64,000 bases of DNA from Chitinophaga pinensis. Lineage in GTDB: Bacteria > Bacteroidota > Bacteroidia > B-17B0 > Aurantibacillaceae. The DNA lies in the NCBI GenBank assembly GCA_945860225.1, contig CAMAPT010000012.1, forward strand, positions 1 through 64,000, in the 5' to 3' direction. The number at the start of each line of letters is the position of its first letter. The first letter of the stretch is position 1. This document shows positions 1 to 64,000 of the stretch, piece after piece. The notes beneath the pieces are model-generated. The model saw nothing but the letters and a program-made list of their open reading frames with translations, did not search any database and had not been told where the DNA came from. The translations under genes and the position numbers were made by a program.

Positions 1-106
1 AAAAATTGAGCTCTCCTCTTTCTAGCTCTCCCACTAACTGTAATTTAAAGGACAAACTATAATCTCGCTGACTACGCTTCTTTGCCTGTTCCGTTGGTTT
101 TACCAT
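1..106 (-). CDS. IS3-family transposase OrfA, N-terminal fragment
   Basis: An open frame starts at ATG 106 and runs off the left edge (35 codons). It begins MVKPTEQAKKRSQRDYSLSF and continues with a lysine/glutamate-rich stretch. The RDYSLSFKLQ-type start is typical of the helix-turn-helix OrfA of IS3/IS150-like transposases in Bacteroidota, which binds the element ends and is joined to the OrfB integrase by frameshifting. Only the N-terminus is visible, so intactness cannot be judged. The family call rests on these 35 residues and the adjacent repeat-like end. Confidence 0.6.
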   Translation of the reverse strand, partial: MVKPTEQAKKRSQRDYSLSFKLQLVGELERGELNF

Positions 107-138
107 CTTTTAAGTTGTTTGTGTGACAACCTATTTCA
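1..138 (-). mobile_element. IS3-family insertion sequence, left end (cut by window edge)
   Basis: The minus strand carries the first codons of an IS3-type OrfA transposase. Just upstream is TGAAATAGGTTGTCACAC (positions 138 down to 121), which looks like a terminal inverted repeat because it sits about 12-30 bases before the transposase start and begins with TG. The other end and any target duplication lie outside the window, so the element boundary is inferred. It lies downstream of the acylphosphatase operon and its terminator, so it does not disrupt a visible gene. Confidence 0.6.
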
Positions 139-154
139 GGACGAGAGATAGTTT

Positions 155-189
155 AAAAAAAAGGCTCGATAAATATCGAGCCTTTTTTG
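155..189. terminator. Bidirectional intrinsic terminator
   Basis: Perfect hairpin with arms GGCTCGAT (163-170) and ATCGAGCC (175-182), loop AAAT, A-tract on the left and T-tract on the right. It can terminate transcription from both sides. It separates the minus-strand acylphosphatase operon from the insertion sequence. Two weaker hairpins lie between it and the gene: TTGGAGG/CCTCCAA (260-283) and TCAACT/AGTTGA (284-299). Confidence 0.85.
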
Positions 190-362
190 TTTTTTCAATA
201 TTGGACTGATAAAAACTTAAAATTTATTTGAAAAGTAAGCACAAAGAGAACGTTTCTATTTGGAGGAGTATTTTAACCTCCAATCAACTTCTTAGTTGAC
301 AGTTTGCTGAATTTCACAAATTGTTTTTGTAAAAGTAACAAACCCATTTTCAGTATAATGTC

Positions 363-638
363 CTATTTTTTAATCTCAAAAGTTTCAAAGTATTTTAACT
401 CATTTTCTTCAGCATCTACTTCTATTACCTGAGATAATGGAGAACCTACATAGCACCAATTAATGAGTTGATTGATGTCATCTTCTGTTCCTTCTACTTC
501 AATGTAAACATCTCCGTTATGCAAATTTTTCACATAACCTGTTAAGTTATATTTTATGGCCTGGGCATGAGCACAAAAACGATAAGATACTCGTTGAACT
601 TTGCCTTTTACAGTAATATTATAATGTCTGACTAACAT
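363..638 (-). CDS. acyP: Acylphosphatase
   Basis: A 91-residue protein of the usual acylphosphatase length. It hydrolyses acyl phosphates such as carbamoyl or 1,3-bisphosphoglycerate phosphate in the cytosol. The phosphate-binding loop is GKVQRVSYRF (12-21) with catalytic Arg20, and the second catalytic residue is Asn38 in VKNLHNGDV. The loop normally reads GxVQGVxFR; here the middle glycine is Arg16 and the Phe is Tyr19. Its ATG shares one base with the stop codon of the upstream epimerase gene (TAATG), suggesting translational coupling, although no functional link between the two is known. Confidence 0.9.
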   Translation of the reverse strand: MLVRHYNITVKGKVQRVSYRFCAHAQAIKYNLTGYVKNLHNGDVYIEVEGTEDDINQLINWCYVGSPLSQVIEVDAEENELKYFETFEIKK

Positions 639-1624
639 TATTTATTTAATGTTTCTAAATTTCGGTGTTCAGTTTTAAGAAGTTCTTCCTTAGATAAAGA
701 TTTAAAGTAATCAAATGTGATTTTTAATCCTTCTGCACGACTTATTTTCGGTTCCCATCCTAAAATTTCTTTTGCTTTTGAGATGTCTGGCCGGCGTTGC
801 TTTGGATCATCTTTTGGTAATGGTAACGAAATTAATTGTTGTTTCGCTCCGGTTAGTTTTAATATTTCTTCTCCAAATTCTTTAATGGTAATTTCACTTG
901 GATTTCCAATATTGACAGGCAAGTGATAATCGCTCATTAATAAACGATAAATACCTTCTACTAAATCATCAACAAAACAAAAACTGCGTGTTTGACTACC
1001 ATCCCCAAACATAGTTAAATCCTCACCTCGTAAAGCTTGACCAATAAATGCAGGTAATACACGCCCATCATTCAATCTCATACGAGGTCCATACGTATTA
1101 AATATGCGAATAATTCGGGTTTCCAAACCATGAGTCTCATGATAAGCCATGGTTAAGGCTTCCATAAAGCGTTTAGCTTCATCATAACAACCTCTTGGTC
1201 CAACCGGATTTACATTGCCCCAATATTCCTCGTTTTGCGGATGAACATGAGGATCTCCATATACTTCGCTGGTAGATGCCACTAAAACCCTCGCTTTTTT
1301 TACACGGGCAAATCCTAAAATATTGTGAGTACCTAATGAAGAAACTTTTAAAGTTTGAATCGGAATTTTTAAATAGTCGATAGGACTTGCAGGTGATGCA
1401 AAATGAAGAATATAATCAATATTGCCTGGAACATGGATGAATTTACTAACGTCATGATGATAAAATTCAAACTGGGGTAATTTAAATAAATGCTCAATAT
1501 TTTTTAAATCGCCAGTAATTAAATTATCCATGGCAACAACTTGCATCCCTTCTTTTATAAAACGATCACATAAGTGCGAACCTAAAAATCCAGCTGCTCC
1601 CGTAATTAATATTCTTTTTTGCAT
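638..1624 (-). CDS. uxs: UDP-glucuronic acid decarboxylase (UDP-xylose synthase)
   Basis: A 328-residue extended short-chain dehydrogenase. The NAD-binding motif is GAAGFLG (9-15) and the catalytic pair is Tyr147/Lys151 in the sequence RGCYDEAKR, which is characteristic of UDP-glucuronate decarboxylases. The HFASPASP segment (74-81) also fits that family. It would convert UDP-glucuronate to UDP-xylose. The gene upstream (1729-3051) makes UDP-glucuronate, so the two form a two-step route from UDP-glucose to UDP-xylose for surface glycans. A gap of 104 bp separates them, and the 3' end is coupled to acyP. Confidence 0.9.
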
Positions 1625-1728
1625 ACTTTTTTAATTAGTTGATTCGATAATTTGACAATGAGTCAATTAAAGAAAAGTTTGTTTTTTGTTATTTTTTTGA
1701 ATTACCTAATGACTCATCGTCTCATTTT

Positions 1729-3051
1729 CTAATTAGTCTTAACTCCTATGCAGTAATAGCTGTATCCTAATTTTTTCATGTCTTGAGGGTCAAAAATATT
1801 TCTTCCATCAAATAATACTTTTTGGTTTAATCGTTTGTTTATTTCATCAAAATCAGGAACCCTAAATTCTGGCCATTCAGTAATAATTAATAAAGCATCT
1901 GCTTCATTTAGGCAATCATACATGTCAGTGGCGTATTCAATAGAATTTTTCAGACTGTGCTGAGCCTCTTTCATAGCAACAGGGTCATAAGCTACCACAT
2001 TTGCACCTTCATCTAATAATTTTTCTATAATAACCAATGAAGGGGCTTCTCTCATATCATCTGTTTTTGGTTTAAATGATAATCCCCATAAAGCAAATTT
2101 TTTATCTTTTAATTCGCCGTTAAAATGATGTTTGACTTTATTAAATAAAACTTCTTTTTGGTTTTCATTTACATTTTCAACGGCGTCCAAAATACGCATA
2201 TCGTAGTTGTTTTCTTTGGCGGTTTTAATAAGCGCTTTTACATCTTTCGGGAAACAACTTCCTCCATAACCTACACCCGGATAAATAAATTTATTGCCAA
2301 TACGAGCATCACTTCCAATTCCTTTGCGAACCATGTTTACATCGGCTCCCATAATTTCGCAAAGATTAGCTATATCATTCATAAAACTAATTTTTGTAGC
2401 TAACATAGCGTTTGCTGCATATTTAGTCATTTCGGCAGAAGGGATATCCATAAAGTAAATTGGATGACCGTTCATTAAAAATGGTTTATATAATTTACGC
2501 ATTAATGCTTCCGCTTCTGGTCTATCAACACCAACGACAATTCTATCCGGCTTCATAAAATCTTCAATGGCCGCCCCTTCTTTTAAAAATTCGGGATTTG
2601 AGGCTACATAAAATTCTAAGGTCGAATCACGTTTAGCTAATTGTTCGGCTAAAGCTTTTCTTACTTTTTCAGCTGTACTTACAGGAACTGTACTTTTTGT
2701 AACAATTACTAATGGATGAGTCATGTGTTCACCAACACTTGCTGCAACCGCTAATACATATTTTAAGTCTGCAGAACCATCTTCATCAGGAGGAGTGCCA
2801 ACAGCAATAAAAACAACCTCGGCACCTTGAATACTATCTTTTAAGGAAGTAGAAAAATGTAAACGTTTTTTCTCCACGTTACGCGTAACCATTTCTTCTA
2901 AACCAGGTTCATAGATTGGCAATATACCTTTATGTAAATTATCTATTTTTTTTTGATCTATATCTATACAAGTAACATCCATGCCAACTTCGGCAAAACA
3001 AGTTCCTGTAACTAATCCAACGTATCCGGTTCCTACAATTGCTACTTTCAT
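1729..3051 (-). CDS. ugd: UDP-glucose 6-dehydrogenase
   Basis: A 440-residue UDP-glucose/GDP-mannose dehydrogenase. The N-terminal NAD-binding motif is GTGYVGLVTG (7-16), and the catalytic cysteine is Cys266 in GGSCFPKD. Central dimerisation and C-terminal UDP-binding domains follow, ending near YYCIGVKTN. It oxidises UDP-glucose to UDP-glucuronate with two NAD+. Its stop lies upstream of the UDP-glucuronate decarboxylase gene, its likely next step. It starts only four bases after the stop of the aminotransferase gene, so the two are almost certainly co-transcribed. Confidence 0.93.
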   Translation of the reverse strand: MKVAIVGTGYVGLVTGTCFAEVGMDVTCIDIDQKKIDNLHKGILPIYEPGLEEMVTRNVEKKRLHFSTSLKDSIQGAEVVFIAVGTPPDEDGSADLKYVLAVAASVGEHMTHPLVIVTKSTVPVSTAEKVRKALAEQLAKRDSTLEFYVASNPEFLKEGAAIEDFMKPDRIVVGVDRPEAEALMRKLYKPFLMNGHPIYFMDIPSAEMTKYAANAMLATKISFMNDIANLCEIMGADVNMVRKGIGSDARIGNKFIYPGVGYGGSCFPKDVKALIKTAKENNYDMRILDAVENVNENQKEVLFNKVKHHFNGELKDKKFALWGLSFKPKTDDMREAPSLVIIEKLLDEGANVVAYDPVAMKEAQHSLKNSIEYATDMYDCLNEADALLIITEWPEFRVPDFDEINKRLNQKVLFDGRNIFDPQDMKKLGYSYYCIGVKTN

Positions 3052-3055
3052 TTTT

Positions 3056-4195
3056 TTATTTTACTAATTGAATTAAATTATCGGTAATATATTTTAAAGT
3101 TTCTTCGTCCATTTCAGTATGCATTGGCAACGATAAAACTGTAGCACATAATTTTTCGGTAATTGGGAAATCACCTTGTTTATAACGGTCGCTTTTGTAA
3201 GCATTTTGTTCATGTAAAGGAATAGGATAGTAAATCATAGCCGGGATCCCAAGTTCAGCTAATTGCTCTCTTAATTTTGTTCTATCAATCGCATTTAATT
3301 GTAAGGTATATTGGTGAAATACATGCGTTGAGTTTTTGGCTCTTGTTGGTGTTTTTATTTTTGGATGATTAGCTAAAGCTTTATCATAATAGTCGGCCGC
3401 TTTATTTCTAGCAGCTGCATATTCATCTAAATGTTTTAATTTGGCTTTTAGAACAACAGCTTGTATTGTGTCTAAACGAGAATTCACACCTAACACATCA
3501 TGAACATATTGTACACTTTGACCATGATGGGCTATCATTCTCATTTTTTTTGCTAGAGCATCGTCGTTAGTATACATTGCTCCACCATCTCCATAACAAC
3601 CTAGGTTTTTACTTGGAAAAAAGGAAGTACAACCTATAGTACCAATAGTACCTGCTTTAGCTTTTTTACCATCGCTAAATGTATAATCCGCACCAATTGC
3701 TTGAGCAACATCTTCAATAACATATAAGTTATATTTTTTAGCTAAAGCCATAATGCGTTCCATATCCGCACATTGTCCAAATAAATGGACGGGAACAATG
3801 GCTTTAGTTTTGGGCGTTATTGCTTTTTCTATTGCTTCAACGTTGATATCAAAGGTGTCTGAATACACATCCACTAATACGGGAGTTAACCCTAACAATC
3901 CAATAACTTCGGCAGTAGCTACGTATGTAAAACTAGCCGTAATAACCTCATCGCCTGGTTTTAAATCTAAGGCCATCATGGCTATTTGAAGTGCATCTGT
4001 ACCATTTGCACAAGGAATAACATGTTTTACATGGAGGTAATTTTCCAAATCTGCCTGAAATTCTTTTACGGCAGGGCCATTAATAAAACTGGTGCTATTA
4101 ATAACTTCTTGTATTCCCGTATCAACTTCTGTTTTTATTTTTTCATATTGACTTTTTAAGTCAACCATTTGGATTTTTTTCGTAATCGTTGTCAT
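3056..4195 (-). CDS. DegT/DnrJ/EryC1/StrS sugar aminotransferase, WbpE-like
   Basis: A 379-residue PLP-dependent sugar aminotransferase. The PLP lysine is Lys196 in the motif CTSFFPSKNLGCYGDGG, and VIEDVAQAIGA (159-169) carries the PLP-binding aspartate. The overall sequence, including CANGTDALQIA and NSRLDTIQA, closely resembles WbpE/WlbC, which aminate a UDP-3-keto sugar acid. The true substrate cannot be fixed: the dehydrogenase and oxidase partners WbpA/WbpB are not in the window, and the adjacent Ugd looks like a glucose-type enzyme. It is the first gene of the four-gene nucleotide-sugar cluster, with 201 bp of apparently featureless DNA upstream. Confidence 0.85.
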   Translation of the reverse strand: MTTITKKIQMVDLKSQYEKIKTEVDTGIQEVINSTSFINGPAVKEFQADLENYLHVKHVIPCANGTDALQIAMMALDLKPGDEVITASFTYVATAEVIGLLGLTPVLVDVYSDTFDINVEAIEKAITPKTKAIVPVHLFGQCADMERIMALAKKYNLYVIEDVAQAIGADYTFSDGKKAKAGTIGTIGCTSFFPSKNLGCYGDGGAMYTNDDALAKKMRMIAHHGQSVQYVHDVLGVNSRLDTIQAVVLKAKLKHLDEYAAARNKAADYYDKALANHPKIKTPTRAKNSTHVFHQYTLQLNAIDRTKLREQLAELGIPAMIYYPIPLHEQNAYKSDRYKQGDFPITEKLCATVLSLPMHTEMDEETLKYITDNLIQLVK

Positions 4196-4396
4196 TCGGT
4201 TAAGTGAATTGTATTATGCGAATATAACGATTTTGAGAAACTTAAATTATCTGAAAATGAAATAAATTAGGGTTATTTGTGTCGTATTTTACGCCTTAAA
4301 AGGGCGAAAAAAGTATATAGATAGGGTTAAATTACAAACTAAATACGTTTAATTGATTTTGAATTTATAAATAGAAAAGCAAAAAATGAAATTAGA

Positions 4397-5821
4397 TTAT
4401 TCGAAAAAATCATCTGAAAAATTCATTAAATATATTTTTTCGCTAGCTCTTGTAAAAGCAGTATACAACCATCTCAAATATTCAACATTAATCATGTCTT
4501 TAGTTAAATAGCCTTGGTCGATAAACACACATGGCCATTGTCCGCCTTGAGCCTTGTGGCAAGTTACCGCATAATTAAATTTTACTTGCAACGCATTAAA
4601 ATATGGACTGTTTTTTAGATAAGCCATTCTTAATCCTTTAATAGGTTGATCGGATACATCTTCCATAATGGCCTCAAATAATAATTGTTGCTGTTCTTTA
4701 TTTAAGGCAGATGTTTCGGTGCTAATCGCGTCTAACAATAAATTAAGCGTAAGTTCAGGTGAGTTAGGATAATCGCACAAATTAACAATGCATTCTGCGA
4801 AATTGAATCCATACATTTCTTTTCTTTTTATAATTTTTTTTATTTCAAGGCTGTCGCCATTGGCTATAAAGCCAGCCTCTGATTTATCATCTAACCAAAA
4901 ATAATTGTTCTTAACGACCATCATTAAATCCCCCCCACATAAATCGTCTTCCATATAACGTATTCGTTGTCTAACGGCTTGATTGAATAAATAAGCGCGC
5001 TTGTTGCTTCTTGTTACTAACAATACATCATTAAATCCATAATTACTGTAGGCTTGATTTAATGCGTCCTCTAACTCATCGCCATTTAATCTGATGACAT
5101 CCGAAAAGGGTTGTAATTTAGGGAAAGTATCCATGTCATTAGCGATACATTCTCTTAAGTACGTAGCATTTAACAAAATACCACTAGCATCTTGTTGTCT
5201 GGCCACCTGTTTTAATTCGATATACTTAATATTAAGATGGTAAGCCGATTTTAAAAAATCTATATTTAGCGCTGGGCTTTCATTACTTCCTACCGGAGGT
5301 AATTGAGCTGTGTCTCCAACCAAAATTAGTTTACAATTGTCGCCCGAGTAAACATATTCAAATAAACTTTCTAATAAACTTCCATAAATTGATTCTGAAT
5401 TTGGATTATCTAATCCAATCATCGATGCTTCATCTACTATAAAAACCGTATTTCGGTGTAAATTTTCTCCTAAGCTGAATTGCACTCCTCCATCAGGAGT
5501 GGTCATTTTTTTAAATATTTTTTTATGAATGGTTTGAGCAGGTTTTTGTGAATAGGTTGATAACACCTTTGCAGCTCGACCTGTTGGAGCTAATAAGACG
5601 CTGCGCCATTTAAACGATGGTAATGTTTTAGACAAAGCAGCCACCATATTGGTTTTACCAGTTCCTGCATACCCTTTTATAACCATGATTTCTCGTTCAT
5701 CATGGTTAGTTATGAATTCATTCAATAAATTAATCAGTGTTGATTGATCAAGAGTTGGCTCGAAACTCAAATAACTGAGAAATATCGAACGAAAATTTTT
5801 GCTATGAAAGTTATTATTCAA
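4397..5821 (-). CDS. RecD-like ATP-dependent DNA helicase (SF1B)
   Basis: A 474-residue superfamily 1 helicase. Walker A is GYAGTGKT (50-57), Walker B is FIVDEAS with Asp130/Glu131, and motif III is LVGDTAQLPPVG. The C-terminal UvrD-like segment holds VTCHKAQGGQW and LYTAFTRA, the motifs V/VI of RecD/Pif1-like enzymes. It probably unwinds DNA 5' to 3' during repair or replication restart. It lacks the long N-terminal domain of full RecD2, but this short form is common in Bacteroidota. It lies 17 bp after the PorP/SprF gene start region on the same strand and may be co-transcribed downstream of the genes beginning at 8045 only by read-around of strand order; its own promoter was not identified. 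Confidence 0.85.
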   Translation of the reverse strand: MNNNFHSKNFRSIFLSYLSFEPTLDQSTLINLLNEFITNHDEREIMVIKGYAGTGKTNMVAALSKTLPSFKWRSVLLAPTGRAAKVLSTYSQKPAQTIHKKIFKKMTTPDGGVQFSLGENLHRNTVFIVDEASMIGLDNPNSESIYGSLLESLFEYVYSGDNCKLILVGDTAQLPPVGSNESPALNIDFLKSAYHLNIKYIELKQVARQQDASGILLNATYLRECIANDMDTFPKLQPFSDVIRLNGDELEDALNQAYSNYGFNDVLLVTRSNKRAYLFNQAVRQRIRYMEDDLCGGDLMMVVKNNYFWLDDKSEAGFIANGDSLEIKKIIKRKEMYGFNFAECIVNLCDYPNSPELTLNLLLDAISTETSALNKEQQQLLFEAIMEDVSDQPIKGLRMAYLKNSPYFNALQVKFNYAVTCHKAQGGQWPCVFIDQGYLTKDMINVEYLRWLYTAFTRASEKIYLMNFSDDFFE

Positions 5822-5838
5822 TATGGTGTATGACTAAT

Positions 5839-6801
5839 TTAAAAATCAAAGCTAGGACATTTTGTAATATTATACTGTTCATTATCAATTCCCATAAAAT
5901 TCATTAAGGGAGTTAAACCAATCATAAATTCAATAGTATTGGGTGCCACTTGATTAAGTTGATTAATACTATAATCGTATGAAAGACCAAACGTCATGTT
6001 TTTTAAAAACCTTACTTGAAGAATTCCTGAAACAAAATCTTTATTCCGTATGCTTATTCCTAAGCCTAGTCGTCTGAGATAATAAGTCATCATATTTAAC
6101 TCTACACTTGGGATGTTTGTAAAAGATGTGTGGATATTAAAAGCAGGAACAAATAAAACGCCGTTATTTAAAAGGTATTTGTTGCCAAATGAAACATACA
6201 ACTGAGGGACTAATAACGATTTGTGTCCGATTTGTTTATTGCCTTGAACCTGTCTGTTTTTATATAATTGTTTAACAGAGACATCTAAGAATTTTTTTTT
6301 GCTGTATATTCTCATACCTGGAATAAAATCAGGATAAGCTAAAAAATAATCGTCATAAGTAGCTGCAAACACAGGATCTGATTTTGAAATAGAAGCCTTG
6401 TCGACAGAAAAATTTTTGAGCCCACCAAAAATACCAAATGATAAGTATGTTTTTTTATTGAGAGGTAAATGAATCGTGTAGGAAAGGTAATACGAATCAT
6501 TTCTATAAATTCCGGCAGATTCATTAGCCAAATAAAATCCAAAATTATGCCAGTGCTTATAACTTCTTTCTGGTTTAATAGTATAATTAACACTTAAAAA
6601 ATTAGATGTAGGGGCACGATTGAGCCCAATCCATTGCTTTCTTCCTCCTATTATTAATTCTAAATTATTATTAATATTAGTTCCTGCTGCTGCAGGGTTA
6701 TAACCGTATTTATTAAACGTAAATTGTGTAAACTGTCCAGTTTGTTGACACCGAATACTTAATGTTAATCCTAATAAAATGATATAAAGGAAATGTTTCA
6801 T
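5839..6801 (-). CDS. PorP/SprF-family type IX secretion outer-membrane protein
   Basis: A 320-residue beta-barrel protein with an N-terminal signal peptide (about residues 1-19). The segment after it, QFTQFTFNKYGYNPAAAGT, is the hallmark of the PorP/SprF family, as is RKQWIGL. SprF-like proteins are needed for secretion of cargo with type-B C-terminal domains. The gene immediately upstream (6802-7347) encodes exactly such a cargo, with the two reading frames directly adjacent, so this protein is very likely its dedicated partner. It is distinct from the PorP encoded before gldK in this window. Confidence 0.88.
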   Translation of the reverse strand: MKHFLYIILLGLTLSIRCQQTGQFTQFTFNKYGYNPAAAGTNINNNLELIIGGRKQWIGLNRAPTSNFLSVNYTIKPERSYKHWHNFGFYLANESAGIYRNDSYYLSYTIHLPLNKKTYLSFGIFGGLKNFSVDKASISKSDPVFAATYDDYFLAYPDFIPGMRIYSKKKFLDVSVKQLYKNRQVQGNKQIGHKSLLVPQLYVSFGNKYLLNNGVLFVPAFNIHTSFTNIPSVELNMMTYYLRRLGLGISIRNKDFVSGILQVRFLKNMTFGLSYDYSINQLNQVAPNTIEFMIGLTPLMNFMGIDNEQYNITKCPSFDF

Positions 6802-7347
6802 TTATCTTATGATGTTAACATTACCTTTAATAAATTTACTTTTGTCTCCTTTGGAAAAATAAATAACATAATAATAAGCGGCATCCGGTAAAGGTAAATT
6901 TAAACTTCTACCATCCCAAGGTTCGTAATTTTTAGTTTGATGATGCACTTGTTGACCCCAACGATTATATACAAATAATTCAAAATCAGGAAATTTTTCG
7001 ATTCTTGCTATGTCCCATGTATCGTTGTAATCATCGCCATTAGGTGTAAAATGGCTTTCCGCAATGGGTTCACAAATTATTTCTCTCATAGTAAAATAAA
7101 CAACAGTGTCTTTATTTAAATCATATTGTATATTTATTGAATAATCTCCGGGACTTAATTCATCAATGTAATTGTTATGAGAGCCAGTACTCCAATTAAG
7201 TGAATAATTATTAGATCCCGAGATTGAGGCACTTGCCTTTCCTAATTCGCAAGGAACTTCATATTTTGATAGTACAATAGATAACGGTTGACTAACGACA
7301 TAGATGGTTTTGAATAAAAAAAATAAAATAGGAAATAAGCGCGTCAT
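6802..7347 (-). CDS. Small secreted protein with gliding-motility (type-B) C-terminal sorting domain
   Basis: A 181-residue protein with a signal peptide (about 1-19), a short beta-rich region, and a C-terminal sorting domain of about 85 residues. That domain begins HFTPNGDDYNDTWDI and contains FELFVYNRWGQQVH and YEPWDG, the conserved pattern of type-B (CHU_C-like) T9SS signals. The passenger between signal and sorting domain is only about 70 residues, small for this class. It overlaps the upstream TPR gene by four bases and abuts the PorP/SprF gene, suggesting one operon dedicated to its export. The passenger function is unknown. Confidence 0.85.
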   Translation of the reverse strand: MTRLFPILFFLFKTIYVVSQPLSIVLSKYEVPCELGKASASISGSNNYSLNWSTGSHNNYIDELSPGDYSINIQYDLNKDTVVYFTMREIICEPIAESHFTPNGDDYNDTWDIARIEKFPDFELFVYNRWGQQVHHQTKNYEPWDGRSLNLPLPDAAYYYVIYFSKGDKSKFIKGNVNIIR

Positions 7348-8045
7348 TGGCAGTAATTTTGAAAAAATTCAGAGGCAGTATTAATTCCCTCTGCATCTGC
7401 TTTTTTTAGTGTTTCACAGGCGTTAATTTTATTTCCAGTTTCATAATAAACATAGGCCAAGGCCAAATAAGCTTCGTTAAAATATTTATCCAAGGTAATT
7501 GTTTTTTGATAGTCGGAGATTGCTGCCTCAAAATTCCGCATCACTTCATACCAATAACCTCTGCTGTAATAAGCAAGGGTATAACTAGGATTAATGGATA
7601 TACATTTATTTAAATCTTCTATAGCACTTTTATAATCATCTAGCAGGGCTTTTGCTAAGGCCCTGTTATAAAGCGCTTTTTCATGTTTAGGATTATTATC
7701 AAGTACCGAATTGAAATTGGATATAGCAGAAGCATATTTACCTTTTAAGGCAAATAGTAATCCCTTTAAAAAGTAAACGTCTTCGTGTTTTGGATTTTTT
7801 TTTTGAAGTTGAGTAACGAGTTGATTAGCTTCATTGATGTGATGTTGTTTTATCAAAGAATAAGCTTGAGTATATAAAGTACTATCAGAAATTTCTTTAG
7901 TTAAAGAAGGCACAGTAAGATGATTGTCAGTCGTCAATTGCTGAAGAGTGTCTTGTACGGATGGATTACTATGTTGACCAAAACCAATAAAATAATTAAG
8001 TATAAAAAAAATTGCTACTATAATTTTTGAAATCCTTGTGTGCAT
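7344..8045 (-). CDS. Secreted or periplasmic TPR-repeat protein
   Basis: I chose ATG 8045 over an in-frame ATG at 8081, because from 8045 the protein starts with a clean signal peptide (MHTRISKIIVAIFFILNYF...) ending near GFGQ. The mature part has several tetratricopeptide repeats, for example NPKHEDVYFLKGLLFALKG and NPSYTLAYYSRGYWYE, which form a protein-binding scaffold. Its stop overlaps the start of the type-B cargo gene by four bases (ATGA). It probably acts in the periplasm with the cargo and SprF-like protein downstream, but its direct partner is not known. Confidence 0.8.
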   Translation of the reverse strand: MHTRISKIIVAIFFILNYFIGFGQHSNPSVQDTLQQLTTDNHLTVPSLTKEISDSTLYTQAYSLIKQHHINEANQLVTQLQKKNPKHEDVYFLKGLLFALKGKYASAISNFNSVLDNNPKHEKALYNRALAKALLDDYKSAIEDLNKCISINPSYTLAYYSRGYWYEVMRNFEAAISDYQKTITLDKYFNEAYLALAYVYYETGNKINACETLKKADAEGINTASEFFQNYCQ

Positions 8046-8119
8046 CAAAAAAGTATTAATAATAGCAATAAAATTAAACATCAGTCAACTTGTTACCTAA
8101 ATAGTTAAAACTAAAATAA

Positions 8120-8133
8120 ATGAGATATCTCAT
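8120..8133. promoter_or_regulatory. Perfect 14-bp palindrome upstream of the TPR gene
   Basis: ATGAGATATCTCAT is a perfect palindrome centred on GATATC. It lies in the 117-bp space between the ispG stop and the start of the TPR/type-B cargo/SprF genes. It could be an operator for that group, but no regulator is identified and chance is possible in AT-rich DNA. Confidence 0.25.
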
Positions 8134-8162
8134 CATTTATGTTAAAGTAGAGTTGTGTTAGT

Positions 8163-10121
8163 TTAATTTTTTTCAACCCAATCACCATGTTCTTTAATCA
8201 ACTCAATAAGTTCATTAACTGCATTTTCACTTGGGACATTTTTTTTCACGACCTCTTTCCCTTTGTATAATGAAATTTTTCCTACTCCCACTCCTACATA
8301 TCCGTAATCTGCATCAGCCATTTCTCCCGGGCCGTTAACGATACATCCCATAATACCGATTTTAATTCCTTTCAAATGATCTGTACGCTCGCGAATTTTG
8401 GCAGTTGTTTCTTGCAAGTCAAATAAGGTTCGACCACAACTCGGACAAGAAATATATTCGGTTTTACTGATTCGGGTTCTGGTTGCTTGCAATATACCGA
8501 ACGCTGTTGAGTTCGCAATTTGAGGTGATGTACAATTGATTTGTTTAATCCATAATCCATCTCCAAGTCCATCTAACAACAATGCTCCAATTTCGGCTGA
8601 TGAACCTAACTGAAAATCTTGTTCATTGATGTCTTTGTAATTACGTTTAATAATAACTGGCAAATGAACATTGTTTTCTGCTAATGAAACAAATAATCGC
8701 CTTAATTCAGGCATAGCAAAAGGATTAAAGCTATCAGCAATTAAAACTACATGATTTGAATTTTTAATTTTTGAAATAAATTCTTCCGTAAGAACTTCTT
8801 TAGTAATCGCTACAAAATTTAATTCCGGGTGAATTTTGTCGCTTTTAAAAAATTCTTCGCCACAAAATAAGGGATATGCCCTCGTTGGGTGCTCAATAGT
8901 TTTCCATGCTTCAGAATTATAAATAATTCCTAACGTTCCCGGAATTTCAAAATGGAGTAGATTGTTCCCGCCATAAATATAGTCACATGCTAAATCACTT
9001 ATATTCCATTTATCCATAGGAACAGAATAATTATAACCAACGGCGAATAATGTAGACGGATTAATGCTTGTTTTTTCGCTAAAATCGGCTATAATTCTAG
9101 GTACCTGATGGCCTCCAATATTTAAAACGGTATTTGATTCACGTTTTTGATAGTTGTATGGATTGTATGATAAAAATATTTTTTGATTTTCAGTTTGTAA
9201 TGGAAGAATCGGTTGGTGAAGTTTGATTTTTTCTTCAGAATAGCGGTCTACTAATGCTTTGGCTACTGGAATTTCAAATTCAGGATCCTCTGTCAATGAT
9301 ACCCTGATAGTATCTCCCAAACCATCTTCCAGCAATGTGCCTATTCCCACAGCAGATTTAATTCGTCCATCTTCTCCATCTCCTGCTTCCGTAACACCTA
9401 AGTGCAAAGGATAATGACGATTTGTTTCAAGCATTTTTTGAACCAGCAAACGGTAGGCTTGAACCATAACCTGAGTATTGCTAGCTTTCATTGAGATAAC
9501 AATATTATGATAATTTAAATCTTCACAAATACGTAAAAATTCAAAAGCAGATTCAACCATTCCTAAAGGTGTATCGCCATAGCGACTTAAAATCCGATCG
9601 CTTAATGAACCATGGTTTGTACCTATTCGCATAGCTGTTCCATACTCTTTACATATTTTTACAAGCGGCGTAAAACGAGTTCTAATCCTTTCCAACTCTT
9701 GTTCATAGGCAAAGTCTGTATAATCTATTTCTTCAAATTTCTTTTTATCAGCGTAGTTTCCTGGATTTATACGCACTTTTTCTATGACGCGAGCGGCAAA
9801 TTCAGCCGCATTGGGTGTAAAATGAATATCTGCTACTAAAGGAGTTCTATACCCAGCAGCTAAAAGTTCTTTTTTTATATTTTCCAAGTTTTTTGCTTCA
9901 TTTAAACTTGGTGCAGTCACTCGAACTAATTCACATCCAGCTTCAATCATCCGTATGCTTTGAGCTACCGTTGCTTTGGTATCCATAGTGTCGGTAGTGG
10001 TCATACTTTGAATCCGAATAGGGTTTTGTCCACCTATTCCTATCTCACCGCAAGTTACTTCATGGGTTAAAAATCGTTTATAGTTTGTTAAACTATTGCT
10101 ATATGGCAAATATAAATTCAT
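8163..10121 (-). CDS. ispG: 4-hydroxy-3-methylbut-2-enyl diphosphate synthase, long form
   Basis: A 652-residue IspG/GcpE, the penultimate enzyme of the MEP isoprenoid pathway, which reduces MEcPP to HMBPP using a [4Fe-4S] cluster. The N-terminal TIM barrel holds GGQNPIRIQSMTTTDT and ends near residue 300. The cluster ligands lie at the C-terminus: Cys559 and Cys562 in CPSCGRTLFDL, Cys593 in GIMGCIVNGPGE, and Glu600. Between the two parts is an insert of roughly 250 residues. This three-domain form is typical of Bacteroidota, Chlamydiae and plants, whereas E. coli IspG has about 370 residues. The cyclase-family gene upstream is 25 bp away. Confidence 0.95.
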   Translation of the reverse strand: MNLYLPYSNSLTNYKRFLTHEVTCGEIGIGGQNPIRIQSMTTTDTMDTKATVAQSIRMIEAGCELVRVTAPSLNEAKNLENIKKELLAAGYRTPLVADIHFTPNAAEFAARVIEKVRINPGNYADKKKFEEIDYTDFAYEQELERIRTRFTPLVKICKEYGTAMRIGTNHGSLSDRILSRYGDTPLGMVESAFEFLRICEDLNYHNIVISMKASNTQVMVQAYRLLVQKMLETNRHYPLHLGVTEAGDGEDGRIKSAVGIGTLLEDGLGDTIRVSLTEDPEFEIPVAKALVDRYSEEKIKLHQPILPLQTENQKIFLSYNPYNYQKRESNTVLNIGGHQVPRIIADFSEKTSINPSTLFAVGYNYSVPMDKWNISDLACDYIYGGNNLLHFEIPGTLGIIYNSEAWKTIEHPTRAYPLFCGEEFFKSDKIHPELNFVAITKEVLTEEFISKIKNSNHVVLIADSFNPFAMPELRRLFVSLAENNVHLPVIIKRNYKDINEQDFQLGSSAEIGALLLDGLGDGLWIKQINCTSPQIANSTAFGILQATRTRISKTEYISCPSCGRTLFDLQETTAKIRERTDHLKGIKIGIMGCIVNGPGEMADADYGYVGVGVGKISLYKGKEVVKKNVPSENAVNELIELIKEHGDWVEKN

Positions 10122-10146
10122 GATTTAAATTTAAAACGTAAGTTAT

Positions 10147-10896
10147 TTAAAATACCTTATATAATATAGGTTTACTTGGACTGGCATCATTTTCAAAACT
10201 TGCGATCTGTAAGTTTAAAATATAGGTGCCATCAGGTATTTCGTTGGGTACATATATGAATTCAGTAATAGTTTTGTGAAATTGGGTGTTGTTAGGATAA
10301 TTCCAAAAAGCATGATGTCCTAATAGTTTCCCTTCATCATTTTCCCTATCAATAGAAGGCATGTCAATCAATAAATGCTGAACTCCTATTTCATTCAAAA
10401 AATGAATAGTTTCTTCTAATAGATAAGTTGGGTTGGTATTAGAATATTGCATACTCAATTTATTAAGACCATTAGATAAGGTTCTAATGATAATGGCTTC
10501 AGGTTTAATGCCTTTAAGTGCCATTTCCATTTGTTTTTTTGTAATGACAAAATCCCCATTTTCAATTTGAGTAGGTAAAAAAGTAACAATTTCGGATAAA
10601 AACATAAATTGTTTCAAGCATTGATTGATAGAAATATACTCTTTACTAATATGTCCTACACATTCTGTATGTGTTCCATTTCCATGAGGATTAAAAGTTA
10701 TATTTCTAAAATTAACAGAACCTCCTTGATTGACGTCCCCAATCCATGCACCATTAACCACAGGTTCTATTTTCATAGGTTCTACATACCATGCACTAGC
10801 GCAATTTTCAGAACTATGCAAGGGCATTGATATATCGATGGGTTGATAAAAATCAATTTTATATTGTTTTCCTTTATGAAATATAGAAGCAATCAT
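10147..10896 (-). CDS. Cyclase-family (KynB-like) metal-dependent hydrolase
   Basis: A 249-residue member of the cyclase/arylformamidase family, whose known members hydrolyse N-formylkynurenine or related amides. The family metal motif is HxGTHxDxPxH. Here the corresponding stretch reads HGNGTHTECVGH (about 75-86), so the first histidine position and the aspartate differ (Gly and Glu). Later segments RTLSNG and LLIDMPSIDRENDEGKLLGHH fit the family. The altered ligands mean the substrate may differ from formylkynurenine. It probably shares a transcript with ispG. A TAAATTTG sequence (10988-10995, minus strand) upstream could be its -7 promoter box. Confidence 0.75.
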   Translation of the reverse strand: MIASIFHKGKQYKIDFYQPIDISMPLHSSENCASAWYVEPMKIEPVVNGAWIGDVNQGGSVNFRNITFNPHGNGTHTECVGHISKEYISINQCLKQFMFLSEIVTFLPTQIENGDFVITKKQMEMALKGIKPEAIIIRTLSNGLNKLSMQYSNTNPTYLLEETIHFLNEIGVQHLLIDMPSIDRENDEGKLLGHHAFWNYPNNTQFHKTITEFIYVPNEIPDGTYILNLQIASFENDASPSKPILYKVF

Positions 10897-11075
10897 TTTT
10901 GAGGTTGTTTTTTGTCAAGCATTAAGTAATAGCTTAAAATAACTAGATGGAATTATTTTCAAATAGATTTTAGTAAACAAATATTTACAAATTTAGCTCT
11001 TAATTATTGCTAAATCTGTCCAATTTTGTATTTTTTTTGTAGTTTATGGTTTTTAACAAAAAAAAGTTCAAAAAG

Positions 11076-11106
11076 TTTGAGTTTTAATAAATATGCTATA
11101 TCTTAG
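11076..11106 (+). promoter_or_regulatory. Candidate promoter of the porP-gldKLMN operon
   Basis: TTTG (11076-11079) followed after 19 bases by TATCTTAG (11099-11106), one mismatch from the Bacteroidota -7 consensus TAnnTTTG. Transcription would start about 11112, giving a leader of some 40 bases before ATG 11155. Confidence 0.45.
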
Positions 11107-11154
11107 TCGCCCAAGTATTAAAATGATACAAAAAACTAAGCATATCTAGTGTAC

Positions 11155-12132
11155 ATGAATAAAATTTTATCCTTTTTGACGGTTGCTTTAATGTCTTTTA
11201 CAAGCGCCTTATTTGCACAACAAGATCCACAATTTACACAGTTTATGCATAGCAAATTGATTTATAATCCAGGTTATGCGGGTACTAGCGAGGCAATCTG
11301 CGCGAATGTATTGGCAAGACAACAGTGGGTAAGCTTTCCGGGTGCGCCAAAAACTGGTTTATTAAGTTTCGATATGCCTATTGGACAAATGCCAATAGCA
11401 ATAGGGTTAAATGTTATGAATGATCAAATTGGGTATGATAAAACTTTATTTGCACGTTTAGCATTGTCTTATAATCGTCGCATAGGTGCAGGTGTTTTGG
11501 GAGTTGGAGTTGATGGAGGGATTTTACAGAAACAATTTAATGGAGATTGGAAAGCTCCTGACGGGATAAGCGTTTACGATCCATCTATTCCATCTTATAT
11601 CTCAGGAACTGTGACTGCATCAAATCCAGCACTCAATAAATTGAGTTACGATTGTGGTTTTGGTGTTTTTTATTCTGTTGCTAATAAGATGTACTTAGGT
11701 ATATCTTCTACCCATTTGGCAGCTCAAGATATTAGTGCTAGTAGTAGTGTTTTATTTGCTTTAGCACGTCATTATTATATTGTTGGGGGTTATACTTTTA
11801 ATTTAGGCGAAGGTGGGCAACATGGGATTAATCCTAATATTAAAATAAAATCAGATGCGTCTTCCACTCAAGTTGATTTAAATATTACCTACATCTATAA
11901 TAAATTATTATGGGCAGGGCTAACGTATCGTATGCAAGATGCTATTGCTCCAATGGTAGGCTATAAATTCTTGAAAGATAGAAGTTTGAAAGTAGGATAT
12001 TCTTATGATTTGACTTTATCTAAAATAAAGGGCTATAGCTCTGGTACTCATGAAATTATGGCTGGATATTGCTTTGGAATAAAGAAAACTAAAAAGGTAA
12101 GTAGTTATCAAAATGCAAGATTTTTGGATTAA
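11155..12132 (+). CDS. porP: PorP/SprF-family type IX secretion protein, first gene of the motor operon
   Basis: I start at ATG 11155 rather than the in-frame GTG at 11149. The product (325 residues) then begins with a signal peptide MNKILSFLTVALMSFTSALF and is cut after AQ. The mature start, QQDPQFTQFMHSKLIYNPGYAGT, is the PorP/SprF signature. The protein is predicted to be an outer-membrane beta-barrel. It precedes gldK-gldL-gldM-gldN exactly as porP precedes porKLMN in Porphyromonas gingivalis. In P. gingivalis PorP is needed for type IX secretion and associates with the PorK/PorN ring; the same role is inferred here. Confidence 0.92.
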   Translation: MNKILSFLTVALMSFTSALFAQQDPQFTQFMHSKLIYNPGYAGTSEAICANVLARQQWVSFPGAPKTGLLSFDMPIGQMPIAIGLNVMNDQIGYDKTLFARLALSYNRRIGAGVLGVGVDGGILQKQFNGDWKAPDGISVYDPSIPSYISGTVTASNPALNKLSYDCGFGVFYSVANKMYLGISSTHLAAQDISASSSVLFALARHYYIVGGYTFNLGEGGQHGINPNIKIKSDASSTQVDLNITYIYNKLLWAGLTYRMQDAIAPMVGYKFLKDRSLKVGYSYDLTLSKIKGYSSGTHEIMAGYCFGIKKTKKVSSYQNARFLD

Positions 12133-12303
12133 TTGTAACTTTTTCAAATAATACACGTTTAAATCCCTTAAAAACTTGTCTCTTTTGTTTATAACATGTT
12201 GATAAAAGTTATTGTAACGAAATATAAAGTTGGAGTTATAAATAAAAAAGTGAAACAAAAAATATTTAAGTTTCCTTATTAGACAAACTATACAAAAATC
12301 ACT

Positions 12304-13851
12304 ATGAAAAAACTGATTGTATTAGCTTCATTTATAGCAGTTGTTACGGGATGTAACAAAAAGGCTGGAGAATTGGTTGGGGTTACTGATAGAGAAAAAT
12401 GGTTTCAGCCTGATCCGTTTGGTACTTTATATGTTCCTATGGGTAGCTATCACATGGGGCCAAGTGATGAAGAGGTAACTACAGCTCATACAGCTAAATC
12501 AAAAATGGTTTCTGTTCAGGCTTTTTATATTGATGATTCAGAGATTTCCAATAATGAGTACCGACAATTCGTGTATTGGGTTCGTGACTCTATCGCTCGT
12601 AAACTATTGGCATTTGGATCTAATGGAGACGCTGAAGATTATCAAATTTCTCAAGAAGACTTTTTAAATATGTGGCCTGTTTATAAGACAGATCAGAATT
12701 TACAAGATCCCTATATTAATTGGTCAACAAAAATCAAATGGGATAGTGATGATGAAGACTATAGAACAGATTTACAGCCGTTGTATCTACCCGAATCAGA
12801 ACGTTTTTATAATAGAAAAGAAATAGATACGCGTAAGTTAAATTATGAGTACTATAGGATAGATATCAGATTGGCAGCTTCAAGATCTAATCGATTTGTC
12901 AGACAAAAATCAACAGATACCCAAGATCCGACTCATGAATATAAAAAGGCGGACTATATAAATGGGGTTCATACTAACGAGGGGCAAAATGGTACTCCTG
13001 GGGCACCTTCAACACCGGTTGGGGATCCAGCAAAAGATCCAAAGACATTGGGAACATATAATGTTGAAGATTTGGTGTCTACCGGTGTTGAAAACCCTCC
13101 CATCCAACGTTCTCGAAAAGGAGTAGACCGTTCAGTATTTATATTGAAAGATGTCATCAATGTTTATCCTGATACATTAGCTTGGGTTCACGATTTCACT
13201 TATTCTTTTAATGAGCCAATGACTAATATGTATTTTTGGCATCCTGCTTATGACGATTATCCTGTTGTTGGTGTAACATGGAAACAAGCTCGTGCATTCA
13301 GTATATGGCGTTCTAATTTATTAAATAATTATTTAGTTGGAGAGGGTATGTCTATTGTGAATGATTTTAGATTGCCAACTGAGTCTGAATGGGAATATGC
13401 AGCTCGTGGGGGTAACGAATTATCTCCATATCCCTGGGGAGGACCATACATTAGAAATGCTAAAGGATGTTTCTTAGGCAATTTTAAACCCATGAGAGGC
13501 TCATATATTGATGATGGAGGTTTTCATACTGTGTATGTTTATTCATATAATCCGAATGATTTTGGTTTGTACTGCATGGCTGGAAACGTAGCAGAATGGA
13601 CAAGTAATGCGTTTGATGAGTCTGCTTATGATTTCTCTCACGACTTAAATCCTGATTACGTTTACGAGGCGCAAGATAGAGATGCAGATGTTTTGAAACG
13701 TAAAGTAATACGTGGAGGTTCTTGGAAAGATGTAGGTTATTATTTACAAGTTAGTTCAAGAACGTATGAATATCAGGATACAGCTAAAGCATATATTGGG
13801 TTCCGTAATGTTATGACTTATTTAGGTCGTTCAAAAGGGGATGAAATTTAA
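12304..13851 (+). CDS. gldK: T9SS ring lipoprotein GldK/PorK
   Basis: A 515-residue lipoprotein with lipobox VVTGC (Cys17). The mature protein has the formylglycine-generating-enzyme (sulfatase-modifying factor) fold, seen in FRLPTESEWEYAARGG and FGLYCMAGNVAEWTSNAF, but this family acts structurally. With GldN it forms the large periplasmic ring under the outer membrane in the type IX machine. A glycine/proline-rich stretch near residues 218-250 (for example NGTPGAPSTPVGDPAKDP) looks like a flexible loop. The spacing of 171 bp from porP allows an extra promoter, but none is convincing. Confidence 0.95.
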   Translation: MKKLIVLASFIAVVTGCNKKAGELVGVTDREKWFQPDPFGTLYVPMGSYHMGPSDEEVTTAHTAKSKMVSVQAFYIDDSEISNNEYRQFVYWVRDSIARKLLAFGSNGDAEDYQISQEDFLNMWPVYKTDQNLQDPYINWSTKIKWDSDDEDYRTDLQPLYLPESERFYNRKEIDTRKLNYEYYRIDIRLAASRSNRFVRQKSTDTQDPTHEYKKADYINGVHTNEGQNGTPGAPSTPVGDPAKDPKTLGTYNVEDLVSTGVENPPIQRSRKGVDRSVFILKDVINVYPDTLAWVHDFTYSFNEPMTNMYFWHPAYDDYPVVGVTWKQARAFSIWRSNLLNNYLVGEGMSIVNDFRLPTESEWEYAARGGNELSPYPWGGPYIRNAKGCFLGNFKPMRGSYIDDGGFHTVYVYSYNPNDFGLYCMAGNVAEWTSNAFDESAYDFSHDLNPDYVYEAQDRDADVLKRKVIRGGSWKDVGYYLQVSSRTYEYQDTAKAYIGFRNVMTYLGRSKGDEI

Positions 13852-13899
13852 TAGATAATAATTAATCAAAATCAAATAACAACTAAAAACAACTAAATT

Positions 13900-14721
13900 A
13901 TGAGTTCATTACCTAAAATAACTGGTTTTAAAAAGTTTATGCACTTAGCATCATGTTTTGGTGCGGCGATTGTAATCGTTGGGGCTTTGTTTAAAATTAT
14001 GCACTGGCCTGGTTCTAATATAGCCATCATTGCAGGACTTGGTACAGAAGCTGTACTATTTATCTTATTTGGTGTTGATGTTCCACATGAAGAATATGAT
14101 TGGACTTTACCGTATCCTGAGTTAGCAGGAATGGGCGGTCATGGTCATAATCATGATGACCATGAAGAATCTCATCACGAAGAAACAAAATCTATCGAAC
14201 CAGTATCATCTCAATTAGATGCTATGTTAGCTGAAGCAAAAATAGGTCCTGAATTAATTGAAAGTTTAGGGACAGGTATGCGTTCATTAAGCGATACGGC
14301 TTCTAAAATTGGTGACATTAGTAATGCAGCAGTAGCTACTAATGAATACGTTGATAGCGTTAAAAATGCTTCTAAAAATGTAGCTCATTTAGCAGACACA
14401 TATAGCAAAGCTGCAGATTCTATCGCTAGTTTAGCAGAATCAAACGATGCGGGTTCTTCTATTGGAGGTTCTTTAAATAATGTAGCCAAAAATTTATCTG
14501 CTTTAAATGCTACTTATGAATTGCAATTACAAGGTTCTCGTACTCATTTAGAAGCTACTGAGAAATTTTATGAAGGTTTGGCTGATTTGATGAAAAATTT
14601 ACATGATTCAGTTGATGATACTAAAAAATACCGTGCTGAAATGGCTCAATTATCAACTAACTTAACTGCCTTAAATACAATTTATGGCAATATGTTGGGT
14701 GCTATGAATTTCAATAAATAA
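13900..14721 (+). CDS. gldL: T9SS/gliding inner-membrane motor protein GldL
   Basis: A 273-residue protein with two transmembrane helices near the N-terminus (about 14-34 and 41-59) and a long cytoplasmic helical tail. GldL with GldM forms the proton-driven motor that powers type IX secretion and gliding. Lys32 in GALFKIMHW and Glu50 in GLGTEAV correspond to the membrane-embedded Lys27 and Glu49 of Flavobacterium johnsoniae GldL. Unusually, the segment just after helix 2 is histidine-rich (MGGHGHNHDDHEESHHEE), which could bind a metal. Coiled-coil sequence follows, with many heptad-like Leu/Ala positions. Confidence 0.94.
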   Translation: MSSLPKITGFKKFMHLASCFGAAIVIVGALFKIMHWPGSNIAIIAGLGTEAVLFILFGVDVPHEEYDWTLPYPELAGMGGHGHNHDDHEESHHEETKSIEPVSSQLDAMLAEAKIGPELIESLGTGMRSLSDTASKIGDISNAAVATNEYVDSVKNASKNVAHLADTYSKAADSIASLAESNDAGSSIGGSLNNVAKNLSALNATYELQLQGSRTHLEATEKFYEGLADLMKNLHDSVDDTKKYRAEMAQLSTNLTALNTIYGNMLGAMNFNK

Positions 14722-14743
14722 TATACATACTTTAATTTAATAT

Positions 14744-14766
14744 ACGGGGAATATTCACTTCCCCGT
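14744..14766 (+). promoter_or_regulatory. GC-rich hairpin between gldL and gldM
   Basis: Arms ACGGGGAA (14744-14751) and TTCCCCGT (14759-14766) with a seven-base loop, in a 75-bp spacer that is otherwise AT-rich. It is not followed by a T-tract, so it is not a classical terminator. Such a hairpin could protect the 3' end of upstream mRNA and raise GldL over GldM, which assemble in a 5:2 ratio. That role is inferred. Confidence 0.5.
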
Positions 14767-14796
14767 TAATATAAACACAAAAACTAAAAATAAATT

Positions 14797-16458
14797 ATGG
14801 GAGGCGGAGGCAAAGAATCACCTAGACAGAAGATGATCGGTATGATGTACTTGGTATTGACGGCATTATTAGCGATGAACGTTTCTAAACAAGTATTGCA
14901 AGGTTATATTTCTGTCAATAAAAGTATGGAAGATACTAAGAAGAATTTAGCTGAAAACAATAAAAATATTTTCGAAGCTTTTGAAAAATCTTTATCTGGC
15001 AATGCTGCGGCTAAGCCTTATTTTGAAAGAGCCAAAGAAGCTAAAAAATACATTGATGAATTATATAAATACATCAATGAAACCAGAAATGAATTAATTA
15101 GTCACGTGGAAGGCGTTACACCTGAAGTGGCAGATACTTTCCAAATGAGATTTCACCAAAAATTTGACGATTATGATGTGCCTACTCACGTGATGATTGG
15201 TTCAGATAAAACGGCTCCTCATTCTGATCCTCATGGGGCAGTAGCATTAAGAAAAGAATTTAACAAATTGAGTGATAATTTATTGGCATTGATAGAAAAA
15301 ATGCAAAAAAATCCTCAAGAAAAATTTATGCCCGAAGAATACGAAAGTTTAAAAAAGAAATTCGCTAAAATTAAACCAGTTGATAGTGGCAGAGAGGATG
15401 ATGGTATTAAATTAACCTGGGAATTGGAACATTTTGATCATTTACCAAATGCTGCTGCTGTAGCTAATTTAAATAAATTTCAATCTGAATTAAACAATTT
15501 AGAAGCTGAAATCCTCCAAACATTTGCAGGCGCTAGTGGTAAGTTAGCGATTAAATTTGATGCGATTAAGGCGCGTGTTGTTGCTCCTTCATCATATATT
15601 CAAGCTGGACAACAATATGAGGCAGACATTTTCTTGGCGGCATCATCATCAAAATTATCTGCGGGAGACATGGAAGTATTAATAGGTGTAGATTCTCTTG
15701 GAGCTGTTAATGGAGCGAAAGGAAACTCCATTGAAATCGTTGGAGGTGAAGGGAAATATAAAGCTGGTACAAGCGGGGCTGGAGATCAAACTTACAAAGG
15801 AGTTATTAAATATAAAAGTCCTGATGGAACGTTTAAGTATTATCCATTTGAGCAATCTTATAAAGTAGCACCTCCTTCGGTGAGTGTTTCTGCAGATCAA
15901 ATGAATGTATTTTATGCGGGCGTGCCGAATCCAGTAACTGCAGCTGCGGCTGGTATTGCTCCAGCTGATATTACCGTAGCCGCGTCGGGAGCTGGTGTAA
16001 AGGTCGTAAGTAAAGGTCCTGGTAAGTATGAATTTAATTTTTCTGGTACTGGAGAATGTATGGTGACTGTTTCTGCTAAATTAAAAGATGGGGTGAAACC
16101 ACAAGGTCTTCCAGTTAAATTTAGAGTAAAACCATTACCAAAACCTGATTTAAAAATTGGTGGTAAATTTTTAGGTCAAGAAATTAAAAAGGCTGATTTG
16201 CAAATTGCTGCTGCTTTGGGTGCAGGTGCTCTTGGATTTGATTTTCAAGCGAACTATGTTGTTTTAACTTGGGAAATTTTATGTAAAGTAAAAGGTAAAA
16301 CTGTTCAGACAAGTGGTACTGGTGCTATGTTATCTGATGAAGCAAAAAAGTTTTTAAAGGATGCTGACGTAGGCGGTAAACTTTATATTGATGCTAAAGT
16401 TAAAGGACCAGATGGTAAACCTTATCCTGTAACTACAGCTTTAAAAGTTGCTAAATAA
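14797..16458 (+). CDS. gldM: T9SS/gliding motor protein GldM/PorM
   Basis: A 553-residue protein with a single N-terminal transmembrane helix (MIGMMYLVLTALLAMNVSK, about 13-31) and a long periplasmic region. It starts MGGGGKESPRQKM, the family's typical N-terminus. The periplasmic part would hold the four domains D1-D4 that span from inner membrane to the GldK/GldN ring. The helix inserts into the GldL pentamer to form the rotary motor. It follows gldL after 75 bp and is 26 bp before gldN, in the standard order. Confidence 0.95.
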   Translation: MGGGGKESPRQKMIGMMYLVLTALLAMNVSKQVLQGYISVNKSMEDTKKNLAENNKNIFEAFEKSLSGNAAAKPYFERAKEAKKYIDELYKYINETRNELISHVEGVTPEVADTFQMRFHQKFDDYDVPTHVMIGSDKTAPHSDPHGAVALRKEFNKLSDNLLALIEKMQKNPQEKFMPEEYESLKKKFAKIKPVDSGREDDGIKLTWELEHFDHLPNAAAVANLNKFQSELNNLEAEILQTFAGASGKLAIKFDAIKARVVAPSSYIQAGQQYEADIFLAASSSKLSAGDMEVLIGVDSLGAVNGAKGNSIEIVGGEGKYKAGTSGAGDQTYKGVIKYKSPDGTFKYYPFEQSYKVAPPSVSVSADQMNVFYAGVPNPVTAAAAGIAPADITVAASGAGVKVVSKGPGKYEFNFSGTGECMVTVSAKLKDGVKPQGLPVKFRVKPLPKPDLKIGGKFLGQEIKKADLQIAAALGAGALGFDFQANYVVLTWEILCKVKGKTVQTSGTGAMLSDEAKKFLKDADVGGKLYIDAKVKGPDGKPYPVTTALKVAK

Positions 16459-16484
16459 TTTTTTAATTATATAATATCTGCATT

Positions 16485-17348
16485 ATGGTAAATTTCGTGA
16501 AAATATTTTTATTAGCCGTTTTCTTTGGATTGGCAATAAATGTAAGTGCTCAGCCTGGTGTTTTTCAGCCCGGTGATTATAGAGATGGAGTTTATGCTAA
16601 AGAAAATGCGGTATATAGACGCTATATACCTTATACGCATTTACGCGAAGCTGATGTGACTTGGCAAAAGCGTGTTTGGAGAAGAATCGATATGCGAGAA
16701 AAGCAAAATCAACCATTGTATTTTCCAAAAGAAATTGTAGTAGGTCGAATGTCTTTGATGCAGGTGGTTCTAAAGTATATTTTAAAAGGGCAAATTATCG
16801 CTTTTGAGGATGAAGGATTTTTAAAACCTTATGAATTGACTAAAATTAGACAAAAAGTAATCATACAACCTACAGATTCAGTAGATCAAGTTGGTATAAA
16901 TGAGGCTGGTGAGGAAGTAATCACCAAAATTCTCCCTCCTGCAGATTCTTTATGGATGTTTGAAAATTTTACTTCTTTGGAATTAAAAGAAGATTGGTTT
17001 TTTGACAAGCAAAAATCTTCTCTTGAGGTAAGAATTTTAGGCATGGGATTTTATGCTACAAAAAAAGGTAAAGAGGATGCAGGAGAAATGATTCAGTTTT
17101 ATACTTATTTTCCTGCATGCCGTCTATTTTTTGCTAAACATGAAGTTTACAATGTTAAAAATGATTCAGAACGAAGAACTTTCGAGGATATATTTTGGAA
17201 AAGACAATTTTCAAGTGTAGCAATTAAAGAATCTAACATGTATGATCGTTCTATTGATTCATACTCTAAAGGTATAGACGCCTTGTTAGAATCAGACCGT
17301 ATAAAATATGACATTTTTAAGTATGAACATGATATGTGGCATTTTTAA
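16485..17348 (+). CDS. gldN: T9SS ring protein GldN/PorN
   Basis: A 287-residue periplasmic protein with a signal peptide (about 1-22, ending VSAQ). Sequences such as VYRRYIPYTHLREADVTWQKRVWRRIDMREK and the FFAKHEVYN/RTFEDIFWKR region match GldN/PorN. It partners GldK in the periplasmic ring of the type IX secretion machine and contacts GldM. It is the last gene of the operon and is followed by a strong terminator at 17371-17402. Confidence 0.94.
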   Translation: MVNFVKIFLLAVFFGLAINVSAQPGVFQPGDYRDGVYAKENAVYRRYIPYTHLREADVTWQKRVWRRIDMREKQNQPLYFPKEIVVGRMSLMQVVLKYILKGQIIAFEDEGFLKPYELTKIRQKVIIQPTDSVDQVGINEAGEEVITKILPPADSLWMFENFTSLELKEDWFFDKQKSSLEVRILGMGFYATKKGKEDAGEMIQFYTYFPACRLFFAKHEVYNVKNDSERRTFEDIFWKRQFSSVAIKESNMYDRSIDSYSKGIDALLESDRIKYDIFKYEHDMWHF

Positions 17349-17370
17349 ATTGACATAAAATTAAATTATA

Positions 17371-17402
17371 AAAAATCCCGATTAAATAATCGGGATTTTT
17401 TT
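17371..17402. terminator. Intrinsic terminator after gldN
   Basis: Hairpin with arms CCCGATT (17377-17383) and AATCGGG (17388-17394), extended by A and T runs on each side. It closes the porP-gldKLMN operon and can also stop minus-strand transcripts from trhO. Confidence 0.88.
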
Positions 17403-17495
17403 GTTTAATTAATTAAAGAATGTGGGAATAAAATAGAAAATGAAGGAATTCTTATTTATTTATTTATGTGCCACAGAATAAAGAGAAACAATAAA

Positions 17496-18569
17496 TTATT
17501 TATTAAAAAATAATTCATTTTTTAATATTTCGGCTAAATTAGGTCTCAATCGACTTTTATATACTGATAAACATTCAGGCCCATTTTTAACACGTCCTTT
17601 TCTTAATTCTCTTTGCATTTCAATAGGTAAAGCGGCAATTTCTTGACATTTAGGTGTGCAACAGCCTTCCATTTTTTTTGCGCATTCATCGCACTGTATA
17701 AATAATAAATGGCAATCGTCATTTTTGCAATTAACATGTTTATCACATGGATGACCACATTGATGACAATTAGAAAGAATATCTTCTGTAATTCGTTCGC
17801 CGATGCGCTCATCAAAAACAAAATTGATTCCTCTAAATTTACTTTCAATGCCTTGAGTTTTTACTTCTTTCGCATACTGAATAATCCCTCCATGTAAGTG
17901 ATTAACATCTTTAAATCCTTGATGCTTTAGGTAAGCGCTTGCTTTTTCACAACGTATACCTCCGGTACAATACATGATTACTTTCTTGTCTTCCTGACCC
18001 TTTAGGTGATCTACAACCAAAGGCAGTTCCTCTCTAAATGTATCAGCATCAGGGCAAAAAGCTCTGTCAAATCGTCCAACTTCACTTTCATAGTGGTTTC
18101 TCATATCTACCACAATGGTATTTGGGTCTTCAATGGCTTTATTAAAATCTACTGCATTTAAATAAGTCCCTGTATTAGATGAGTCAAAGGTCGAGTCATT
18201 AATACCATCTGCAACAATTTTTTCTTTTACTTTAATCACTAATTTGTAAAAAGATTTTCCGTTACCATCAACAGCTATTTTGAAAGGTATTTGATTAAAT
18301 CTTACGTCGCTGTAAAGCAAATTCACAAAATCATCCCAATTAGATTTGGGAACGTTCATCTGGGCATTAATGCCCTCGTGAGCCACATAAATTCTTCCAA
18401 AGCAATTCAAATTAGTCCAGGCGGTAAATAATTGGTCGCGTAATTCTTTGGGATTTTCAATTTTTATGTATCTGTAAAAAGAGAATGTTACACGCTCTAT
18501 ATTCTCTTGGGCCAAACGACGTTTTAACTCCTCTTTGTTAATTCGGTTTCTTAATTCAGGCATTTTCAT
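17496..18569 (-). CDS. trhO: tRNA uridine(34) hydroxylase, rhodanese type
   Basis: A 357-residue protein of the YceA/TrhO family, which hydroxylates uridine 34 of tRNA to ho5U using oxygen. An N-terminal acylphosphatase-like domain (about 27-120) precedes a rhodanese domain whose active-site loop is CTGGIRCEKA with Cys201. The C-terminal region is cysteine-rich (CHQCGHPCDKHVNCKNDDCH and CDECAKKMEGCC), probably a zinc-binding module as in longer TrhO proteins. It is a single-gene unit, transcribed toward the gldN terminator, with a good promoter at 18649-18681. Confidence 0.92.
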   Translation of the reverse strand: MKMPELRNRINKEELKRRLAQENIERVTFSFYRYIKIENPKELRDQLFTAWTNLNCFGRIYVAHEGINAQMNVPKSNWDDFVNLLYSDVRFNQIPFKIAVDGNGKSFYKLVIKVKEKIVADGINDSTFDSSNTGTYLNAVDFNKAIEDPNTIVVDMRNHYESEVGRFDRAFCPDADTFREELPLVVDHLKGQEDKKVIMYCTGGIRCEKASAYLKHQGFKDVNHLHGGIIQYAKEVKTQGIESKFRGINFVFDERIGERITEDILSNCHQCGHPCDKHVNCKNDDCHLLFIQCDECAKKMEGCCTPKCQEIAALPIEMQRELRKGRVKNGPECLSVYKSRLRPNLAEILKNELFFNK

Positions 18570-18648
18570 AATAGATATAATTGCAGGTTATACTATATAT
18601 TTTTAAATATGATAGATTTTTAAATCAGCACATTTTTAATTAGGTTTG

Positions 18649-18681
18649 CAAAGTTACTAAAAACTTAAAGCTTATAACAAA
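18649..18681 (-). promoter_or_regulatory. Promoter of trhO
   Basis: On the minus strand TTTG (18681-18678) is followed after 21 bases by TAACTTTG (18656-18649), a perfect match to TAnnTTTG. The leader would be about 70 bases. Confidence 0.55.
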
Positions 18682-18713
18682 TCATTTTTGGTTTAATATG
18701 TAAAATTGGTGTT

Positions 18714-19655
18714 ATGTACAATAAAGAAGATAAAATTTTAATAATAGGTTCAGGTGGACAAATTGGGATAGAGTTAGCTCAGGAGTTGAGTTTATTGTAT
18801 GGTTCTAATAATGTGGTAGTGGCTGATTTAAAGGAGATACCGGCATTGAGCAATAATCCATTCGAAAAATTGGATGTTTTAGATAAGGACGCTTTATTAA
18901 ATGTTGTAAAAAAACATCGTATTTCTCATATCTATCTTTTAGCCGCTTTATTATCAGCAACCGGCGAGCAAAACCCAATGTTTGCATGGAAATTAAACAT
19001 GGAGGGCTTATTTAACGTGTTGGATTTAGCTAAGGAAAAACATATTTCAAAAGTATATTGGCCGAGTTCTATTGCTGTTTTTGGTCCTACCACTCCTCGA
19101 GTAAATACACCTCAATACACTGTTATGGAGCCTACAACCATTTACGGCATTAGTAAGCAAGCTGGCGAACGTTGGTGTGAGTGGTATTTCAATAAATATG
19201 ATGTAGATGTGAGAAGTTTACGTTACCCCGGACTAATTGGTTGGAAATCTGCTCCAGGTGGAGGTACTACAGATTATGCTGTACATATTTTCCATCAAGC
19301 ATTGAAAACAAAAACGTATGAATGTTTTTTGAGTGCAGATACTGCTTTACCCATGATGCACATGGAAGATGCAATTAGAGCAACTATTGAGATTATGCAC
19401 GCTCCCTATGAAAATATCAAAATTAGAGGAAGTTATAATTTAGCGGGAATTAGTTTTACACCTGAACAAATTGCAACTGAAATCAAAAAACATATACCTG
19501 ATTTTACAATTTCTTATAAACCGGATTACCGTCAAGAAATTGCCAATAGTTGGCCTCAAAGTATTATCGATACGGAGGCAAAAAAAGATTGGAATTGGTC
19601 AGCTAAATACGATCTTACTTCATTAGTTGAAAATATGCTACAAAATTTGGCATAA
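18714..19655 (+). CDS. NAD-dependent epimerase/dehydratase, L-threonine 3-dehydrogenase-like
   Basis: A 313-residue extended short-chain dehydrogenase with NAD motif GSGGQIG (12-18) and catalytic Tyr144/Lys148 in TIYGISKQAGE. Segments LLAALLSATGE, WPSSIAVFGPTTP and RYPGLIGWKSAPGGGTTDYAV match the SDR-type L-threonine 3-dehydrogenases, which oxidise threonine to 2-amino-3-ketobutyrate. That enzyme normally works with 2-amino-3-ketobutyrate CoA ligase (kbl), which is not in the window. The call is based on the threonine-type GGGTTDYA segment; another sugar epimerase is less likely. Confidence 0.82.
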   Translation: MYNKEDKILIIGSGGQIGIELAQELSLLYGSNNVVVADLKEIPALSNNPFEKLDVLDKDALLNVVKKHRISHIYLLAALLSATGEQNPMFAWKLNMEGLFNVLDLAKEKHISKVYWPSSIAVFGPTTPRVNTPQYTVMEPTTIYGISKQAGERWCEWYFNKYDVDVRSLRYPGLIGWKSAPGGGTTDYAVHIFHQALKTKTYECFLSADTALPMMHMEDAIRATIEIMHAPYENIKIRGSYNLAGISFTPEQIATEIKKHIPDFTISYKPDYRQEIANSWPQSIIDTEAKKDWNWSAKYDLTSLVENMLQNLA

Positions 19656-19791
19656 TCCTATTTTATCGAATAAATTGGTTAAATGGATAAACCAATAACC
19701 AATTAAGTTCACATGCTTTGTTTTGTTTGTTTTTTTATTGAAATTAGATGAATGGAATTAATTTTAAGTTGTTTTTGATAAAATAATCACC

Positions 19792-20694
19792 ATGCGTAAG
19801 GTTTATCTACTTCTGTTTTTTTTAACATATCAGGTTATTACTGCTCAAACTAAAACGTTTGAGTTAGGCGGACTTACAGGTAAGGATACAATTAACGTGA
19901 CTGATGCTTTGGGCAAAAAACAAGGAAGGTGGGTGATAAAGAGTAAGCATCGTCAAAATACCTGCTTTTCGACCGAACAAAAGCTGGAGGAAGGCATTTA
20001 CGTTGATAATCGAAAGATAGGAAGATGGTTTGAGTATTATTGTAATGGTAATTTAAGAAGTTTAATCCATTTTCAAAATGGGAAACCCGATGGTTATGCC
20101 ATTATGTATCACGAAAATGGTAAAATATCAGAAGAAGGAATTTGGAAAAATAACCGTTGGACTGGGCCGTATAAACTCTATTACGAAAATGGGCAACCGC
20201 AACACGAATTTAATTTTAATAATAACGGAAAACGAGAGGGGCCTGTGAAATATTTTTTCGAAAACGGTCAATTGGCTTTAGAAGGTAATTTTGTTAATGG
20301 AAAAGAAACAGGCGAAATTCGCGAGTATCATGAAAATGGGGATTTAAAAGCTCAGAAAACTTTTAATGATGGCGTGGTTGACGTTGCTTCTATCAAAGAG
20401 TTTGAAATTAAAAAACCTATGCCTAAAGTTAAAGATGATACCATTGATAAATCTCCAAAAGTTGTATTAAAAGCCGATGAAAAGCCAAATAATGTTGTGA
20501 CTAAAGGCCCTATTATTTTGAATGGACAGCATATTACGTACAACAAAAACAAACAAATCAGCAAGGATGGTTTTTTTAAAAATAATCAATTAATGGATGG
20601 GAAATCTTATGTCTATGATGAAGATGGAATTTTACAACGCATATCCGTATATAAAAATGGGAATTATGTAGGCGATGCACCGCTTGAAAAATAA
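19792..20694 (+). CDS. Secreted YwqK/MORN-variant repeat protein
   Basis: A 300-residue protein with a signal peptide (about 1-18). It has about six repeats of a MORN-like unit of roughly 23 residues, such as GYAIMYHENGKISEEGIWKN and GPYKLYYENGQPQHEFNFNN. This family is often named toxin-antitoxin system YwqK antitoxin in databases, but no toxin gene is adjacent and the signal peptide argues for an envelope role. Function unknown. The upstream spacer (19656-19791) holds a weak 9-bp inverted repeat, and a terminator follows the gene. Confidence 0.75.
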   Translation: MRKVYLLLFFLTYQVITAQTKTFELGGLTGKDTINVTDALGKKQGRWVIKSKHRQNTCFSTEQKLEEGIYVDNRKIGRWFEYYCNGNLRSLIHFQNGKPDGYAIMYHENGKISEEGIWKNNRWTGPYKLYYENGQPQHEFNFNNNGKREGPVKYFFENGQLALEGNFVNGKETGEIREYHENGDLKAQKTFNDGVVDVASIKEFEIKKPMPKVKDDTIDKSPKVVLKADEKPNNVVTKGPIILNGQHITYNKNKQISKDGFFKNNQLMDGKSYVYDEDGILQRISVYKNGNYVGDAPLEK

Positions 20695-20720
20695 TTTGAC
20701 AGTAATTGATTAATAAGAGA

Positions 20721-20745
20721 AAGACGGTATATGCCGTCTTTTTTT
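20721..20745 (+). terminator. Intrinsic terminator between the YwqK-like gene and cysS
   Basis: Arms AAGACGG (20721-20727) and CCGTCTT (20734-20740), loop TATATG, then a T-tract. A cysS start at 20744 would overlap this T-tract, so it supports the later cysS start. Confidence 0.82.
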
Positions 20746-20770
20746 GCTAAATTTAAATTTTTGTAATCTC

Positions 20771-22237
20771 ATGATGGAAAAGTTATTTATTTACAACACA
20801 CTTAGCAGAACAAAGGAAGAATTCAAAGCCATTAATCCTCCATTTGTTGGAATGTATGTATGTGGCCCAACTGTATATAGCGATGTGCATTTAGGTAATT
20901 GCCGAACATTTATGTCCTTTGATATTATTTATCGTTACTTATTGCATTTAGGTTATAAAGTGCGTTATGTAAGAAATATTACTGACGCAGGACATTTGGA
21001 AGGAGATGCTGATGTAGGAGAAGATAAAATTTCAAAAAAAGCAAAATTAGCCCAATTGGAACCGATGGAGATTGTACAAAAATACACCGTTGGTTTCAGA
21101 GATATTATGGCTTTATTTAACACATTGCCTCCAAGCATTGAACCTACTGCCACAGGCCATATCATAGAACAACAAGAAATTGCTAAAAAAATTATAGATA
21201 ACGGTTTAGCTTATGAAAGTAACGGTACGGTTTACTTTGATGTTGAGAAATTTGCTAAAACCAATAATTATACAGCCTTAACGAATCGTAAACTTGAAGA
21301 ATTGCTTGAAAACACGAGAGATTTGGAGGGACAAGATGATAAGAAGGGCAGATTAGATTTTGCACTTTGGATAAAAGCGAAGCCAGAACATTTAATGAAA
21401 TGGCCAAGTCCGTGGGGAGTGGGTTTCCCAGGATGGCATATTGAATGTTCGGCAATGAGTACTAAATATCTAGGCGAACAATTTGATATACATGGTGGAG
21501 GCATGGATTTACAAGCAACTCATCATACCAACGAGATAGCTCAAAATATTGCTTATTGTGGTAAAAGTCCGGCTAACTATTGGTTACATACCAATATGCT
21601 GACCGTTAATGGTCAAAAAATGAGTAAATCTTTAGGTAATAGTTTTTTACCTATAGAATTATTTACTGGGCAACATCCCCTTCTAAATAAAGGATTTACA
21701 CCGATGACGGTTCGTTTCTTTATGATGCAAACACACTATCGTTCCACTTTAGATTTTAGTAACGAAGCCCTAGAGGCCTCTGAAAAAGCTTACAATCGTT
21801 TGATGGATAGCTATAAAACCTTACAATCATTAAAGCCATCCGGAACCTCAACAGATATCGTCTCTAAATTACAGAAAGACTGTTACGAAGCGATGAATGA
21901 TGATTTTAATACTCCCGTATTAATTGCTCATCTATTTGAGGCGGTTCGTATCATTAATTCAGCGAATGATAAAAAAATGAGTCTCACACAAAAGGATATA
22001 GATTTACTACATCGTATTTATCAGCATTTTGTATTTGATGTAATGGGATTAAAAAAAGACGAAGAAACCGGCAAGGCTTATAAAGCGTTAGAAGGAGTGA
22101 TGAATCTTGTATTGAGCCTTAGGGATAAAGCAAAATCTAATAAAGATTTTACAACATCAGATGAAATAAGAAATAACCTCACTGCTTTAAATATTCAGGT
22201 AAAAGATAGTAAAGAAGGGACTGCCTGGAGTATTTGA
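20771..22237 (+). CDS. cysS: Cysteinyl-tRNA synthetase
   Basis: I place the start at ATG 20771 (a second ATG follows at 20774), not the upstream in-frame ATG at 20744, which lies in the terminator of the previous gene and adds a non-homologous tail. The product (about 488 residues) begins MMEKLFIYNTLSRTKEEF. Class I motifs are the HIGH-type PTVYSDVHLGNCR and KMSKSLGN; GWHIECSAMS supplies zinc ligands. It charges tRNA-Cys in the cytosol. The next gene follows 39 bp downstream. Confidence 0.95.
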   Translation: MMEKLFIYNTLSRTKEEFKAINPPFVGMYVCGPTVYSDVHLGNCRTFMSFDIIYRYLLHLGYKVRYVRNITDAGHLEGDADVGEDKISKKAKLAQLEPMEIVQKYTVGFRDIMALFNTLPPSIEPTATGHIIEQQEIAKKIIDNGLAYESNGTVYFDVEKFAKTNNYTALTNRKLEELLENTRDLEGQDDKKGRLDFALWIKAKPEHLMKWPSPWGVGFPGWHIECSAMSTKYLGEQFDIHGGGMDLQATHHTNEIAQNIAYCGKSPANYWLHTNMLTVNGQKMSKSLGNSFLPIELFTGQHPLLNKGFTPMTVRFFMMQTHYRSTLDFSNEALEASEKAYNRLMDSYKTLQSLKPSGTSTDIVSKLQKDCYEAMNDDFNTPVLIAHLFEAVRIINSANDKKMSLTQKDIDLLHRIYQHFVFDVMGLKKDEETGKAYKALEGVMNLVLSLRDKAKSNKDFTTSDEIRNNLTALNIQVKDSKEGTAWSI

Positions 22238-22276
22238 TGGTTTATTTCAATAATTATAATGGATATAATTAACTCA

Positions 22277-23110
22277 ATGAATAAAATTTTATATGTCACA
22301 GCATTCTTTTCATTTATGCTGGTATCCTGCAATACAGAAAAAGTTGAAGAGAATAAAACAGAACAAGTGGATGTAGCAGAAGCTCCAAAAGTTCCTCAAC
22401 TCAATTATTCAATCGAAAATCAATATCCCCATGATATTACGTCTTTCACAGAAGGCTTATTATTTCAGGATCATAAACTTTATGAGAGTACCGGAGGTGC
22501 TGATAATTTACCGCAAACCAAATCGTTGTTTGGTGAAGTAGATTTAAAAACTGGTAAAATTTTGGTAAAAGCAGAATTGGATAAGACCGTTTATTTTGGA
22601 GAAGGTATTGTTTTTTTGAACGGAAAAATATATCAATTAACCTACAAAAATCAAATCGCTTTTATTTATGACAGCAAATCATTTAAGCAAATAGGCACAT
22701 TTAATTATGCCAATAGAGAAGGATGGGGAATGACCACAGATGGCAAATACTTAATTATGAGTGATGGAACAAGTTATTTGACTTACCTTGACCCTACTAA
22801 TTATTCTGTGGTGAAAACATTGGATGTTGCTGAGAATGGCTATGTGGTTGAAAAACTTAATGAATTAGAGTACATCAAAGGCTTTATTTATGCTAATATT
22901 TGGACAACTAATACCATAGTTAAGATTGATCCTAAAACAGGTGATATAGTTGGTAAACTTGATTTGACAGCCTTGGCCCAAGACAGTAAGTCAAAAAATC
23001 CGGATGCTTTGGAAATGAATGGTATTGCTTATGATTCGTTAACCAATAAAATATTGGTAACCGGAAAACTTTGGCCAAATATGTATGAAATTAAATTTAA
23101 CTTAAATTAA
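22277..23110 (+). CDS. Glutaminyl-peptide cyclotransferase (plant-type), lipoprotein
   Basis: Start placed at ATG 22277, giving MNKILYVTAFFSFMLVSC with a lipobox at the final Cys; an in-frame ATG at 22259 is the longer alternative. The mature part is a beta-propeller of the plant/bacterial glutamine cyclotransferase family: HDITSFTEGLLF, YESTGG, GEGIVFLNGKIYQLTY, LNELEYIKGFIYANIW and NGIAYD are all family motifs. It converts N-terminal glutamine to pyroglutamate. Type IX cargo mature ends are often pyroglutamate in this phylum, so an envelope role with secretion is plausible. Confidence 0.9.
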   Translation: MNKILYVTAFFSFMLVSCNTEKVEENKTEQVDVAEAPKVPQLNYSIENQYPHDITSFTEGLLFQDHKLYESTGGADNLPQTKSLFGEVDLKTGKILVKAELDKTVYFGEGIVFLNGKIYQLTYKNQIAFIYDSKSFKQIGTFNYANREGWGMTTDGKYLIMSDGTSYLTYLDPTNYSVVKTLDVAENGYVVEKLNELEYIKGFIYANIWTTNTIVKIDPKTGDIVGKLDLTALAQDSKSKNPDALEMNGIAYDSLTNKILVTGKLWPNMYEIKFNLN

Positions 23111-23128
23111 AACTACTACAAGATCCAC

Positions 23129-23197
23129 ATGAAATAACCATGCTAAAACCATCACAATTGCATAGCACTCAACGAAACAAGCAATAATAATCTACAT
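23129..23197 (+). repeat. Shortened, diverged copy of the start-codon-anchored palindromic repeat
   Basis: Starts ATGAAATAACCATG, matching 13 of 14 bases of the copy at 58572. Its last 18 bases plus the following ATGAAA are identical to the 24 bases at 58643-58666. The middle (about 37 bases) is unrelated and shorter. As in the other copies, the unit runs exactly up to an ATGAAA that starts a gene. Confidence 0.55.
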
Positions 23198-23773
23198 ATG
23201 AAATCACTACTGGTTACTTTGATACTTTTAAACGTTCATTTCTTATTTTCTCAAGCCCCAAGACCTGCTGCAAAAAAAACACCAGATGTTTTTGAAGAGG
23301 CCTACATTGTTACGTTAAAGGGTGATACCGTGCGAGGACACATTAAATTGCCAAAAGGAAAATTAGTGGAGATTTATCAAAAAATCAATTTCAGGGATAA
23401 TAAAAATAAAATCAAATTGTTAACTCCTGATAAAATAAGCGGGTATGGTTATAAAAATTATTATTACATCAGTGCTTTTTTAGAAGACAAATCTTGTTTT
23501 TTTAAAGTGTTAAGTAAAGGGAAATTATCCTTGTTTCAAACTGTTTTTGATATTCCGGACGAGGGCCTAGTGGAAGAATTATGTGTGATGGAAGATAAAG
23601 CTGATGCACATTTCAAAGTACTAGAAGAAGATGGAATCAAAAAACAATTAAAGGAGATATTTAAATCCAATAAACCATTGGTTCAAAAAATTATGGAGCA
23701 AAAGCAATTTGACTTTAGCACAGACACCATTCAGTTCTATATTAATGAGTATAATAAGGCTTACGTTAATTAA
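23198..23773 (+). CDS. Secreted protein of unknown function
   Basis: A 191-residue protein with a clear signal peptide (MKSLLVTLILLNVHFLFSQ). The mature part starts with a short Pro/Lys-rich stretch and then YIVTLKGDTVRGHIKLPKG, a motif seen in several uncharacterised Bacteroidota proteins that begin with a short beta-strand domain. I do not recognise a family with a known function. The start codon is fused to a repeat copy (23129-23197). It lies between the glutaminyl cyclase and polA, nine bases before polA, so all may be transcribed together. Confidence 0.7.
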   Translation: MKSLLVTLILLNVHFLFSQAPRPAAKKTPDVFEEAYIVTLKGDTVRGHIKLPKGKLVEIYQKINFRDNKNKIKLLTPDKISGYGYKNYYYISAFLEDKSCFFKVLSKGKLSLFQTVFDIPDEGLVEELCVMEDKADAHFKVLEEDGIKKQLKEIFKSNKPLVQKIMEQKQFDFSTDTIQFYINEYNKAYVN

Positions 23774-23781
23774 TTGCTTTT

Positions 23782-26631
23782 ATGATTACCAAAGACACTT
23801 CCAAAAAATTATTTTTATTAGATGCTTACGCGTTAATTTATAGAGCTTACTTTGCTTTTAGCAGTAATCCAAGAATAACTTCCAAAGGGCTTAATACTTC
23901 TGCTATTTTTGGATTTACAAACACTTTACTCGAAATTCTGAATAAAGAAAAACCCAGTCATATAGCTGTTGTATTTGATACGCCTGAACAAACGGTTAGG
24001 CACGTTGAATTTGAAGATTATAAAGCGCACCGTGAAGAGATGCCGGAAGATTTAAGAACCTGCATTCCTTATATTTTTAAATTAATTGAAGGATTTAATA
24101 TTTCAATTATCAAAACTCCTGGCTTTGAAGCAGATGATGCCATCGGCACTTTAGCAAAAATAGCCGAACAAAAAGGGTTTACGACATACATGATGACACC
24201 CGACAAAGATTATGGCCAGTTGGTAGACGCTAATACGTTTATTTACAAACCTGCCCGTTTGGGAAATGGAGCTGAGATTTTAGGTGTTGAGGAAATTTGT
24301 AAAAAATGGGATATTAAGCATGTTGGTCAGTTGATTGATATTTTGGGTTTGATGGGCGACAAAGCGGATAACATTCCCGGAATACCCGGTATTGGCGAAA
24401 AAACAGCCATTCAGTTGGTAAAAGAGTTTGATACGATAGAATATTTACTCGATAATACTGACAAGCTGAAGGGGAAGTTGAAAGAGAAAGTTGAAAATAA
24501 TAAAGAAAAAGCCTTACAATCAAAATGGCTCGCAACAATTATTTTGGATGTACCCGTTGAATTTAACGAAGAAGAACTGGTAATTAAAGAAATTAACAAA
24601 GACACTTTAAGGGAGCTGTTTTCTGAATTGGAATTTAGAGGAATTGCTCAAAAAATATTGGGCGAAGATATTGGAGGAGCAAAAGATTCAGCAAGCTTTT
24701 CAAACTATAACCCGAAAAAAGAAGAAATAAAAGCTAAACCGGATTTATTTTCAGTTGGCGCTGATTTATTTAGCGAAGAACATTTAGACACTATTGCTGC
24801 CGAAGAAGCCAAAGTGTTTAAAACAATTAAGGATCTCAATCCAAATTATATATTGTGTAATACTTCGGAGTCAATCAATCATTTAATTTCAGTACTTCAA
24901 TCAAGTTCTGAATTTTGTTTTGATTCTGAGACGACAGATTTAAATACCATTAACGCAGAAATTGTCGGGATGTCTTTTGCCGTAAAAGTTGAAGAGGCAT
25001 ATTATGTTCCTGTACCTGAAAATCAGGAGGAGGCACAAGCTCTTATCAATTTATTTAAACCTTTGTTTTCTGATACCGCCAAAATATTGATAGGACAAAA
25101 TATAAAATATGACTTGCAGGTTTTGAAAAACTATGGGGTAGAGATAAAAAATAAATTATGGGATACCATGGTGGCTCATTTTTTATTTATGCCCGATATG
25201 CGGCATAATATGAATGTGTTAGCAGAAACCTATCTTGACTATTCGCCAATTAGTATAGAGGAGCTAATTGGTAAAAAAGGCAAAGACCAATTAGGAATGC
25301 GTTCGGTTTCGTTGGATTTGATTAAAGATTACGCTGCCGAAGATGCTGATGTAACCTTAAAATTGAAACAAACCTTTGTTTCAAAATTAAAAGAATCGGG
25401 TACTGAAAAATTATTTCACGAAGTAGAATTGCCTTTAATTGAAGCCTTAGCAGGCATGGAGCGTGAGGGAATTAATGTAGATGTAAAAGGATTAAATGAA
25501 TTCTCTTCTCAATTACAAGAAGATATTACCAAGGTTGATGCTGAAATTCAAACTTTAGCCGGAACCAAGTTTAATATTTCTTCTCCAAAACAAGTTGGCG
25601 AAATTTTATTTGAATATTTAAAAATTGTTGATAAACCTAAAAAAACTAAAACCGGTCAATATGCAACAGGTGAAGATATTTTATCAAAACTAGAAGGCAA
25701 ACACCCTATTGTAGCCAAGATTTTAGATTATCGCGAATTAGTTAAATTAAAATCAACCTATGTAGATACGTTACCTTTATTGGTGAATCAAAAAACTAAC
25801 CGCATTCATACCACTTTTAATCAAGTGGTTGCTGTTACGGGGCGTTTAAGTAGCGATAATCCTAATTTGCAAAACATACCTATCCGAACCGAAAGAGGAA
25901 GACAAATACGTAAAGCCTTTATTCCGCGCAACGAAGATTATATTTTGTTAAGTGCCGATTATTCGCAAATTGAGTTACGAATTGTGGCTTCAATGAGTGG
26001 CGACCAAAACATGTGTGAGGCCTTTAATACAGGTAAAGATATTCATACAGCCACGGCTGCAAAGGTTTATGGTGTTACGGAAAATGAGGTAACTAAAGAA
26101 ATGCGTTACAAGGCAAAAAGTGTAAACTTTGGCATTATATACGGGCAAGGAGCTTTTGGCCTAGCTGATAATTTAAATATACCACGCGCCGAAGCTAAAC
26201 AACTGATTGATAATTATTTTGCGCAATACACATCCATTAAATCCTATATGGATGATGAAATTAACTTTGCTAAGGAGCATGGCTACGTACAAACCCTATT
26301 AGGTCGTAAGCGTTGGTTAAAAGACATTAATTCAAACAATGCTACTGTTAGGGCATTTGCGGAGAGAAACGCCATTAATGCGCCTATACAAGGCTCGGCG
26401 GCCGATATGATTAAAGTGGCTATGGTCAATATTCACAACGAATTAAAAGGGATGAATTTAAAATCAAAAATGATTTTGCAAGTACATGATGAATTGATAT
26501 TTGATGTTTTTAAACCTGAGTTAGAAATCATAAAGCCAATAATTGAAAAACACATGAAAGAAGCGCTGCCATTAAAAGTTCCGGTAGAGATAGGTTTAGG
26601 TGTGGGTAATAATTGGTTAGAGGCTCATTAA
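23782..26631 (+). CDS. polA: DNA polymerase I
   Basis: A 949-residue family A polymerase with all three activities. The 5'-3' exonuclease domain begins LLDAYALIYRAYFAF. The 3'-5' proofreading domain has DSETTDL near residue 381 with the metal-binding Asp/Glu intact. The polymerase motifs are A, DYSQIELRI (from about 726); B, RYKAKSVNFGIIYG; and C, QVHDELIF with Asp903. It fills gaps in repair and Okazaki-fragment processing. It is followed by a perfect 16-bp terminator. Confidence 0.97.
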   Translation: MITKDTSKKLFLLDAYALIYRAYFAFSSNPRITSKGLNTSAIFGFTNTLLEILNKEKPSHIAVVFDTPEQTVRHVEFEDYKAHREEMPEDLRTCIPYIFKLIEGFNISIIKTPGFEADDAIGTLAKIAEQKGFTTYMMTPDKDYGQLVDANTFIYKPARLGNGAEILGVEEICKKWDIKHVGQLIDILGLMGDKADNIPGIPGIGEKTAIQLVKEFDTIEYLLDNTDKLKGKLKEKVENNKEKALQSKWLATIILDVPVEFNEEELVIKEINKDTLRELFSELEFRGIAQKILGEDIGGAKDSASFSNYNPKKEEIKAKPDLFSVGADLFSEEHLDTIAAEEAKVFKTIKDLNPNYILCNTSESINHLISVLQSSSEFCFDSETTDLNTINAEIVGMSFAVKVEEAYYVPVPENQEEAQALINLFKPLFSDTAKILIGQNIKYDLQVLKNYGVEIKNKLWDTMVAHFLFMPDMRHNMNVLAETYLDYSPISIEELIGKKGKDQLGMRSVSLDLIKDYAAEDADVTLKLKQTFVSKLKESGTEKLFHEVELPLIEALAGMEREGINVDVKGLNEFSSQLQEDITKVDAEIQTLAGTKFNISSPKQVGEILFEYLKIVDKPKKTKTGQYATGEDILSKLEGKHPIVAKILDYRELVKLKSTYVDTLPLLVNQKTNRIHTTFNQVVAVTGRLSSDNPNLQNIPIRTERGRQIRKAFIPRNEDYILLSADYSQIELRIVASMSGDQNMCEAFNTGKDIHTATAAKVYGVTENEVTKEMRYKAKSVNFGIIYGQGAFGLADNLNIPRAEAKQLIDNYFAQYTSIKSYMDDEINFAKEHGYVQTLLGRKRWLKDINSNNATVRAFAERNAINAPIQGSAADMIKVAMVNIHNELKGMNLKSKMILQVHDELIFDVFKPELEIIKPIIEKHMKEALPLKVPVEIGLGVGNNWLEAH

Positions 26632-26652
26632 GCTTAACAAATATTAGGTTAT

Positions 26653-26688
26653 AAAAAATCCCGATTGTTTTCACAATCGGGATTTTTT
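26653..26688. terminator. Bidirectional intrinsic terminator after polA
   Basis: A perfect 16-bp stem with core arms CCCGATTGT and ACAATCGGG, a four-base loop and A/T tracts on both sides. It separates the convergent polA and peptidyl-prolyl isomerase genes. Confidence 0.92.
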
Positions 26689-26706
26689 GTTTTAGAGATA
26701 TAAAAA

Positions 26707-27771
26707 TTAATTCACGTTAATTAATTCTACATCAAATACTAACCACGAATTTGGAGGAATAACAGGAGGGTAACCATTAGCTCCGTACCCTAAATTTGCA
26801 GGTATGATTAATTTGGCTTTTCCACCTGGTTTTATTAATTGCAAGCCTTCTGTCCAACCCGGAATAACTTGGTTTAACCCGAAAGTAGCTGGTTGACCTC
26901 TGTCTACCGAACTATCAAATTTATTTCCATTTAATAAATATCCTGAATAATGAACGGTTACTTTTGAAGTAGCAGTTGGTGCCACTCCTTCACCTTCTTT
27001 TTCAATAATGTAACGTAATCCGCTGGCTGTAGTTTTAGCAGAACCGTATGTTTCGTTAAGTACTTTATCCATTTTTTCTTGTTCGGCTTTTGCTTTAGCG
27101 GCAGCTTTCGCACTTACATTTGTTTTTTCAAATTCAAATACTTTTGGCGCATCAAAATCTTCTGCTTCTTTTCCTTTTCTTAAAATAACAACATGTTTTA
27201 AAGCATCGTTTCCTTTGATAGAATCCACTACATTTTGTCCAGATACAACATGTCCAAAAACGGTATGTTTACCATCTAACCAATCTGTTTTTACGTGGGT
27301 AATAAAAAATTGGCTTCCGTTTGTTCCTGGTCCTGCGTTTGCCATAGACAAAATACCTGGGCCGATATGTTTTAATGTTTCGTCAATTTCATCAGGAAAT
27401 TTATATCCCGGATCGCCTGATCCTGTTCCTAGCGGGCAACCACCTTGTATCATGAAATTTGGGATAACACGGTGGAATTTTAAACTATCATAGTAAGGAA
27501 CTCCATCTGCTTTAACCGAATTTTTAATAGCTCCTTCTGCCAAACCAACAAAATTAGCTACCGTCATAGGTGTTTTTTTATGTTCCAATACGCAATAAAT
27601 ATCTCCTTTAGCAGTTTCAAATTTGGCATATAAGCCGTCCGGTTGTTTACTTAAAAATTCTTTGTCCATTTTGTTTAAATTTTGTTTTTTTTGTTTTTTG
27701 GGGTTATCTGACTTTGCAACTAATCCAATTGAAAATAAACTTAATACAGCTGCTAAAATTGTTTTTTTCAT
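26707..27771 (-). CDS. Fused cyclophilin-FKBP peptidyl-prolyl isomerase, exported
   Basis: I choose ATG 27771 over 27822 because it gives a signal peptide ([20 protein letters not shown]). The mature protein joins two isomerase domains: a cyclophilin ([26 protein letters not shown] and KHTVFGHVV) and a C-terminal FKBP ([38 protein letters not shown]). Both speed proline isomerisation during folding in the periplasm. It follows another FKBP gene after 37 bp, and its end faces the polA terminator. Confidence 0.92.
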
Positions 27772-27808
27772 AATTTTTGATTTTAGATTCTTAAAACCAT
27801 TAAGGCAT

Positions 27809-28717
27809 TTATTGGGAAGCACCAGCTTTAAAATCGATTAACTCTACTTCAAACAATAAGGTTGCAAAAGGAGGAATAGGTCCGTTTCCACGTGGTCCGT
27901 AACCAAGAGAAGAAGGTATGATTAATTTAGCTTTAGTACCTTTTGTCATTAATTGGAAAGCCTCTGTCCAACCCGGAATAACTTGGTTTAAAGAGAATGT
28001 TGCAGGCTCTCCTCTGTCAAGTGAACTGTCAAATTTAGTTCCATCTAATAAAGTTCCGGTATAATGAACGGTCACTTCATCAGTTGCTTTAGGATGATCT
28101 TTACCTTTGCCTTTTTGTGTTTCAATAAAAATTAATCCACTTGCAGTAGAAGCATTAGTTATTTTATTGTCAGCTAAATATTTATCTAACATCGGTTTTT
28201 CTGATTCAGATAATTTAGCAATTTCAGCCTCTTGTTTCTTTTGATTTTCTTCTAATTCTTTTTTGTTTTTAATATCAAGTAATTTAACCGTTACTTGTAA
28301 TTTATCTCCTGGTTTTGCAAATGGAGGAAGGGCCGTCATTTGATTCGTTTTTAAGAAAAAGGAATCAGCACTAATGATAAATGCCGCACTATCATTTTTA
28401 CTCATCATTGATATGGCTTCTTCGAGACTTCCTTTAAATGATGATTTAGGCAATATATAACGAACTACACCAGAACCATCTTCAGAATTTTGTCTAGAAT
28501 CATATAAAACAGAATCTGTTTTTTCACGTTTCAAAGCATAAACAATGTTTATACTAATGCCATCTCCCTCTGTGGCTTTTACACCTTTTTCATCTTGTGC
28601 AAAAAATTTGTAATGTAATCCGCTTTCTGACTTTGTAAATCCTTCAAATTCTGATTTATTGCAGGATACGAGTCCTGCTAGTAATGCAGAACCTAATAAC
28701 ATGGTAGTTTTGTTCAT
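27809..28717 (-). CDS. FKBP-type peptidyl-prolyl isomerase lipoprotein
   Basis: Start at ATG 28717 (in-frame ATG 28768 is longer), giving [19 protein letters not shown] with a lipobox. The C-terminal third is an FKBP domain ([40 protein letters not shown]) very like that of the downstream gene, suggesting duplication. The N-terminal half is a second, diverged FKBP-like domain with a charged linker. It is an envelope folding factor. A 13-bp palindrome at 28838-28850 lies upstream. Confidence 0.9.
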
Positions 28718-28837
28718 TTTATGTTTTATATCAATTGTTTTTATGTTGTTTTTTGGAGTAATGATCAATTATTTTCATTCTTCAAAAGCCATTGGCGAAG
28801 GTACTATTATTTTTGTAGTTTCCTTTTTTTTTCATGG

Positions 28838-28850
28838 TATTGTAACAATA
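28838..28850. promoter_or_regulatory. Perfect short palindrome upstream of the FKBP genes
   Basis: TATTGTAACAATA is symmetric around its central A. It lies 121 bp before the FKBP lipoprotein start in a 179-bp non-coding stretch. It could be an operator; no regulator is known. Confidence 0.22.
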
Positions 28851-28896
28851 TTTAACCCATTTTCCATCAGGATGATTTTATCGTAAAAACACGTTT

Positions 28897-29460
28897 CTAA
28901 TGACGATTTTTGATGATTGAAATGATGTCAATATCATACATGATCGGTGATTGGGGAGGAATTTTTTTTGTATCTCCCAACAAACCATGAGCCAAATGTG
29001 AGGGAATTAGAATTCTAGCTTTGTCTCCAGACTTGAAATAAGTGAGGGCCTTATGAAGACCATCTTCTACGTCCTCCATTCCAACGGTTATTTTTTTGGC
29101 ACCATCATTTTTTGACGAATAGCAAATGGTACCGTCTAATAACGAAACGGTATACTCAATCTTAATGATATCCCCATTTTTAATGGAATCTCCTTTAGCA
29201 GATGTTTTGTAAACGAAAAAACGGATGCCACTTTTGGTTTTAATAAAGGGCATTTGATGAGATTTTTGATAATAATCCATCTCGTCATTTTCCTTCACAA
29301 CCAGCTGTTGATTGGCTTTTACAAATTGTTGTTTTATTTTTTCCTGATTCAATGGTTGATCTTTCTCTGTGCCTGATTCAGATTGACAAGCAACTAACCA
29401 GAAGGAAAGGCAAGTCAATAAAAATGGCTTAAATCTGTTGAGACGAAACATTAAACACAT
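28897..29460 (-). CDS. FKBP-type isomerase lipoprotein, GldI-like
   Basis: A 187-residue lipoprotein with signal and lipobox SFWLVAC. A single FKBP domain occupies the C-terminal half (SIKNGDIIKIEYTVSLLDGT, KSGDKARILIPSHLAHG). Size and layout resemble GldI, a gliding-associated isomerase of flavobacteria, but close relatives exist outside gliding bacteria, so the gene symbol is withheld. It begins five bases after the tatA stop; ATG 29451 is a possible alternative start. It is the third isomerase gene in succession on this strand. Confidence 0.85.
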   Translation of the reverse strand: MCLMFRLNRFKPFLLTCLSFWLVACQSESGTEKDQPLNQEKIKQQFVKANQQLVVKENDEMDYYQKSHQMPFIKTKSGIRFFVYKTSAKGDSIKNGDIIKIEYTVSLLDGTICYSSKNDGAKKITVGMEDVEDGLHKALTYFKSGDKARILIPSHLAHGLLGDTKKIPPQSPIMYDIDIISIIKNRH

Positions 29461-29465
29461 TGGAT

Positions 29466-29726
29466 TTATTTTGGATCAGATAATGAATCAACTTCTTTCT
29501 TCACTTCCTGAATATGTTCTTGTATGGTGGAGGTAATGCCTCCTGTGCTTTGGTGAATGTCTTTTTGAATTCCATTAGCCGCATCTTTAAATTCTCTTAT
29601 ACCTTTACCAAGGGTTTTAGCTATATTAGGAACACCTTTTCCGCCAAATAGCAACAAAATGACAATTAATATTAAAGCAACTTCTCCGCCACCTAAATTT
29701 AAAAAAAGTATCAATAGAGGGTTCAT
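29466..29726 (-). CDS. tatA: Sec-independent (Tat) translocase protein TatA/E
   Basis: An 86-residue protein with one N-terminal transmembrane helix, a glycine hinge and an amphipathic helix: GGGEVALILIVILLLFGGKG then VPNIAKTLGKGIREFKDA. This is the TatA layout, in which the protein forms the pore for folded proteins with twin-arginine signals. tatC is not nearby. It is closely followed by the GldI-like isomerase, so the two are probably in one transcript. Confidence 0.93.
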   Translation of the reverse strand: MNPLLILFLNLGGGEVALILIVILLLFGGKGVPNIAKTLGKGIREFKDAANGIQKDIHQSTGGITSTIQEHIQEVKKEVDSLSDPK

Positions 29727-29789
29727 GGTATAAAAATATGAATTAACTGGTTATGAGTAAATAGATTTTAACCCGACTCAAAATTAACA

Positions 29790-31055
29790 TTAAGTTTTTT
29801 GTTTTTTCTTTTTAGCAGCCGGAAATAATATGTTGTTTAAAATAAGGCGGTAGCCAGGAGAATTAGGGTGTAAATTTAAATCTGTAGGAGGATCTTCTAC
29901 ACGGTGTTCATAATCCTCTGGATCATGCCCACCATAAAATGTCCATGTACCTTTTCCATGGTCTCCGTGAATGTATCGGGCTTCATTGTAGGCTTTGGCT
30001 TCACCCAAAATCAAGATATTTTTTTTAATGTAGGTTTTTGTATAGGCCGTAGTTTGTCCATAAAAACCCTTAATGGTTTGCGTATGATTTTGACAAAGCA
30101 TGGTTGGTACGGGATCCCATTTGGCAGAAAAATCAAATAATGTAAATACATCATTATCTTTAGTAATACCAAATTGTCGTCTAGGACCGGTGGCATCGAT
30201 GGTTGAAAACTCGTATTCATAAGGATTGGTGCTCAATTGGTATTTTTCGAAAGCATAGCACTTAGAATAATCAATTTTTTTATTCATGGCTGGGTCTGCG
30301 GGGTCGTGGTCAAACATTGATTCGCAAATATCAATGCCTTCTGATGCGAGGGCAATGTCATAACTATCGGTAGCACTGCACATGGCAAATAAAAAACCGC
30401 CGGTAAAAACATAATCATTTATTTTTTTTGCGACCGCTAATTTTAGCTGTGAAACTTTTGAAAACCCTAACTTTTTTGCGGTAGCTTCATTGTCCTTAAC
30501 CTCTGTTTGATACCAAGCTGTTTGATGAAAGCTCCCATAAAATCGGCCATACTGTCCGGTAAAATCTTCATGATGTAGATGCAGCCAATCATAGTTTTTC
30601 AATTCATCTCCTAAAATTTCTTCGTCATACACCACATCGTATGGAATTTCTGCATATTTCAAAACTAACGTTACTGCATCATCCCAAGGTTGTTTTATCT
30701 TAGGAGAATAAACCGCTATTTTAGGCGCTTTTTCTAATTTAATAGCATCTTGGTTAATTTCGGGATTTGCAATATCTGCTAATATGCCATTGGCTTGTGC
30801 ATCTGAAATAAGTTCGTAACTAATACCACGTACGGTACATTCGGCAGTAACCGGCTTCGAATTAGGAATTAAAAAACTTCCACCTCTGTAATTTACCAAC
30901 CATTGAATTTCTAATTCTCCTTTCAAACTCCAATATGCTATCCCGTATGCCTTTAAATGATTTTTTTGGGTTTCGTCCATTGGAATCAATATATAGCTAC
31001 CGACACACCGAATTGTAAGTAGCAAAAACAAAGGTATTAAGAATAGCTTTTTCAT
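29790..31055 (-). CDS. Conserved exported protein (family often labelled 'asparagine synthetase B')
   Basis: Start placed at ATG 31055, giving the signal peptide MKKLFLIPLFLLLTIRC; ATGs at 31067 and 31079 are also in frame. The protein is a Bacteroidota family that databases often call asparagine synthetase B. It has none of the marks of that enzyme: no N-terminal catalytic cysteine after Met, no PP-loop SGG(L/V)DS. It has instead conserved runs such as LKAYGIAYWSL, VNYRGGSFLIP, YDWLHLHHEDFTGQYG and GDHGKGTWTFYGGHDPEDY. The fold of the middle part may be glutamine-amidotransferase-like. Function unknown. Confidence 0.8.
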   Translation of the reverse strand: MKKLFLIPLFLLLTIRCVGSYILIPMDETQKNHLKAYGIAYWSLKGELEIQWLVNYRGGSFLIPNSKPVTAECTVRGISYELISDAQANGILADIANPEINQDAIKLEKAPKIAVYSPKIKQPWDDAVTLVLKYAEIPYDVVYDEEILGDELKNYDWLHLHHEDFTGQYGRFYGSFHQTAWYQTEVKDNEATAKKLGFSKVSQLKLAVAKKINDYVFTGGFLFAMCSATDSYDIALASEGIDICESMFDHDPADPAMNKKIDYSKCYAFEKYQLSTNPYEYEFSTIDATGPRRQFGITKDNDVFTLFDFSAKWDPVPTMLCQNHTQTIKGFYGQTTAYTKTYIKKNILILGEAKAYNEARYIHGDHGKGTWTFYGGHDPEDYEHRVEDPPTDLNLHPNSPGYRLILNNILFPAAKKKKQKT

Positions 31056-31127
31056 TTGGTAGTTCATATTTATAACCAAAAGATACTGAAATCTTTGGTT
31101 AAGATTCGTTAATAGTTCTTAAAATCA

Positions 31128-31490
31128 TTAACCGTGGTATACTCTCGAGAATATGATTAATCCGTTTTTTATTTGGAGCACTTCACCAACTTGTAAATCT
31201 TCTTCTCCTAATACATGTCTAATATATTCCATAAACACTTGTTCATCATCTGCGGTTAACTTCGTCATTTCATATTGTAAGCTAGGTAACCTATCAAAGG
31301 CATCTTGCCACCACGCTTTGAGTGCCGATTTACCTTTAATTAAACCTTGAGTTTCGGGCATTCTTACTTTTAATTTAGGGCTGTAATGTTGGGCATCATT
31401 GTCGTATAGCGACAATAATTTTTCTAAATGATGTTCATTAAAGGCTTCAAACCATTTAATGGCTATTTGTTTATTAGTTAGCGCTGTCAT
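31128..31490 (-). CDS. SnoaL-like (NTF2-fold) protein
   Basis: Start at ATG 31490 (MTALTNKQIAIKWFEAFNEH); an in-frame ATG at 31508 adds six residues. About 120 residues with the cone-shaped NTF2/SnoaL fold, seen in KWFEAFNEHHLEKLLSLYDNDAQHYSP and the final strand pattern GEVLQIKNGLIIFSRVYH. Such proteins are either small isomerases/hydrolases or binding proteins, and the substrate is unknown. It lies between the exported family above and the divergent UbiD-like gene. Confidence 0.8.
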   Translation of the reverse strand: MTALTNKQIAIKWFEAFNEHHLEKLLSLYDNDAQHYSPKLKVRMPETQGLIKGKSALKAWWQDAFDRLPSLQYEMTKLTADDEQVFMEYIRHVLGEEDLQVGEVLQIKNGLIIFSRVYHG

Positions 31491-31556
31491 AAAATAAAAT
31501 ATACCCAAATGTAGTTATTAAATTAAACCTCTTTATATTTAAACTGTTTAAAAGCT

Positions 31557-33395
31557 ATGTATAAAAGTTTAAAGGCCTGTTTAGATGATTTGGAACAAAA
31601 CCAACATCTTGTAAGAATCAAAGAAGAAGTAGATCCAAACCTCGAAATGGCGTCTATTCATTTAAGAGTTCATGAAATGGGAGGCCCTGCCCTATTATTT
31701 GAAAATGTTAAGGGAACGTCCTTTCAGTGTGCTTCCAATATTTTTGGAACTTTAGAACGAAGCAAGTTCATTTTTCGAGACACATTATCTAAAATTCAGG
31801 ATTTAATTGAGATTAAAAACAATCCCATCAAAGCCATTAAACATCCTCTGAAATATGCAAATGTTGCATTAACAGCTTTATCAGCACTTCCTTTAAAAAA
31901 TCCATTATCAAAGCCTGTTTTATATAAAGAGACTACCATTGATAAACTTCCACTAATAAAACATTGGGCTATGGATGGAGGCGCTTTTGTGACATTGCCA
32001 CAAGTATATAGCGAAGACATTAATCAACCCGGCATTATGAATTCTAATTTGGGAATGTATAGAATTCAACTAAGCGGAAATGATTATTTATTAAATAAAG
32101 AAATTGGTTTACATTACCAATTACATCGTGGGATAGGCGTACATCAATCTAAAGCAAATAAACAGGGTAAGCCATTGAAAGTATCAGTTTTTGTTGGCGG
32201 GCCTCCAAGTCATACGGTAGCCGCCGTGATGCCATTGCCGGAAGGATTAAGCGAAATGACTTTTGCAGGAGCGTTGGGGAATAGAAGATTTAGATACGTT
32301 TACCAAGATGGTTTTTGTGTGAGTACAGATGCTGATTTTGTAATTACCGGCGAAGTTTACCCACAAGATAATAAACCGGAAGGCCCTTTTGGTGATCATT
32401 TGGGGTATTACAGTTTAAAACATAATTTTCCTGTGATGAAAGTCCATAAAGTATATCATCGTGAAGATGCCATTTGGCCATTTACAGTAGTTGGCAGACC
32501 ACCTCAGGAGGATACCAGTTTCGGACAAATTATCCATGAATTAACAGGAAACGCCATAAGACACGAATTACCTGGTGTAAAAGAAGTACATGCCGTTGAT
32601 GCAGCCGGTGTTCATCCATTATTATTAGCCATTGGTAGCGAACGATACACCCCTTACAACCAAACTAAACAGCCCGCAGAATTATTAACGATTGCTAATC
32701 ATATATTAGGGAAAGGTCAATTGAGTTTAGCCAAGTATTTATTTATTACAGCGGATGAAACTAATCAACTTTCTACGCATCGTGAGTCGGAGTTTTATCA
32801 GTACATATTGGAACGTATTAATTTGAAACGAGATTTACATTTTCATACTAATACTAGTATCGACACACTCGATTACAGTGGAACAGGATTAAATAGTGGA
32901 AGTAAACTAGTTGTAGCGGCTTATGGAGATAAATTAAGAGACCTTGAAAAGACTGTTACAGAGACGCTGAAAAATGTTAAAACGTTTGTTAATCCTCAGA
33001 TTCCTTTTCCGGGAGTATTAGTTTTGCAAGGTCGTTCTTTTGAAACCTATGATAAAGCCAAACAAGAATTTGAACAATTAAATGAAGAGGTAAAACAAAA
33101 AAACATTAATTTGAATGGTTTTCCGATGATTGTAGTGGTAGATGATTCTTCATTTAGTTCGGCCACTATTAAAAACTGGTTATGGGTAACTTTTACTCGC
33201 TCGAATCCAAGTCATGATATATATGGAATAAAGCCGTTTACAGAATACAAACATTTTGGCTGTGATAACATGATTATCGATGCTCGAATCAAACCTCATC
33301 ATGCTCCTGTGTTAGAAAAAATACCGGAAATAGAAAAAAAAGTGGATAAACTTTTTGAACCGGGAGGGAGCTTATATACGCTGATTAAAAAGTAA
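31557..33395 (+). CDS. UbiD-family decarboxylase
   Basis: A 612-residue member of the UbiD family, which decarboxylates aromatic or unsaturated acids with the prenylated flavin prFMN. Conserved stretches include GMYRIQLSGND, GLHYQLHRGIGVH, KPEGPFGDHLGYYS and the C-terminal DARIKPHHAPVLEKIPEI. A prFMN synthase (UbiX) is not in the window. In Bacteroidota UbiD proteins of this length are often tied to menaquinone synthesis, but no other such gene is adjacent, so the substrate remains open. It is monocistronic, converging on rdgB. Confidence 0.88.
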   Translation: MYKSLKACLDDLEQNQHLVRIKEEVDPNLEMASIHLRVHEMGGPALLFENVKGTSFQCASNIFGTLERSKFIFRDTLSKIQDLIEIKNNPIKAIKHPLKYANVALTALSALPLKNPLSKPVLYKETTIDKLPLIKHWAMDGGAFVTLPQVYSEDINQPGIMNSNLGMYRIQLSGNDYLLNKEIGLHYQLHRGIGVHQSKANKQGKPLKVSVFVGGPPSHTVAAVMPLPEGLSEMTFAGALGNRRFRYVYQDGFCVSTDADFVITGEVYPQDNKPEGPFGDHLGYYSLKHNFPVMKVHKVYHREDAIWPFTVVGRPPQEDTSFGQIIHELTGNAIRHELPGVKEVHAVDAAGVHPLLLAIGSERYTPYNQTKQPAELLTIANHILGKGQLSLAKYLFITADETNQLSTHRESEFYQYILERINLKRDLHFHTNTSIDTLDYSGTGLNSGSKLVVAAYGDKLRDLEKTVTETLKNVKTFVNPQIPFPGVLVLQGRSFETYDKAKQEFEQLNEEVKQKNINLNGFPMIVVVDDSSFSSATIKNWLWVTFTRSNPSHDIYGIKPFTEYKHFGCDNMIIDARIKPHHAPVLEKIPEIEKKVDKLFEPGGSLYTLIKK

Positions 33396-33459
33396 TCGTT
33401 TAGATTTTCTTGTTAACTGTTTGATGAATTTTATACCATTGATCGTTTTACGAAAAAAT

Positions 33460-34041
33460 TCATGAATGCAATGTGGTCAAGTAATTGATCACTTTTTTAA
33501 AGGCAATAGCCCTGTGAGAAATAGCATTTTTTGTTGCTAAATTCATTTCGGAAAATGTTTTATCATAACCATCGGGCATAAAAATAGGATCATATCCAAA
33601 ACCATTATTTCCACGTTTTTCGGTGATGATGTGCCCATTTATTATTCCTTCGAATAGCTGCTCTTTACCATCAATAATAATAGCAATAACCGTTTTAAAA
33701 TAGGCCTTACGGTTTGTTACATCATACAAATCAGAAATTAATTTCTGAATATTATCATCATCGTTTTTTTGATCACCTGCGTATCTAGCAGAATAAACTC
33801 CAGGCGCACCATTCAAAGCTTCCACCAATAAGCCGCTGTCGTCTGCAAAACAATTCATTCCTGTTTGATGATGGATAGTCCTGACTTTTAATAAAGCATT
33901 TCCCTCTATCGTATCAGACGTCTCCTCGACATCTGTTTCTATCTTAACATCGTTTAAACTCAATAATTCGATAAACGAGGGAATTAAGCTTTTGACCTCT
34001 TTAAATTTATTTTGATTATGAGTGGCAAATAGGAGTCGCAT
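33460..34041 (-). CDS. rdgB: Non-canonical purine NTP pyrophosphatase
   Basis: A 193-residue RdgB/HAM1-family enzyme that hydrolyses dITP, ITP and XTP to the monophosphate, keeping deaminated purines out of DNA. Motifs are LLFATHNQNKFKEV at the N-terminus, FADDSGLLVEALNGAPGVYSARYAG, NGFGYDPIF and SHRAIAFKK. Length is normal. It is the last gene of a minus-strand group that starts upstream with parA, with a gap of 48 bp to the DUF3820 gene. Confidence 0.95.
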   Translation of the reverse strand: MRLLFATHNQNKFKEVKSLIPSFIELLSLNDVKIETDVEETSDTIEGNALLKVRTIHHQTGMNCFADDSGLLVEALNGAPGVYSARYAGDQKNDDDNIQKLISDLYDVTNRKAYFKTVIAIIIDGKEQLFEGIINGHIITEKRGNNGFGYDPIFMPDGYDKTFSEMNLATKNAISHRAIAFKKVINYLTTLHS

Positions 34042-34089
34042 AATAAATTGATTTTGAATAGTGGATTTAAAAATAAGAGACCTATCAAA

Positions 34090-34302
34090 TTATTTTTTTA
34101 AAGGTTCTAATAAATACTCTAATCCATTAGATTTGATTTCATACATAGTAGCTAACATCATTCCTAATTTTCCTTCAGGAAAGCCTTTTCGCTGAAACCA
34201 CTCTAGATATGAAACAGGTAAGTTTGCTAAGGTTATACCTTGGTAACGCCCATAAGGCATTTTTACTTTAACGAGTTCTAAGAGTATTTCAGAGTTATGC
34301 AT
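34090..34302 (-). CDS. DUF3820 family protein
   Basis: A 70-residue protein matching the DUF3820 pattern: MPYGRYQGITLANLPVSYLEWF followed by a basic C-terminal helix. Members are sometimes named putative quorum-sensing-regulated virulence factor, which is not supported here. Short exonuclease-like relatives carry the same domain at their C-terminus, so a nucleic-acid role is possible. It sits between lepB and rdgB on the same strand. Confidence 0.8.
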   Translation of the reverse strand: MHNSEILLELVKVKMPYGRYQGITLANLPVSYLEWFQRKGFPEGKLGMMLATMYEIKSNGLEYLLEPLKK

Positions 34303-34370
34303 GTTTTTTTAACAAATAAGCCACATAGGTTTTAGGTTTGTATGTACTATGTAACTAGGTGTTTGTATTA

Positions 34371-36206
34371 TTACTTTTTCTTGCCGAAAAATAATAGTCG
34401 GAAATAATCACTGAAAGAATAATTTTTTCGTTTTTTATCAATGAAATTATATCCAAAAATTAAAATCACAATAATAGCAACAGGAATTTTCCAAGAAACT
34501 AATCCATCTTCACTAACATAACTCATGAAACGCTCCCATCGGAACTTTCCATCATGCGAATTTTTAGTTAATGAACCTAAAATAGATTTTCCGGTAATCG
34601 GATTATTTTTAGGGTCTTTCATACTAAACCAAACAAATACAGGGCGGCCAACGACATGGTCAAATGGAACAACACCCCAGCTTCGGCTATCGGCAGAGTT
34701 ATGGCGATTATCCCCCATCATCCAATAATATCCTTGTTTAAAAGTATATGATGTCATCGGTTTCCCATCGTATAATACTTGAGCGCCAGAGGTTGTAATT
34801 TGATGTATGCCATTATCATAAGTACTTAACATTTTTTCATACAAACAAATATTTCCAGTATCAATTTGAATAGTCATCCCTGCTGATGGCAATATCATTG
34901 GACCAAAGTTGTCATTATTCCATGCAAAATGTTTATGATGAGGGAAAATACGAGGGTCGCGTTTACCTTTCGGTTCAATTTTTTTATGTGCATAGTATAC
35001 GCCTTGTATTTTTTTGATTTTTTCAGCCACATCAACCGGCATATTTAAATCATAATAAGAAGTATCATTTAGGATTTTTATAGCAGAGGTATCATTTGGA
35101 TTTTCAATTTTTGACGCTTCTGTGACATAAATATCGTATTCTTCCAATAATTCAAAATTTGATAAAACAGGTTCATGCATATTATTTTGACTATTTTCTC
35201 CGAATAATGGTCCTTTAGTTGCCACAATATAACGATGCTGAGCATGCTCAGGCATTTCTTGTTTTACATCATTAATATATACTTCTCCATCTTTAATCTC
35301 TAGTTTGTCTCCTGCTATCGCGACGCAACGTTTCACATAATGTTCTCGTTTGTCTGCGGGTCTTCCTGTTATTTCTCCAAATGGTTTTTGTGGGCCATTT
35401 ACATAATTCCAGGCTTGTTCTTGATAAACTTCATCTGATTTTTTTCCGCCATCTTCTTGTTTAATACTGGATGCAATTTCTCGTACCAACTGATAATAAC
35501 TCATGTTTTGCATCCCTAATGCTACTGTGTCACCATCCGGATAATTAAACACAACAATTTCTCCGTTTTTTGGCTTTGAGTAACCAGGTAAACGGAAATA
35601 AGGAATTTTAATCCATTCTAAATATGATTTTGTACTTTGGGTAAATGGTAAGGTATGATGAGCAAATGGGAATGCAATGGGTGTTTGAGGTACTTTGGCG
35701 CCATAACATACTTTGTTAACGAATAAAAAATCACCAACCATTAATGATTTTTCTAATGATGAGGTTGGGATGGTAAAAGCTTCGAAAAAGAACCCTCGGA
35801 TTATAGATGCGGCAACTACCGCAAAAATAATTGGGTCAGCCCAATTTTTGATAAAAGAAGATTCAGATCTAATATCTGTAACACCAAAATATTTAATCTC
35901 TTTATTAAATCCTAAATAGGCGAAATAGATATACGGAAATAATGAGGCAAGCAGTAAATCATTATTCATCCTTTTTTTAAAAGCACGAGCCAAATGAAAT
36001 CCATACACACCGAACATAATTAAATTAACTCCCGGAACAATCATAATCAAGCCCCACCATTTCGGGCGATTAATAATGCTGCCTAATACCCAAAAATTAT
36101 AAATAGGTATCAATGCTTTCCAAGCAGGTAGTCCGGCTTTTTCAAAAATTTTATAAAGTCCTATAAAAGAAATTAAAATCAGGATTAAAAAAATGATGTT
36201 ACCCAT
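34371..36206 (-). CDS. lepB: Signal peptidase I with N-terminal membrane domain
   Basis: A 611-residue type I signal peptidase, much longer than the 324 residues of E. coli LepB. The first 110 residues form a membrane domain (DUF5684-like, AGLPAWKALIPIYNFW). The catalytic Ser150 is in FTIPTSSLEKSLMVGD and the general base Lys292 is in YVKRCVAIAGDK. The final box is MMGDNRHNSADSRSWGVVP. A long insert (about 325-460) lies between the Lys and the last box. A further transmembrane helix follows near 575. It cleaves signal peptides of Sec-exported proteins, including the T9SS cargo. Confidence 0.95.
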   Translation of the reverse strand: MGNIIFLILILISFIGLYKIFEKAGLPAWKALIPIYNFWVLGSIINRPKWWGLIMIVPGVNLIMFGVYGFHLARAFKKRMNNDLLLASLFPYIYFAYLGFNKEIKYFGVTDIRSESSFIKNWADPIIFAVVAASIIRGFFFEAFTIPTSSLEKSLMVGDFLFVNKVCYGAKVPQTPIAFPFAHHTLPFTQSTKSYLEWIKIPYFRLPGYSKPKNGEIVVFNYPDGDTVALGMQNMSYYQLVREIASSIKQEDGGKKSDEVYQEQAWNYVNGPQKPFGEITGRPADKREHYVKRCVAIAGDKLEIKDGEVYINDVKQEMPEHAQHRYIVATKGPLFGENSQNNMHEPVLSNFELLEEYDIYVTEASKIENPNDTSAIKILNDTSYYDLNMPVDVAEKIKKIQGVYYAHKKIEPKGKRDPRIFPHHKHFAWNNDNFGPMILPSAGMTIQIDTGNICLYEKMLSTYDNGIHQITTSGAQVLYDGKPMTSYTFKQGYYWMMGDNRHNSADSRSWGVVPFDHVVGRPVFVWFSMKDPKNNPITGKSILGSLTKNSHDGKFRWERFMSYVSEDGLVSWKIPVAIIVILIFGYNFIDKKRKNYSFSDYFRLLFFGKKK

Positions 36207-36257
36207 ATACTATTTCATTCAAAAGTTGTTAAAATTTAAAAGTTTAATAAAACGATA

Positions 36258-36965
36258 TCAAATTAAGTCTGACATGGTAAATATACCTTTTTTGTCCTTA
36301 ATATGCTCAGCTGCAATAACGGCACCTTGAGCAAATCCTTTTCGGTTATGTGCTTTATGCATAATTTCAATATCATCAATATTTGAATGATATTTCACTA
36401 TATGCGTTCCAGGCACTTCGCCTTCTCTTATATCTTTTATAAATAATGTTTCAGGATTTCCCTGAGTAATACTCCATTGTTTTTTACAATCAATGTTTGA
36501 TAATATTTGATTGGCTAAAGTAATGGCGGTACCACTTGGTTTATCGAGCTTGTGTATGTGATGAATTTCTTCCATTTCTACATCATACATAGGATATTTG
36601 TTCATTAATTCTGCTAAGTAAGTGTTTAATTTAAAAAACAGATTTACACCTAAACTAAAATTACTTGCATAAAACAAAGTACCATTTTGTTGCAAACACT
36701 CTTTTTCAATATCTAGAATAGAATCATACCATCCTGTTGTACCTACTACCACTGGTATTTTAGCATCAAAACACATATTAATATTTTTTATAACCGTATG
36801 CGGAGTACTAAACTCAATAGCTACGTCCGCTTTCTTTATATGTTCGGGCTGTATGGTGTGGGCATTTGTTTCATCTACTTTTAAAACAATGTGATGGCCA
36901 CGTTGTAAAGCAATAGTTTCAATTTCTTTACCCATTTTGCCGTATCCCAATAATGCAATATTCAT
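36258..36965 (-). CDS. dapB: 4-hydroxy-tetrahydrodipicolinate reductase
   Basis: A 235-residue DapB of the lysine/diaminopimelate pathway, supplying meso-DAP for peptidoglycan. The NAD(P) motif is LLGYGKMGKEI (4-14), and the catalytic/substrate motif is EEIHHIHKLDKPSGTA. It reduces the cyclic product of DapA with NAD(P)H. Its place between lepB and the DUF5683 gene is a common arrangement in Bacteroidota. Confidence 0.95.
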   Translation of the reverse strand: MNIALLGYGKMGKEIETIALQRGHHIVLKVDETNAHTIQPEHIKKADVAIEFSTPHTVIKNINMCFDAKIPVVVGTTGWYDSILDIEKECLQQNGTLFYASNFSLGVNLFFKLNTYLAELMNKYPMYDVEMEEIHHIHKLDKPSGTAITLANQILSNIDCKKQWSITQGNPETLFIKDIREGEVPGTHIVKYHSNIDDIEIMHKAHNRKGFAQGAVIAAEHIKDKKGIFTMSDLI

Positions 36966-37048
36966 ATGGTTGTGAGAAGTTTCTTAATTTTGAAAAGAAT
37001 AGCTTTTATTAATATAATCGTATATAACAGGGGTTTAAACTAACAGGG

Positions 37049-37627
37049 CTACTTGAAGTTTAATTTCAAAGTAAGACCTGTTTGTAAATGATTACTGGCG
37101 TCAAATGTTGAATAAGGATTTAGTTGAAGACTTAAATCATCACTTACGTCAAATGTTTTTAAATGAGCGTCTACATTCGCATCAATGATATTTATAAAAT
37201 AGGCCAAGGCTCCAACCATAATAGCCATATCTCTGTATTTTTTGTAATATTTTTTTTGGGTAACTAATTGGCTACTTGAATAAAAAGTGGTATTAATCGT
37301 ATGTTCATCTTCATCATATATGGCTGTTAAATTACGACTGTAAAATTTATATTGTTGATGATTGGTAACACCCCAATAAGCAATTCCACCAAGTACGCCG
37401 TATATAATAGGCATTTTCCAATATTTTTTATTATACGCCTGACCTAAACCCGGTAAACAAGCGCTGAGAATAGCCGCTTTTCTTGGACTATAATAAATAG
37501 TTTTTAATGGTTTGTCAACGTAATTGAGAGAATCTTGCCGATCACTCGTTTTAATAATACCCTGTTTTTGGGCTTGCAGGAGCGAGCTAGCAAATACTAA
37601 CAGTATATATATAATTCTAAATTTCAC
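37049..37627 (-). CDS. DUF5683 domain protein, exported
   Basis: A 192-residue protein with a signal peptide (about 1-19, ending LLQAQ). The DUF5683 core is SPRKAAILSACLPGLGQAYNKKYWKMPIIYG, with two short hydrophobic helices (about 72-90 and 139-151). Function is unknown, although the gene is regularly found between parB and dapB in this phylum. It lies 55 bp after parB and probably shares its transcript. Confidence 0.85.
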   Translation of the reverse strand: MKFRIIYILLVFASSLLQAQKQGIIKTSDRQDSLNYVDKPLKTIYYSPRKAAILSACLPGLGQAYNKKYWKMPIIYGVLGGIAYWGVTNHQQYKFYSRNLTAIYDEDEHTINTTFYSSSQLVTQKKYYKKYRDMAIMVGALAYFINIIDANVDAHLKTFDVSDDLSLQLNPYSTFDASNHLQTGLTLKLNFK

Positions 37628-37682
37628 TAAAGCAAAAGTAAAAACAGAAAATGATATTACATTTCCTGTTTTTGATGTTTAA

Positions 37683-38579
37683 TTAATTTATGTCAAAAAA
37701 AGATAAAATATGCTCCAATTCAGTATCATTACTGAAACTCAATGTGATGGAACCTGTCCCTTTTGGGGTACGTTTAAAATCAAAAGATTTACTGAATATT
37801 TTTTCAAGCTTATTGGCAATTTGCTTGTCTTCTATACTCAATGGCTTTTCTATCCGCGTGGTTTTTGGTTTAAATTGCATTTTTTCACCACGAGCTAATT
37901 CTTCAACTTGCCGAACAGATAATTCATTTTCTACGGTTAAAGCAAAAATAGCCAATTGTTTATCTTCATTCTCAATACTTAGCAACGCACGGGCGTGTCC
38001 CATAGAAATATCCTTATCCCTTACTGCTTTCTGAATTACCGCAGGTAATTTTAATAAGCGAAGAAAATTAGTAACAGTACTCCGTTGTTTGTTTACTTTT
38101 TCGCTCAACTGTTCTTGCGTTAAATCACATTCTTCAATTAAGCGCTTATAACTGAGAGAAATTTCAATAGGATCTAAATCTTCTCGTTGAATATTTTCAA
38201 TTAAACCCATTTCTAGCATAGCTTGATCATTAGCTACGCGGATATAAGCAGGTATTTCCGTTAAACCGGCAATTTGAGAAGCTCTGAAACGTCGTTCCCC
38301 GGAGATTAATTGATATTGATCATATCCTAATTTACGAACCGTAATAGGCTGTATGATGCCATGTTGTTTGATAGATTCGGATAATTCTTGAAGGGCTATT
38401 TCTTCGAAATTGGTTCGTGGCTGAAACGGATTGGTTTCTATGTTTTTTAGTTTGATGATAGCTATAGAGCCAACCACTGGAGAATTTTCTCCCGTTTGTT
38501 TAGTTGTAATATCAGTTTTGGCATTTTCTAATAATGCACTTAGTCCTCTTCCTAATGCCGGTTTCTTTTGGTTACTCAT
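37683..38579 (-). CDS. parB: Chromosome partitioning protein ParB
   Basis: A 298-residue ParB/Spo0J protein. The N-terminal CTP-binding domain has NPFQPRTNFEEIALQELSESIKQHGIIQPITV and GERRFRASQIAG; the helix-turn-helix follows (LTQEQLSEKVNKQRSTVTNFLRLL). A C-terminal dimerisation region completes it. ParB loads at parS sites near the origin and slides as a clamp, and works with ParA upstream. I found no clear parS in the window. Confidence 0.95.
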   Translation of the reverse strand: MSNQKKPALGRGLSALLENAKTDITTKQTGENSPVVGSIAIIKLKNIETNPFQPRTNFEEIALQELSESIKQHGIIQPITVRKLGYDQYQLISGERRFRASQIAGLTEIPAYIRVANDQAMLEMGLIENIQREDLDPIEISLSYKRLIEECDLTQEQLSEKVNKQRSTVTNFLRLLKLPAVIQKAVRDKDISMGHARALLSIENEDKQLAIFALTVENELSVRQVEELARGEKMQFKPKTTRIEKPLSIEDKQIANKLEKIFSKSFDFKRTPKGTGSITLSFSNDTELEHILSFFDIN

Positions 38580-38664
38580 CTGTTTTAAATTGTAAGAATG
38601 ATTGATAAGTAATATGTGAAGAGTATTGACTCCTAACCCATAACTTATACCTCATAATTGTTAT

Positions 38665-39498
38665 TTATCCTTCGTTAAATTCGGTCTCTTCTGCTGTAAA
38701 AGTCATGGTACGATTTTCATCGCTTATCTTAGTCAAGCTGTTTCGTTGCAAAATTTCACGAGCTAAGTTAAGATAATTGATAGAACCTTTTCCGGATGCA
38801 TCGTGCATAATAATCGTTTTCCCATGGCTTGGAGCTTCAGCCAATTTAGTGTTTCTTTGAATGATCGTATTAAACACCATGTTTTGAAAGTGCATTTTCA
38901 CCTCTTCTACTACTTGATTAGCCAATTTTAAACGAGGGTCATACATAGTTAGTAATACACCTTCTATGTCTAAATCTGTATTAATATGAGCTTGAACTAG
39001 TTTAATTGTTTGCAATAATTTACCCATTCCTTCTAGGGCGAAATATTCGCATTGAACGGGAATAATTACGCTATCTGCGGCTGACAATGAATTAATGACA
39101 GTTAATCCTAGAGATGGGCAGCAATCAATAATAATGAAATCATAATCATCTTTTATTTTGTTAAGAGCAGCTTTCATCATATAATCCCTATTTGGGAGAT
39201 TAACAATTTCCAACTCAATAGCTACCAAATCTGTATTAGTTGGTAATAAATACAAATTCGGAGTTTCTGTTTCCAAAATCACATCTTTTGGATCTACACT
39301 ATCAATAATACATTCGTACAATCCAGCTTCTATATCTTTGGGTTCAATACCAACACCTGAGGTTGAATTGGCTTGAGGATCAGCATCTACTAATAGAGTT
39401 TTATATTCTAAAACAGCCAAAGATGCTGCCAAATTAATGGCAGATGTCGTTTTTCCTACTCCACCTTTTTGATTTGCTATTGCAATAATTTTTCCCAT
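38665..39498 (-). CDS. parA: Chromosome partitioning ATPase ParA
   Basis: A 277-residue ParA/Soj ATPase with the deviant Walker A motif [14 protein letters not shown] (10-23) and the Walker B region [14 protein letters not shown]. It binds DNA as an ATP dimer and is released by ParB, moving the chromosome origin. It is a chromosomal-type protein without the extra N-terminal DNA-binding domain of plasmid ParA. parB follows after 85 bp. Confidence 0.95.
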
Positions 39499-39505
39499 AT
39501 CTATC

Positions 39506-40189
39506 TTACTTACTGATTGTTTGTCCTATTTCTAAAAGGGTTAATGTTTTGCCCTGTATATTAAATTTATTTATAGCTTCTTGCTTGTCGATTGTTATAT
39601 AACCAAACGTGTCATAATGCATTCCTATAACATCTGAACAATGAATAAAATCCTTACAACAAATAATCGCATTGTCTACGCCCATTGTAAAATTGTCGCC
39701 AATTGGTAAAAATGCAAAATCAATTTTACGATATTGCCCAATTAATTTCATATCATAAGTAAGAGCTGTATCTCCTGCATAATAAAAATTTTTATCAGAA
39801 CTTTCAACCACAAATCCCATCGGATTTCCCCCATAAGACCCATCAGGTAAGCTACTGCTGTGTTCAGCTTTTACACATTTAACAGAACCAAAATCAAACA
39901 TTTTTTTACCCCCTGTATTCATTGGATGCGTGTTGGTAATACCTTGTTTTTGAAACCATACATGTATTTCCCAATTACAAATTACAATAGCATTGGTTCT
40001 TTTTGCAATAGAAACCGCATCTGCAATGTGGTCTTCATGTCCATGTGATACAAGAATATAGTCTGCGGAAATGGCATTAACATTGATACCCTTAGCTAAT
40101 TCGTTATATGAGATAAAAGGATCGAACAATAAATGTTTATTATTTATTTCTACTCCAAAACAAGAATGACCGTAATATGTTATTTTCAT
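39506..40189 (-). CDS. Metallo-beta-lactamase-fold hydrolase, UPF0173 (UlaG-like)
   Basis: A 227-residue metal-dependent hydrolase. The metal motif is HGHEDH with His49, His51, Asp53 and His54, and the N-terminus [11 protein letters not shown] is typical of the UPF0173 family. Its substrate is unknown. The stop codon lies seven bases before the parA start. Two tandem copies of a palindromic repeat (40190-40367) occupy the leader right up to its ATG, and a short repeat-encoded frame ends at an overlapping ATGA. Confidence 0.88.
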
Positions 40190-40277
40190 ATGTAGATTTT
40201 ATTTTTTTTAGTTGTCATATGGTATACGCCATGTATCTTCATTTGTGCTTGTGTTTAGGAAAACATGGCTATTTCAT
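40190..40277 (-). repeat. Start-codon-anchored palindromic repeat, copy 2 (proximal)
   Basis: In gene direction it starts ATGAAATAGCCATGT and ends TCTACAT, followed directly by ATGAAA, the start of the hydrolase gene. Inverted arms CATATGGTATACGCCATGT (+ strand 40216-40234) and ACATGGCTATTTCATATG (40263-40280) pair with a few mismatches. Length 88 bp. Its central part (about 40243-40262) is diverged from the other two full copies and lacks their small inner hairpin. Confidence 0.85.
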
Positions 40278-40367
40278 ATGTAGATATTTATTATTTTTTT
40301 AGTTGTCATATGGTATACGCCATGTATCTTCATTTGTTTTTGTGCGCGAAGCACATGGCTATTTCAT
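40278..40367 (-). repeat. Start-codon-anchored palindromic repeat, copy 1 (distal)
   Basis: A 90-bp unit directly in tandem with the 88-bp copy. The first 71 bases differ from the copy at 58572 at one position only. Outer arms GCCATGT/ACATGGC and an inner hairpin TGTGC-TTCGC-GCACA are intact. It ends TCTACAT and runs into the ATGAAATAG start of the proximal copy. Confidence 0.88.
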
Positions 40368-40485
40368 AAGTTTTAAATGAATATTTTTAAAAAATACAAT
40401 TAGTAAATTTAAACTATTATGAGGTTACATGTGTTTTTAGTTTTTAACAGCAAAATATATAACTTAGCCAAAATGTTAATAATCT

Positions 40486-41013
40486 ATGCATCCAATAACC
40501 ATTATATCATCTACTAATCGTTTAGATAGTAATACCGAAAAAATTGCTAATTATTACTTATCTATTTTAAAAAATAAGACATTTCATGTCGACTTATTAA
40601 ATTTAAAAGAATTACCTGAATCTTTTTTGTTTAGTGATTTATATGGCAAACGTTCTGATGAATTTCAAAAAATTATAGATAAATATATCGAACAACAAAC
40701 TAAATTTATTTTTATTGTACCTGAATACAACGGAAGTTTTCCAGGGATTTTAAAAGGTTTTTTGGACGCTGTTTCTCCAAAATTATGGCTAGATAATAAA
40801 GCTTGTTTAGTGGGAATATCTACAGGGAGAGCAGGTAATTTGAGAGGCATGGAACATCTAACAAATATTCTCAATTATCTGAAAGTTAACGTGTATCATA
40901 ACAAGTTACCCATAAGCCGGGTCGATACGTTACTCGACACTTCAGGTAATTTGACAGATGCGGAAACTAAGCGTGCTATTGATATACAGCTAAATGGTTT
41001 TTTAGACTTTTAG
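40486..41013 (+). CDS. NADPH-dependent FMN reductase family protein
   Basis: A 175-residue flavodoxin-fold reductase. The FMN-binding loop is ISSTNRLDSNTEKIA (about 7-22) and the second flavin segment is VPEYNGSFPGILKGFLDAV. These enzymes use NADPH to reduce FMN or quinones/azo compounds, and the exact substrate is unknown. It converges with rnhA, whose stop is one base away. The 296 bases upstream (40190-40485) hold the tandem repeats and an AT-rich leader; nothing else was seen there. Confidence 0.85.
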   Translation: MHPITIISSTNRLDSNTEKIANYYLSILKNKTFHVDLLNLKELPESFLFSDLYGKRSDEFQKIIDKYIEQQTKFIFIVPEYNGSFPGILKGFLDAVSPKLWLDNKACLVGISTGRAGNLRGMEHLTNILNYLKVNVYHNKLPISRVDTLLDTSGNLTDAETKRAIDIQLNGFLDF

Positions 41014-41014
41014 G

Positions 41015-41500
41015 TTATAAATTCAACCCCTTAGATTTTTGAGATAGTTCGTAGCCTTCATCAATTAATAGATGTTTGTTTTTACTCGCGGCTACGGCTA
41101 ATTCGTCACACCGATTATTTTCCTTGTTGGAGGCATGACCCTTTACCCAAATAAACTTAATATGGTGCTTTTTTTGAATGATTAAAAAACGTTTCCATAA
41201 ATCAGCGTTTGCTTTTCCTGCAAATCCTTTTTTAACCCACCCATATACCCATCCGAGATTAATAGAATCAATTACATATTTAGAGTCAGAATAAACAACA
41301 ACGTTCAAATGTTCTTTTTTTAAACTTTCGAGAGCAACAATAATGGCAATTAATTCCATACGATTATTTGTGGTTAATCTAAATCCATAAGCTAGTTCCT
41401 TGCGTTGTTCTTTGTATTTCATCACAATGCCAAGACCGCCAGGACCTGGATTTCCGCTACAAGCACCATCTGTATATATCTCTACGATTGAACCTTCCAT
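41015..41500 (-). CDS. rnhA: Ribonuclease HI
   Basis: A 161-residue RNase HI that degrades the RNA strand of RNA-DNA hybrids. The four catalytic acids are Asp11 (IYTDGACSGNPGPGG), Glu49 (NNRMEL), Asp72 (YSDSKY) and Asp132 (NRCDELA), with His122 in KGHAS. All are present, so it should be active. Length is normal. Its 3' end touches the FMN reductase gene. Confidence 0.96.
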   Translation of the reverse strand: MEGSIVEIYTDGACSGNPGPGGLGIVMKYKEQRKELAYGFRLTTNNRMELIAIIVALESLKKEHLNVVVYSDSKYVIDSINLGWVYGWVKKGFAGKANADLWKRFLIIQKKHHIKFIWVKGHASNKENNRCDELAVAASKNKHLLIDEGYELSQKSKGLNL

Positions 41501-41636
41501 CTATGGGATAAAGTTAATTGTTTTCAACAGACGCGCATAAATTGGCAGATGATTTATTTTTGTAAGTTATTTTATTCTTCTATAGATTTAAAATTCATTT
41601 AGTTTTTTATATATTTAGCTCATATATATTATAATC

Positions 41637-42743
41637 ATGTCTAAAAAAGGAAGTAAAAAAGATAAAAGCATATTTAACCAAGAGTCATTATTGTTTTTGG
41701 AAAATTATATCAATAATCCTTCTCCAACCGGTTTTGAAAGTGCGGGGCAGGAAATGTGGTTAAATTACATTAAACCATATATTGACGATTATTTTGTAGA
41801 CACTTATGGAACGGTTGTAGGAGTAATTAATCCTGAGGCTGATTATAAGGTTGTTATAGAAGCCCATGCTGATGAAATTTCTTATTTTGTTCATTACATT
41901 ACGAAAGATGGTTTTATCTATCTGAGAAAAAATGGAGGTAGCGATCATCAAATAGCTCCCTCAAAACGAGTAAATATTCATACACAAAAAGGAATTGTTA
42001 AAGGCATATTTGGCTGGCCTGCAATACACGTTAGAGATGCTGCTAAAGAAGAAACGCCAACTCTTAAAAATATTTTTTTAGACCTAGGTTGTAAGAGTGA
42101 TAAAGAAGTGGAAGAGCTAGGTGTGCATGTTGGCTGTGTTGTTACTTATGAAGATGAGTTCATGGAATTGAACAATCGATATTTTGTAGGAAGAGCGCTC
42201 GATAACCGAATAGGAGGATTTATGATTGCTGAAGTAGCTCGACTTTTAAAAGAGAATAAGACGAAATTGCCTTTTGGATTATACATCGTTAATTCTGTTC
42301 AAGAAGAAATAGGATTACGTGGTGCTGAAATGATTGCGCATAAAATAAAGCCAGATGTAGCAATTATTACAGATGTTTGTCATGATACTCAAACACCTAT
42401 GATGAATAAAATAACTAGCGGAGATTTAGCTTGCGGTAAAGGTCCGGTTTTATCCTATGGGCCTGCTGTTCAAAATAATTTATTAAAATTAGTTATTGAT
42501 GCTGCAGAAAAAAACAATATTGAATTTCAACGCCAAGCAGCTAGCCGAAGTACCGGAACCGATACAGACGCGTTTGCATATAGTAATGAGGGAGTAGCCT
42601 CTGTTTTAATTTCTCTTCCTTTGCGTTATATGCATACAACCGTTGAAAGTGTGCATAAAAACGATGTAGAAAGTGTAATTAATTTAATTATTGCTTCATT
42701 GAAAACAATAAAAAACAATCATGATTTTAGATATATTAAATAA
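41637..42743 (+). CDS. M42-family metallopeptidase (glutamyl aminopeptidase/cellulase-like)
   Basis: A 368-residue M42 peptidase, a dinuclear metal aminopeptidase that forms large tetrahedral assemblies. Metal-binding motifs are EAHADEISYFV, RALDNRIGGF, NSVQEEIGLRGA and TDVCHDT. It removes N-terminal residues from peptides in the cytosol. Some relatives are mislabelled cellulase. It begins 136 bp after rnhA, divergent, and 71 bp before the GH3-like operon. Confidence 0.9.
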   Translation: MSKKGSKKDKSIFNQESLLFLENYINNPSPTGFESAGQEMWLNYIKPYIDDYFVDTYGTVVGVINPEADYKVVIEAHADEISYFVHYITKDGFIYLRKNGGSDHQIAPSKRVNIHTQKGIVKGIFGWPAIHVRDAAKEETPTLKNIFLDLGCKSDKEVEELGVHVGCVVTYEDEFMELNNRYFVGRALDNRIGGFMIAEVARLLKENKTKLPFGLYIVNSVQEEIGLRGAEMIAHKIKPDVAIITDVCHDTQTPMMNKITSGDLACGKGPVLSYGPAVQNNLLKLVIDAAEKNNIEFQRQAASRSTGTDTDAFAYSNEGVASVLISLPLRYMHTTVESVHKNDVESVINLIIASLKTIKNNHDFRYIK

Positions 42744-42814
42744 TTCAACTTTGATACCCTAATTCATTGTTAGAATAATTTATATACCTCTTACTCGTAC
42801 ATCAAAATTGAAAA

Positions 42815-44350
42815 ATGGCCATTATCGATTCCATATTAAAGGGTGCAGTCAAACTAGGAAGTAAAATTCCTAAACGCACTAATTATTATGCGCAACAAAT
42901 TAAAGTGCTAAAAAAATTATTGACAAAAGCTGAGTATACAGCTTTTGGAGAACATTTTCATTTTTCTAACATACTACAGCAACAAAATCCAATTCACGAG
43001 TTCCAGACCACCGTCAAAATGTACGATTATAGTAGTATATATAAAGAATGGTGGTATAGGGCAATTAAAGGAGAACCTTATGTCTGCTGGCCTAATCACA
43101 TTAAATATTTTGCATTAAGTTCAGGAACCTCTGAGGCGGCTAGTAAATATATTCCTGTTACAAAAGAATTATTAAGAGCTTTTAAAAGAGGTAGTATCAG
43201 GCAATTAATTGCTCAGGCTAATTATGATTTGCCAACCGAACACTTTTCAAAAGGGATGTTAATGATAGGAGGCAGTACTCTCCTAGACTTTAATGGAAGT
43301 CATTACTCCGGAGATTTAAGCGGAATCACCGCTGCTAATATTCCAATTTGGTTTCAACGATTTTATAAACCAGGTAAAAAAATTTCTAGATATAAAGATT
43401 GGGAAACAAAATTATCTGAAATTGTAAAAAGTGCTAGGAATTGGGATATTGGTGTGATTGTAGGTGTTCCAGCATGGGTTCAAATTTTAATGGAACGCAT
43501 TATTAATGAATATCAAGTTCAAACTATTCATGATATTTGGCCGAATCTTAGAATATATGTTCATGCTGGTGTTTCTATTGAACCATATCGAAAAAGTATT
43601 GCTAAACTCACAGCTTTTCCATTAATATTTTCAGATACCTATTTAGCCTCAGAAGGTTTAATTGCTTATCAGGAAAGACCAAATCAGGAACAAGGAATGC
43701 GGATGCTTTTGGACAATGGCATTTTTTATGAATTTGTTCCGTTTAATGAACAAAATTTTGATTCTGACGGAAATATGAAGCCGGATGCTGAGGCATTAAC
43801 GATTAAAGATGTGGAAGTTGGTAGAGAATATGCTCTTTTGCTCTCTACTTGCGCAGGCGCATGGAGGTATTTGATTGGAGATACGATTCGGTTTACCAAT
43901 CTGGAATTGGCTGAAATAGTAATTACAGGAAGAACAAAGCATTTTTTAAGTTTATGTGGTGAGCACTTATCGGTTGAAAATATGAGTCATGCCATTAAGT
44001 TAACCGCCGATGACCTTAAAATAGATATCAATGAATTTGCCGTTGCTGGTATTCCTCACGATACACTATTTGCTCATCATTGGTTTATTGGTTCAAATAA
44101 GGCTGTGTCAGAACAGTCTATTAAGGAACGGTTAGACTTTCGTCTAAAGGAGATTAATGATGATTATCGTACAGAAAGAACTTCAGCCTTAAAAGAGATT
44201 TATGTTACAGTATTACCTGACGATGCTTTTATTGATTTCATGGCTACGAAAGGTAAACTAGGCTCGGCCCATAAATTTCCAAGAGTTTTAAAAGGTAAAC
44301 TATTAGAAGAATGGCAAGCATTTATTGCCAATTATAAAAATACATTTTGA
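42815..44350 (+). CDS. GH3-family acyl-adenylating protein
   Basis: A 511-residue GH3 protein. GH3 enzymes of plants conjugate amino acids to jasmonate or auxin through an acyl-adenylate; the role of the bacterial members is unknown. The nucleotide-binding motifs are LSSGTSEAASKYIPV (about 100-115), YLASEGLIAYQ and YLIGDTIRF. It heads a compact operon, overlapping the next gene by four bases (ATGA). Bacterial substrates could be fatty or aromatic acids. Confidence 0.88.
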   Translation: MAIIDSILKGAVKLGSKIPKRTNYYAQQIKVLKKLLTKAEYTAFGEHFHFSNILQQQNPIHEFQTTVKMYDYSSIYKEWWYRAIKGEPYVCWPNHIKYFALSSGTSEAASKYIPVTKELLRAFKRGSIRQLIAQANYDLPTEHFSKGMLMIGGSTLLDFNGSHYSGDLSGITAANIPIWFQRFYKPGKKISRYKDWETKLSEIVKSARNWDIGVIVGVPAWVQILMERIINEYQVQTIHDIWPNLRIYVHAGVSIEPYRKSIAKLTAFPLIFSDTYLASEGLIAYQERPNQEQGMRMLLDNGIFYEFVPFNEQNFDSDGNMKPDAEALTIKDVEVGREYALLLSTCAGAWRYLIGDTIRFTNLELAEIVITGRTKHFLSLCGEHLSVENMSHAIKLTADDLKIDINEFAVAGIPHDTLFAHHWFIGSNKAVSEQSIKERLDFRLKEINDDYRTERTSALKEIYVTVLPDDAFIDFMATKGKLGSAHKFPRVLKGKLLEEWQAFIANYKNTF

Positions 44351-44988
44351 TGATTAGTCTAATATATCAAGCCGTCGTTATTATTTTACTGCTAACCTTT
44401 TCATTTGGACCGGCTTTTTTTGCCTTAATCAATACAGGCATAAAATATGGTTACAAAACAGGGTCGTTTTTAGCTCTAGGCGTAGTCATCAGCGACTTTT
44501 TTTTGTGTCTTTTGGTATGTGTATTGGTGCATTTTGGAATGGCTAATTTATTGCATTCTGAAAAGGCTCAAACATTTTTTGCCATTATTGGAGGTATCAT
44601 TCTCATTGTTTTTGGAGCTTTTTTTTTTAAGAAATTACCCGTCAAAACAGATGATATAATTGAGATTGAAAATCAATTGCCTAGCTCCAAATTAATGTTT
44701 TTAAAGGGTTTTTTCCTTAATATATTTAATCCAACTGTATGGTTGTTATGGTTAGCGAATGTTACAGCTATTAGTAAAACTCTCGACTATTCTATTCTTA
44801 AAATGATCGTGTTTTTTAGTATAGTTTTGACAGCTGTTTTATTGGTAGAGTTATTTAAAGTAAAATTGGCCGGAAAAATAAAAAATTATCTTACAGATAA
44901 AATTATGATGATTGCTAATTATATTACAGGCTCAGCTTTAATGATTTTTGGATTAATCCTGATATATAATCACTATTTTAATAAATAA
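44347..44988 (+). CDS. LysE/RhtB-family transporter
   Basis: A 213-residue membrane protein with about six transmembrane helices and the family N-terminus SFGPAFFALINTGIKYGYKTG. LysE/RhtB proteins export amino acids or related small molecules by proton exchange. The central region after helix 3 is charged. It overlaps the GH3 gene by four bases and the DUF493 gene by one base, so the three are translationally linked. Confidence 0.88.
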   Translation: MMISLIYQAVVIILLLTFSFGPAFFALINTGIKYGYKTGSFLALGVVISDFFLCLLVCVLVHFGMANLLHSEKAQTFFAIIGGIILIVFGAFFFKKLPVKTDDIIEIENQLPSSKLMFLKGFFLNIFNPTVWLLWLANVTAISKTLDYSILKMIVFFSIVLTAVLLVELFKVKLAGKIKNYLTDKIMMIANYITGSALMIFGLILIYNHYFNK

Positions 44989-45263
44989 TGGCAACACAAC
45001 AATTTGATGAACTAAAAAGAAAACTGGAAGAAAGTATAAAATCTTTCCCCTATATCTATATGTTTAAATTTATTATCAAGTCTGATAATAAAACGATGGC
45101 TCTGGTAGAGGTGATATTTGATAACGACGCCGATATTATTCAGAAACAATCGGCAAAAGGCAATTATATTAGTATAACAGTTAAGCAAGTGGTTATGAAC
45201 GTAGATGAAATTATAACCATATACGAAAAAGCTGCCGAAATTGAAGGTGTAATGTCATTGTAA
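44988..45263 (+). CDS. DUF493 (YbeD-like) family protein
   Basis: A 91-residue ferredoxin-fold protein of the DUF493/YbeD family, recognised by FPYIYMFKFIIKSDN, followed by SAKGNYISITVKQVV. In E. coli the family member YbeD lies near lipoate genes and may be an allosteric regulator, but no function is proven. It begins on the last base of the transporter stop (TAATG), and the aldose epimerase gene follows two bases later. Confidence 0.9.
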   Translation: MATQQFDELKRKLEESIKSFPYIYMFKFIIKSDNKTMALVEVIFDNDADIIQKQSAKGNYISITVKQVVMNVDEIITIYEKAAEIEGVMSL

Positions 45264-45265
45264 AG

Positions 45266-46141
45266 ATGGCTATTTTTCAATTAAATAATGACAAACTATG
45301 TGTGAAAATCAATTCGCATGGAGCAGAGCTTTGTTCAGTAGTTTCTCACGATACAGGAATTGAGTATATTTGGCAGGCAGATCCTTCAATTTGGCCGAGA
45401 CATGCGCCTCATTTGTTTCCAATAGTAGGTAAGTTAAAAAATGGGGTATTTAAGTATCATTCTGTCTCATATCCGCTTTCTCAGCATGGGTTTGCCAGAG
45501 ATCTTGAATTTTCTTGCACCAAAGTTGAATCTGATTTTATCTTGTTTGAGCTCAAAGCATCGAATCAAACTCTTCAAATCTATCCGTTTGATTTTAAATT
45601 ACACATTGGATTTAAACTTACAGAAAACAAAGTAGAAACCATTTATCAGGTATTTAATCAAGACTCCAATGATTTATATTTTTCAATAGGCGCGCATCCT
45701 GCATTCAACTGTCCATTGCAAGCTACCGAATCAGTCGATGATTATTATTTCCTATTCCCTGACAAAAATTCTTTAATAATCCATTCAATAAATAACGGGT
45801 TAATAACTCGCCAAACTAAAACATTAGAATTACAACATCATCAATTAAAAATGACAAAAAAGTTATTCGAACATGATGCATTGGTTTGTATGGATGGCCA
45901 AATAGAAGAAGTCCATTTAGTTTCTCAGAAAACTAAGCATGGCGTTTCGCTTAATTGCTCAAAATGGCCATTTTTTGGCATATGGTCAAAAAAGGAAGAA
46001 GGAAATTTTGTATGTTTAGAACCTTGGTATGGCATAGCTGATTATGAAACGACAAATGGGAACCTAGTTGAAAAAACAGGTATTCTTAAATTACAACCAA
46101 GTCATCAATTTACTGCCTCTTTTGATATCCGTTTTTTTTAA
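45266..46141 (+). CDS. Aldose 1-epimerase family protein
   Basis: A 291-residue galactose-mutarotase-fold protein. Motifs include HGAELCSVVSHDTGIEYIWQADP, WPRHAPHLFPIVGKLK, QHGFARDLEF and IGAHPAFNCP, which place it in the YihR/YphB-like branch. It probably interconverts sugar anomers or binds a hexose. It is separated by two bases from DUF493 and by none from the next gene: its TAA is immediately followed by the next ATG. Confidence 0.9.
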   Translation: MAIFQLNNDKLCVKINSHGAELCSVVSHDTGIEYIWQADPSIWPRHAPHLFPIVGKLKNGVFKYHSVSYPLSQHGFARDLEFSCTKVESDFILFELKASNQTLQIYPFDFKLHIGFKLTENKVETIYQVFNQDSNDLYFSIGAHPAFNCPLQATESVDDYYFLFPDKNSLIIHSINNGLITRQTKTLELQHHQLKMTKKLFEHDALVCMDGQIEEVHLVSQKTKHGVSLNCSKWPFFGIWSKKEEGNFVCLEPWYGIADYETTNGNLVEKTGILKLQPSHQFTASFDIRFF

Positions 46142-48016
46142 ATGAACAGCGAACGATTTCATAAACCAATATTTTTATTTAAACTACTTGGAATATGTTT
46201 ATTATTCCTGTTTGTGCATCGTGTTATTTTTTTATGGATGTTTCATGCTCAATTTAATGATGTTCCATTTATTGAATTTGTGAAAGCATTTTTGATAGGC
46301 ATGTTAACAGACGCTATCTCTTGCATTTATTTTTTATTACCAACCTGGCTTGTATTATTGTTTTTTAATATAGAGCATAAAATTACCAGAAGGATAGCCT
46401 TGGGATGGTTTTTTATAGGATTTATGATAGCTTGCACTCTCAATTTATCAGACTTAGGATATTTTCCGGTAACTAAAAAAAGGATGGGAGCCGAATTGCT
46501 TGACATGTTGCCAGAAATACCATCCTTAATGGGAGCTTATTTAAAGGCCTATTGGTATTTATTTTTTTTACTAGTCTTGTTTTTTTCAAGTGCTTTTTGG
46601 ATAATTAAAAAACAGTTAGAAAAGTATAAAAATATACAAGAGCAAGGAATACGGCATAAAGGCATCAATATCTTTATTGTCCTTATTGCTTTTTTTTCTA
46701 TTATGCGGGGAGGATACGGAGCAAGACCTTTCACACCTTTTGATATTCCATCGATGGTTGATCCTAAACTGCAATGGCTTGCTAGCAACACACCTTTTCA
46801 ATTTTTGCATACGTTAGAGAATACAACAATCAAAATTGAAAATTATTATAACGAATCTGAAGCGGAAAAACTAATAGGTTTTGAAAAACGATTTGTGTCG
46901 AAGGAATTTAAAAAGAAAAACATTGTATTTATTATACTCGAAAGTTTTTGTTCTGAGCGTGTGGGCTTATTTAATCCTGCCGTAAAAGCCTATACTCCTT
47001 TTATGGATTCATTATTTTCGAATGCTCGAACTTACGAGTATGGAATGGCAAATGGACGAATGACGATTGATGCTTTACCATCTGTATTAACCGGTATCCC
47101 TTCTTTAATGGAAAAAAATTACTGTTATTCAACCTATAATAATAACAGTGTTCATTCTATTTCTTATCTGCTCCAACAAGAAGGTTATCACACAGCATTT
47201 TATTACGGTGGATTAAAAACCACTTTTGGTTTCGAAAATTTTATGAATATCAATTTTTCAAAAAATTATATGGACCAAGATGATTATAGTAGTGATTATG
47301 AAAATGCTGCTTGGGGTGTTGATGATCATTTATTTTTACCATTTGTGGCCGATGAGTTAAGTCAGTTACCGCAACCATTTTGTGCCTCACTTCTAACCTT
47401 ATCGTTACATCATCCATTTCCGGTACCTGAGCCATATAAGACGATGTTGGATACGATTAAAAATCCAATCAAAAAAAGCTTGAAATACACCGACCTTTCT
47501 TTGCAGTTATTTTTCAATAAAATTAGACATGCTAGCTGGTTCAAAAATTCTATTATCGCTATTTGTGCCGATCATACCTCGGATGGTTTAGGGTATTATG
47601 AAGGGAATCCGATTAATGCTTTTTCAATCCCTATTTCTTTTTTAGTGCCGGGAGATACTAGTTTTAATAAAATCCAAAAACAGTCTATGTCCCAAATTGA
47701 TATGATTCCGACTGTGTTAGAGTATTTAGGTTACAATAAACCATTTATGTGTTTGGGTAATTCGACTTTATCAAAGCAGCATCCATCCGTTCAATATGGA
47801 GGAAATGGCATGTACTTGATTTTTGATTATCCATATCAATTAGAATTTGATAATACTAAACAACTGGTTACTAAATTTTTGAAATATAATGCAGATAGGA
47901 CTTGCACGCCTTTACCCATCGATGGCATTCAGAAGAAAAAAACAGATGACCTAACTGCTTTTTTAAAAGCTTATATCCAGGTTTTCAGTTACCGAATTAA
48001 TAAAAATCAATTTTGA
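46142..48016 (+). CDS. LTA synthase-like membrane sulfatase/phosphotransferase
   Basis: A 624-residue protein with about five N-terminal transmembrane helices (to about residue 200) and a periplasmic alkaline-phosphatase-superfamily domain. That domain starts IVFIILESFCSERVGLF, where the Glu and the nearby Thr region provide the metal site, and continues with TAFYYGG and ICADHTSD. It resembles LtaS/OpgE-type enzymes, which transfer phosphoglycerol or phosphoethanolamine to envelope glycans or lipid A. It is the last gene of the five-gene operon. Confidence 0.85.
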   Translation: MNSERFHKPIFLFKLLGICLLFLFVHRVIFLWMFHAQFNDVPFIEFVKAFLIGMLTDAISCIYFLLPTWLVLLFFNIEHKITRRIALGWFFIGFMIACTLNLSDLGYFPVTKKRMGAELLDMLPEIPSLMGAYLKAYWYLFFLLVLFFSSAFWIIKKQLEKYKNIQEQGIRHKGINIFIVLIAFFSIMRGGYGARPFTPFDIPSMVDPKLQWLASNTPFQFLHTLENTTIKIENYYNESEAEKLIGFEKRFVSKEFKKKNIVFIILESFCSERVGLFNPAVKAYTPFMDSLFSNARTYEYGMANGRMTIDALPSVLTGIPSLMEKNYCYSTYNNNSVHSISYLLQQEGYHTAFYYGGLKTTFGFENFMNINFSKNYMDQDDYSSDYENAAWGVDDHLFLPFVADELSQLPQPFCASLLTLSLHHPFPVPEPYKTMLDTIKNPIKKSLKYTDLSLQLFFNKIRHASWFKNSIIAICADHTSDGLGYYEGNPINAFSIPISFLVPGDTSFNKIQKQSMSQIDMIPTVLEYLGYNKPFMCLGNSTLSKQHPSVQYGGNGMYLIFDYPYQLEFDNTKQLVTKFLKYNADRTCTPLPIDGIQKKKTDDLTAFLKAYIQVFSYRINKNQF

Positions 48017-48069
48017 AAAATACAATTGTTATTCCTACTTTTAACAAGATAAAGCATTAACATACATAC

Positions 48070-48654
48070 ATGATACAACTCATAAAATCAAGATTACAAG
48101 CCTCTATAGATCTTAAAACTTCGTTATTATCTAACGAATTGATTTTACAAACCATTCAGTCCATTGTAAAAGATATTGTTGCTTGTTACCAAAATGATGG
48201 AAAGGTATTATGGGCAGGAAATGGAGGTTCAGCAGCTGATGCTCAACATCTCGCGGCAGAGCTAAGTGGTCGTTTTTATTATGACAGACCACCATTATTT
48301 AGTGAAGCTTTACATGTAAATACTAGTTATACAACCGCTGTAGCGAATGATTATAGTTATGATGTTATTTATAGCCGTTTAACTAAAGCAATGGGGAGAA
48401 AGGGAGATGTGTTGATAGGATTATCAACCAGCGGTAATTCAGTAAATGTATTAAAGGCACTTGAGGCAGCTAATCAAATAGGAATGGTTACAATAGCTTT
48501 TACCGGTGAAACAGGAGGCAAAATGAAAGATTATGCCAAACATTTGATTAATATCCCTTCGAAAGACACACCTCGCATACAAGAGTGCCACATGATTTTA
48601 GGTCATACGATTTGCGAATTGATTGAGTCCGAGCTGTTTCCTAAATCTTTATAA
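48070..48654 (+). CDS. gmhA: Phosphoheptose isomerase (sedoheptulose 7-phosphate isomerase)
   Basis: A 194-residue SIS-domain protein. The signature is GNGGSAADAQHLAAELSGRF, with LSTSGNSVNVLKALE. GmhA turns sedoheptulose 7-phosphate into D-glycero-D-manno-heptose 7-phosphate, the first step to activated heptose. The two genes downstream fit later steps of the same route, with the bisphosphatase and guanylyltransferase in tandem. Confidence 0.93.
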   Translation: MIQLIKSRLQASIDLKTSLLSNELILQTIQSIVKDIVACYQNDGKVLWAGNGGSAADAQHLAAELSGRFYYDRPPLFSEALHVNTSYTTAVANDYSYDVIYSRLTKAMGRKGDVLIGLSTSGNSVNVLKALEAANQIGMVTIAFTGETGGKMKDYAKHLINIPSKDTPRIQECHMILGHTICELIESELFPKSL

Positions 48655-48661
48655 CGGTTTG

Positions 48662-49372
48662 TTGAAAGAAGCGATTATATTGGCAGGTGGATTTGGAACG
48701 CGATTACAAAGTGTAGTGAGTGATGTACCAAAACCAATGGCCCCTGTTAATGGAGAACCATTTTTGAACTATGTGTTTGATTATTTAAAACATTATAACA
48801 TTCAACACGTGGTGCTATCCACAGGGTATTTATCTGATAAAATAATAAATTACTATCAAGAATCATTCAAAGGGATTCATATTTCTTATACCACAGAAGA
48901 ATCACCTCTTGGAACAGGAGGAGGTCTTCGATTAGCTATGGAAAAATGCTTAGAAAATGAAGTATTAGTGATGAATGGTGATTCGTTTTTTGACATTTCA
49001 CTTTCCGATTTTTATCTCCAACATAAAAGAGCTCATTCAGATTGCTCATTGGCTCTAAGAACAGTTAGCAATGCATCACGTTATGGAACCATTACATTGA
49101 ATGAATCTGGTCAAATTACGACCTTTCAAGAAAAAAACAATATCTCTTCGGCTGGTCTTATTAATGCCGGAATTTATTTAATTCGGAAACCTGTTTTTAT
49201 GAATCAAACGCCGCGTGAGGTACCATTTTCAATTGAAAAAGATTTTTTTGAAAAACACCTTAATGATTTGAAACTTTTTGGTTTCGAATATACAGGCTAT
49301 TTTATGGACATTGGTATTCCCGAAGATTATACTCAAATACAACATGACTTTAAAAAATTTACATATAGATAA
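48662..49372 (+). CDS. hddC: Heptose 1-phosphate guanylyltransferase-like nucleotidyltransferase
   Basis: A nucleotidyltransferase with LAGGFGTRL, VPKPMAPVNG, and DSFFDISLSDF. I choose TTG 48662 (MKEAIILAGGFGTRL), which begins eight bases after the gmhA stop; the upstream in-frame ATG at 48623 lies inside gmhA and adds an unrelated tail. The context of gmhA and gmhB points to HddC, which makes GDP-D-glycero-D-manno-heptose, rather than another sugar nucleotide. The kinase HddA is not in the window. Confidence 0.78.
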   Translation: MKEAIILAGGFGTRLQSVVSDVPKPMAPVNGEPFLNYVFDYLKHYNIQHVVLSTGYLSDKIINYYQESFKGIHISYTTEESPLGTGGGLRLAMEKCLENEVLVMNGDSFFDISLSDFYLQHKRAHSDCSLALRTVSNASRYGTITLNESGQITTFQEKNNISSAGLINAGIYLIRKPVFMNQTPREVPFSIEKDFFEKHLNDLKLFGFEYTGYFMDIGIPEDYTQIQHDFKKFTYR

Positions 49373-49895
49373 TACCTGGACACTATTTTTGGATAGAGAT
49401 GGTGTTATTAATAAAAAATTAGAAAATGACTATGTAAAACATAGTACAGAATTTGAATTTATAGATGGGGTTCAAAATGCTTTAAGAATATTAAATCCAA
49501 TTTTTGGAACTATTGTTATTGTTACTAACCAACAATGCATTGGCAAGGGTATTATAAAGCCCGAAGACCTTGAATTAATTCATAAAAATATGTTATACGA
49601 AATCACCTATCTAAAGGGTCGAATCGATAAAATATACCATTCTCCTTATTTGGCAAGCGAAAATCATCCAACTCGTAAACCGGCTATTGGCATGGCTTTA
49701 CAAGCTCAAAAAGATTTTCCGTCTATTGATTTAAAAAAATCAATCGTAGTTGGAGACAGTATGAGTGATATGGAATTTGGCAGAAATGCAGGGATGAAAA
49801 CCGTTTATATAAGTAATGAACCAAAACAATCTGATTTAATTGATTTTAATTTTAAGTCATTAATTTATTTTGCCCACTCGCTCACAGTTCAATAA
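49344..49895 (+). CDS. gmhB: Heptose bisphosphate phosphatase (HAD family)
   Basis: Start at ATG 49344 (MTLKNLHIDNTWTLFLDRDGVIN), overlapping hddC by 29 bases; an earlier in-frame ATG at 49278 lies deeper within hddC. The HAD motifs are FLDRDGVIN (nucleophile Asp), IVTNQQCIGKG, KPAIGMA and VVGDSMSDMEFG. It removes one phosphate from heptose 1,7-bisphosphate. A histidinol-phosphatase-type relative is possible, but the neighbours favour heptose. Confidence 0.85.
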   Translation: MTLKNLHIDNTWTLFLDRDGVINKKLENDYVKHSTEFEFIDGVQNALRILNPIFGTIVIVTNQQCIGKGIIKPEDLELIHKNMLYEITYLKGRIDKIYHSPYLASENHPTRKPAIGMALQAQKDFPSIDLKKSIVVGDSMSDMEFGRNAGMKTVYISNEPKQSDLIDFNFKSLIYFAHSLTVQ

Positions 49896-50001
49896 ACGAG
49901 GAATTATCATAAACATTCACGGCGATACTAAGAAGATTGAGTATATTGGATTCAAAATGATTGTATAAATTGAATCTATTTATGTTATTAAACAAATAAG
50001 T

Positions 50002-50754
50002 GTGTTAAAGGTCAGTATTATAACCATCACGTATAATAGCGAATTAACTTTGGCTGAAACCCTTGATTCTGTTATAAACCAATCTTATCAAAATATTGAA
50101 TACATTGTGGTTGATGGAAAATCAACTGACAGAACCTTATCGATTATACAATCCAGGAAAAATAAAATTTCAAAAATTATTTCCGAAAAAGATAATGGCT
50201 TGTACGATGCTTTAAATAAGGGTATAGCCATGGCCACCGGCGATATTATAGGATTTTTACATAGCGACGATTTTTACACACATACTCAGGTAATTGAACA
50301 TGTGGCTAGCGCCTTTGAAAACAGTAAAGCGGATGCCTTATATGCGGATTTGTGGTATGTGGACAGGGAACAAACAGATAAAGTTATCAGAACCTGGACA
50401 TCGGGTAACTACAAACACGGTCAATTTTTAAATGGTTGGATGCCTCCTCACCCTACATTTTTTGTAAAAAAAGAGTGCTACCAAAAATATGGAGTTTTTA
50501 ATTTGGATTTTGTATCGGCTGCCGACTATGAATTGATGTTGAGGTTTATACATAAATACCGCATTAAGCTTGTTTATTTACCTGAAGTAATTGTTAAAAT
50601 GAGGGTGGGTGGAAAAAGCAATATCTCTTTAAAAAATCGCTGGAAAGCAAATCAGGAAGATCGAAAAGCCTGGAAAATTAATCAGATAAAACCCTATTTT
50701 TATACATTGTACCTAAAGCCATTGCGAAAGCTTATTCAATTTTTAAAAAAATAA
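50002..50754 (+). CDS. Family 2 glycosyltransferase
   Basis: A 250-residue GT-A fold transferase that starts at GTG 50002 (TTG 50005 also possible). VSIITITYNSELTLAETLDSVI is the classic GT2 start, with DGKSTDRT and HSDDFYT supplying the nucleotide/metal-binding acids. The C-terminus GGWMPPHPTFFVKK-type segment (WMPPHPTFFV) is typical of WcaA-like enzymes for surface polysaccharide. It comes 106 bp after gmhB; the 49896-50001 spacer holds only a weak 7-bp inverted repeat. Confidence 0.9.
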   Translation: MLKVSIITITYNSELTLAETLDSVINQSYQNIEYIVVDGKSTDRTLSIIQSRKNKISKIISEKDNGLYDALNKGIAMATGDIIGFLHSDDFYTHTQVIEHVASAFENSKADALYADLWYVDREQTDKVIRTWTSGNYKHGQFLNGWMPPHPTFFVKKECYQKYGVFNLDFVSAADYELMLRFIHKYRIKLVYLPEVIVKMRVGGKSNISLKNRWKANQEDRKAWKINQIKPYFYTLYLKPLRKLIQFLKK

Positions 50755-50852
50755 AAGATTAGATACTGTTAAAAAGGCTGCGATTCGTAAAATACATAAT
50801 TCGAATGTAACCTGAAAACAGGAAAGTGAAATGGTCTCAAAAATATTTAATG

Positions 50853-50860
50853 TATCTTTG
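50853..50860 (+). promoter_or_regulatory. -7 promoter box of the DEAD-box helicase gene
   Basis: TATCTTTG matches TAnnTTTG exactly. Transcription would begin about 50867, which excludes the in-frame ATG at 50831 and supports ATG 50879. No clear -33 TTTG was found. Confidence 0.45.
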
Positions 50861-50878
50861 CCGAAAATCAAATTGGCT

Positions 50879-52210
50879 ATGACAACATTTAAAGACCTAA
50901 ACCTTACTAAGCAATTACTAAATGCACTCAATGATATAGGGTTTGAAAATCCGACACCTATTCAGGAAAAGGCTTTTCCTATTGTCATGTCTGGTAAGGA
51001 TGCCGTTGGGATTGCTCAAACAGGTACAGGTAAAACATTTGCCTATTTATTGCCAATTTTGAGGATGTTAACTTATTCTGAGCAACGACAGCCTAGAGTT
51101 TTAATTTTGGTACCTACGAGAGAATTAGTTCTGCAAGTTGTAGATGAGGTGATCAAATTATCTGCTTACATGAATGTGAGGTGTGTTGGTATTTATGGAG
51201 GTGGCAATATTAATACCCAAAAACAAAAAGTATATGATGGAGTAGATATTTTAGTAGCCACTCCTGGTCGCCTTATTGACCTTACCTTGAGTAGAACACT
51301 TCAGGTTAATAGCATACAAAAATTAGTGATTGATGAAGTAGATGAAATGTTGAATCTAGGATTTCGTTCTCAATTGATAAAAATATTGGATGTTTTACCT
51401 GTTAAACGCCAAAATTTAATGTTCTCAGCGACACTTAATGAGGACGTTGAAATGATGATTGAAAGTTATTTTACAAAACCAGAATACATAGAGCTAATTA
51501 CTCGTGGTACGCCATTAGAAAAAATTATACAACAAGCTTACTTGGTTCCAAACTTTTACACAAAAATTAACTTATTAGAATATTTGTTGCAAACTGAAAA
51601 GGAATTTAGTAAGGTATTATTATTCGTTAAAAACAAAAAAATAGCGGATGATATTTATAAAGAATTAGAAACAGAATTTGCTGAAGTAATTGGGGTTATT
51701 CACTCCAATAAATCACAACCTCAACGATTTAGGGCTGTAAAAAAATTTGACGAAGGTACACATCGATTATTAATAGCTACAGATGTAATTGCCCGTGGAT
51801 TAGATTTAAAAGACGTAACTCATGTCGTTAATTTTGATATGCCTTCTAAAGATTCGAGTGCCTACATTCATCGAATAGGAAGAACAGGAAGGGCAGATAG
51901 AACCGGAACAGCCATTAGCTTTATTACCAAAAAGGACGCCCCTATTCATAAAGAAATAGAAACTTTGATGAAAAAGAAGCTGGAGATATTGAAAATGCCG
52001 GAAGCCGTTGAAATTTCAGAAAATTTAACTCAAGATGAAAAACCCGTTACCCGAGACAAATCGTTGAAGAAAATTCCTAAACTGATTGTTCCTACCGGTG
52101 CATTCCATGAAAAAAAGGAAAAGAACAAGAAAGTAAACTTGGGAGGGAAAAGGCGCCAGGAAAACTTGAGAAGAATTGCAGAAAAAAAGGCTAGAACTAG
52201 GCCTTTTTAA
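50879..52210 (+). CDS. DEAD-box ATP-dependent RNA helicase
   Basis: About 443 residues from ATG 50879 (MTTFKDLNLTKQLLNALND). Core motifs are the Q motif PTPIQEKAFP, Walker A AQTGTGKT, PTREL, VDEVDEML (the DEAD position reads DEVD), SAT, and HRIGRTGRADRTG. It remodels RNA, for example in ribosome assembly or cold growth. The C-terminus is rich in Lys/Arg (about 415-443), a typical RNA-binding tail. Notably, the DEAD box itself is DEVD, so the third and fourth residues differ from the DEAD consensus. The end of the gene contains a terminator hairpin. Confidence 0.92.
   Translation: MTTFKDLNLTKQLLNALNDIGFENPTPIQEKAFPIVMSGKDAVGIAQTGTGKTFAYLLPILRMLTYSEQRQPRVLILVPTRELVLQVVDEVIKLSAYMNVRCVGIYGGGNINTQKQKVYDGVDILVATPGRLIDLTLSRTLQVNSIQKLVIDEVDEMLNLGFRSQLIKILDVLPVKRQNLMFSATLNEDVEMMIESYFTKPEYIELITRGTPLEKIIQQAYLVPNFYTKINLLEYLLQTEKEFSKVLLFVKNKKIADDIYKELETEFAEVIGVIHSNKSQPQRFRAVKKFDEGTHRLLIATDVIARGLDLKDVTHVVNFDMPSKDSSAYIHRIGRTGRADRTGTAISFITKKDAPIHKEIETLMKKKLEILKMPEAVEISENLTQDEKPVTRDKSLKKIPKLIVPTGAFHEKKEKNKKVNLGGKRRQENLRRIAEKKARTRPF
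52182..52208 (+). terminator. Terminator hairpin overlapping the 3' end of the helicase gene
   Basis: AAAAAGG-CTAG, two bases, CTAG-GCCTTTTT forms a hairpin with one bulge, with a run of Ts at the end. The stop codon TAA (52208-52210) lies at the T-tract, so the last eight or so codons of the gene double as the terminator. Confidence 0.7.
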
Positions 52211-52371
52211 TTTTTCCTGTTAACTTTCTAATAATCTAAAAACTGAACTTATGTATATTGCTTAATTGCGATGTCACTAACCTATTTTGGGATTGAGTGT
52301 AGCATTATGCTCATCAACGTAAAAGTGGAGTGATCTTACATAGTTATAAATACGATTTTTCGGAAAAACAC

Positions 52372-52863
52372 CTATTTGCGATTCTTAATCGTTTGTTGGC
52401 ATAGCCTTGATTTACGTTTATATTCCATATTGTACATATCAAACCCTTTTGCCCAATAATCTTTTTTAATTTCAAATAGTTCAAAGCCTTGTTTCTCATA
52501 AAATTTATATGCGAGCTGTGAAGTTCTAACTATAATTTTTTGAATTCCATCAATAGAATTTAGTTTTGCTATTCGGTGCTGCAACAGTTTTGTGCCTAAA
52601 GACTTTCCTTGGTAGGCAGGGTGAAGTATATCCCAACTAATTTTACCTATCGTATTGTTGTCTGTAAAGTTAATTCCACCACAACCAACAATTTTTTGGT
52701 CATATAGTAAAACATAGTAAAGTTCCCTTTCAATTTCCAAATATTTGTTTAAGTCTTCTTCTTCGTCAACTGCGAAATATTCAGGTGTATTTAACCTTAT
52801 TAAGTTAATGACTTCATTTTTGTCATTTATTTCGTATTCTCTTATGTTAATTAAGGCTGTCAA
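52372..52863 (-). CDS. GNAT-family N-acetyltransferase
   Basis: A 163-residue GNAT protein. The acetyl-CoA-binding segment is HPAYQGKSLGTKLLQH (QxxxLG form of the Q/RxxGxG/A motif), after strands VLLYDQKIVGCGGINF. The acceptor substrate is unknown. It is on the minus strand, opposite the helicase gene. The 161-bp spacer 52211-52371 between them shows no further feature beyond the helicase terminator. Confidence 0.85.
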   Translation of the reverse strand: MTALINIREYEINDKNEVINLIRLNTPEYFAVDEEEDLNKYLEIERELYYVLLYDQKIVGCGGINFTDNNTIGKISWDILHPAYQGKSLGTKLLQHRIAKLNSIDGIQKIIVRTSQLAYKFYEKQGFELFEIKKDYWAKGFDMYNMEYKRKSRLCQQTIKNRK

Positions 52864-52947
52864 TTTTAATCGTTAATTTTTGAATAATTATCTTCAGTGT
52901 CCAAATCATTGTATACAGACCTCTAACTTTAATGTAAGTATTACATT

Positions 52948-53373
52948 TTAATTTAAAAACAATTGAATTGTCAAAAACAATAAATAACCTACGGGGCCAA
53001 GCATAAATGTTAATAAAAAACACGGAATTTGCATAAAATGACTTATTCCCATCTCTGTTGCTTGATGCTTGATGTAAATTCCTAACATCAAATCAAACGC
53101 TAAATAATGTACCCAACCAGATAATAGATTTCTTGGATTTTTAAATAATTGTAAAACACCTTCCAAAGACATGAAGTTGCCTTTAGGATATACTTCATCA
53201 TTGATGTCTTTTTTTATAAATAATAAGCAAATGTAAAACAAGGAAAGTCCAACAACAATTCCATATTTAATTACTGAATCTGCAAAATGCCAGTTTGGCA
53301 TAAAAATCAAAATACTCCACCCTAAAGCTGCAATAATATTGACAATTTTATATAAAATAGAGAGCGATTTCAA
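52948..53373 (-). CDS. ABA4-like (DUF4281) membrane protein
   Basis: A 141-residue protein with four predicted transmembrane helices. WVHYLAFDLMLGIYI and PCFLLTFMLGPVGYLLFLTIQ match the ABA4-like family, whose plant member is needed for neoxanthin synthesis. Bacterial members have no proven role; a carotenoid link is possible. It begins 15 bp after the cysteine desulfurase stop on the same strand. Confidence 0.85.
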   Translation of the reverse strand: MKSLSILYKIVNIIAALGWSILIFMPNWHFADSVIKYGIVVGLSLFYICLLFIKKDINDEVYPKGNFMSLEGVLQLFKNPRNLLSGWVHYLAFDLMLGIYIKHQATEMGISHFMQIPCFLLTFMLGPVGYLLFLTIQLFLN

Positions 53374-53388
53374 TGAGATTTTTTAAAC

Positions 53389-54513
53389 TTATTTGAGTAA
53401 GGTGTTTAATTTCTCAATCGTATAATCGATTTCTTCTTTGGTGGTGTATTTTGAGAATGAGAAACGTACCGATGCTCTAGATACGTCTGTGCCAATACCT
53501 CTTAAAACATGAGAACCTTGATTGCTACCACTACTACATGCACTGCCACCACTTGCAGCTATACCAGATATATCTAAATTAAATAATAGCATTTCTGCAT
53601 CAGGATGCGCAGGGAAACGACAATTCAACACGGTATATAAGCTGTTGTCACCCGTTTCTCCATTAAATTCAATACCTGGAATAGTTTTTTCCAGTTGTTC
53701 TTTCATATAGTTTTTCAATCCTTGAATATGAGAAATATGTTCATCTATTTCAGAATAGCAAATTTCAAGAGCCTTAGCCAAGCCTATAATTCCTTGAGTA
53801 TTTTCAGTACCGCCTCGCATATTCCGTTCTTGTGCACCTCCATGAATCATTGGTTGAATTTTAATTCCATGATTTACATATAAAAAACCAACCCCTTTGG
53901 GTCCATGAAATTTATGAGCAGCGCATGTAACAAAATGAACCTTTATTTTTTGTAAATCCATAGGGTAATGCCCCATCGTTTGTACGGTATCGCTATGAAA
54001 AATAGCATCATATTTGGCGCAAAGTTCGCCTACTTGCTCGAGTGGTAATAATGTTCCGATTTCATTATTGGCGTGCATTAAAGACACAAAGCTTCTTTCG
54101 TTAGATTTTAATAATTCTTCAAGGTGCTTTAAGTCCACGTTACCTTTATGATCTACCTTTACCCAACTTAATTTGATTTTCCCTTCTTTTTCAAGAACTT
54201 GTAAGGTGTGCTCAACGGCATGGTGTTCAATTTTAGTTGTAATGGCATGCTTGATTCCTAATGAGTGAATACTTTGATTGATAGCCATATTATCGGCTTC
54301 CGTACCACCTGAAGTAAAAAATATTTCTGCCGGACTAACGTTCAGTAACTTAGAAACTGTTTTACGGGCTACTTCAATGGCCGAACGTGTTTTTCGTCCG
54401 AAAGCATGAATGGACGACGGATTACCATAATCTTCTCTCATGTATGGCAGCATGGCATCCAACACTTTCTCATCTAATTTTGTGGTGGCCGCGTTATCTA
54501 AGTATACTTTCAT
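53389..54513 (-). CDS. Cysteine desulfurase (IscS/NifS type)
   Basis: A 374-residue class V aminotransferase. The PLP lysine is Lys201 in CAAHKFHGPKG and the catalytic cysteine is Cys326 in SGGSACSSGS. It moves sulfur from cysteine to scaffold proteins or tRNA-modifying enzymes, leaving alanine. IscU, a scaffold, is not adjacent, so its acceptor is not shown by context. It lies 37 bp after the phosphoglucosamine mutase stop and may share its transcript. Confidence 0.93.
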   Translation of the reverse strand: MKVYLDNAATTKLDEKVLDAMLPYMREDYGNPSSIHAFGRKTRSAIEVARKTVSKLLNVSPAEIFFTSGGTEADNMAINQSIHSLGIKHAITTKIEHHAVEHTLQVLEKEGKIKLSWVKVDHKGNVDLKHLEELLKSNERSFVSLMHANNEIGTLLPLEQVGELCAKYDAIFHSDTVQTMGHYPMDLQKIKVHFVTCAAHKFHGPKGVGFLYVNHGIKIQPMIHGGAQERNMRGGTENTQGIIGLAKALEICYSEIDEHISHIQGLKNYMKEQLEKTIPGIEFNGETGDNSLYTVLNCRFPAHPDAEMLLFNLDISGIAASGGSACSSGSNQGSHVLRGIGTDVSRASVRFSFSKYTTKEEIDYTIEKLNTLLK

Positions 54514-54550
54514 TCGTAGTTTTATTGTTGGTTGTTCACCAAATATGAAA

Positions 54551-55957
54551 TCAATTTTTAATTATTTCTTTAATGTCGGTGATTATTTTTCTTGCTAAAG
54601 CATCAGCAGTGCTTACGCTTTCACTTTCACTATAAATTCTAATAATAGGTTCAGTATTTGATTTTCTTAAATGAACCCATTCTTTATTAAATTCTATTTT
54701 AACACCATCAACTGTATTAACAGGCTGTTTGGCATATTTATCTTTGATACTAATAAGTACTTTATCGACATCTATTTCAGGTGTAAGCTCAATTTTATTT
54801 TTTGATATATAATAATTAGGATATGATTTTCTTAACATCGAAGCAGATTTACCAAATTTAGCTAAATGAGTTAAAAAAATGGCAATACCAACTAAAGCAT
54901 CTCTACCGTAATGTAATTCTGGTAAAATAACACCTCCATTACCTTCACCACCAATAATGGCATTGGTTGATTTCATCATGTTTACGACGTTAACCTCTCC
55001 TACAGCGGATGCAGAATAAGTACCTCCCATTTTCTCTGTCACATCTCTTAATGCGCGAGTAGAAGAAAGATTAGAAACCGTATTTCCTCCATGATGGTGT
55101 TTTAATACAGCGTCTGAAACAGCTACCAGTGTATACTCTTCACCAAACATTTCTCCGTCTTCGCAAACCAAAGCTAGTCTATCAACATCCGGATCAACAC
55201 TTATTCCTACATGCGATTTTGTTTTTAAAACAGCCGTTGATAAATCTTTTAAATGTTCAGGTAAAGGCTCCGGATTATGAGCAAATTGTCCGGTTGGTTC
55301 GCAGTGAATTTTGTGAATTTTTTGAACGCCCAAAGCTTCTAGTAACATAGGGATAACAATACCTCCACTGGAATTGACGGCATCTACAGCCACCGAAAAA
55401 TTCGCTTTAGCTATAGCATCTACATCAACGTAAGGTAATTTTAACACCTTATCAATATGAATTTGTAATAAGTCCGCACGTTGCTCGTAAATCCCTAATT
55501 GATTAACTTCTGCATAATTAAACTGTTCGTTTTCAGCCAATTCCAGAATGTATTTCCCTTCGTTATCATTAATGAATTCTCCTTTATGATTTAGTAACTT
55601 GAGCGCGTTCCATTGTTTTGGATTGTGACTTGCTGTTAAAATAATACCTCCTTGAGCATTGAGTTCAGTAACAGCTATTTCAACAGTTGGAGTTGTACTT
55701 AATCCTAAGTCAACCACATGAATACCTAAGCCTATCAAGGTACCGCAAACGATGTTGTTTACCATTTCACCTGATAATCTAGCATCACGCCCAATTACCA
55801 CTTTTGTTTTTTGTCCAGGAGCTAAGACCGTGGTTTGTTCTAACAGCCAACTTCCATAAGCAGATGTGAATTTAACAATATCTAATGGGCTTAATCCATT
55901 ACCCGGTTTACCACCAATGGTACCTCTTATTCCTGAAATGCTTTTAATTAAAGTCAC
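54551..55957 (-). CDS. glmM: Phosphoglucosamine mutase / phosphohexomutase
   Basis: Start placed at GTG 55957 (MTLIKSISGIRGTIGG), which fits a short leader after the promoter; a TTG at 55966 adds three residues. About 468 residues with all four phosphohexomutase domains. The phospho-serine is in TASHNPKQWN (Ser110), the metal loop is DPDVDRLALV, the sugar loop is GEGNGG, and the phosphate loop RKSNTEPIIR. It probably makes glucosamine 1-phosphate for peptidoglycan, but related phosphomannomutases cannot be excluded. Confidence 0.9.
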   Translation of the reverse strand: MTLIKSISGIRGTIGGKPGNGLSPLDIVKFTSAYGSWLLEQTTVLAPGQKTKVVIGRDARLSGEMVNNIVCGTLIGLGIHVVDLGLSTTPTVEIAVTELNAQGGIILTASHNPKQWNALKLLNHKGEFINDNEGKYILELAENEQFNYAEVNQLGIYEQRADLLQIHIDKVLKLPYVDVDAIAKANFSVAVDAVNSSGGIVIPMLLEALGVQKIHKIHCEPTGQFAHNPEPLPEHLKDLSTAVLKTKSHVGISVDPDVDRLALVCEDGEMFGEEYTLVAVSDAVLKHHHGGNTVSNLSSTRALRDVTEKMGGTYSASAVGEVNVVNMMKSTNAIIGGEGNGGVILPELHYGRDALVGIAIFLTHLAKFGKSASMLRKSYPNYYISKNKIELTPEIDVDKVLISIKDKYAKQPVNTVDGVKIEFNKEWVHLRKSNTEPIIRIYSESESVSTADALARKIITDIKEIIKN

Positions 55958-55980
55958 GGTAATCAATTTTATAAATCAAA

Positions 55981-56013
55981 CAAATATACCATTACCATTT
56001 AGTCTAAAATCAA
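55981..56013 (-). promoter_or_regulatory. Promoter of glmM
   Basis: On the minus strand TTG (56013-56011) precedes TATATTTG (55988-55981) with 22 bases between. The start of transcription would fall about 55975, leaving a short leader to GTG 55957. Confidence 0.5.
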
Positions 56014-56078
56014 CTATTTTTCTACAAAATACAATTATGATTGTTAAAAATTAACGGTCGAATTGTGTTTTTTAACCT

Positions 56079-56086
56079 TAAATTTG
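56079..56086 (+). promoter_or_regulatory. -7 promoter box of the TPR gene
   Basis: TAAATTTG matches TAnnTTTG. It lies inside the longest open frame, whose TTG at 56041 would be upstream of the transcription start. This supports ATG 56110 as the true start. Confidence 0.45.
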
Positions 56087-56109
56087 TCATTAGTAATGAA
56101 ATTATTCCA

Positions 56110-57516
56110 ATGAGCGAATTTGAAGGAGACCGACCAAACAATCAGGATTTCGAAAAAAATTTAAAGAAATTTGAGGAAATGCTTTCTTCAGGTGACCACT
56201 ATTTTTTTGACGCAGATGAATTGGAAGAAATTATAGACTATTATATGCAATGGTTTAATATGGATTTAGCTAAAAAAGCCATTGATTTTGCGTTAGACCA
56301 TTATCCGTATTCATCATCTTTAAAAATCAAATTAGCCCAGTATTTGTCTTCTCAACACAAAACACAGGAGGCTCTTCATATACTTAATGAGATTGAACAG
56401 GCAGAAAGTAATAATAGTGAGTTATATATGACACGCGGTTATATATATAGTCAAATAGGATTAGCGGAGAAAGCCATTGAGAATTATAAAAAAGCACTTC
56501 CTTTATCAGAATTTAAAGATGAAATTTATATTGCCATTGGGATAGAGTTTATTAATGATAGCAAGGCGGACGATGCGTCTTATTATTTCAAGAAAGCTAT
56601 TGCTGAAAATGCCGATAATGATGTGGCGCTTAATGAATTATCTTTATGTTATGAACTAAATGGCAAAAGCGAAGAAGCAATTTCATTTTACGAGAATTAC
56701 ATTGAAGAAAAACCTTACAATCATTTTGCTTGGTTTAATTTAGGCATTAGTTATAACCGACTAAATTTATTTGAAAAAGCCATAGATGCATACGATTACG
56801 CCATTGCTATTAACGAAACTTTTTCATCTGCCTACTTTAATAAAGCTAATTCTTTGGCTCAATTAGAAAAATATACTGAAGCCATAGAGGTTTATCGAGA
56901 AACGTTTAAGCATGAAGAACCAGATGCAGGAACCTACTATTATATAGGTGAATGTTACGAAAATTTAAATCAATACGAAGAGGCTTTAGTGAATTATAAC
57001 AGAGCCATTAAACTCGATGCCGCTTACGGGGATGCATGGTTGGGAGTTGGTGTCGTTCTCGAACATCAAAATAGAATAACAGAAAGTATTCACTATATCA
57101 AAAAAGCGATTGAAATCAATCCAAATATGCCAGAGTATTGGTATGTTTTTGGTGATGTGCAACATAAACTTGGTTTTTTAGAAGAAGCCGCTTCTGCTTA
57201 TCAAAGAGTCATAGAGTTAGGATATGAAGAATTTGATATTTATTTAGATTTTGCCAAACTATTATACGATGGCGGATATTTTAAAGATTGTGAGAAAATT
57301 TTATCGGAAGGAATACAATTATACCCTGATGCTGTTGAACTATATTATAGGATGAGTGGCTTACAGATGGAGTTGGGCAAAAAACAAGAAGGCATGGTTT
57401 TTTTAGAAAATGCACTTGAAATGAATTATGAAAAACATACGGAATTGCTCGAATATTTGCCTGTTTTAGAACACGATACGGCCGTTATGCAACTAATTCA
57501 TTCATTTAAAAAATAA
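56110..57516 (+). CDS. Cytoplasmic TPR-repeat protein
   Basis: About 468 residues from ATG 56110 (MSEFEGDRPNNQDFEKN), without a signal peptide. It is composed of about eleven tetratricopeptide repeats, such as SELYMTRGYIYSQIGLAEKA, HFAWFNLGISYNRLNLFEKA and PEYWYVFGDVQHKLGFLEEA. It probably acts as a protein-binding scaffold, but no partner is shown. It is divergent from glmM with their promoters interleaved in about 150 bp. Confidence 0.85.
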   Translation: MSEFEGDRPNNQDFEKNLKKFEEMLSSGDHYFFDADELEEIIDYYMQWFNMDLAKKAIDFALDHYPYSSSLKIKLAQYLSSQHKTQEALHILNEIEQAESNNSELYMTRGYIYSQIGLAEKAIENYKKALPLSEFKDEIYIAIGIEFINDSKADDASYYFKKAIAENADNDVALNELSLCYELNGKSEEAISFYENYIEEKPYNHFAWFNLGISYNRLNLFEKAIDAYDYAIAINETFSSAYFNKANSLAQLEKYTEAIEVYRETFKHEEPDAGTYYYIGECYENLNQYEEALVNYNRAIKLDAAYGDAWLGVGVVLEHQNRITESIHYIKKAIEINPNMPEYWYVFGDVQHKLGFLEEAASAYQRVIELGYEEFDIYLDFAKLLYDGGYFKDCEKILSEGIQLYPDAVELYYRMSGLQMELGKKQEGMVFLENALEMNYEKHTELLEYLPVLEHDTAVMQLIHSFKK

Positions 57517-57567
57517 CCCGCTAACATTTTGGCAATTATTAAAAATAAAACAAACAAATCATTCGCT

Positions 57568-57598
57568 CACAAAATCATGTAATATCAATCATTTTGTG
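57568..57598. promoter_or_regulatory. Inverted repeat upstream of the phosphosulfolactate synthase gene
   Basis: Perfect arms CACAAAAT (57568-57575) and ATTTTGTG (57591-57598), 15 bases apart, end about 30 bases before the -7 box TATATTTG. The position suits an operator or activator site. Confidence 0.3.
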
Positions 57599-57628
57599 TA
57601 ATGTGCCTATCTATACTGTTGAGATTCT

Positions 57629-57636
57629 TATATTTG
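57629..57636 (+). promoter_or_regulatory. -7 promoter box of the phosphosulfolactate synthase gene
   Basis: TATATTTG matches TAnnTTTG. Transcription would start about 57643, giving a leader of 35 bases before ATG 57678. No -33 TTTG at the usual distance. Confidence 0.45.
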
Positions 57637-57677
57637 CATGCTTCATAAAAAACTAAATTATATAAGTACTAGTCATT

Positions 57678-58469
57678 ATGCCAAACTATAATATCAACTT
57701 ATCACATATTCCGGAACGTTCAGAAAGACCCAGAACCAAAGGATTAACGATGGTTATGGATAAAGGGATTTCATTACGCCATGCCGAAGATTTTGTAGAA
57801 AGTTATGGAGATTATGTTGATTTCGTAAAATTAGGCTTTGGAACATCGGTTGTGTCCAAAAACGTAAAGGAAAAAATTAAGCTGTATCAAAAAGCCGGAA
57901 TTAAAACCTATTTGGGAGGTACTTTATTTGAAGCTTTTGTTGCCAGAGGAAAATTTGATGAATATCAAAAATTCATTGAATCTTATGGTTTAGATACCGC
58001 TGAAGTTTCAGACGGAAGTATTAATATGGAACACGAAAGCAAATGTAAATACATTAATTTGTTGTCTAAAAACTTTACCGTACTATCTGAAGTAGGCTCA
58101 AAAGAGGAAGGGATTATCATTCATCCGGCCAAATGGACTACTATGATGAAAGCAGAGTTGGAAGCGGGATCGTTTAAGGTGATTGCTGAAGCCCGAGAAA
58201 GCGGAACTGTAGGCATATTTCATAAAAACGGGAGCGCTCATTCGATGCTGATTTCTCGGATAACGAGTAAAATTAATGTGGATGATATTATTTGGGAAAC
58301 TCCTCAAAAATCTCAGCAAGTTTATTTCATTAATTTATTTGGGGCTAATGTGAATGTTGGTAATATAAGCGTAGATGATGTGATTCCATTGGAAACATTG
58401 CGAATAGGATTAAGAGGGGATACCTTTTTTAATTATTTACCCGAAGACACTAAAGACAAAATATTTTAA
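57678..58469 (+). CDS. comA: Phosphosulfolactate synthase (ComA family)
   Basis: A 263-residue TIM-barrel protein. Diagnostic segments are RPRTKGLTMVMDKG, VDFVKLGFGTSVV, TYLGGTLFEAF, EVSDGSINM, VIAEARESGTVGIF and GLRGDTFFNYLP. ComA adds sulfite to phosphoenolpyruvate to make phosphosulfolactate, first known in coenzyme M synthesis of methanogens. No ComB, ComC or other coenzyme M gene is in the window. In Bacteroidota a role in making sulfolactate or cysteate, perhaps for sulfonolipids, is plausible but unproven. Confidence 0.9.
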   Translation: MPNYNINLSHIPERSERPRTKGLTMVMDKGISLRHAEDFVESYGDYVDFVKLGFGTSVVSKNVKEKIKLYQKAGIKTYLGGTLFEAFVARGKFDEYQKFIESYGLDTAEVSDGSINMEHESKCKYINLLSKNFTVLSEVGSKEEGIIIHPAKWTTMMKAELEAGSFKVIAEARESGTVGIFHKNGSAHSMLISRITSKINVDDIIWETPQKSQQVYFINLFGANVNVGNISVDDVIPLETLRIGLRGDTFFNYLPEDTKDKIF

Positions 58470-58571
58470 AAACAGAATACGAGTAGTTACTAATATGCGA
58501 GTCAAAACTAATTATATGCAGATTAGTATTTTCGCTTAAAATTCGTAACCATACAATTAAACATAAATATT

Positions 58572-58660
58572 ATGAAATAGCCATGTGCTTCGCGCACAAA
58601 CACAAATGAAGATACATGGCGTATACCATATGACAACTAAAAAGCAATAATAATCTACAT
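58572..58660 (+). repeat. Start-codon-anchored palindromic repeat, copy 3
   Basis: An 89-bp unit from ATGAAATAGCCATGTG to TCTACAT, directly followed by the rhodanese start ATGAAA. It has GCCATGT (58580-58586) paired with ACATGGC (58614-58620), an inner hairpin TGTGC-TTCGC-GCACA, and an outer pairing of the flanking TATGAAATA and TATACCATA. The 71 bases at its start differ once from the distal copy at 40278-40367. It may also carry the leader of the rhodanese gene. Confidence 0.88.
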
Positions 58661-58963
58661 ATGAAAGAAATAACAGTACAAGAGTTAAAACAATTAATCG
58701 ACGAAAAAAAAGATTTCCAATTAATTGACGTTCGCGAAGAATATGAGTTTGATGAAGCGAATATTAAAGGTGAATTAATTCCAATGGGTGAGGTCATTGA
58801 AAATGCAGAGAAAATCTCTAAAGACAAACAAGTGGTTATTCATTGCCGAAGCGGAAAAAGAAGCGCTACTGTAATTAATGCACTAGAGAGTCAATTTGGA
58901 TTTACAAATTTGTATAATCTTAGGGGTGGTATTTTAGCGTATATCGACGAGATAGGATTGTAA
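58661..58963 (+). CDS. Rhodanese-like sulfurtransferase
   Basis: A 100-residue single-domain rhodanese with active-site loop HCRSGKRSAT and catalytic Cys62. DVREEYEFDEANIKGE is the CH2A-like helix region. It can transfer sulfur from thiosulfate or persulfide to a protein acceptor. It lies between comA, which uses sulfite, and dedA. Sulfite is a product of rhodanese on thiosulfate, so a functional link to comA is possible but not shown. A repeat copy abuts its start. Confidence 0.92.
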   Translation: MKEITVQELKQLIDEKKDFQLIDVREEYEFDEANIKGELIPMGEVIENAEKISKDKQVVIHCRSGKRSATVINALESQFGFTNLYNLRGGILAYIDEIGL

Positions 58964-59040
58964 TTATTAATTATTTTGAGTTTTAAACTTCCAATTAGCG
59001 AAAAAACTAGAAACTTTTAAAACTTAACAACAACCAGTGT

Positions 59041-59679
59041 ATGATAGAATTATTTAAACACATATTACATCTCGATTTCGATTGGTTATTTGCTAATTTT
59101 GGCACAGCAATTTACATCGTATTATTTTTAGTTATTTTTATAGAAACAGGTTTGGTAGCTATGCCTTTTTTACCTGGAGATTCTTTGTTATTTACCGCTG
59201 GATTATTTGCAAGAACAGGGCATTTAAATATGTCATACTTACTAATCTTGTTATTTATAGCAGCGGTTTTGGGAGATAATTGTAATTATTGGATAGGTAG
59301 AAAAATAGGAGTCAAAATTTTCGATCTTAAACTAAAAGGTAGAGTATTAGTAAAAAAAGAATACTTGGATAAAACACATGTGTTTTTTGAAAAATACGGA
59401 ACAAAAGCAATCATTATGGCTCGTTTCGTGCCATTTGTAAGAACTTTTGCACCTTTTGCAGCGGGTATTGGCGAAATGAATTACAAAAAATATGTGCTGT
59501 TTGATATATTAGGTGGCGCCTTATGGATTGGAAGTTTAACTACAGCGGGCTATGTGTTGGGTGAAGTTGAATTTATACGAAAACACATTGATTTGGTATG
59601 TTTAGGAATTATTGGAATATCCGTTCTACCAATTCTATTAACACTAGTACAGAAAAAATTAGGAGCTAAACAGGATTAA
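59041..59679 (+). CDS. DedA-family membrane protein
   Basis: A 212-residue DedA/SNARE-associated family protein with four or five transmembrane helices. Motifs are FLPGDSLLFTAGLFA and ARFVPFVRTFAPFAAG. Family members are flippases that recycle undecaprenyl phosphate or other lipids and are needed for normal envelope function. It opens the plus-strand glycan group and is followed by a methyltransferase gene eleven bases later. Confidence 0.92.
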   Translation: MIELFKHILHLDFDWLFANFGTAIYIVLFLVIFIETGLVAMPFLPGDSLLFTAGLFARTGHLNMSYLLILLFIAAVLGDNCNYWIGRKIGVKIFDLKLKGRVLVKKEYLDKTHVFFEKYGTKAIIMARFVPFVRTFAPFAAGIGEMNYKKYVLFDILGGALWIGSLTTAGYVLGEVEFIRKHIDLVCLGIIGISVLPILLTLVQKKLGAKQD

Positions 59680-59690
59680 AACATTATTAA

Positions 59691-60389
59691 ATGGCATCTA
59701 AAGAACAAGTAAAAGAGTATTACGATACGTTTAAAGAACATCAAAAACAATTGGGAATTAATATTCGCCACCGTACTATTTTTAAAAATTTGAAACAAGC
59801 TGGTTTAAAACCAACTTCGAATGTTTTAGAAATTGGTTGTGGAATTGGCACAGTGAGCCATCTTATTTTAAAATATATTTCAGAAGGAAGTTTTGTTGGT
59901 TTAGACATTAGTTCTGAAAGTATCGAGATGGCTAAAAAACGAAATGCTTTTCATCCAAAAGCGGAGTTTTTAGTGAATGATATGAGTAATTTTACTCATA
60001 AAACTAAGTTTGATTTCGTTGTATTTCCTGATGTATTGGAGCATATACCTGTTGAACAACATGCCAATATTTTTAAAACAATTTCAGATCTAACAACACC
60101 CAATGCGGTCGTTTTAATCAATATTCCTGAGCCTAATTATTTAGATTGGGTGCGCGCTAATGAACCTCATAAACTTCAAATTATAGATCAGTCATTATCG
60201 ATGCAGGATTTGTTAAACAATGCCTATCCTTTCGGATTTAAATTATCTTCGATGCAACCATATTCACTACATTTTAATGTGAATGATTATTTAGCAATCG
60301 TAATGAAAAAAAACATGGCGGTTAAAGATGTGCAATTAAAAAATGTGGTAGTTCGTGCTATCGAAAATACAAAAAGCAAGTTGGGATAA
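59691..60389 (+). CDS. Class I SAM-dependent methyltransferase
   Basis: A 232-residue methyltransferase with SAM-binding motif I VLEIGCGIG (about 45-53), LDISSESIEMA as motif II, and FVVFPDVLEHIP as post-motif II. The substrate is unknown. Its position between dedA and a glycosyltransferase suggests sugar or lipid methylation in surface glycan synthesis. The next gene starts eight bases after its stop. Confidence 0.88.
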   Translation: MASKEQVKEYYDTFKEHQKQLGINIRHRTIFKNLKQAGLKPTSNVLEIGCGIGTVSHLILKYISEGSFVGLDISSESIEMAKKRNAFHPKAEFLVNDMSNFTHKTKFDFVVFPDVLEHIPVEQHANIFKTISDLTTPNAVVLINIPEPNYLDWVRANEPHKLQIIDQSLSMQDLLNNAYPFGFKLSSMQPYSLHFNVNDYLAIVMKKNMAVKDVQLKNVVVRAIENTKSKLG

Positions 60390-60397
60390 ACTAACAG

Positions 60398-61444
60398 GTG
60401 AAAACTAAGGTATTATATTTTCATACAGGTAAGTCTTCATTTGTTGTAAAAGATATCGAGATTTTAAAAATCAACTATCAGGTAGTTGATTTTTTATTTG
60501 ATACAAGTAACAAAAAACGATATTGGTTACAAATAGTTAGACAGTTGTATTTTATATTTTCCAATATTTTTTCAGCAAAACTAATTGTTTGTCAATTTGC
60601 CGGACATCATTCTTTTTTTCCGATTTTATTTTCAAGATTTTTTCTCAAAAAATCAGTAGTAGTTGCAGGTGGAACAGATTGTGTAGCTTTCCCTTCCATT
60701 CAATATGGCAATTTTAACAACCGTTTTTTATCGTTGACAACAACTTTTTCATTAAAATCATGTGATTTGATTTTACCAGTGCATCAAACATTGGTAGAGT
60801 ATGATTATACCTATCAAGCCAACGATTACAAAAAACAAGGCTATCAGTTTTTTGTACCCACTATCAAAACTCCTTATCAGGTAATACCTAACGGTTACGA
60901 TGCTCAAAAATGGTTTTGCGATACAGAAAAAGAAAACAACTCATTTGTGACTATTGGCGCAGGATTAGATTCTCGGTTCGGTTTTAAATTAAAAGGCATC
61001 GATTTAATTTTTGAAATAGCGAAAAAGTTTCCTGATTGTATATTTTATATTTTAGGGGGTTCTGGCATTAATCATCAAGCTCCTTCAAATGTAAAATTGC
61101 TGGATAAAATTCCGAACCACGAATTGAGAGCGATTTTAAGCAAGATGCGTTTTTACTTGCAACTTTCCATGTCTGAAGGATTTCCAAATGCTTTATCAGA
61201 AGGGATGCTTTGTGAATGTGTTCCAATTGTATCAAACGTCGGCGGAATGCCTGATATGGTTTCGGATAATGGATTTATTCTGCAACATAAAAATTTAACA
61301 GAACTTTATGAGGTTTTAGACAAGGCATTACATCATAATCATTTGGATCAAATAGGACAACAGGCTAGAAAACGAATTACTGAAAATTATACGTTCAGTA
61401 ATCGAAAGGATAAATTATTGTCAGCCGTCAATCAATTAATGTAG
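60398..61444 (+). CDS. Glycosyltransferase (GT-B/GT4-like)
   Basis: A 348-residue GT-B protein that starts at GTG 60398 (MKTKVLYFHTGKSSF). The C-terminal half has the GT4 marks IPNGYDAQKW, GFKLKGIDLIFEIA, FYLQLSMSEGFPNALSEGMLCECVPI and the E-x7-E pattern therein. It transfers a sugar from a nucleotide donor to a glycan acceptor. Together with the flippase and the next transferase it forms a polysaccharide export-unit group. Confidence 0.9.
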   Translation: MKTKVLYFHTGKSSFVVKDIEILKINYQVVDFLFDTSNKKRYWLQIVRQLYFIFSNIFSAKLIVCQFAGHHSFFPILFSRFFLKKSVVVAGGTDCVAFPSIQYGNFNNRFLSLTTTFSLKSCDLILPVHQTLVEYDYTYQANDYKKQGYQFFVPTIKTPYQVIPNGYDAQKWFCDTEKENNSFVTIGAGLDSRFGFKLKGIDLIFEIAKKFPDCIFYILGGSGINHQAPSNVKLLDKIPNHELRAILSKMRFYLQLSMSEGFPNALSEGMLCECVPIVSNVGGMPDMVSDNGFILQHKNLTELYEVLDKALHHNHLDQIGQQARKRITENYTFSNRKDKLLSAVNQLM

Positions 61445-61450
61445 GAGATT

Positions 61451-62935
61451 GTGGGAGTTATTAAGCGACAAGGCATAACCAATACGATAATTACTTATAT
61501 AGGTATATTGATAGGTGCAATCAATATTGTTTTTATACAACCTAAATTACTAAGTCCTGAGGAGTTAGGCTTAACAAGATTATTGTATGATTTTGCATAC
61601 ATGATAGGGTTGATTGTTCCTCTTGGTTTGCCCAATATGATTGTTAAGTTTTTCCCTTTTTTTAAGGACAAAGCACGAAAAAATAATGGTTTTGCAGGCC
61701 TTATTTTAGCTGTTTTTTTGATAGGTTTTATAGTGTCTGCTATTTTTCTTCTGTTTTTTAAATCAAGTATCACGGCCAATTATCAAGATAAAGCAAGCTT
61801 GTTTGTGCAGTATTTTAGTTTTATAATTCCTTTTACGTTTATTGTTTCAGCTATTACGGTTACTACTGCCTATTGTCAGGCCTTGTTTAAGTCAACCATA
61901 CCATCGTTTTTAAATGATATAGGATTAAGGTTAGGTACTGTAATGATTACGATACTCTATTTTAATCGTTGGATTTCATTAGATCAATATGTCTATTTAT
62001 TTATTGGATTGTATGCTATAGAGCTGTTTATTATTTTAGGATATATTTTATATGTAGATTCTATTTCTATCATTCCTGACAAAAACATACTGAAACAACA
62101 TCCTGTTTCAAAAATGATGAAATTTGGATTGTTATTATGTTTAGCTTCATTTGCCTCAATCGCTTTGCGTAAAATAGATGTATTGTTTTTAGGGACTAAT
62201 TCACTTGAACTAGTAGCGGTTTACACGACGGCAATATTTATAGCCTCTTTCATAGAAGTTCCGTTAGGTGCGCTAGAACGAATTAGTCATACCAAAATTG
62301 CTGATAATTTTGCGAAAGGCAACGACAACGAAATTCATAAAATATACGCTGAGTCGGTTAAATATCTACTTATTATAGGAGGACTTTTGTTTATAGGAAT
62401 AAATACCTGTACAACCTATGTTTATCAAATAGGTCAACTGCCTAACTTATACATTCAGTGTTTAAATGTAGTATATATTGTTAGCATAGGTGCATTAATT
62501 AATATTTCAACTGGCATCAATTCTGCTATCATGTTTTATTCTAAACATTATGTTTTAGGAACCCTTTTATTGTTAGGGACATTGCTACTGACGGTTATTT
62601 TAAACGTTGTTTTAATTCCAATTTATGGTATTTATGGAGCAGCCATTGCATCTGCGGCAGGTTCTTTAATTTATAATTTCGCTAAGTTTACTTTCATTTA
62701 CTATAAGTTTAAATTTCAACCCTATAACAAAAAATCTTTATTGATTTTTATACTGATTATCGGGTGTACCCTACTCGGACAAATTTTACCAGATTGGAGT
62801 CAATATGCCATTATTAATCTTATCACCAAGGGTTCTATCATCACAGGTGTGTATGTACTTGCCCTTTATCAATTCAAATTATCACCCGAAATTTTTGAAA
62901 TGTTGATGTCGAGATTTAATAAAGCTAAAAAATAA
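61451..62935 (+). CDS. Polysaccharide flippase (Wzx-like, MVF superfamily)
   Basis: A 494-residue integral membrane protein, starting at GTG 61451 (MGVIKRQGITNTIITYIG), with about twelve to fourteen transmembrane helices. IFIQPKLLSPEELGLTRL-type start and the repeated hydrophobic segments match oligosaccharide flippases that move undecaprenyl-linked repeat units across the inner membrane. No polymerase (Wzy) is yet visible before the window end. It is six bases after the previous stop. Confidence 0.9.
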   Translation: MGVIKRQGITNTIITYIGILIGAINIVFIQPKLLSPEELGLTRLLYDFAYMIGLIVPLGLPNMIVKFFPFFKDKARKNNGFAGLILAVFLIGFIVSAIFLLFFKSSITANYQDKASLFVQYFSFIIPFTFIVSAITVTTAYCQALFKSTIPSFLNDIGLRLGTVMITILYFNRWISLDQYVYLFIGLYAIELFIILGYILYVDSISIIPDKNILKQHPVSKMMKFGLLLCLASFASIALRKIDVLFLGTNSLELVAVYTTAIFIASFIEVPLGALERISHTKIADNFAKGNDNEIHKIYAESVKYLLIIGGLLFIGINTCTTYVYQIGQLPNLYIQCLNVVYIVSIGALINISTGINSAIMFYSKHYVLGTLLLLGTLLLTVILNVVLIPIYGIYGAAIASAAGSLIYNFAKFTFIYYKFKFQPYNKKSLLIFILIIGCTLLGQILPDWSQYAIINLITKGSIITGVYVLALYQFKLSPEIFEMLMSRFNKAKK

Positions 62936-62938
62936 ACT

Positions 62939-64000
62939 GTGAAAAAAGTTCTGATTATCACTTATTATTGGCCACCAGTTGGTGGAGCAGGCGTTCAGCG
63001 TTGGTTGAAATTTAGTAAATATTTTAGGAAATTTAATTGGGAACCGATTATCTATACGCCCTCAAATCCTGATTTTCCGATTTATGATGAGACACTTTTA
63101 AATGATATACCTGAAAATTTAACAGTACTTAAAACCCCAATTACAGAGCCCTACGATATGTATCGTAAAATTATGGGTAAGAAAAAAACGGAAACTGTTA
63201 ATCAGGGATTTTTATCGGAGGGAAAAGAAAATAGCTTTTTACAATCTCTAATGATTTGGGTACGTGGTAATTTTTTTATTCCTGATGCCCGTAAGTTTTG
63301 GATTAAACCTTCTATTAACTATTTATCAGATTATCTTAAGCAGCATCATATTGATGCCGTAATAAGTACCGGTCCGCCTCATAGCATGCATTTAATTGCC
63401 CTAGGATTAAAACAACAATTCAATATACCTTGGATTGCAGATTTTAGAGATCCCTGGACGCAAATTGATTTTTATGACCAGTTAAAATTGTCTTCTTGGG
63501 CCGATGGTCAACATAAAAAATTAGAACAACAAGTGTTAACGAAAGCCAATAAAGTGGTAACTATTAGTCCAAGTTGTGGAAAGGATTTAGAAAAATTAGG
63601 CCGTCGAACCGTTGATGTGATTACCAATGGTTTTGATGCCGATGATTTTTTATTTGAGAAAAATAGTCAATTATTAGAAGGTTTTTTATTTCATCATATT
63701 GGGGCTCTAAATAAAGATAGAAATCCATATACATTATGGAAAGTATTAGGAGAATTGTGTCAAGATATTCCTGAACTGAAGAAGGATTTGATAATTAAAT
63801 TTACCGGAAAAACAGATGCATTGGCTTTTGAAAGCCTCGAACAAAATGGTTTAATCGAAAATATTCAAAAAACAAATTATTTGCCTCATAATGAAGTCGT
63901 TAAATTAATGGCCCAATCGCCGATACTGCTGTTACCGCTTAACAATACACCCAATAATGCTGGTGTATTGTCGGGTAAATTATTTGAATATTTGGCAGCT
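62939..64000 (+). CDS. Glycosyltransferase (GT4 family), cut by window end
   Basis: An open frame begins at GTG 62939, three bases after the flippase stop, and runs to the window end without a stop (354 codons seen). It begins MKKVLIITYYWPPVGGAGVQ, the N-terminus of GT4 transferases. Towards the end it has the donor-binding stretch NAGVLSGKLFEYLAA, so the C-terminus is near. It is the last gene visible of the glycan locus. Position and start are supported by continuous reading and similarity to the family N-terminus. Confidence 0.88.
   Translation, partial: MKKVLIITYYWPPVGGAGVQRWLKFSKYFRKFNWEPIIYTPSNPDFPIYDETLLNDIPENLTVLKTPITEPYDMYRKIMGKKKTETVNQGFLSEGKENSFLQSLMIWVRGNFFIPDARKFWIKPSINYLSDYLKQHHIDAVISTGPPHSMHLIALGLKQQFNIPWIADFRDPWTQIDFYDQLKLSSWADGQHKKLEQQVLTKANKVVTISPSCGKDLEKLGRRTVDVITNGFDADDFLFEKNSQLLEGFLFHHIGALNKDRNPYTLWKVLGELCQDIPELKKDLIIKFTGKTDALAFESLEQNGLIENIQKTNYLPHNEVVKLMAQSPILLLPLNNTPNNAGVLSGKLFEYLAA

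What the first reader, a model, noticed from the sequence alone, without database searches (positions are those of the whole stretch)
5839..8045. TPR protein, small type-B T9SS cargo and its own SprF-like partner as one set
The genes overlap or abut. The cargo passenger is only about 70 residues, and the PorP/SprF gene follows directly. Type-B sorting domains are known to need SprF-like proteins, so this looks like a self-contained secretion unit with a periplasmic TPR protein added. The TPR member is not a standard part and may be a new cargo-specific factor.
Basis: partly seen in the sequence, partly recalled or inferred. Interest (0 to 1): 0.6.

Follow-up and report, generated by a model that had tools for sequence, protein, structure and literature searches.

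The report
Mini-adhesin secretion trio with TPR partner
Three neighbouring genes encode a very small secreted surface protein, the outer-membrane carrier that holds it and a helper protein; uncultured relatives of this bacterium keep or lose them largely as a set, so they probably work together.

Summary
On the minus strand lie a TPR protein (7344-8045), a 181-aa type-B T9SS cargo (6802-7347) and a PorP/SprF-family carrier (5839-6801), overlapping by 4 nt and abutting. The set is a real, inherited module. Of 150 relatives, 66 hold at least one member and 51 all three, 27 in full linked order. All 20 TPR-bearing genomes sampled outside the family keep the TPR directly upstream of a type-B cargo. 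In 65 good family genomes cargo and carrier co-occur (48 both, 1 cargo only, 0 carrier only, 16 neither). In 24 genomes links are broken yet all three persist: the TPR is with the carrier in 15, with the cargo in 3, alone in 6, so it is not simply 'cargo-specific'. It is an accessory: 10 of 48 genomes with cargo and carrier lack it. The cargo is one Ig-like domain plus CTD; its counterpart in another family has 11 SprB repeats. The carrier keeps one C-tail cysteine (82 of 83), as expected if it is disulfide-tethered to GldK, whose cysteine is invariant (60 of 60). Best reading: a miniaturised SprB/SprF-type surface unit with a carrier-side TPR. Function is untested.

The parts
7344..8045 (-). 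TPR protein, 233 aa, apparent signal peptide without lipobox (by eye), TPR repeats plus capping helix; start could also be 8081
   Evidence: AF2 model mean pLDDT 78.7, residues 1-50 unreliable; orthologue profile A2
6802..7347 (-). small type-B T9SS cargo, 181 aa; overlaps the TPR gene by 4 nt
   Evidence: conserved at full length in relatives
7072..7287 (-). cargo passenger (residues 21-92), one predicted Ig-like domain with C33 and C92 conserved in all 21 aligned orthologues
6805..7059 (-). type-B C-terminal sorting domain (residues 97-181)
   Evidence: TIGR04131 68.3 bits; model residues 91-181 match T9SS CTDs of PorZ (Z 9.4) and NucA (Z 9.2)
5839..6801 (-). PorP/SprF-family outer-membrane carrier, 320 aa, directly after the cargo
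   Evidence: orthologue profile A5
5857..5859 (-). SprF C-tail cysteine 315 (C-P-S-F-D-F at the C-terminus)
   Evidence: 82 of 83 distinct orthologues keep the tail Cys
7350..7418 (-). stretch that holds both invariant TPR cysteines, C210 (7416-7418) and C232 (7350-7352), the second-last residue
   Evidence: invariant in 23 of 23 aligned orthologues, but also present in most unlinked TPR proteins
13468..13470 (+). GldK (12304-13851) cysteine 389, candidate attachment point for the SprF tail
   Evidence: Cys in 60 of 60 aligned GldK; conserved in PorK; GldK 565 bits, cut-off 350

Best explanation
The three genes make one dedicated surface unit of the type IX secretion/gliding system. The cargo, a minimal SprB-like protein (one Ig-like domain plus type-B CTD), is exported by the T9SS translocon and stays bound outside to its own SprF barrel. 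SprF's periplasmic C-tail carries one conserved cysteine, which probably ties the unit by a disulfide to GldK Cys389, as shown for F. johnsoniae SprF. The TPR protein stays in the periplasm and most likely binds the periplasmic face of SprF as an adaptor or assembly factor, doing for this carrier what the TPR domain of PorE may do for PorP. Shown here: gene order, conservation, joint presence and loss, the SprF duplication, conserved cysteines. Inferred: secretion, binding, the disulfide, the TPR's role.
For: Cargo and SprF co-occur almost perfectly in 65 good family genomes: 48 both, 1 cargo only, 0 SprF only, 16 neither. Cargo and TPR: 38 both, 11 cargo only, 1 TPR only, 15 neither. On a GldK tree of 60 genomes the presence of the module changes at least 8 times (4 forced by firmly supported branches); in the independent pairs drawn for the cargo, neither SprF nor TPR ever goes the other way. 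All three can persist when links break: 15 genomes with SprF-TPR, 3 with TPR-cargo, 6 with the TPR alone. In 8 g2 genomes the cargo has no SprF beside it and SprF sits beside the TPR elsewhere. SprF1 and SprF2 look like a duplication within g2. Outside the family 20 of 20 TPR genes lie directly upstream of a type-B cargo. SprB repeats in the matching cargo: 11 in f25, 2 in f16. SprF tail Cys 82 of 83; GldK Cys389 60 of 60. Type-B cargo held by a PorP/SprF protein: PMC9143113. SprF-GldK disulfide: PMC12635249.
Against: No binding, secretion or disulfide was measured. The TPR is absent from 10 of 48 good family genomes that keep cargo and SprF, so it is not required there. Its two invariant cysteines and C-terminal motif are generic: 15 of 16 unlinked TPR proteins examined have them. 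The TPR-with-SprF arrangement in g2 may rest on one event, as may TPR-with-cargo in g5. Co-occurrence P-values (5e-7 to 3e-14) ignore relatedness; the relatedness-aware test has 5 pairs and cannot reach 0.05. The SprF tail has one cysteine, not the Cys-X-Cys of F. johnsoniae. Cys-tailed carriers also occur beside cargos without this TPR (17 of 37 complete SprF tails examined have a Cys; only 2 of the 80 loci have the TPR), so the tail says nothing about the TPR.
Confidence: 0.55

Rival explanations
1. The TPR is a periplasmic chaperone of the cargo: it holds the unfolded cargo or its CTD before export and hands it to the translocon or SprF.
For: In the linked order the TPR is next to the cargo, overlapping it by 4 nt in 7 of the 9 g1 loci. 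In g5 it stays with the cargo while SprF is elsewhere (3 genomes). Its best NCBIfam hits include a type III secretion chaperone TPR, far below cut-off.
Against: In g2 it stays with SprF, not with the cargo (15 genomes with all three). Ten good genomes with cargo and SprF lack it.
Confidence: 0.22
2. The mini-cargo is not an adhesin but a structural cap on its barrel, as suggested for P. gingivalis PG1035 on PorP (PMC9143113); the TPR then links the capped barrel to the periplasmic machinery.
For: One Ig-like domain is very short for an adhesin, and the length is nearly constant in most family loci. In nine g1 genomes the trio is within about 6 kb of gldK.
Against: The matching cargo in f25 is 960 aa with 11 SprB repeats, and in f16 it has 2, which points to an adhesin stalk shortened over time.
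Confidence: 0.25
3. Ordinary neighbours kept by synteny; the TPR is a generic TPR protein without functional tie.
For: TPR genes are numerous (43 to 207 first-look candidates in the family genomes listed) and the C-terminal motif is generic. In g1 the block ispG-TPR-cargo-SprF-RecD-like is conserved as a whole.
Against: The trio recurs in different genomic contexts (after ispG in g1, after a purL-like gene in f16, f38 and several f1 genera), and all three persist when not all linked in 24 genomes. Whole-set losses recur.
Confidence: 0.06

Closest known systems
PorE-PorP-PG1035 complex of P. gingivalis (PMC9143113)
   Same: Type-B CTD protein held by a PorP-family barrel, with a periplasmic partner that has a TPR domain.
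   Different: PorE is a lipoprotein with TPR, beta-propeller, carboxypeptidase-regulatory-like and OmpA-like domains (about 78 kDa); here the TPR is a small separate protein with no PorE-model match at E 1e-3. PG1035 runs at about 50 kDa; this cargo is 181 aa.
SprB-SprF of F. johnsoniae (PMC12635249, PMC12618676)
   Same: Type-B cargo with a cognate SprF; cysteine in the SprF C-tail; GldK with a conserved cysteine.
   Different: SprB is huge with many repeats, this cargo has one Ig-like domain; SprF there has Cys-X-Cys, here one Cys; a find for 'TPR' gave no occurrence in either paper.
PorE-like / type-B / SprF operons of F. johnsoniae (PMC12618676, PMC9143113)
   Same: Gene sets of a TPR-containing periplasmic protein, a type-B substrate and an SprF-like shuttle.
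   Different: There the partner is a multidomain PorE homologue; such a set also exists in this genome at another place (L351), separate from this trio.

Membership tests
T9SS type-B cargo | C-terminal type-B sorting domain over the curated cut-off, at the very C-terminus | tested here: met
   TIGR04131 68.3 bits, cut-off 35, residues 97-181 of 181; PF13585 74.5, cut-off 27
T9SS type-B cargo | exported to the cell surface by the T9SS | not testable with these tools
   T9SS genes are present in the genome: porP, gldK and gldL in the window; C25 peptidase (PorU-like), PorV and GldJ-like elsewhere. Export itself not tested.
PorP/SprF family | TIGR03519 / PF11751 over cut-off | tested here: met
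   155.2 (cut-off 90.55) and 144.7 (cut-off 22.3)
track-tethered SprF (as F. johnsoniae SprF) | Cys-X-Cys motif in the periplasmic C-tail | tested here: not met
   one tail cysteine only; 82 of 83 orthologues keep a tail Cys
track-tethered SprF (as F. johnsoniae SprF) | conserved partner cysteine in GldK | tested here: met
   C389 column is Cys in 60 of 60 GldK, also conserved in PorK; that it equals F. johnsoniae Cys343 is inferred
track-tethered SprF (as F. johnsoniae SprF) | disulfide to GldK | not testable with these tools
   needs a cell experiment
PorE | TPR plus beta-propeller, carboxypeptidase-regulatory-like and OmpA-like domains; NF052230 over cut-off | tested here: not met
   TPR protein is 233 aa; NF052230 not among its matches at E 1e-3
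PorW/SprE | NF052312 over cut-off 250 | tested here: not met
   26.6 bits
SprB-type adhesin | SprB repeats (PF13573) | tested here: inconclusive
   not reported for the window cargo at E up to 1; 11 stretches in the f25 cargo, 2 in f16, one sub-threshold in f38; the window passenger is a predicted Ig-like domain

The most novel reading that the evidence does not exclude
The TPR protein is a dedicated thiol/disulfide partner of this carrier. F. johnsoniae SprF is thought to use its own Cys-X-Cys disulfide as donor for the bond to GldK; this SprF has only one tail cysteine, and the TPR's terminal cysteine pair (C210/C232) could supply the disulfide, so that the TPR loads a single-cysteine carrier onto the moving GldK track.
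Probability: 0.08. Interest if true: 0.85.

Novelty: new variant of a known kind. Interest (0 to 1): 0.48.

Why it matters
Type-B cargos and their SprF carriers are known pairs; a small free-standing TPR protein inherited with one such pair was not seen in the listings of the paper searches made here. The set offers a very small natural SprB-like cargo for testing what a carrier needs, and relatives with 11, 2 and 1 repeat-like domains give a natural series for separating export, anchoring and track movement. The TPR could show what occupies the periplasmic face of an SprF barrel.

Tried and rejected
TPR cysteines as a signature of the trio: rejected, since 15 of 16 unlinked TPR proteins carry the same paired-cysteine C-terminal motif.

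SprF tail length as a sign of TPR binding: the tail after the Cys is 5-7 residues in 53 of 54 TPR-adjacent SprF (the other, L313, lacks the Cys) and 2 residues in 22 of 26 cargo-only ones, but on the tree the short tail changes once against the TPR-only group, so it is probably one event. G020 and G035 have long tails without a TPR, and G053, G056, G058, G061, G062 and G065 have a TPR with a short-tailed SprF only. Not used.

A 14-base palindrome upstream of the TPR gene: not seen upstream of the TPR in the other 14 loci printed.

Solved structures: no PDB sequence match for the SprF profile; the cargo profile found only the CTD region of a grappling-hook protein and one marginal hit. Whole-cargo Foldseek rows are poor two-Ig alignments; only the domain-wise VIA rows were used.

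No cultured carrier of the trio was found.

Rows dropped before counts. From the TPR rows G137 and G132 (145 and 142 bits, no cargo or SprF beside them), leaving 53 of 55. From the SprF rows G094, G116 and G138 (240-260 bits, other families). From only cargo rows of E about 5e-23 or better with a short frame, plus G110's long cargo; G110:C64 and longer frames were dropped. In the GldK tree 58 of the 65 good family genomes plus 2 f21 genomes were used; in the other 7 GldK was missing, partial or split. In one search the presence labels were wrong through a script error (every genome labelled as having all three); the tree was relabelled and only that is used.

Full report
Observation. TPR and cargo overlap by 4 nt and SprF starts directly after the cargo. 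The cargo ends in a type-B sorting domain (TIGR04131 68.3 bits, cut-off 35) and the third gene is a PorP/SprF-family barrel (TIGR03519 155.2, cut-off 90.55). Signal peptides are judged by eye. Upstream lies ispG, downstream a RecD-like ATPase, and about 3 kb further up, on the other strand, a second PorP gene followed by gldK and gldL.

The cargo. AlphaFold2 (mean pLDDT 91.2) gives two sandwich-like parts: residues about 22-92 and the CTD, 93-181. The CTD matches T9SS CTDs of PorZ (Z 9.4, rmsd 2.7, 85 residues) and NucA (Z 9.2, rmsd 1.9, 73 residues); residues 22-92 match single Ig or PKD domains at Z about 7, which is an ordinary value. In 21 aligned orthologues C33 and C92 are invariant. Pfam does not report an SprB repeat in the window cargo at E up to 1. 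The matching cargo in family f25 (G110, 960 aa) has 11 SprB stretches and that in f16 (268 aa) has 2, with one sub-threshold match in f38. I infer that the window cargo is a stalk reduced to one repeat-like domain.

Conservation within the family. A search of 150 relatives found type-B hits in 147 genomes, most of them only through the CTD; I took the full-length orthologues. In 60 fetched loci a TPR gene lies directly upstream in 25 and SprF directly downstream in 47. Thirteen of the 30 best loci are from genus g1, and all 13 show ispG-TPR-cargo-SprF-RecD-like.

Putting the three searches together (matrix), 66 of 150 genomes hold at least one member. They are: 27 full trio; 7 cargo-SprF plus SprF-TPR; 8 cargo without SprF beside it plus SprF-TPR elsewhere; 3 TPR-cargo with SprF elsewhere; 6 cargo-SprF with TPR alone; 11 cargo-SprF without TPR; 2 cargo only (G055 and G082); 1 SprF-TPR without cargo (G081, 81% complete); 1 TPR only (G070). 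So 51 hold all three, and 24 of these keep all three although they are not all linked.

In the 65 family genomes at least 90% complete: cargo and SprF both 48, cargo only 1, SprF only 0, neither 16; cargo and TPR both 38, cargo only 11, TPR only 1, neither 15. Fisher values are tiny but ignore relatedness. On a GldK tree of 60 genomes the presence of the module changes at least 8 times, 4 of them forced by firmly supported branches. With relatedness respected there are 5 independent pairs for the cargo: on average SprF goes the same way in 4.8 and TPR in 3.5, and neither ever goes the other way; the sign tests (median p 0.06 and 0.125) cannot reach 0.05.

Beyond the family. In 396 class genomes the TPR profile at E 1e-45 finds 27 genomes, 20 of them outside the family, in f16, f21, f25, f38 and f55. 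In all 20 the TPR lies directly upstream of a type-B cargo; SprF directly downstream of the cargo is seen in 19, and in G153 the stretch fetched ends before that point. In f16, f38 and several genera of the window's family the gene before the TPR looks like purL (named by eye from its sequence), in g1 it is ispG, so the genomic place changes and the trio does not. As background, of 80 type-B loci fetched by similarity only the 2 orthologous ones have a gene matching this TPR profile beside the cargo, and 37 have a complete SprF directly downstream.

SprF duplication. A tree of 83 SprF orthologues plus PorP broadly follows families and genera. In g2 (with the single g4 genome G022) the cargo-linked copies and the TPR-linked copies form two well-supported groups (100/100 each) lying side by side (join 88/61), so I read them as a duplication. 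After it, one copy stayed with the cargo and one with the TPR. In the 8 genomes of this group where the cargo has no SprF beside it but SprF is kept, that SprF is the TPR-linked copy. This argues that TPR and SprF form a working pair, but it may be one evolutionary event, and g5 shows the opposite linkage.

Cysteines. The SprF C-tail has a single cysteine in 82 of 83 orthologues; L313 has serine. In F. johnsoniae the SprF tail Cys-X-Cys is disulfide-bonded to GldK Cys343 (PMC12635249: abstract, passages and part 1 of 2 of the discussion read). The window's GldK has C389 in a motif shared with PorK and invariant in 60 of 60 GldK. In this genome another SprF-like protein ending S-C-P-S-F lies directly upstream of a GldJ-like gene (455.9 bits, cut-off 458.2), and a third ending C-P-I-Y-M lies beside a PorE-like gene, so cysteine tails are a feature of some carriers only. 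They occur in 17 of 37 complete SprF proteins beside type-B cargos. I take this SprF as a probable track-tethered carrier; the bond is inferred.

The TPR. It is not PorE and not PorW/SprE by the models tried. Its model is a regular TPR stack closest to MamA among solved structures, which says little about function. C210 and C232 lie on opposite arms of the last helical hairpin (inferred from the helix positions; no coordinates were at hand) and probably bond to each other; most unlinked TPR proteins share the pair. Ten of 48 good family genomes with cargo and SprF lack the TPR, so it is an accessory there.

Literature. Type-B cargos bind PorP/SprF proteins, and PorE, which has a TPR domain, binds PorP (PMC9143113: abstract, discussion and passages). 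Type-B substrates need cognate shuttles, and five F. johnsoniae operons join a PorE homologue, a type-B substrate and a shuttle (PMC12618676: abstract and passages). PMC9950754 was read in passages only. Searches for SprF with tetratricopeptide or TPR, for PorP-like with type B CTD and TPR, and for SprB repeat with PorP showed no description of this trio in their listings and abstract starts; the listed papers other than those named were not opened, and subscription papers such as the original F. johnsoniae type-B work are not held.

Verdict. A real, conserved module and a new variant of the type-B cargo/SprF pair, with a miniaturised cargo and a free TPR accessory.

Noticed in passing
window 11149-14721: Canonical porP-gldK-gldL lies about 3 kb from the trio on the other strand. 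In 9 of 13 g1 trio genomes gldK is on the same contig within about 6 kb of the trio (coordinates).
   Followed up: partly
L349 1783-4463: In the window's genome an SprF-like gene ending S-C-P-S-F lies directly upstream of a GldJ-like gene, without a type-B cargo beside it; C25 peptidase (PorU-like) and PorV genes follow on the other strand.
   Followed up: partly
L351 2-4001: Another type-B cargo / SprF-like (tail R-I-C-P-I-Y-M) / PorE-like set in the window's genome.
   Followed up: partly
window 8120-8133: Perfect palindrome ATGAGATATCTCAT between ispG and the TPR gene; not seen in the other 14 loci printed.
   Followed up: yes
L313 2113-3102: The single SprF orthologue without the tail cysteine (G069, tail K-S-P-T-L-D-Y), on a long branch.
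   Followed up: no
L326 2760-6342: The f25 cargo of the same trio is 960 aa with 11 SprB repeats, next to a TPR whose C-terminus is extended beyond its last cysteine.
   Followed up: partly
L329 2571-4100 and L330 2965-4477: In g5 the SprF separated from the TPR-cargo pair follows a 174-176 aa protein of unknown function on the same strand.
   Followed up: no

Follow-up and report, generated by a model that had tools for sequence, protein, structure and literature searches.

Most short bacterial repeats avoid genes. Here we describe a repeat unit of approximately 85–92 bp, with no gene inside it, whose target is by contrast usually a start codon, and which rebuilds that codon on insertion. We consider it probable that the unit is a short, non-autonomous mobile element of the single-strand type that enters (T)ATGAA(A) in one orientation only, an explanation that includes, as an inferred component, a recombinase acting in trans. 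As such, the element represents a natural route to replacing the translation initiation regions of many genes in bacteria that make no use of Shine-Dalgarno sequences, and the rebuilding of the start codon may explain its persistence in the Bacteroidota. It points, furthermore, to an unidentified recombinase with a five-base target and probably with folded single-strand substrates.

Two tandem units at a hydrolase start codon

The window, that is, the whole stretch of DNA analyzed, comprises 64,000 nucleotides of a Chitinophaga pinensis assembly (GCA_945860225.1, contig CAMAPT010000012.1). Within it, a first-pass annotation made from the letters alone had placed two head-to-tail units of 90 and 88 bp at 40190–40367 on the minus strand, immediately before a UPF0173 metallo-hydrolase gene. 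These coordinates are exact: both units begin ATGAAATAGCCATGT and end TCTACAT, and the proximal unit stops, as claimed, precisely at the ATGAAA start of the hydrolase, the next base, 40189, being the A of the start codon. The distal unit had been said to run into the next ATGAAA, and at the filled site each unit is indeed flanked by ATGAA. The annotation had also named long inverted arms; arms are indeed present, but the sequences given for them were not quite right, the conserved arms being TARCCATG/CATGGYTA on the left and CATATG/CATATG on the right, where the pair takes in the start codon. The features of the window are as follows.

40278–40367, minus strand: distal unit, lying upstream, 90 bp, of subfamily A with the inner hairpin GTGC..GCAC
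40190–40277, minus strand: proximal unit, 88 bp, a mosaic of a subfamily B left half (GTTTTCCTAAAC) and a subfamily A middle (ACATGGCGTATACC)
40185–40189, minus strand: right-hand copy of the ATGAA target, whose ATG (40189–40187) is the UPF0173 start codon
40363–40367, minus strand: left-hand copy of the ATGAA target, preceded by T
40225–40271, minus strand: stem 1 of the proximal unit, in which TAGCCATG (40271–40264) pairs with CATGGCgTA (40233–40225), with compensatory changes in other copies
40187–40221, minus strand: stem 2 of the proximal unit, in which CATATG (40221–40216) pairs with CAT+ATG (40192–40187), including the start codon
39506–40189, minus strand: UPF0173 metallo-hydrolase gene, 227 codons, with 17 same-genus orthologues that lack the insert
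58572–58660, plus strand: further single unit, 89 bp, that stops precisely where the ATGAAA start (58661) of a rhodanese-like gene begins
23129–23197, plus strand: shortened and altered copy, with another short repeat in its loop, that extends up to the ATGAAA start (23198) of an open reading frame (ORF) of 191 codons

Upstream of the hydrolase gene, an in-frame stop lies three codons before the start codon.

Copy number and spread

The excess of this repeat in the source genome (G000; 2,905,968 bp) is far beyond chance. A BLASTN search with the 186-bp stretch as query returned 41 matching places, and the left-end motif ATGAAATARCCATG, with at most one mismatch, occurs 66 times as opposed to 5 times for a reversed control pattern. 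Fetched loci and an iterated profile together delineate at least 39 arrays containing 58 units (25 arrays of one unit, 10 of two, 3 of three, and 1 of four), and the relatives contribute 59 arrays with 84 units. Matches to a covariance model are distributed over 58 of the 87 genomes of the family and 7 of its 10 genera; three genomes have about 46–48 matches each, which are lower bounds since no more than 48 candidates were scored, the source genome has at least 48, and a relative, G015, has 22. These copy numbers are probably underestimates, because many draft contigs have an end within the element or immediately next to it. Such contig ends are seen at loci L193, L194, L204, L206, L210, L280, and L038.

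The first-pass annotation had stated that its suspicion of a mobile element or a translational leader would be refuted if only the two window copies existed, or if copies lay at random positions relative to start codons. The many dispersed copies found across the genome and its relatives dispose of the former objection. A phage or plasmid origin was considered and rejected, as the exact pattern was not found in viral contigs and BLASTN gave no match in phage and plasmid records. Rfam 15 yielded no match above its gathering score, the only hit, mir-308, scoring 19.2 bits where 60 are required.

Insertion into a short, regenerated target

Orthologous loci that lack the repeat establish that the units were inserted. 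At the hydrolase, 17 same-genus orthologues are empty: their intergenic region (..TTATTAACATTTTgGCgAAGTTAT..CTGTTAAAAACTAAAAAC..) is conserved and continues without interruption into the gene, which mostly begins ATGAAT or ATGAAA, and among the loci compared only the source genome has 178 bp inserted. At the thymidylate synthase gene (thyA), 18 orthologues are empty and the source genome is filled, with the same start codon. The comparison of orthologues that had been proposed to define the inserted segment thus yields clean empty sites at both genes, with ATG present once where the site is empty and ATGAA bordering each unit where it is filled.

Across the ends read in the source genome and its relatives (83 left, 90 right), the target profile is T (70/83, 84%)–ATGAA–A (79/90, 88%), and the orientation of the unit relative to ATGAA is constant in all copies. 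Insertion adds T[ATGAAATANCC...ACAT]ATGAA, leaving the 5-bp ATGAA on both sides (7 bp if the flanking preferences are included). The two borders are unlike, with ATAGCCATG at the left end and, read as the reverse complement, ATGTAGATT at the right; the left end and the reverse-complemented right end do not match, and hence no terminal inverted repeats are present. Where insertion is at a start codon, the protein is left unchanged, since the right-hand ATGAA preserves or restores that codon and an in-frame stop lies a few codons upstream within the unit; because each insertion leaves a fresh ATGAA target, head-to-tail arrays can arise. Some copies have GTG, TTG, or ATGGA at the right end and ATGAA at the left. 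These non-ATGAA right ends lean toward the right-hand copy being the original target, although later mutation cannot be excluded.

Movement of the unit as a whole is indicated by a tagged version in a relative, G014, in which a second palindrome, CCCGATAGCTATCGGG, is nested in the loop. This version has 13 copies, distributed over 11 places and for the most part preceding unrelated genes, and several copies are letter-identical over 104 bp; as it has multiplied with the same two borders, the unit evidently moves intact. The simplest reading is that CCCGATAGCTATCGGG nested once and the tagged unit then spread. In the source genome, the closest copies at unrelated genes differ by approximately 1 base in 90. 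The dispersed copies, the empty sites, the target profile, and the multiplication of a tagged subfamily at different genes lend strong support to the original suggestion that the palindromic element is mobile and uses TATGAAA as its target.

Arrays also preserve a trace of their growth. Distal units score below proximal ones against the profile in 11 of 14 arrays of the source genome and 12 of 17 arrays of the relatives (p ~0.009 each), as expected if distal units are older and new units enter at the intact, gene-adjacent ATGAA, although selection on the gene-proximal unit could contribute. Local duplication must operate as well, given subfamily mosaics (L031, L032, L033, L025, and the window's proximal unit) and neighboring units that are in some cases nearly identical.

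The loop of the element harbors other repeats in several genomes. The palindrome CCCGATAGCTATCGGG or a close form of it occupies the loop at L280–L291 (G014), L124 and L128 (G005), and L176 (G023), and in the source genome further short repeats (CTTCGATAAACTCAGG; TTGCRAAGCACTCAACGAAAC) nest there. In another relative (G018), an entire 4.6-kb contig, L173, is made up of a gene pair present twice in tandem, and its ends bear the element with a different palindrome nested in it. A long element, suggested at this locus by two right ends 4.5 kb apart, was rejected, the content being the two tandem protein-gene pairs and no transposon.

Placement at start codons

In the source genome, the right end coincides with the start codon of a gene in 24 of the 33 arrays in which it is readable, leaving nine that are not at starts. 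The right end opens a long ORF in 49 of 55 arrays of the relatives, or in 50 if a 43-codon lipoprotein-like ORF is counted. The appropriate background is that 20 of the 46 TATGAA sites (43%) outside gene interiors in the source genome are start codons, against which the excess at starts has p = 0.009 there and 2e-7 in the relatives, the latter with the expectation of the source genome; with the longer TATGAAA, the excess in the source genome is only suggestive (p = 0.08). No copies were found inside genes, though approximately 79% of TATGAA sites lie there. Positions are therefore not random relative to starts, and the second of the refutations that had been envisaged also fails.

The genes downstream of the units have unrelated functions. 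Placement is mostly a matter of target sequence and the elimination of insertions that do harm, to which a preference for starts is added. Start codons may be favored as safe sites because, without Shine-Dalgarno sequences in the Bacteroidota, separation of the leader from its ATG would be tolerated, and the element would itself supply an A-rich, AUG-free stretch directly before the new start.

Two covarying stems

The unit has two conserved stems. In stem 1, the left-end TANCCATG pairs with the mid-unit CATGGNTA, and alignment columns 9 and 67 are occupied by GC in 13 sequences, AU in 6, CG in 2, and UA in 1. In stem 2, CATATG pairs with the right-end CAT-ATG, and compensated variants occur in single copies: CATCTG/CAGATG (L173), CATGTG/CACATG (L183), and CACATG/CATGTG (L178), the last at a gene that starts with GTG, matched by CAC. 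Over both stems, five pairs have two-sided changes, where shuffles give 1.6 ± 0.8, and the pairing is lost when the partner strand is shifted. The inner hairpin covaries as well (GTGC/GCAC versus GTTT/AAAC). The stems were seen in a cleaner alignment; a first one, in which the subfamilies were misaligned, gave no RNAalifold structure. Folding energies are modest, with subfamily A (folded as DNA, single-sequence) no better than shuffles and subfamilies B and C better. In the source genome, copies away from starts score about equal to those at starts, from which we infer that structure is selected via mobility and not via each host gene.

Consequences for translation

Each gene preceded by the insert has certainly had its initiation region replaced. 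Initiation in the Bacteroidota is independent of Shine-Dalgarno pairing, and in F. johnsoniae it is tuned by structure and by an A at position −3, with AUG depleted from −21 to −1 (PMC6847099). The unit consensus combines an A-rich, AUG-free end with a C at −3 and a start codon within stem 2. The former may make insertion tolerable; the latter two may mean that translation is lowered or regulated.

The copies could instead be mainly a conserved RNA leader, whose stems, the second of them over the start codon, regulate translation and which is kept at many genes for common control. They do lie in sense orientation before genes, the start codon is inside stem 2 with compensatory changes that include a GTG start matched by CAC, and a few orthologous genes have units in two species (universal stress protein, CcoP-like, rhodanese, and Smr-like). 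This sharing of targets, slightly above a rough chance estimate, keeps the regulatory reading alive and could hint at a selected function or at inherited insertions. However, nine readable arrays of the source genome are away from starts, most orthologues have no unit, the downstream genes are functionally unrelated, and no Rfam family matches. A conserved upstream ORF was likewise rejected, as the internal ATG may be in any of the three frames with respect to the main start, none of which is kept. We therefore judge a primarily regulatory origin unlikely; translational control, itself untested, is not needed to explain the distribution.

The universal stress protein genes mentioned above (66% identical) each carry three tandem units, of different subfamilies (G000:C30:11621-11883 and G015:C34:15347-15620). 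The orthologue in G014 has no detected unit.

A proposed recombinase acting in trans

We return to the mobile element that we favor. A short unit with no gene, inserted in one orientation, with hairpin ends that differ and a fixed target of five bases, probably arises when a trans-acting enzyme recombines its folded single strand. Such a recombinase would recognize the folded strand and join it at ATGAA; the enzyme is unidentified, and the single-strand model is inferred from structure and asymmetry alone. The internal CAT of ACCATATG could act as a guide by pairing with the ATG of the target, in the manner of the IS200/IS605 guides that pair with cleavage sites, although this has not been shown, and the GTG start matched by CAC at L178 is suggestive only. 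More tentatively, and with considerable doubt, the element may be mobile DNA guided to starts by this CAT–ATG pairing, moved by a single-strand recombinase of unknown type, and equipped with its own Shine-Dalgarno-independent initiation leader. If true, each jump would swap the translation start region of a gene and leave its protein untouched.

No mobilizing enzyme was identified. Among the left ends of the source genome, none belongs to a longer, gene-bearing form bounded by the same ends (the relatives were only partly inspected), and an origin from a reverse transcriptase or group II intron was rejected, PF00078 (RVT_1) being absent from that genome.

A REP/REPtron-type or IS200/IS605-derived element, mobilized by a Y1 HUH transposase since lost from the source genome, would share its asymmetric hairpin ends, fixed orientation, and short specific target flank with IS608 (PMC5934647), and 12 of the 20 genomes in the genus contain Y1 genes. 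Nevertheless, PF01797 (Y1_Tnp) is absent from both G000 and G015 despite their at least 48 and 22 model matches, the Y1 loci inspected in the genus adjoin no copy of the element, and the RAYT-type loci checked bear a different REP, ACACCTGTCAGG. On these grounds, the origin was rejected, and we hold it to be improbable. Two RAYT-type Y1 transposase loci (L163 in G014 and L164 in G008) have their own REP, ACACCTGTCAGGTTTTAAAACCTGACAGGTGT, nearby.

The source genome encodes three full tyrosine recombinases, two of which are XerC/XerD-like. The third (L246; G000:C33:318-1718, minus strand) is a 467-amino-acid protein near a contig end, with a catalytic part like that of integron integrases and a weak HARP-like N-terminal match, and its best NCBIfam match is the integron integrase TIGR02249, at 224.8 bits and below the cut-off of 265. 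Relatives of it are widespread in the family, often a few hundred bases from contig ends, as if beside unassembled arrays. That match, and the folded single-strand substrates and head-to-tail arrays that are hallmarks of integrons, are what commend an attC-like substrate of this enzyme, a proposal that is barely credible and was rejected because integrase and element do not co-occur (39 genomes with both, 19 with the element only, 18 with the integrase only, 11 with neither; Fisher p = 0.64) and no copy lies near any of 30 integrase loci.

Comparison with known systems

No description of the element was found in the catalogues and open-access literature searched, although one may exist elsewhere. 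MITEs are likewise small, non-autonomous, and dispersed, but the present element has no terminal inverted repeats and a fixed target sequence instead of a variable duplication; the term "start codon" is absent from a recent review of prokaryotic MITEs (PMC10969869). Integron attC sites also retain structure while their sequence varies and form head-to-tail arrays, whereas this element is dispersed to start codons, has no GTTRRRY core at the joint, and is not associated with an integrase.

Closer parallels are found among elements moved by Y1 enzymes. The REP/REPtron system (TnpAREP/RAYT) consists of repeats that are likewise short, palindromic, intergenic, high-copy, and gene-less, and thought to be mobile as folded single-stranded DNA (PMC8266576). 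In contrast, our element is longer, has two unlike hairpins, targets (T)ATGAA(A) at start codons, and builds head-to-tail arrays; no TnpAREP is present in the source genome, RAYT genes of the genus are accompanied by other REPs, and the foot of stem 1 (ATGAA-A-TANCC) lacks the conserved tetranucleotide, such as GTAG, of a REP palindrome. With the IS200/IS605 family, as exemplified by IS608, it has in common asymmetric subterminal hairpin ends, a fixed target flank, a single orientation, and the lack of terminal inverted repeats. IS608 inserts 3′ of a fixed tetranucleotide that is kept in the left flank and recognized by pairing with hairpin guides (PMC5934647). Here, however, the same five bases stand at both ends, such that each insert constitutes a new target, no Y1 transposase is present, and the unit is only 88 bp.

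The 7-base TAACTGA tandem repeats of Beggiatoaceae, Cyanobacteria, and some Bacteroidetes lie just upstream of the starts of unrelated genes, where a translational role has been proposed (PMC4679880). The likeness is limited to position, since the present element, structured and 88 bp long, regenerates its target, has empty counterparts at orthologous loci, and gives evidence of being mobile. REP elements and IS200/IS605-derived elements are thus its nearest counterparts in kind, and the TAACTGA repeats in position only.
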